Shown piece after piece: positions 1-13,451 of a DNA stretch of 13,451 bases. The stretch spans positions 1 through 13,451 of the forward strand of contig CALNBC010000151.1 in the NCBI GenBank assembly GCA_937874755.1. The letters are read 5' to 3'. Below the pieces are notes generated by a model. The model worked only from the letters and a program-made list of their open reading frames with translations. It was not told where the DNA came from and did no database searches. Both the position numbers and the translations under genes were made by a program. This stretch comes from an uncultured Clostridia bacterium (GTDB taxonomy: Bacteria > Bacillota > Clostridia > Christensenellales > CALWSW01). Every line of letters starts with the position of its first letter. Position 1 is the first letter of the stretch.

Positions 1-2
1 AC

Positions 3-761
3 AAGGACTGCGGAATCGAGCGATACGAGGTTCTTGTCCAGTTGGATGAACGCACCTGTAAAACCTGCGGTCCCAAAGACGGGCAGGAACACGCCGTCGC
101 GGATGCCCGGATGGGTGAGAACTACCCACCCTTTCACCCGCGCTGTCGGTGCACCACCGTAGCGGTATTTGACGGTCTGGAAACCGAAAATAACATGCGG
201 GCTGCGAGGGACAAGGACGGAAATTATATTCTTGTCCCGGCGGATATGACCTATGAGGAGTGGACAAAGACAGCGGTATCTACCAGGGGCTTTTCGCGAG
301 ACATGGCAATGGGTTTAAGGCAGGCTCCTGGACGAGTCATAACCGATGAGGAACAGGTTACGCTCTTGTCCGAAATTGATGATATTGGAGCAAGTAAGGA
401 GGTTTTTCGCTTCAATGCCGGATCGCGCACTGGATATGATGACAATACGGGCATCATAAACGTCCGTGGTGATGTGTTTCCTGACTTGACATCAAAAAAT
501 GCGCGTGATACGATGTCATCAAAAGTAGTGCTTGCTCATGAATATTATGGTCACTTAAAGTTTGCGCCTTCCGGCTATACAGTTGGCGATTGGCGAGACG
601 AAATGCGTGCAAGCTATGTTGCTGCTTTGAGGGCGCCCAACCTATCCCAGGCAGAGCGCACAGCCTTGATTGTGGATGCGTACAACAGAGCAAGAGAGGC
701 AGGATATTATTTCAAGTATTCAGAGGTTGCCAAGGAGATTATCTATGGCTATCGACCGTAA
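3..761 (+). CDS. Phage head morphogenesis protein (Mu gpF / SPP1 gp7 family), 3' part, with C-terminal HExxxH domain
   Basis: The reading frame is open from the first full codon (nt 3), so the gene starts before the window; 252 codons are visible. The TTG at 42 has no ribosome binding site and falls inside the conserved motif, so it is not taken as the start. The first ~45 visible residues carry the Cys/His cluster typical of the C-terminal end of gpF/gp7 minor head proteins: a CKTC pair, then PPFHPRCRC. These proteins sit at the portal/capsid and aid head assembly or DNA ejection. The ~190 residues that follow are not part of the core fold. They contain LAHEYYGH (HExxxH, nt 537-554) and then DWRDEMRASY, which supplies a possible third acidic ligand. 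This layout fits MuF proteins of temperate phages that carry C-terminal effector or toxin domains. The head-protein call is firm; the function of the extra domain is inferred. Confidence 0.8.
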   Translation, partial: KDCGIERYEVLVQLDERTCKTCGPKDGQEHAVADARMGENYPPFHPRCRCTTVAVFDGLETENNMRAARDKDGNYILVPADMTYEEWTKTAVSTRGFSRDMAMGLRQAPGRVITDEEQVTLLSEIDDIGASKEVFRFNAGSRTGYDDNTGIINVRGDVFPDLTSKNARDTMSSKVVLAHEYYGHLKFAPSGYTVGDWRDEMRASYVAALRAPNLSQAERTALIVDAYNRAREAGYYFKYSEVAKEIIYGYRP

Positions 762-876
762 AACTTATACAAAAGCAGAGTGGGATGCTCTTGAAAAGAA
801 ACTTGAGAATCCTAAGATCAAAGTCTTGTGCCCGAGATGTGGGAACGAGATAATATACGATCCGCGGGAATTCTGA
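745..876 (+). CDS. Small CxxC protein (43 aa) overlapping the head-protein gene
   Basis: The ATG at 745 follows AAGGAG (732-737) at a 7-nt gap and overlaps the end of the head-protein gene by 17 nt, which suggests translational coupling. An in-frame extension upstream to 670 has no ribosome binding site and lies wholly inside the previous gene, so I reject it. The protein is short and charged (starts MAIDRKTYTKAEWDALEKK) with one CPRCG knuckle near the C-terminus, half of a typical zinc ribbon, so it may dimerise around a metal. Its place directly after a MuF-like protein is where immunity genes for such effectors are often found, but at 43 aa it could equally be a small phage accessory protein. 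No specific family is recognised. Confidence 0.55.
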   Translation: MAIDRKTYTKAEWDALEKKLENPKIKVLCPRCGNEIIYDPREF

Positions 877-931
877 AGCGGTCGAATGTAAGACATCTGG
901 CTGTATATTCGGAGGGATTCGGGGACTGTAA

Positions 932-985
932 TTAAGTTTGCTTAAACACAATTTTGGCCGCCAAGCGAAAGCAAGGCGGTTTTTT
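932..985 (+). terminator. Rho-independent terminator after the head-protein/CxxC genes
   Basis: CCGCC (958-962) pairs with GGCGG (975-979). Between them a symmetrical AA/AA internal loop and GC-GAAA-GC close on a GNRA tetraloop. Six T follow (980-985). A smaller inverted repeat TTAAG/CTTAA lies just upstream (932-945). The terminator ends only 7 nt before the next gene's ribosome binding site, so the next gene needs read-through or a promoter that I do not see. Confidence 0.75.
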
Positions 986-1005
986 GATGCCCAAAGGAGG
1001 GAGCC

Positions 1006-1323
1006 ATGACAATTAATATTCTTGGAAGCGAATGGACGATCCAAAGCCAGACAGAGGAGGAGAACTCGAAACTAGCCGATGCAGACGGCTACTGCGATTA
1101 TACAGCGCGAACGATCACCATCAAAAAGAAGTACGCAGATGAGTTGTTGAATCTCTCGGATATGGACGCCTACAAGCAGAAAGTTCTACGGCATGAGATC
1201 GTGCATGCATTCCTTTTCGAAAGCGGGCTTACGGATATCGCACGCGATGAGACGGTTGTCGAATGGATTGCAGTGCAGTTGAGCCGGCTGAATGCCGCCA
1301 TGGCGCAGGCTGGATGCGTATGA
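1006..1323 (+). CDS. Small phage HExxH putative metalloprotease (105 aa)
   Basis: The start is set by AAAGGAGG (993-1000), 5 nt before ATG. The protein carries RHEIVHAFLFESG at residues 62-74: His63, Glu64 and His67 form an HExxH zincin helix. Glu82 or Glu86 in DETVVEWIA about 15-19 residues later could be the third ligand. It has no signal peptide or membrane segment, so it should be cytosolic. Proteins of this size with an HExxH helix occur often in the structural or early regions of phages of Gram-positive hosts and resemble the SprT and ImmA/IrrE zincin groups, but I cannot assign a substrate. It lies between two terminators (932-985 and 1343-1369), which suggests expression separate from the head genes. 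Metal binding is inferred from the motif. Confidence 0.65.
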   Translation: MTINILGSEWTIQSQTEEENSKLADADGYCDYTARTITIKKKYADELLNLSDMDAYKQKVLRHEIVHAFLFESGLTDIARDETVVEWIAVQLSRLNAAMAQAGCV

Positions 1324-1342
1324 AAACTCTCTAATTTGTTTC

Positions 1343-1369
1343 AAACGTCCCTCGGGGCGTTTTTATTTT
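1343..1369 (+). terminator. Rho-independent terminator after the HExxH gene
   Basis: AAACGTCC (1343-1350) pairs with GGGCGTTT (1355-1362) through 8 pairs, one of them G-U, around a CTCG loop. The tail is TTATTTT. It starts 19 nt after the stop codon of the 105-aa gene. Confidence 0.75.
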
Positions 1370-1448
1370 GCGCTGCGTCGGGGCGTAGACACCGGCGACC
1401 GGAACGCGGGCGGGTTACCCGTGAAAAACCTAATCGGGAGGAATGAAG

Positions 1449-1673
1449 ATGGGACTTAAGGAACTGTTGGGCGAAGCCCTGTATAACCAGGCCGCCGCCG
1501 CCCTTAAAGGCAAAGGAGAAGGGGGTAAGGACGTTGAGCTGGCGATTGCCAACAATGGCAGCATGGTGCCTGTAGCCAAGTTCAACAAGCTGAACGACAA
1601 ATATGTCAATAACATATTAGAAAATAGCCGGGAACCCGCGCTGCGAGTTCCCGATTCGTATTACACTTTGTAA
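1449..1673 (+). pseudogene. Truncated phage scaffold protein (Gp20-type minor structural protein)
   Basis: ATG 1449 lies 7 nt after GGGAGG (1436-1441); the ATG at 1443 is too close. The first ~55 residues (MGLKELLGEALYNQ..., then GSMVPVAKFNKLNDKYVNN) have the layout of Gp20-type scaffold proteins of siphophages: a short KxLLGEELY-like helix, a linker ending in NG, then an (I/V)PxAKFNxLN motif leading into a long coiled coil. Here the frame stops ~20 residues later, so the coiled coil and most of the usual protein (roughly 150-200 aa in the family) are missing. The last ~15 codons run through a perfect hairpin (1629-1653) that belongs to the neighbouring operon's 3' end. No capsid, tail or integrase gene follows. 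I read this as a broken gene at the edge of a prophage remnant. A genuine short protein is possible but unlikely. Confidence 0.65.
1629..1653 (-). terminator. Hairpin terminator of the RLP-SDR-kinase operon
   Basis: Read on the minus strand, CGGGAACTCGC pairs with GCGGGTTCCCG through 11 pairs, one of them G-U, around a 3-nt AGC loop; GCTATTTTCTAATA follows. On the plus strand the same position gives an A-C mismatch, so the structure favours minus-strand RNA. It lies 72 nt downstream of the kinase stop codon. The U-tract is imperfect. Confidence 0.5.
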
Positions 1674-1724
1674 AATCAGTTATTGTTCTTGCTAACCCTG
1701 TTGCCAACCGGGCACAAATATGTA

Positions 1725-3248
1725 CTACTCTAGGGCGATTCCGCCCTTATCCCAAACTTCGCACATGCCGTTAACTGTGGCAATCCAGCTCTTGTAACGA
1801 TTCAGGTACTTTTCGGTGTTTTCTTTAATAGGCTCAAATACCTTGGAAGTATCGATCATGCTTGCAAACGCTTCTTCATAGCTCTTAAAGATACCTGCGC
1901 CTACACCCGCGGCTATGCTGGCACCCATTCCACTCATCTCGGTCACATTGACGATTTCGACGGGTACGTTCATAACATCAGCAAACATTTGGCTCCAATA
2001 CGCGCTCTTTGCGCCGCCTCCAGCAAGCCTGAGCACGGGAATTTTCGCTCCTTGCTCGAGAAGCATGTCGAAATTGCGCTTATGCTCAAAAGTGATGCCT
2101 TCAAACAGAGCGTGTATAAGTTCGGTGAAACTGTTGCTGGAGTGTATGTTGCTGAACATCGCTCTACCATAGGGATGTGCATTGGGCGTTCCGATGTAAG
2201 GCAGATAGATGACGTTCGTTCCGCCGGGTCCTATGAGTGCGGCTTGCTCTGTAAGGTAATCATATATGGACTGATTCTTTGCAGCAATGGTGTCCTTTAG
2301 TAGCGGGCCGAATTGCTTTACAAACCACTCCAGGTTACCGGTCGAAGTTGCTCCACTGTTAAGCGTGAGAATTTTGCCTCCTACAGCAAATACTTGCGTA
2401 GACGTGGCGTTTTTAAAAAATCTATCGGTGACGATTTCGTCAATGCTCCAGGTTCCGACAATAGCGCAACCGTATCGTTCGTCCACGACACCACAGCCGA
2501 TAGCACCCGCGGCTACGTCCATCATGCCTGCGCAAACGGGGGTTCCTTCTGCCAGACCGGTAAGCTCGGCCACTTCTTTGGTAACCGTTCCAACGATGCT
2601 GTCGCTTTTCTCTGCAAGAGGCGCTACCTTTTGCATCATTTCCGGCACTCCGAATAGATCAAAAAGCTCTTGTGAGTATTCCCTTGTCTGCATATCCAGA
2701 AATGCAGCTCCAGATACGTCATTCCTTTCCTGCATTTTATTGCCTGTCAGTTTACAGTTGATGTAGTCCTTGCAGGCGCATATCCAATCTGTGTTTTCGT
2801 ATACTTCGGGTTCATTTTCTTTGAGCCAGCGAGCGATTACTGCAGGTTGGAAAGAGAATATCGGTGTATTGTTTATTTCAATTATCCGCTTGCTTTCGGG
2901 TGACTTTGACAATCTGATAGCAACCTCAACAGCTCTGTTGTCATTAGATCCGAGGGCAGGGTAGCTAGGCTTGCCGTCCTTGGCTACAAAAAAAGCACCG
3001 TTACCGTAGGCGCAACAACCGATTCCGCCTATATCCGCAGCATCGATTCCTGCACTCGCAATTACTTCGCGAATGCAGTCAACTGTTTTCTCCCAAAGCG
3101 TTTCTGCATTGGCTTCAACCCAGCCTACATGCGGCGAGTTGACTTCAAACGAGCGCCTTGAAACCGCAACCTCATTCCCATTGGTATCAAAAAGAACCGC
3201 TTTTGAATTGGTCAAACCATTATCAATGCTTAAAAGGTACTTTGTCAT
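1725..3248 (-). CDS. FGGY-family carbohydrate kinase (L-xylulokinase-like)
   Basis: It is a cytosolic ATP-dependent sugar kinase of 507 aa, the usual family length. Both FGGY domains are visible: the N-terminal phosphate-1 loop IDNGLTNSKAVLFD (residues 8-21), catalytic base Asp244 in GMMDVAAGA, an adenosine-side GTWSIDE segment (265-271), and the C-terminal LAGGGAKSAYW (408-418) and GMGASIAAG (440-448) nucleotide motifs. Overall it resembles L-xylulokinase/LyxK-type members more than glycerol kinase, but FGGY specificity cannot be read from motifs. The ribosome binding site AAGGAG is 7 nt before ATG. It is third in the RLP-SDR-kinase cluster, 245 nt after the dehydrogenase gene, a gap containing a strong hairpin, so it may be expressed at a different level or have its own weak promoter. 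It is inferred to phosphorylate the keto-sugar or keto-acid made by the SDR before RLP action. Confidence 0.88.
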   Translation of the reverse strand: MTKYLLSIDNGLTNSKAVLFDTNGNEVAVSRRSFEVNSPHVGWVEANAETLWEKTVDCIREVIASAGIDAADIGGIGCCAYGNGAFFVAKDGKPSYPALGSNDNRAVEVAIRLSKSPESKRIIEINNTPIFSFQPAVIARWLKENEPEVYENTDWICACKDYINCKLTGNKMQERNDVSGAAFLDMQTREYSQELFDLFGVPEMMQKVAPLAEKSDSIVGTVTKEVAELTGLAEGTPVCAGMMDVAAGAIGCGVVDERYGCAIVGTWSIDEIVTDRFFKNATSTQVFAVGGKILTLNSGATSTGNLEWFVKQFGPLLKDTIAAKNQSIYDYLTEQAALIGPGGTNVIYLPYIGTPNAHPYGRAMFSNIHSSNSFTELIHALFEGITFEHKRNFDMLLEQGAKIPVLRLAGGGAKSAYWSQMFADVMNVPVEIVNVTEMSGMGASIAAGVGAGIFKSYEEAFASMIDTSKVFEPIKENTEKYLNRYKSWIATVNGMCEVWDKGGIALE

Positions 3249-3433
3249 CTCGTTTCTCCTTTATTCTTTTGTGAATCGAAGTACGTATTTTTCATACACT
3301 GTTTTGACATGCGTATATGATATGTGCACTATTCTGTGTTGTTGTAAAGGTTTGTGTGAGTGTTGTAGTTAGGAATTATGTTTGTTAGTTGACTGGAGTT
3401 TTGAATTTACTTTGGTCAATATTTGCAACCTAG

Positions 3434-3478
3434 AGCCGAGTTTTTGACCTGCATTGGTGCAATGTCAAAAACTTGGCT
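3434..3478 (-). repeat. Long intercistronic inverted repeat between SDR and kinase genes
   Basis: Arms of 15 bp (AGCCGAGTTTTTGAC at 3434-3448 and GTCAAAAACTTGGCT at 3464-3478) match with one mismatch. A second small stem, ATTG/CAAT, sits inside the loop. It begins 16 nt after the dehydrogenase stop codon in the direction of transcription. No T-tract follows on the minus strand, so it is not a standard terminator. It could stabilise the upstream mRNA, mark a processing site, attenuate kinase expression, or bind a protein as DNA. The rest of the gap (3249-3433) shows no convincing promoter. Confidence 0.6.
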
Positions 3479-3493
3479 TCAGGCCGTATTCTA

Positions 3494-4261
3494 TTAGTCC
3501 ATACGCGCGCCTGTTACGCAGAGGGTATCACCGCTGACATAACTACTCATGTCGGACGCTAAGAATAGTACCGCTTTTCCCACTTCAGAAGGGTCACCCA
3601 TTCTCTGCATTGGTATTTTGGAGAGCTTCTTCTTTACAGTTTCTTCATCAAGTGTTGCATAAGTTCGCTTTATCATGTCGGTCTCAATGGTTCCGGGTGC
3701 AACAGCGTTCACGCGTATGCCGTAAGGTCCTAGAGTCTTAGCGGCAAATTTGGTCAGAGCGATAACTCCAGCCTTGGATGCACCGTATTCCGGCCCCGTG
3801 CTTCCTCCCGTTATACCCGCGATAGATGACATGTTGATTATCGAGCCAAATCCCTGTTCTTTCATTACTGCACTTACGTATTTGAGAGTCAGAAAAACAG
3901 AACGCAGATTGACATTTAGCACGAGATCCCAATGCTCGCTTGTGGCGGTCTCGAGTGTATCCATGAATGCTATACCGGCATTGTTTACGAGGATGTCTAT
4001 CTTACCCCATTTGTCCATGCAGTGCTTTACTGCATTCTGAATGACAGTTTCACTGGATACGTCGCCAACGATGAATTCCACTTCGACGCCAAACTCTTCA
4101 AGTTCTTGCTGGGTCTGTTCGCCGTTTGCATCTTTCTTTATGTCGATGATAGCCATGCCCTTGCATCCGGCCTCGGCAAGCTTAATAGCTATGCTTTTGC
4201 CTATGCCCTGGGCGGCTCCGGTGATCAGTACAATCTTGTCTTCCAACGATACATTGTACAA
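3494..4261 (-). CDS. Short-chain dehydrogenase/reductase (SDR family)
   Basis: It is a classical SDR of 255 aa. Visible motifs are the Rossmann TGAAQGIG (residues 14-21), Asp40 ending the second strand (favouring NAD(H) over NADP(H)), Asp67 in GDV, NNAG (93-96), and the catalytic tetrad Asn118, Ser146, Tyr159 and Lys163 (YGASK). PG plus TIETDM follow at 189-195. It oxidises or reduces a hydroxyl/keto group, and the context suggests a sugar, sugar acid or polyol. The start is TTG at 4261: a stop codon lies three codons upstream in frame, and the nearby ATG at 4254 is out of frame. The ribosome binding site is unusual (AAAGGAG at a 12-nt gap, with a weaker AGAAGG closer in), so translation may be modest. 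It is the second gene of the cluster, 82 nt after the RLP gene. Confidence 0.88.
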   Translation of the reverse strand: MYNVSLEDKIVLITGAAQGIGKSIAIKLAEAGCKGMAIIDIKKDANGEQTQQELEEFGVEVEFIVGDVSSETVIQNAVKHCMDKWGKIDILVNNAGIAFMDTLETATSEHWDLVLNVNLRSVFLTLKYVSAVMKEQGFGSIINMSSIAGITGGSTGPEYGASKAGVIALTKFAAKTLGPYGIRVNAVAPGTIETDMIKRTYATLDEETVKKKLSKIPMQRMGDPSEVGKAVLFLASDMSSYVSGDTLCVTGARMD

Positions 4262-4282
4262 AACCTTCTATGCTCCTTTCGA

Positions 4283-4311
4283 GGCAGTGCACCTAATAAA
4301 GATGCACTGCC
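4283..4311 (-). repeat. Intercistronic hairpin between RLP and SDR genes
   Basis: A perfect 9-bp stem, GGCAGTGCA (4283-4291) with TGCACTGCC (4303-4311), has an 11-nt loop. On the minus strand it lies about 30 nt after the RLP stop codon and only a few nt before the AAAGGAG of the SDR gene. There is no U-tract, so a mRNA stabiliser or processing hairpin is more likely than a terminator. Confidence 0.6.
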
Positions 4312-4343
4312 CTGGATAAAACCTTTGGTCTATACGGTCGCGA

Positions 4344-5657
4344 TTAGTTAGTGAGCTCGAAAATCGACTTGTTGGGATTGTATATGCCCCAGATATCGAT
4401 GGAGGCCTGCAGTTCGGGATGCTCCTTGGCATACTCTTCGAGGGGAATGTCTTTCTTCCATGCCTCTGCGGCCTGATGCAGAGCATCTACGCCCGCCTTC
4501 ATGCCCATGGGGTGAGCGTGCATTGCAGCGCCTGCGCCTAGCATAACGTCGGGGCCGAGGTCGCTCAGTATCTGAGGAACAAGTCCTGGATACAGGCCTG
4601 CTGCCGGGCTCGGGAAGCAATTCTTCAAGCCGTTGAAGTCGGAGAGCATACCCTGGGCAGCCCTGACGTACCTGTCGGGCAGAGAGGGAACCTTGCCGTA
4701 GGAGCAGGGGTACACAACCATGTCTGCGCCTTCGAGACGGCTGAACTTACCGAATACGATGGAGGAGGACATGCCGCTGTCGGGGCTCACATAGCCTGCA
4801 CCTGCATAGCATGGGTGTGAAAGCAACGGAACATTGATCGACTTGTCTGCTGCCAATGCGCCTAGAACGCCGTAGCCTGTTGCATGAGAGTTGAGCATGA
4901 GCGCTTGTGCACCCATTTCAATAGATCTATGGGCTTTCTCAAACACCCTGTCCTGACGGTCGGTGATGTTGGGCACATAAATCGCCCTGTGACCGCTATC
5001 CTTGAAAGCCCTGTCGCTTGCCTTAAGGCAGGCTTCAAGCCTCTCATAGTAGGGAGCATGGGCGGGATCGGCGATAAGTTCATCATCCTTAATATAGTCG
5101 ATTCCAGACATTGCAAGATTATAGAACTGTCTTTCGATAACGTCAACAGGTATCCCTGTGCAGGGTTTGATCATCGCCAGAACCGGAGGTCTGTCCATGC
5201 AGCCAACCAATTCACGTACACCCTTAACACCAAACTGAGGACCTGCAAATCCGTCGGTGAAAGATTTTGGGAATTCGAGGTCAAGTAGTTTGAGGTTGCC
5301 GCTCATGGAAATGTTGCCGAAAACAGTAGAAAGAAGCTGGGGAAGCTGCTGACCTATGTTCTTCCATGGGAAAGCGACCTGCATGATGAAGGTTCTTTCT
5401 TTTGTGGGACAGGAGAGCTCATATCCGGGTATGTTATGCACCGCGATAACGCGGCCAACGTGACCCCTTCTGACATCGTCGGTTTCATCGGGAACGCGCA
5501 TCCATGTTCCGGTGGTCTGCTCGACAGCTATTGCACCCGCACGCATAAGAACGTCGGTCGTCTCAGCTTTTGCATAGTATGTTGCAACTATGAAATCGTC
5601 CATGTTCAGCGATTCTCGCTGACAGAAAATAATTGGGTCATAATGGGCTTTTGGCAT
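4344..5657 (-). CDS. RuBisCO-like protein (form IV RLP), probable sugar-acid phosphate decarboxylase/isomerase
   Basis: This 437-aa protein has the two-part RuBisCO large-subunit layout: an N-terminal ferredoxin-like domain (to ~150) with VATYYAKAE and EQTTGTW (46-52), then a TIM barrel. RuBisCO active-site positions that I can align by eye: IKP Lys164 (equivalent to Lys175) is kept, and YIKDDE 188-193 keeps the carbamylated Lys201 with Asp203 and Glu204. Lys177 becomes Cys166, His294-Arg295 becomes His281-Pro282, the loop-6 GK is kept at 303-304, and the Ser-Gly-Gly phosphate loop is Ala-Ala-Gly (352-354). The C-terminal glycine loop reads GAGAAMHAHPMG. With the metal site intact but the RuBP-binding residues changed, it is a form IV enzyme, not a CO2-fixing carboxylase. 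Known RLPs act as enolases, isomerases or decarboxylases/transcarboxylases, for example on oxo-isoapionate phosphate. AAGGAGG 7 nt before ATG fixes the start. It is the first gene of the cluster. Confidence 0.92.
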   Translation of the reverse strand: MPKAHYDPIIFCQRESLNMDDFIVATYYAKAETTDVLMRAGAIAVEQTTGTWMRVPDETDDVRRGHVGRVIAVHNIPGYELSCPTKERTFIMQVAFPWKNIGQQLPQLLSTVFGNISMSGNLKLLDLEFPKSFTDGFAGPQFGVKGVRELVGCMDRPPVLAMIKPCTGIPVDVIERQFYNLAMSGIDYIKDDELIADPAHAPYYERLEACLKASDRAFKDSGHRAIYVPNITDRQDRVFEKAHRSIEMGAQALMLNSHATGYGVLGALAADKSINVPLLSHPCYAGAGYVSPDSGMSSSIVFGKFSRLEGADMVVYPCSYGKVPSLPDRYVRAAQGMLSDFNGLKNCFPSPAAGLYPGLVPQILSDLGPDVMLGAGAAMHAHPMGMKAGVDALHQAAEAWKKDIPLEEYAKEHPELQASIDIWGIYNPNKSIFELTN

Positions 5658-5738
5658 CTTTGATCCTCCTTGAGAATTGAATAGAAGTGTGAGGGGTCTC
5701 TCTCAATATTCAGTAAACGGGATATTGATTATGCGCAA

Positions 5739-5767
5739 ATGATAACCCTATTTATTGCATATGTCAA
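5739..5767 (-). promoter_or_regulatory. Promoter of the RLP operon
   Basis: On the minus strand, TTGACA (5762-5767) is a perfect -35 box. It is followed by a 17-bp spacer and TATCAT (5739-5744), five of six bases matching the -10 consensus. The predicted start point near 5732 gives a leader of about 75 nt ending in AAGGAGG (5665-5671). Confidence 0.75.
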
Positions 5768-5783
5768 GGGTGCATTTCAGAAA

Positions 5784-5811
5784 ATTTATAAATCGATTTA
5801 TAAATCGATTT
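5784..5811. promoter_or_regulatory. 22-bp perfect palindrome, probable operator of the RLP operon
   Basis: The half-site ATTTATAAATC and its exact complement form a perfect 22-bp palindrome at 5784-5805. A 12-bp unit, TTTATAAATCGA, is repeated in tandem, so a second overlapping palindrome is centred on TTATAA further along. The first palindrome is centred about 62 bp upstream of the predicted RLP start point, just outside the -35 box, a usual position for an activator that touches RNA polymerase. The YhfZ-type regulator encoded upstream is the natural candidate ligand; this is inference. Confidence 0.65.
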
Positions 5812-5965
5812 GTATATGTTTATCCGCTTTAACAATGAACTTGTCAGTTATTCTTGAATATTGGCGTCCATAAAAACATTCGATTGCTTTATTTTTGCTT
5901 AATTGTTAATGCTCGTTAAAACGGTTTTCTTCATACGCCTTGCGCTCTATGCAATAAATAAGAAC
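5812..5965. other. AT-rich intergenic stretch with no gene
   Basis: This is the rest of the 358-bp gap between the RLP and nitroreductase genes. I see no credible ORF or RNA gene. A loose dyad, TGTT...AACA, at 5817-5834 is noted but not assigned. Confidence 0.5.
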
Positions 5966-5991
5966 AGAGGTTCTAAAGCTTTAGAACCCCT
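5966..5991 (-). terminator. Terminator of the nitroreductase gene
   Basis: A perfect 20-bp palindrome built on GGTTCTAAAG (5969-5988) extends on the minus strand by G-U, G-C and A-T pairs to 5966-5991. It starts 24 nt after the nitroreductase stop codon and is followed on the minus strand by the U-rich GTTCTTATTTATT. Confidence 0.7.
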
Positions 5992-6015
5992 GCAAATATA
6001 TTCGATTAATATACC

Positions 6016-6570
6016 TTATTCAATTATAGAGAACTTGCTTTCGTCTCTGGGTCTTTGGTCAGGCCAAGCATTTTTGCTTTTGCCAAGTGCGATTGATAAC
6101 ACGGGCTCATATCCTTCCGGCACGTTGAATAGGTTTTTATACTTTTCGTTCAGTTCGGGGTATTCATTGAGCATAATAATTGAGTACCCGATTACAACTG
6201 AACCAATTTTAAGATCCGTTGCTGCCAGTGCGACGTTTTCAATCGCCATGGCGCAGTCTAAACGGGAGAACTGATTCCCGTGTGGTGCAACATACGCGAA
6301 GATTACGGCGGGAGCGTTAAAGAAAAGTTTGTAATCATCTGTTAAAGGCTTTTTACTTATTGGTCGGGCGTCTTTGTATACTCTGTGAAAATCCGCATTG
6401 AACTCATCCAATAATGCTTTGTTTGTCACAGCTACAAAATGCCAGGGCTGCAAATAGTGTGCAGTTGGAGATTTTATAGCGCAACGAAGCAAATAGGTCA
6501 GCGTTTCTCTATCGATAGGTTCATCGGTATACGAGCGGATACTGCGCCTGTCAAAAATGGCATTAAGCAT
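6016..6570 (-). CDS. Nitroreductase family protein (FMN-dependent)
   Basis: With the start at 6570 (AAGGGAG 6 nt before ATG) this is a 184-aa protein, typical of the short nitroreductase subfamily. A longer in-frame start at 6657 would begin upstream of the predicted transcription start and is rejected. The N-terminus carries the FMN-binding RRSIRSYTDEPID (residues 8-20) and then SPTAHYLQPWHFVAVTN (34-50). A later LKIGSVVIGYS segment and a C-terminal VLSIALGKSKN complete the fold. Such cytosolic homodimers reduce nitro groups, quinones, enones or flavins with NAD(P)H. Its own promoter and terminator make it a single-gene unit. A link with the RLP cluster is only positional. Confidence 0.85.
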   Translation of the reverse strand: MLNAIFDRRSIRSYTDEPIDRETLTYLLRCAIKSPTAHYLQPWHFVAVTNKALLDEFNADFHRVYKDARPISKKPLTDDYKLFFNAPAVIFAYVAPHGNQFSRLDCAMAIENVALAATDLKIGSVVIGYSIIMLNEYPELNEKYKNLFNVPEGYEPVLSIALGKSKNAWPDQRPRDESKFSIIE

Positions 6571-6648
6571 GGTGTACTCCCTTATGTTAAATTTCGTGCG
6601 TAAACATACAGCCAATGAATATACGAAATTCTGTTTTTGCAACTTTAG

Positions 6649-6676
6649 TTTATACAAGGACTATACGGTTTGTCAA
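6649..6676 (-). promoter_or_regulatory. Promoter of the nitroreductase gene
   Basis: On the minus strand, TTGACA (6671-6676), a 16-bp spacer and TATAAA (6649-6654) form a near-consensus promoter. The predicted leader is about 72 nt. It lies between the regulator's stop codon and the nitroreductase start. Confidence 0.7.
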
Positions 6677-6724
6677 CACATAAAAGCATGCCGTGCTGCG
6701 TACCACTCTTCTGTTGCGGCACAA

Positions 6725-7657
6725 TCAATAAGAGGGCATTGTTTTGCCGTCTATTACTTCTTTCTGAATTCTTTTAACTGATTCACAGTCTATTATGTCC
6801 CTAAGGAGCATCCTGTATTTTGCGTTTTTTCCCATTACTACCAACACAGCTTTTTCTGATTCATGGATGATTTCCCGCATTTGGGGAGTTTGTTCGATGG
6901 TATGCACCTTACGGTTATACTTTTCGATAAGCTCGTCCCAATTCCAGATAGTTGCGTTCACTTCGCCGGATTCCAGCTTAGCGAATATCTCTGAATACTT
7001 GATTTCGACAAGTTCAACGTCGTTATCTTTACAGACAGTATGTATGATGTTCGGGTGGTCATAAGAGTGTTTATCCACTGCTATCTTCATGCCGTCCCTT
7101 ATACGGGTCTCATTTTCGTCGGAAAACACGAGACCGCTTTTACCAATATAAGAATTTTCCCCGAAATCAAACAGGATCTCGAGCTTCGGAAACTCCTTTT
7201 TGGCGAGCTCTGCAGCCATTCTTGAGCATATAACAAAATTATTTTTAGCGTCCACAAGGCGCTTAATCCTGATGGCTCCTCCGCGCACGAACGATATGTT
7301 AAAGGGTACAGCAGCCCTTTCAAACTGCTTGTAAAGCGCGGTGGCAAGACCTTCAAAACGCTTTGTATAGGGAAGTGGCATTGTACATGAAATCCAGTCG
7401 TTGCCAGCCAATTTCCAAAGTCCCACCCGGTTAATATCTGTTATGATGGTACCTTGATGGCCATGGGATTGAAGCGTAATCTCGCCTGAATCCTCGAGCA
7501 TTTTGAGCGCCATTTGAACCGTCCCTGCGCCTACGCCCAGCTTTGTGCAAAGATCGCTGATATTAGGCAACCGCGCACCCTTCTCAAATTCTACAAGTAG
7601 ATTGGCCACAGCAATAGCAGATTCGCCCTGTTTGGTTAGGAATTTCGTTTGAACCAT
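6725..7657 (-). CDS. YhfZ-type GntR-like transcriptional regulator
   Basis: This 310-aa cytosolic regulator has a winged-helix N-terminus: RLPNISDLCTKLGVGAGTVQ (residues ~29-48) is the helix-turn-helix, followed by ALKMLEDSGEITL and a wing reading SHGHQGTII. The remainder, beginning LAGNDWISCTMPLPYTKRFE, resembles the YhfZ C-terminal domain, a periplasmic-binding-protein-like fold that senses a small molecule. In E. coli YhfZ is encoded with the yhf cluster of unknown metabolic role. Here the gene lies upstream of the nitroreductase and RLP operons on the same strand, and the palindrome at 5784-5805 is a fitting target. The ribosome binding site AAAGGA is about 12 nt from ATG, rather far. The family call rests on sequence likeness from memory; the regulon is inferred. 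Confidence 0.78.
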   Translation of the reverse strand: MVQTKFLTKQGESAIAVANLLVEFEKGARLPNISDLCTKLGVGAGTVQMALKMLEDSGEITLQSHGHQGTIITDINRVGLWKLAGNDWISCTMPLPYTKRFEGLATALYKQFERAAVPFNISFVRGGAIRIKRLVDAKNNFVICSRMAAELAKKEFPKLEILFDFGENSYIGKSGLVFSDENETRIRDGMKIAVDKHSYDHPNIIHTVCKDNDVELVEIKYSEIFAKLESGEVNATIWNWDELIEKYNRKVHTIEQTPQMREIIHESEKAVLVVMGKNAKYRMLLRDIIDCESVKRIQKEVIDGKTMPSY

Positions 7658-7682
7658 GTTTAGTCCGTCCTTTCAAGAAAAT

Positions 7683-7711
7683 ACTTTATGTCACGAAAGC
7701 GAATCTGTCAA
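7683..7711 (-). promoter_or_regulatory. Probable promoter of the YhfZ-type regulator
   Basis: On the minus strand, a perfect TTGACA (7706-7711) and a 17-bp spacer precede TAAAGT (7683-7688), a weaker -10 box. Confidence 0.45.
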
Positions 7712-7792
7712 ATGCGGCGAATATAATCTCAAGCACTTTTAGTGATTGCACATAACATCAGCAGAAGATAATCAAGATATGCTGCCATATCC

Positions 7793-7821
7793 AGCCCGGA
7801 AAATACTTGCCCTGCCGGGCT
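7793..7821 (-). terminator. Possible terminator of the VOC gene
   Basis: AGCCCGG (7793-7799) pairs with CCGGGCT (7815-7821). The hairpin sits just after the VOC stop codon on the minus strand but lacks a clear U-tract, so confidence is low. Confidence 0.35.
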
Positions 7822-7832
7822 CAATTTATGAC

Positions 7833-8318
7833 TTATTCTTTATAAGGCCCCACTAGCTCCAGTATGACGCCAAGCTTCTCTGTGGTATCGAAATAAGCGC
7901 AACAGGTGGGACCGTTGATTTTATTTATCCAATGGCTGGAACAGAGTAGGGGAGCACCAAACTTCTCGAACACAGGGTAATAAGCTTTAACATCCTTCAC
8001 GCGAAAGCCGAGATGATGAATGCCTTGACCGTGTCTTTCGTAAAATTCAGCATGGAATGGAGAATCAACAACTTCCATAAGTTCTAGCTCAAGCTCATTC
8101 CAGAAAAGCTTAGCTATCTTTATGACAAAGTTGACAGATTCGCCGCGGAAAATAGCTCCTTCTGTATTAAGCATACGATATTCCCTAAAGCCTTGTTGAC
8201 CTGTGAAATGCAAGTATGCAGGTGCGGCTTTTTCTACATCGTCAACCATGATACCGAGCTGGCAAGGTTGAGGAAGGTGTAGTTCTTCAAGTGCTTCTTT
8301 GCTGATTAAACTGCTCAA
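7833..8318 (-). CDS. VOC (glyoxalase/epimerase-type) metalloprotein
   Basis: This 161-aa protein shows two beta-alpha-beta-beta-beta modules. Candidate metal ligands sit where the vicinal-oxygen-chelate superfamily places them: Gln20 (CQLGIMVDDVEKA, replacing the usual His), Glu82 (LELELMEV), His101/His102 (GIHHLGFRVKDV) and Glu154 (VILELVG). Members include lactoylglutathione lyase, methylmalonyl-CoA epimerase and isomerases. The IHHLGF and KLGVILELV segments are closest to epimerase or lyase types, but the substrate cannot be read. The start is TTG at 8318, supported by GGAGG 5 nt upstream; the next in-frame ATG would cut off the first ligand. The gene stands alone with its own promoter. 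It could supply an epimerisation step to the RLP pathway, but only proximity supports that. Confidence 0.75.
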   Translation of the reverse strand: MSSLISKEALEELHLPQPCQLGIMVDDVEKAAPAYLHFTGQQGFREYRMLNTEGAIFRGESVNFVIKIAKLFWNELELELMEVVDSPFHAEFYERHGQGIHHLGFRVKDVKAYYPVFEKFGAPLLCSSHWINKINGPTCCAYFDTTEKLGVILELVGPYKE

Positions 8319-8400
8319 TTTACCCTCCGATTAATGTAATACAGAACAATATGGTTCGATAAGTCGTTAAAAACAACCGAGACTTAACATACTAATACTA

Positions 8401-8428
8401 ATTATACTTATATTTGGCTATTCGGCAA
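8401..8428 (-). promoter_or_regulatory. Probable promoter of the VOC gene
   Basis: On the minus strand, TTGCCG (8423-8428), a 16-bp spacer and a perfect TATAAT (8401-8406) are present. The leader is about 76 nt and ends in GGAGGG before the TTG start. Confidence 0.45.
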
Positions 8429-8457
8429 TGGCATTAGTCTGATATGTATGATAACTT

Positions 8458-8686
8458 TGCCATATTAACGTATACCTATACGCAATCGACAGATACACAA
8501 TCGACAAAGGCTGCCAACATTTCGTCAGCAGCCATACATATTTTATCGCTAATCAGCTTTGATGATTATGCTTTACAACACTCCAATACAGCTGAATTTC
8601 TGCCAGTTTTTCCTCCACAATTACGGGCTCCCTTTATGATGTCGCAGGAATACATCACTTGAATAGAATACAGGAATCCACAGAAG
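8458..8686 (-). pseudogene. Possible cysteine-rich short gene or gene remnant
   Basis: This lies in the 432-bp gap between the VOC and AraC genes. On the minus strand a frame opens after a stop at about 8687. It contains ATG (8655) leading into 29 codons (MYSCDIIKGARNCGG..., ending LECCKA) before TAA. The same frame then stays open for about 30 more codons (SSKLISDKICMAADEML...) to a TAG at about 8475. The composition (Cys, Gly, Ala, Lys) looks coding rather than random, as if a small gene had been broken by a stop codon. No good ribosome binding site precedes the ATG and I do not recognise a family. A GGCTGC/GCAGCC inverted repeat (about 8509-8533) falls inside. It could be chance. Confidence 0.25.
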
Positions 8687-8750
8687 TACTATTTAACCTT
8701 GGTTTTAGTGTTGAAACAGTGTGCAGGTAATATTATCTCCCAAATCGCCA

Positions 8751-9518
8751 CTAAGCGCGATAGTTGCTAGGAGTCTTGCCGTAAGTCTTTTCGAACAAGT
8801 CATAAAAATGGGTCATGTTGTGATAACCGCAAAGCTTAGCGATTTTGTATACCGGAAGGTCTGTTTCTGCCAGCAGGCGGGCAGCGCGGTTTAATCTTAT
8901 TTCGCGGGAAAGCACCGAGAAGCTTTTACCGCATTTACTTCGGATAAATTTGGCGAGCGTATTGGGGTGGTAATAGAAGTGTGCTGCGGCGGATTTGAGA
9001 GTCGCTTCCGAACTGTGGTCAAGTATGTACTTTTCTATTTCTTCTATGCTCAGCTCCTTGGGCTTGCATTGACGGGAGGCATACTCGCTAACGGCTTCCT
9101 CCAGCAGACGCATCGCTAATCCAGAAACGACCGCGCAATACCCTGCTTTTTGGCGCTCGAGCTCCTGGTGCATCGCGTCAAGCACGAGTAGCCCTTCGCT
9201 GCTCAGGCAATGAAGCATAAAACCCTTCGGCGCTTCACCGGATTTGATATGCCTTGAGGGGTCAAAGGGAAGTAGGTATACCTTTCCGTCGCATCGCGGG
9301 TCGACGGCAAACCTAGCCACCCCCGCGACGAGGCAGTATTGCCCTGCGGGCAATTCGATAGTTTTACCTGAATATGAAATATACGCACACCCGTCATAGC
9401 AAAGTATGAGGTACGCTTTGCTGCTTTCACAGGTATAGTACTTTCCCGCAGACACTTGTGAGTTTTTGACTATTTCGTCCTTATAGTCCTCCATGTTAGA
9501 GTAATATGCGGGTTGCAT
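8751..9518 (-). CDS. AraC-family transcriptional regulator
   Basis: The start is placed at 9518: AAGGGGGGG lies 6 nt upstream and the predicted promoter is at 9546-9574, so the longer frame to 9578 would begin upstream of the transcript. The 255-aa protein has an N-terminal cupin-like sensor (strands such as YLILCYDGCAYISYSG and LPAGQYCLVAG) and a C-terminal pair of helix-turn-helix motifs in the last ~95 residues: ATLKSAAAHFYYHPNTLAKFI, then LPVYKIAKLCGYHNMTHF followed by the hallmark FEKTYGKTPSNYR. Such proteins bind direct repeats and activate nearby genes in response to a small ligand. It is divergent from the MerR-type gene, so the two may share control of the right-hand redox genes. No terminator is seen after the stop codon. 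Confidence 0.85.
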   Translation of the reverse strand: MQPAYYSNMEDYKDEIVKNSQVSAGKYYTCESSKAYLILCYDGCAYISYSGKTIELPAGQYCLVAGVARFAVDPRCDGKVYLLPFDPSRHIKSGEAPKGFMLHCLSSEGLLVLDAMHQELERQKAGYCAVVSGLAMRLLEEAVSEYASRQCKPKELSIEEIEKYILDHSSEATLKSAAAHFYYHPNTLAKFIRSKCGKSFSVLSREIRLNRAARLLAETDLPVYKIAKLCGYHNMTHFYDLFEKTYGKTPSNYRA

Positions 9519-9545
9519 ATATAACCCCCCCTTATCAATTACAAG

Positions 9546-9574
9546 TATATAGGGTGTCCTAAGGGCATAGTCAA
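9546..9574 (-). promoter_or_regulatory. Promoter of the AraC-family gene
   Basis: On the minus strand, TTGACT (9569-9574), a 17-bp spacer and TATATA (9546-9551) predict a start near 9540 and a leader of about 22 nt with a G-rich ribosome binding site. This supports the shorter protein start. Confidence 0.7.
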
Positions 9575-9606
9575 GCATTTAACATGTGTTTAATTCAAAT
9601 CATGGC

Positions 9607-9635
9607 GTGACAAGTGTGCTGCAAAATAGTAATAT
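9607..9635 (+). promoter_or_regulatory. Probable promoter of the MerR-type gene
   Basis: GTGACA (9607-9612), a 17-bp spacer and TAATAT (9630-9635) are present. A perfect TATAAT at 9645-9650 also exists, but a transcript from it would begin inside the ribosome binding site (9654-9661). Confidence 0.45.
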
Positions 9636-9667
9636 CGTTACAGATATAATATGGAAGGGGGATGGTC

Positions 9668-10588
9668 ATGGAGCAGGACTACACCGTTAACAGGATGACT
9701 ACGGGTCAGTTTGCCGACATGAACGGAGTCACCAAGAAGACACTCATGTTCTATCAAAAAGAGGGCATACTCCTGCCTGAGATTGTAGACGATGAAACGG
9801 GCTACCGCTATTATTCTATAGCGCAATCATCCATATTGGACATAATACGCCGACTGCAGGACATAGGGCTATCTATTAAAGAAATACGCACAGTGCTGGA
9901 TAGCAAGGATGTTGACTATATGCACAGCCTTCTCGTTAGGCAACGAGAGGAAATAGACAATCGCATAAATGAGCTGGAAATTGCCCGCCATTCCAACGAG
10001 AGCCTTATAAGCTCCTGCGATATTTTCAATGATAGGCCCGCCTGCGGCGTGCCGACGCTGGAATGGGTACAGGGGCGCAACGCGCTGTTCTTCCCCGTGG
10101 AAAATTATGTCGTGGCCGCTCACCGCTCGCACGAAACGCCCATGCTCGCCCGCTGGGAGCGCAGCCTTCGCTCCATAAAGCATCAGCTCATCAAGCAGAA
10201 TCTGCCCATTTCCATGTTCCATAACGTAGCGTGTGTAGTCTCTCGGGAATCGATGCTAAAGCGCAAGCCGCTCTGCATCGGGGGGTACGTGTTTGCCCCG
10301 CTGGGGCTGGGAAACGACCCTAAGCGCCTTCCCGCGGGATACGCGCTCACCATCACAACGGACACTATGTTTGACGCCGAAGGGTATCACATGGAGAGCA
10401 AGTACCTCAACTGGCTGCTGGACATCGCAAAAGAAAACGGTTACGAGCTGAGCGACGATTACTACTGCGAGATACTCGCCGAAACGCCCGCATTCATGTA
10501 CGAAGCACGCGATATGATGATAAGGCTGCGGCTGCCGGTGAAGGCATCTGACCCGACGGCATCGCCGTATTATGTTAAAACTTCTTAA
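9668..10588 (+). CDS. MerR-family regulator with GyrI-like effector domain
   Basis: ATG 9668 lies 6 nt after AAGGGGG; the ATG at 9662 directly abuts that site and is less likely. The 306-aa protein begins with a MerR winged helix, TTGQFADMNGVTKKTLMFYQ, then ETGYRYYS and a second helix-turn-helix region around LQDIGLSIKEIRTVL. A charged coiled coil (about residues 83-110) provides the dimer interface. The C-terminal ~180 residues resemble the GyrI/BmrR-type ligand domain, ending near YCEILAETP. Such regulators bind amphipathic or aromatic effectors and twist promoters with long spacers. It is encoded next to, and in the same direction as, the redox lipoprotein genes and divergent from the AraC gene, so control of either is plausible. 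The ligand is unknown. Confidence 0.85.
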   Translation: MEQDYTVNRMTTGQFADMNGVTKKTLMFYQKEGILLPEIVDDETGYRYYSIAQSSILDIIRRLQDIGLSIKEIRTVLDSKDVDYMHSLLVRQREEIDNRINELEIARHSNESLISSCDIFNDRPACGVPTLEWVQGRNALFFPVENYVVAAHRSHETPMLARWERSLRSIKHQLIKQNLPISMFHNVACVVSRESMLKRKPLCIGGYVFAPLGLGNDPKRLPAGYALTITTDTMFDAEGYHMESKYLNWLLDIAKENGYELSDDYYCEILAETPAFMYEARDMMIRLRLPVKASDPTASPYYVKTS

Positions 10589-10655
10589 AAGCCAGGAATG
10601 TGATTCAAATATGGCATAGCATTAAAAAGAATGTGTCAAATGATATGTTTATCTC

Positions 10656-10685
10656 AGGGACAATGTCGATTACGACATTGTCCCT
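10656..10685. terminator. 13-bp perfect stem-loop: MerR terminator and/or operator
   Basis: AGGGACAATGTCG (10656-10668) and its exact complement (10673-10685) flank an ATTA loop, 68 nt after the MerR stop codon. The tail TCTTT is only partly T-rich. Each arm itself contains a small palindrome, GACAATGTC and GACATTGTC, 15 bp apart, which looks operator-like. The downstream promoter's -35 box begins 4 bp later, so it may serve both roles. Confidence 0.6.
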
Positions 10686-10688
10686 TCT

Positions 10689-10716
10689 TTGTCAAAAACG
10701 TAGAATTGAGTATAAG
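10689..10716 (+). promoter_or_regulatory. Promoter of the cytochrome/redox lipoprotein operon
   Basis: TTGTCA (10689-10694), a 16-bp spacer and TATAAG (10711-10716) each match consensus at five of six positions. The predicted leader is about 30 nt, ending in AGGAGGA before ATG 10753. Confidence 0.55.
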
Positions 10717-10752
10717 TTTGCGGAAAACGCAATAAAAAGGAGGAGGATTAAC

Positions 10753-12369
10753 ATGCGCAAGAAAAGTCTGCTCATTCTGCTGTGCTGTCTGCTGGCCGTT
10801 GCCATGCTGGTAGGCTGCGCGGCTGAAACGGTCGACGCCCCCGAGGAGACGCCGGCAGTTCAGCCGGAAGAAACCGCTGCACCTGTCGAAACAGCGGCTC
10901 CCGTCGAAACGGATACTCCGGAAGCTACACCCGAAGCGGAAGCGCCTATAGAGGAGAATTATCCCGGCGAAGGCGCCATAATCGAGATGTTTGACGATAT
11001 GGAGCAACGTGCCGTAGATTATGCCCCCAAGGTAATCACCCTGGACAACGGCGTTCGCATCCAGCGCACCCCTAATGACGGCGGTGGCTACTTCCATCGC
11101 CCGGGTGCAAGTGCGTCCTACAACACCTATTACCTCAACGCCGACAATCGCGGTTGTGCATCTTGCCACGGCAATTTGGTCGATCTGCTCACTACAATGG
11201 ATTATGAGCACCTTAGCTATGAAAACAACTACGGGTTCGACATGACCGTGCTTGACTGCCTCATTTGCCACACGCACGGCGAAGGCTACGTTTGGCAGAT
11301 GTACGAGTTTGGCTCACTTATACACGGCATCCACTCCAGAGACACATTCACAGGCAACTGCATGTCATGCCACAGCGCCACCGAAAACGGCGAAGGTATG
11401 CTCCTTTGGGAGGAAGCAAAGTACGATGTGTTGCAGGGCATTGGCTCTGTGGCAAACGTCCAGGGTGAGTTCACCTACGACCAGAACGTGCTCACCGATA
11501 CAGACGACGTGTTCTTTGCAAGCTGGATGTACACCTCCGAGGACTATAAGCGCAACGGCGCCGCCATGGCAGATGTTCCCCTCGACGAGGAACTGTTCAA
11601 CAACTGGACCATCAGCGTCACCGGCTGTGTAGACAATCCCTTTACCATAACTCTGGCGGAGCTTATCGCGCAGGCTCCTTCCGAAAAGCAAATAGTCACG
11701 AACCAGTGCGTAATGAACTCCAACGGCGGTCCCTATATTGCCAACGTCGAAATCACAGGCATACCGATTTCTTGGCTGCTCGAAAAAGCCGGTGTTCAGG
11801 ACAGCGCCAAGGCGTTCATGAGCAGAGACCACGCTGACTGGGCGCGTGGCAGTCTGCTCAGCGTCACAGAGCAATTCGGCAGCTATTTGGTTTACGAAAT
11901 CAACGGTCAGCGACTCCCTTGGGGTCAGGGCTACCCTCTGACTACATACAACCCCGGCACCGCAGCGCCATCCTTCATCCGCAGGGTTTGCGAGATTGAG
12001 GTCGTCGACACTGAGGACATCAAGATATTCGACGGCTGGTACACTGCCGACGGAACCCCCTTCAATAAACCTAACGCGGGTTTCTACTACTTCAGCGAGG
12101 GTCAAATCATCGAAGCGGGCAAGCCCTACACCTTCGAAGGTTTCGCCCATGCGTTCGACAAGCAGATTATAGCGATGGAATTCTCCCTAGATCGCGGAGC
12201 GACCTGGACCCGCTTCGACACGTCTGATTCAGACCTGAGCAAGTGGATTTACTGGTACTTCACCTATACCCCCGAGGATCCTGGCGCATACGTCATATCT
12301 GTGCGCGCGGAGACGGCAGACGGAATGATAACCACATTGCCCGACGAAGTAATGTTCAACGCCGAATAA
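10753..12369 (+). CDS. Tri-haem cytochrome c / sulfite-oxidase-like fusion lipoprotein
   Basis: The ATG at 10753 follows GGAGGA at a short gap and starts a lipoprotein signal peptide (MRKK, hydrophobic core, lipobox LVGC with Cys22). An in-frame extension to 10600 would bury that signal and is rejected. Of 538 aa, residues ~25-68 are a Glu/Pro/Ala/Thr linker with repeated APVET units. Residues ~130-210 hold three haem c sites: CASCH (135-139), CLICH (169-173) and CMSCH (203-207), with spare His (153, 175, 191, 194) for axial ligation. Residues ~280-420 resemble the molybdopterin domain of sulfite oxidases, with Cys319 (TNQC) as possible Mo ligand but without the usual AGNRR after it. Residues ~455-538 form the Ig-like dimerisation domain (MEFSLDRGATWTRF). 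It is probably anchored outside the membrane, passing electrons between haems and a substrate site. The substrate is unknown. Confidence 0.82.
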   Translation: MRKKSLLILLCCLLAVAMLVGCAAETVDAPEETPAVQPEETAAPVETAAPVETDTPEATPEAEAPIEENYPGEGAIIEMFDDMEQRAVDYAPKVITLDNGVRIQRTPNDGGGYFHRPGASASYNTYYLNADNRGCASCHGNLVDLLTTMDYEHLSYENNYGFDMTVLDCLICHTHGEGYVWQMYEFGSLIHGIHSRDTFTGNCMSCHSATENGEGMLLWEEAKYDVLQGIGSVANVQGEFTYDQNVLTDTDDVFFASWMYTSEDYKRNGAAMADVPLDEELFNNWTISVTGCVDNPFTITLAELIAQAPSEKQIVTNQCVMNSNGGPYIANVEITGIPISWLLEKAGVQDSAKAFMSRDHADWARGSLLSVTEQFGSYLVYEINGQRLPWGQGYPLTTYNPGTAAPSFIRRVCEIEVVDTEDIKIFDGWYTADGTPFNKPNAGFYYFSEGQIIEAGKPYTFEGFAHAFDKQIIAMEFSLDRGATWTRFDTSDSDLSKWIYWYFTYTPEDPGAYVISVRAETADGMITTLPDEVMFNAE

Positions 12370-12387
12370 GCGGAAAGGAGGCAAATT

Positions 12388-13451
12388 ATGAAAAAGAAAA
12401 CAATAGCTGCCGCAGTTGCAGGCGTTGCGAGCGTATCCGCACTTGCAGGCTGTGCGCCCGCGCAGACAAACGATGCCGTAGCCCCCATCGCTCCAGTCGA
12501 GGACGCTTCCGCCGCCGAAGTAGCGGCAGAACTGGAATCCGGACTGATAGTCGAGGAGTCGGAGGCGGTTGCGTACAACAAAATCGCAAATGTACAAGGC
12601 GAATTTCGCTACAACCAGAATGTGCTCACCCCGTCGGACAAGGTGTTCAGCCTCTTCGGAACCGCTGCCACCGCCATGTGCGCTAAGCCCGGCTTCGCAT
12701 TCGGCGAAGTCGATTACGAGGATTACTATCTGAACATCAACGGCGGCATGGAGAAGGTTTCCACAATATCCCTCAAAGAGATAAGGGAAAACGGACAAAA
12801 CAGCATCATGAAATGCTCCTGCAGCACCAGCGGCTCCGTCGCAAATGCTGAGATTACAGGTATGCCTTTGGCGGATGTCATCGAGATGGCGGACATAGGC
12901 GAAGAGTACAATACCGTTATCGTCCGTGGCTCGGATGGCTACGGCAAGCCCCTGCCCTTGAAGCTCGCTACCGAAAACGGTGCGATGCTGGTGTATGCGG
13001 TTGGCGGCGAGGGACTCACCCCTGAAAACGGCGGTCCCGTACAGCTGTGGATGCCCGGGCAAGTCGCGTCCTACTTCACCCGCCAAGTAACCGAAATAGA
13101 GCTCATCGCCGCAGACGAAGAGCCCGAGCTGGACGCCGCAAGGCCTGAACAGCGCGCCAAAGTCAGCATTGCCAACCAGTTCGGCGAAACGGTATTTAAC
13201 GTAGGCGACCTGTTGACATTCGAAGGCTATGCCGACGACTGCGGCAGCACTGTCGCCGCCGTGGAATTCTCCATGGACGGGGGTGAGACGTGGACTGCTT
13301 GCGCAGTCGATAGCGCCACAGCAGACAAGTGGGTCTATTGGTACTTCGGTTATGTTCCCGAAGCCGCCGGCACGTACAAGCTCGATGTTCGCGCCAGAAC
13401 CGCAGACGGCACCGTATCCCCGTTGTCTTCCAGCGTGATTTTCAACGTCCA
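12388..13451 (+). CDS. Haem-less sulfite-oxidase-like lipoprotein, paralogue of the upstream gene (3' end outside window)
   Basis: AAAGGAGG 6 nt before ATG sets the start, 18 nt after the preceding gene, so the two are co-transcribed. The frame stays open to the window end (354 codons visible). A lipoprotein signal (MKKKTIAAAV..., lipobox ALAGC, Cys22) is followed by a short linker. The protein is a clear paralogue of the upstream one: ANVQGEFRYNQNVLT (67-81) matches its ANVQGEFTYDQNVLT, and KWVYWYFGYVPEAAGTY (314-330) matches KWIYWYFTYTPEDPGAY. It lacks any CxxCH. The region aligned with the possible Mo-ligand Cys319 reads MKCSCSTSGSVANAEITG; Cys143 is the best equivalent, with a two-residue deletion. 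The C-terminal Ig-like domain (VEFSMDGGETW) reaches the window edge, so only a few residues may be missing. It may be a catalytic partner or a substrate-binding relative without haems. Confidence 0.8.
   Translation, partial: MKKKTIAAAVAGVASVSALAGCAPAQTNDAVAPIAPVEDASAAEVAAELESGLIVEESEAVAYNKIANVQGEFRYNQNVLTPSDKVFSLFGTAATAMCAKPGFAFGEVDYEDYYLNINGGMEKVSTISLKEIRENGQNSIMKCSCSTSGSVANAEITGMPLADVIEMADIGEEYNTVIVRGSDGYGKPLPLKLATENGAMLVYAVGGEGLTPENGGPVQLWMPGQVASYFTRQVTEIELIAADEEPELDAARPEQRAKVSIANQFGETVFNVGDLLTFEGYADDCGSTVAAVEFSMDGGETWTACAVDSATADKWVYWYFGYVPEAAGTYKLDVRARTADGTVSPLSSSVIFNV

Follow-up and report, generated by a model that had tools for sequence, protein, structure and literature searches.

A form IV RuBisCO-like protein encoded with an SDR dehydrogenase and an FGGY kinase in a Clostridia operon that fits no RLP pathway we found described

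The window, a 13,451-nucleotide stretch of DNA from an uncultured Clostridia bacterium, carries an operon for a form IV RuBisCO-like protein (RLP), a classical SDR dehydrogenase, and an FGGY carbohydrate kinase. The operon fits no described RLP pathway that we found; the probable role of its RLP is to rearrange a keto-sugar or keto-sugar acid in phosphorylated form. A literature search, which covered titles and abstract openings and left most subscription papers out of reach, returned no description of an RLP-SDR-FGGY operon. The accessible part of one review names few RLP activities: enolase, isomerase, decarboxylase, and transcarboxylase (PMC6302742). Once assigned, an activity for the present clade would bridge RuBisCO and the known RLPs.

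The RLP gene (4344 to 5657; 437 amino acids) has an ATG start codon preceded by AAGGAGG and is followed after 82 nt by the SDR gene (3494 to 4261; TTG start, 255 amino acids, with TGAAQGIG, NNAG, and YGASK motifs) and, after a further 245 nt containing an inverted repeat, by the gene for a kinase of FGGY subfamily K1 (1725 to 3248; 507 amino acids), all on the reverse strand. Because of the 245-nt gap, we regard cotranscription of the kinase gene with the other two as likely rather than established; the corresponding gaps in two related loci, L004 and L011, are 31 and 37 nt. Upstream of the RLP gene is a sigma-70-like promoter, TTGACA-17-TATCAT (5739 to 5767, reverse strand), which matches at 11 of 12 positions, in a window with 13 sites of this class against a shuffle mean of 11.3, i.e., with no enrichment overall; terminator and promoter scans of the window gave roughly the levels seen with shuffled sequence. 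Farther upstream, the gene for a YhfZ-type GntR-like regulator (6725 to 7657, reverse strand; 310 amino acids) encodes a protein that exceeded the NF041241 cut-off (319 bits versus 260) and scored 230.2 bits against Pfam YhfZ_C. The earlier note had described a form IV RLP with an intact KDDE motif, an SDR, and an FGGY kinase with YhfZ upstream, and profiles and alignment bore this out. Its statement that no transporter, lactonase, or DUF1537 gene is visible holds for the 11 window proteins scanned, none of which matched Pfam or NCBIfam profiles for these families, but transporters (GPH, galactitol-family, and MalK-type) are present near relatives.

A 24-bp imperfect palindrome, CAATATCCCGTTTACTGAATATTG (5704 to 5727, reverse strand), occurs once in the window's genome. 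It is clear in five of the six YhfZ-bearing loci of the RLP clade and weak in the sixth, and it was undetected in the six clade loci that lack YhfZ. This recurrence makes it a candidate for the operator at which YhfZ would act.

The RLP scored above the cut-offs of both Pfam RuBisCO families (RuBisCO_large, 130.3 bits versus 30.1; RuBisCO_large_N, 38.2 versus 20.7), and its metal site is kept as K190-D191-D192-E193. We took RuBisCO residue numbers and roles to apply to the aligned RLP positions (the G403 column was excluded owing to a shift in the RuBisCO row, and for H327 we rely on an alignment segment that contains a one-residue gap). On this basis, the base K175, K201, D203, E204, H294, and the first-phosphate-site residues T65, W66, G381, and G404 are kept, as are E60, N123, and loop-6 K334, all three of which differ in the MtnW row. 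K201, D203, and E204 are retained while T173, K177, R295, H327, S379, and G380 are changed, as in form IV proteins; with K177, R295, and H327 replaced by C, P, and Y, respectively, and T173 by M, the full carboxylase active site is not present. The loss of R295 and H327 removes the second phosphate site, so that a monophosphate substrate is expected. Of 18 RuBisCO active-site positions, the clade has 12 unchanged; the MtnW row matches at 9 of the 18, the OiaX row at 10, and an unassigned Roseibium RLP from the OiaX clade at 13. Across the 71 rows of the clade and wider clade, position 177 is always C except for a single S. K334 is shared by all 11 clade-A rows, by OiaX, and by 59 of the 60 rows of the wider clade; the MtnW row has S at this position, and the Mariluticola row has R.

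Profiles and phylogeny both place the RLP outside the curated isofunctional groups, which supports the earlier note: it fell below the cut-off of each curated model that it matched and lies in its own clade, clade A (support, 100/100), apart from OiaX, which clusters with S. meliloti and Roseibium RLPs at 100/99. The best profile was PRK09549 for MtnW (357.6 bits against a cut-off of 409); a second MtnW model gave 306 against 513.6, and OiaX gave 167.8 against 700. The nearest solved folds are also MtnW (2oem and 4nas; 34 to 36% identity, TM 0.83 to 0.92). A Mariluticola RLP (L087) linked to mtnK and mtnA is very divergent (branch, 3.62). The clade comprises Clostridia, one Synergistaceae MAG, and two Thermodesulfobacteriota MAGs, with archaea within the wider clade, and it has a cultured carrier, Lachnotalea glycerini DSM 28816 (L008).

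Among 391 genomes of the class, a search with the RLP gave high identity only in the window's own genome (eight others had 41 to 45%), and a search with the SDR found no other genome at E <= 1e-70; we therefore assessed conservation in named contigs. Contigs of equal length shared between the RLP list and the kinase or SDR list were few by eye (RLP-kinase, 13451, 16532, and 40563; RLP-SDR, 13451, 6403, and 53857), and we discounted this comparison as too weak. An FGGY kinase gene is present in the fetched stretches of all 12 clade loci, a count that ignores shared ancestry. The exact RLP-SDR-FGGY trio recurs in four of these loci (the window, L004, L011, and L073), each time with YhfZ, which supports only in part the conserved neighborhood that the earlier note asked about; the kinases of the remaining loci come from other subfamilies (three distantly related FGGY subfamilies in all). 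In the wider clade, a PTS and a GlpA-like FAD dehydrogenase accompany the RLP in six of seven Lachnospiraceae-type tree rows (L014 to L017, L019, L023, and L082) and also in L061, L075, and L081, which are outside the tree; FGGY with a GlpA-like FAD dehydrogenase is found in L140, L163, and L165 to L168. L014, a 7.7-kb contig, is the one row of the seven without the PTS and GlpA-like pair.

The SDR scored 224.1 bits against Pfam adh_short_C2, and an acidic residue in the motif IID after strand 2, to which we applied the rule that such a residue denotes NAD+ preference, suggests NAD+ as cofactor. Among the best 25 of 237 models, it passed two broad subfamilies (PRK07231, glucose 1-dehydrogenase, 230.6 versus 215; PRK12826, FabG-like, 222.3 versus 222), and it missed KduD (TIGR01832, 193.4 versus 338.85) and the gluconate 5-dehydrogenase type (PRK08213, 192.3 versus 279). 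The kinase matched FGGY_N (199.8 bits) and FGGY_C (77.7 bits) but passed no NCBIfam FGGY cut-off (XylB TIGR01312, 255.4 versus 380.25), in contrast to its likeness to L-xylulose/3-keto-L-gulonate kinases, which lies in the L-xylulokinase names given to several K1 relatives by JGI. Downstream steps are suggested by L073, from a relative of the same taxonomic order, where the set is extended by a class II aldolase, a second SDR (SDR2), and a pair of 2-hydroxyacid dehydrogenases. Homologues of SDR2 (66.8%) and of the dehydrogenases (63.4% and 61.9%) are encoded on two other contigs of the window's genome (C197 and C272), together with a class II aldolase 32.3% identical to that of L073. FBA-type class II aldolases are encoded in L073 and L137; the best solved relative of the former is YdjI (185.1 bits; KbaY, 180.3), an enzyme that prefers ketose-1-phosphates with a charged end. 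The window itself has no aldolase gene, and among the 12 clade loci aldolase probes matched only L073.

We tentatively favor, at somewhat under even confidence, a pathway in which the SDR and kinase yield a ketose-1-phosphate-like keto-sugar (acid), which the RLP enolizes as an epimerase or isomerase and an aldolase cleaves. In such sugar (probably sugar-acid) catabolism, the SDR would oxidize the hydroxyl adjacent to a terminal CH2OH to a ketone, and the kinase would phosphorylate that terminal carbon, giving a compound with a C1 phosphate, C2 ketone, and C3 hydroxyl, whose other end may bear a carboxylate. Using Mg2+ and a carbamylated K190, the RLP would then abstract the proton at C3, in the manner of RuBisCO acting on RuBP, and the enediolate would be reprotonated, making the enzyme a 3-epimerase or a carbonyl-shifting isomerase. 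The aldolase would release dihydroxyacetone phosphate and an aldehyde (acid), to be handled by the 2-hydroxyacid dehydrogenases, and YhfZ would repress the operon via the candidate operator. SDR with FGGY and PTS or FGGY with the GlpA-like enzyme are unlike pairs that would both give a ketone beside a CH2-phosphate, and we count this shared predicted product in favor of the ketose-1-phosphate-like reading. According to the available part of one source, misprotonation of the RuBisCO enediol gives xylulose-1,5-bisphosphate (PMC9833046), so epimerization is within the chemistry of the fold; the accessible part of another describes an R. rubrum RLP, 5-methylthioribulose-1-phosphate isomerase, that acts on a ketose-1-phosphate (PMC6302742), a likeness drawn from the description of that enzyme and not from its sequence. 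As for the earlier proposal of a sugar acid, the 2-hydroxyacid dehydrogenases and YdjI-like aldolase of L073 make it plausible, but the transporters of relatives also fit sugars or polyols.

Several findings count against an epimerase or isomerase. E60, N123, and K334 are kept, and K334 is dispensable for enolization alone. The aldolase of the window's genome is only distantly similar to that of L073, the best 2-hydroxyacid dehydrogenase matches in the L004 and L011 genomes are 32% and 35%, and no operator motif was found beside the SDR2 gene (contig C197). K1-like kinases occur with SDR2-like SDRs in stretches without an RLP (L121, L123, L124, L129, and L130; four of the five with an FBA-like aldolase, by eye), and FGGY, PTS-IIC, and GlpA were all absent from 12 Moorella/Syntrophomonas-type wider-clade loci. 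Aldolase-II-family genes near other RLPs, e.g., in L015, whose product passes AraD models, and L064, may encode epimerases.

The retention of K334 speaks for the main rival, which we consider somewhat unlikely. Here the SDR would convert an aldonate, which may be branched, into a beta-keto acid, the kinase would phosphorylate this acid, and the RLP would decarboxylate it via an enediolate to a ketose phosphate. Precedents are OiaX (3-oxo-isoapionate-4-phosphate decarboxylase, a form IV RLP) in apionate catabolism, whose dehydrogenase-kinase-RLP logic we take to be common to the window operon, and, in another fold, 3-keto-L-gulonate-6-phosphate decarboxylase. A distant kinase relative, P0201 (34%), is named L-xylulose/3-keto-L-gulonate kinase at its source, the L015 kinase (36%) adjoins genes for L-ribulose-5-phosphate 3- and 4-epimerases that scored over cut-off, and in the outer clade the L164 RLP gene adjoins those for a DUF1537-type kinase and a PdxA-family dehydrogenase, with a further DUF1537 match in L163. 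Against decarboxylation, OiaX is remote by tree and profile score and keeps R295, and a DUF1537 probe (one tblastn query) gave no match in any of the stretches fetched for the 12 clade-A loci. The OiaX locus examined (L084) has a four-carbon acid sugar kinase, presumably of the DUF1537 type, which the window lacks; this supports in part the earlier suggestion that the substrate differs from that of OiaX.

A doubtful reading makes the RLP an MtnW-like enolase of a 2,3-diketo sugar 1-phosphate in deoxy- or thio-sugar salvage, with a HAD protein as the subsequent phosphatase in some loci. MtnW (2,3-diketo-5-methylthiopentyl-1-phosphate enolase) shares its fold, K-D-D-E site, and lost second phosphate site with the window RLP and supplies its top profile; four of the 12 clade loci (L005, L006, L008, and L010) carry HAD_2-type genes, assigned by Pfam for the first two, and the kinase's best solved relative is autoinducer-2 kinase (LsrK), whose substrate is a diketone. 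We did not keep autoinducer-2 processing as a proposal outside this reading. The missed MtnW cut-offs, the kept E60, T65, N123, and K334, and the SDR and FGGY partners set the RLP apart from MtnW, and it was the only mtn-family match among the window proteins.

It is improbable that the three genes form no single linear pathway, with the kinase transcribed separately: the long gap with its inverted repeat, the swapping of FGGY subfamilies between loci, and the SDR and kinase relatives found in stretches without an RLP favor this, but FGGY is universal in the clade loci, the gaps in L004 and L011 are short, and the loci share the operator-like motif. Also a long shot is the idea that the clade is a monophosphate counterpart of RuBisCO in which K334, E60, and N123 serve genuine CO2 or carboxyl chemistry, whether carboxylation, decarboxylation, or transcarboxylation, with a ketose-1-phosphate-like sugar acid as substrate and within an undescribed pathway. 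An RLP acting as a true carboxylase or transcarboxylase on a keto-sugar monophosphate seems very improbable, since despite the kept active-site positions and an RLP with transcarboxylation/hydrolysis activity noted in the accessible part of a review (PMC6302742), K177 and T173 are replaced, the second phosphate site is lost, and the neighboring genes look catabolic.

These readings are directly testable thanks to the conserved operator-like site, the candidate pathway genes elsewhere in the window's genome, and the cultured L. glycerini strain. Two other window genes were dropped as pathway members: that for a VOC protein (7833 to 8318), whose matches to the VOC proteins of relatives had E values of 2.5e-4 or worse, and a nitroreductase gene (6016 to 6573), which gave no match at the threshold used. 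The latter, absent from the earlier note, lies between the YhfZ and RLP genes; in L010, a distant nitroreductase-family gene follows that of the RLP.

The window holds a real and conserved RuBisCO-like protein (RLP) system that fits no assigned activity group and adds a variant to the RLP superfamily. The gene calls of the earlier note were borne out, with the RLP (4344-5657), SDR (3494-4261) and FGGY kinase (1725-3248) genes lying where it placed them, on the minus strand, their domains exceeding Pfam cut-offs, and the YhfZ-type regulator (6725-7657) passing its curated model (319 versus a cut-off of 260). Upstream of the RLP gene are a strong ribosome-binding site and a promoter-like TTGACA-17-TATCAT sequence. 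As contig C151, the window belongs to a metagenome-assembled genome of 1.87 Mb (72% complete, 432 contigs). G023, a genome of the same order, has as its RLP locus that of Christensenella sp. UBA1431, loci L003 and L073 yielding the same matches to the window genes as each other (L-numbers denote loci of relatives, each seen as a fetched stretch).

In a profile search, the RLP fell below the cut-offs of all six NCBIfam models that it matched, namely, PRK09549 (357.6 bits; cut-off, 409), MtnW (306; 513.6), type III RuBisCO (210.8; 497), PRK04208 (198.6; 438), OiaX (167.8; 700), and PRK13475 (105.6; 489). A search of ~5.8 billion proteins gave 7996 scored candidates, the best 120 of which included 54 close proteins (55-100% identity, at least 563 bits), the next step down being 497 bits. 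In a 55-row tree, the window RLP, those of L004-L013 and L073, and three listed proteins formed one clade (support 100/100; clade A); OiaX and its kin formed a separate group (100/99), separated from the window clade by a 98/95 branch, and the only MtnW row sat on a long branch at an unresolved fork. The AlphaFold fold was confident (pLDDT 88.8), and the closest solved structures were those of MtnW (34-36% identity).

We probed the 12 clade loci (the window and 11 of 79 named loci) by tblastn on fetched stretches, with all 12 covered. Conservation of the four genes together held in part: an FGGY kinase was found in 12/12 loci (a raw count, uncorrected for shared ancestry), but the window SDR type was found in just four (the window, L004, L011, and L073), always with YhfZ, which is present in six (these four plus L005 and L006). 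The kinases fall into three subfamilies with mutual identities of about 23-31%: K1 (window, L073, L011, and L004), K2 (L005, L007-L010, L012, and L013), and K3 (L006, with second copies in L007, L012, and L013). The RLP is the constant element of these loci, the kinase having been exchanged. Other partners are HAD (L005, L006, L008, and L010), VOC (L007 and L012), a sugar-binding-domain regulator (L007, L008, and L010, confirmed by Pfam in L008), and an RpiR-type regulator (L012); the VOC and RpiR-type genes of L012 both have homologues in L013. The transporters adjoining the RLP sets are a GPH symporter in L004, a galactitol-family permease, below its cut-off, in L011, and a MalK-type ABC system in L012.

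Eighteen active-site positions, numbered as in RuBisCO, were compared on an alignment that includes 11 clade-A rows (all but L013). The window RLP keeps 12 (E60, T65, W66, N123, K175, K201, D203, E204, H294, K334, G381, and G404) and has substitutions at 6 (T173M, K177C, R295P, H327Y, S379A, and G380A). The first 10 of the kept residues are invariant in all 11 rows, as is the cysteine at the K177 position (C166), and K334 is lysine in 59 of 60 wider-clade rows. By comparison, the single MtnW row keeps 9 and lacks E60, T65, N123, and K334, all of which the window RLP has, whereas the OiaX row keeps 10, with K334 and R295 but without E60, W66, and N123; a Roseibium RLP that groups with OiaX keeps 13.

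From these kept and altered residues, the RLP site would be expected to take one phosphate and to be capable of enolisation, with the loop-6 lysine (K334), which in RuBisCO serves carboxyl chemistry, retained. Two dissimilar two-step routes, one with the SDR followed by the FGGY kinase and the other with a PTS or FGGY kinase followed by a GlpA-like enzyme, would each yield a ketone adjoining a CH2-phosphate, which is the half of RuBP that reacts. Given one phosphate site and intact enolisation residues, the simplest reaction would be removal and return of the C3 proton, giving epimerisation or a carbonyl shift, and aldolase cleavage would follow. Retention of K334, E60, and N123 speaks for possible handling of a carboxyl group, which makes a decarboxylase the main rival; true CO2 chemistry is a less probable alternative. 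The sugar-acid substrate proposed in the earlier note is plausible, the substrate inference coming wholly from neighbour genes.

YhfZ loci carry a 24-bp palindrome 5' of the gene that heads the RLP or SDR set. Using leave-one-out matrices, we compared the best site per locus with 40 simulated sequences and found that it exceeded all 40 in five of the six YhfZ loci (the window, L004, L005, L006, and L073) and was reached by 1 of 40 in the sixth (L011). In the six loci without YhfZ, 10 to 40 of the 40 simulations reached the best site, and a second L006 site, 5' of the HAD gene, equalled but did not exceed the top of its 40 simulations (17.7). Across the entire window genome, a pattern close to the window site, with up to three mismatches allowed, matches at a single place, 5704-5727, just downstream of the RLP promoter-like site. 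It is thus placed like a repressor site and is a candidate operator that YhfZ would bind. Just upstream of the RLP promoter are AT-rich overlapping palindromes, AAATCGATTTATAAATCGATTTATAAAT (5784-5811, minus strand), which are not represented in the set of palindromes detected in the examined upstream stretches of relatives.

L073 has its operator-like site at 9037, between SDR-RLP-YhfZ and a divergently oriented set that encodes a second SDR (SDR2), a 2-hydroxyacid dehydrogenase (closest structures, PGDH, glyoxylate reductase, and 2-ketogluconate reductase), a class II aldolase (best solved relative, by a narrow margin, YdjI), a second 2-hydroxyacid dehydrogenase, and a K1 kinase. In the window genome, the SDR2 homologue (66.8%) and that of the first dehydrogenase (63.4%) are neighbours on contig C197, and on contig C272 the homologue of the second dehydrogenase (61.9%) has a class II aldolase (32.3%) after it; the aldolase excepted, these identities are comparable to those for the operon genes (SDR, 63%; kinase, 56%; RLP, 74%). 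Three observations count against this set as a general rule: the L004 and L011 genomes have no close 2-hydroxyacid dehydrogenase (best, 32% and 35%), no operator was seen near SDR2 on C197, and five other stretches (L121, L123, L124, L129, and L130) combine a K1-like kinase (33-36%) with an SDR2-like SDR but show no RLP, four of these also having what by eye is an aldolase.

Within the wider clade, a GlpA-like FAD dehydrogenase and a galactitol-family PTS accompany the RLP in six of seven tree rows of the neighbouring Lachnospiraceae-type group (L015-L017, L019, L023, and L082; the exception is L014) and, outside the tree, in L061, L075, and L081. FGGY and GlpA-like enzymes accompany the RLP in L140, L163, and L165-L168, and the L166 kinase is a true GlpK (676 versus 590 bits). 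In L166 and L167, glycerol kinase and GlpA-like genes lie upstream of the RLP, and the ketose-1-phosphate expected there would be DHAP. Many syntroph loci have FGGY and a class III aminotransferase, and L164 has PdxA and DUF1537 genes. Probes for FGGY, PTS-IIC, and GlpA found none in 12 Moorella/Syntrophomonas-type loci (L020-L022, L024-L031, and L033; 4- to 21-kb stretches), whose distinct RLP neighbourhood includes PEP-hydrolase-like genes, ComB-like 2-phosphosulfolactate phosphatase genes (9/12), and UPF0261 (10/12). Among 40 genomes of one family, six hold a relative of the window SDR (53-62%), the fetched stretch lacking an RLP; all six have an outer-clade RLP elsewhere (39-44%), in G467 ~15 kb from the SDR relative. 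Two families whose tested members lack a Pfam match accompany RLPs: that of L015:8906-9931 precedes the RLP in seven Lachnospiraceae-type loci, and that of L043:11328-12404 occurs in 20 loci, mostly right after the RLP in syntroph loci.

Within the window, a nitroreductase gene (6016-6573, minus strand) between YhfZ and the RLP and a Glyoxalase_4 (VOC) gene (7833-8318, minus strand) upstream of YhfZ lack close matches in the relatives' loci. The SDR-FGGY gap holds a perfect 10-bp inverted repeat (3439-3473, minus strand; AGTTTTTGAC / GTCAAAAACT), with no terminator call on that strand. Just past the kinase 3' end is a phage-like plus-strand stretch (3-1323) with a Phage_Mu_F match (42-761) and a short open reading frame (1006-1323) that is metallopeptidase-like by eye. 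The 16 FGGY_N matches in the window genome suggest a sugar-catabolism specialist. At 10600-13451 (plus strand), two tandem lipoprotein-like proteins (mutual identity, 31%) show sulfite-oxidase-type molybdopterin similarity, SorA-like at 68 and 79 bits, far below the cut-off of 600; the first additionally gives multihaem cytochrome matches that fall short of the cut-off.
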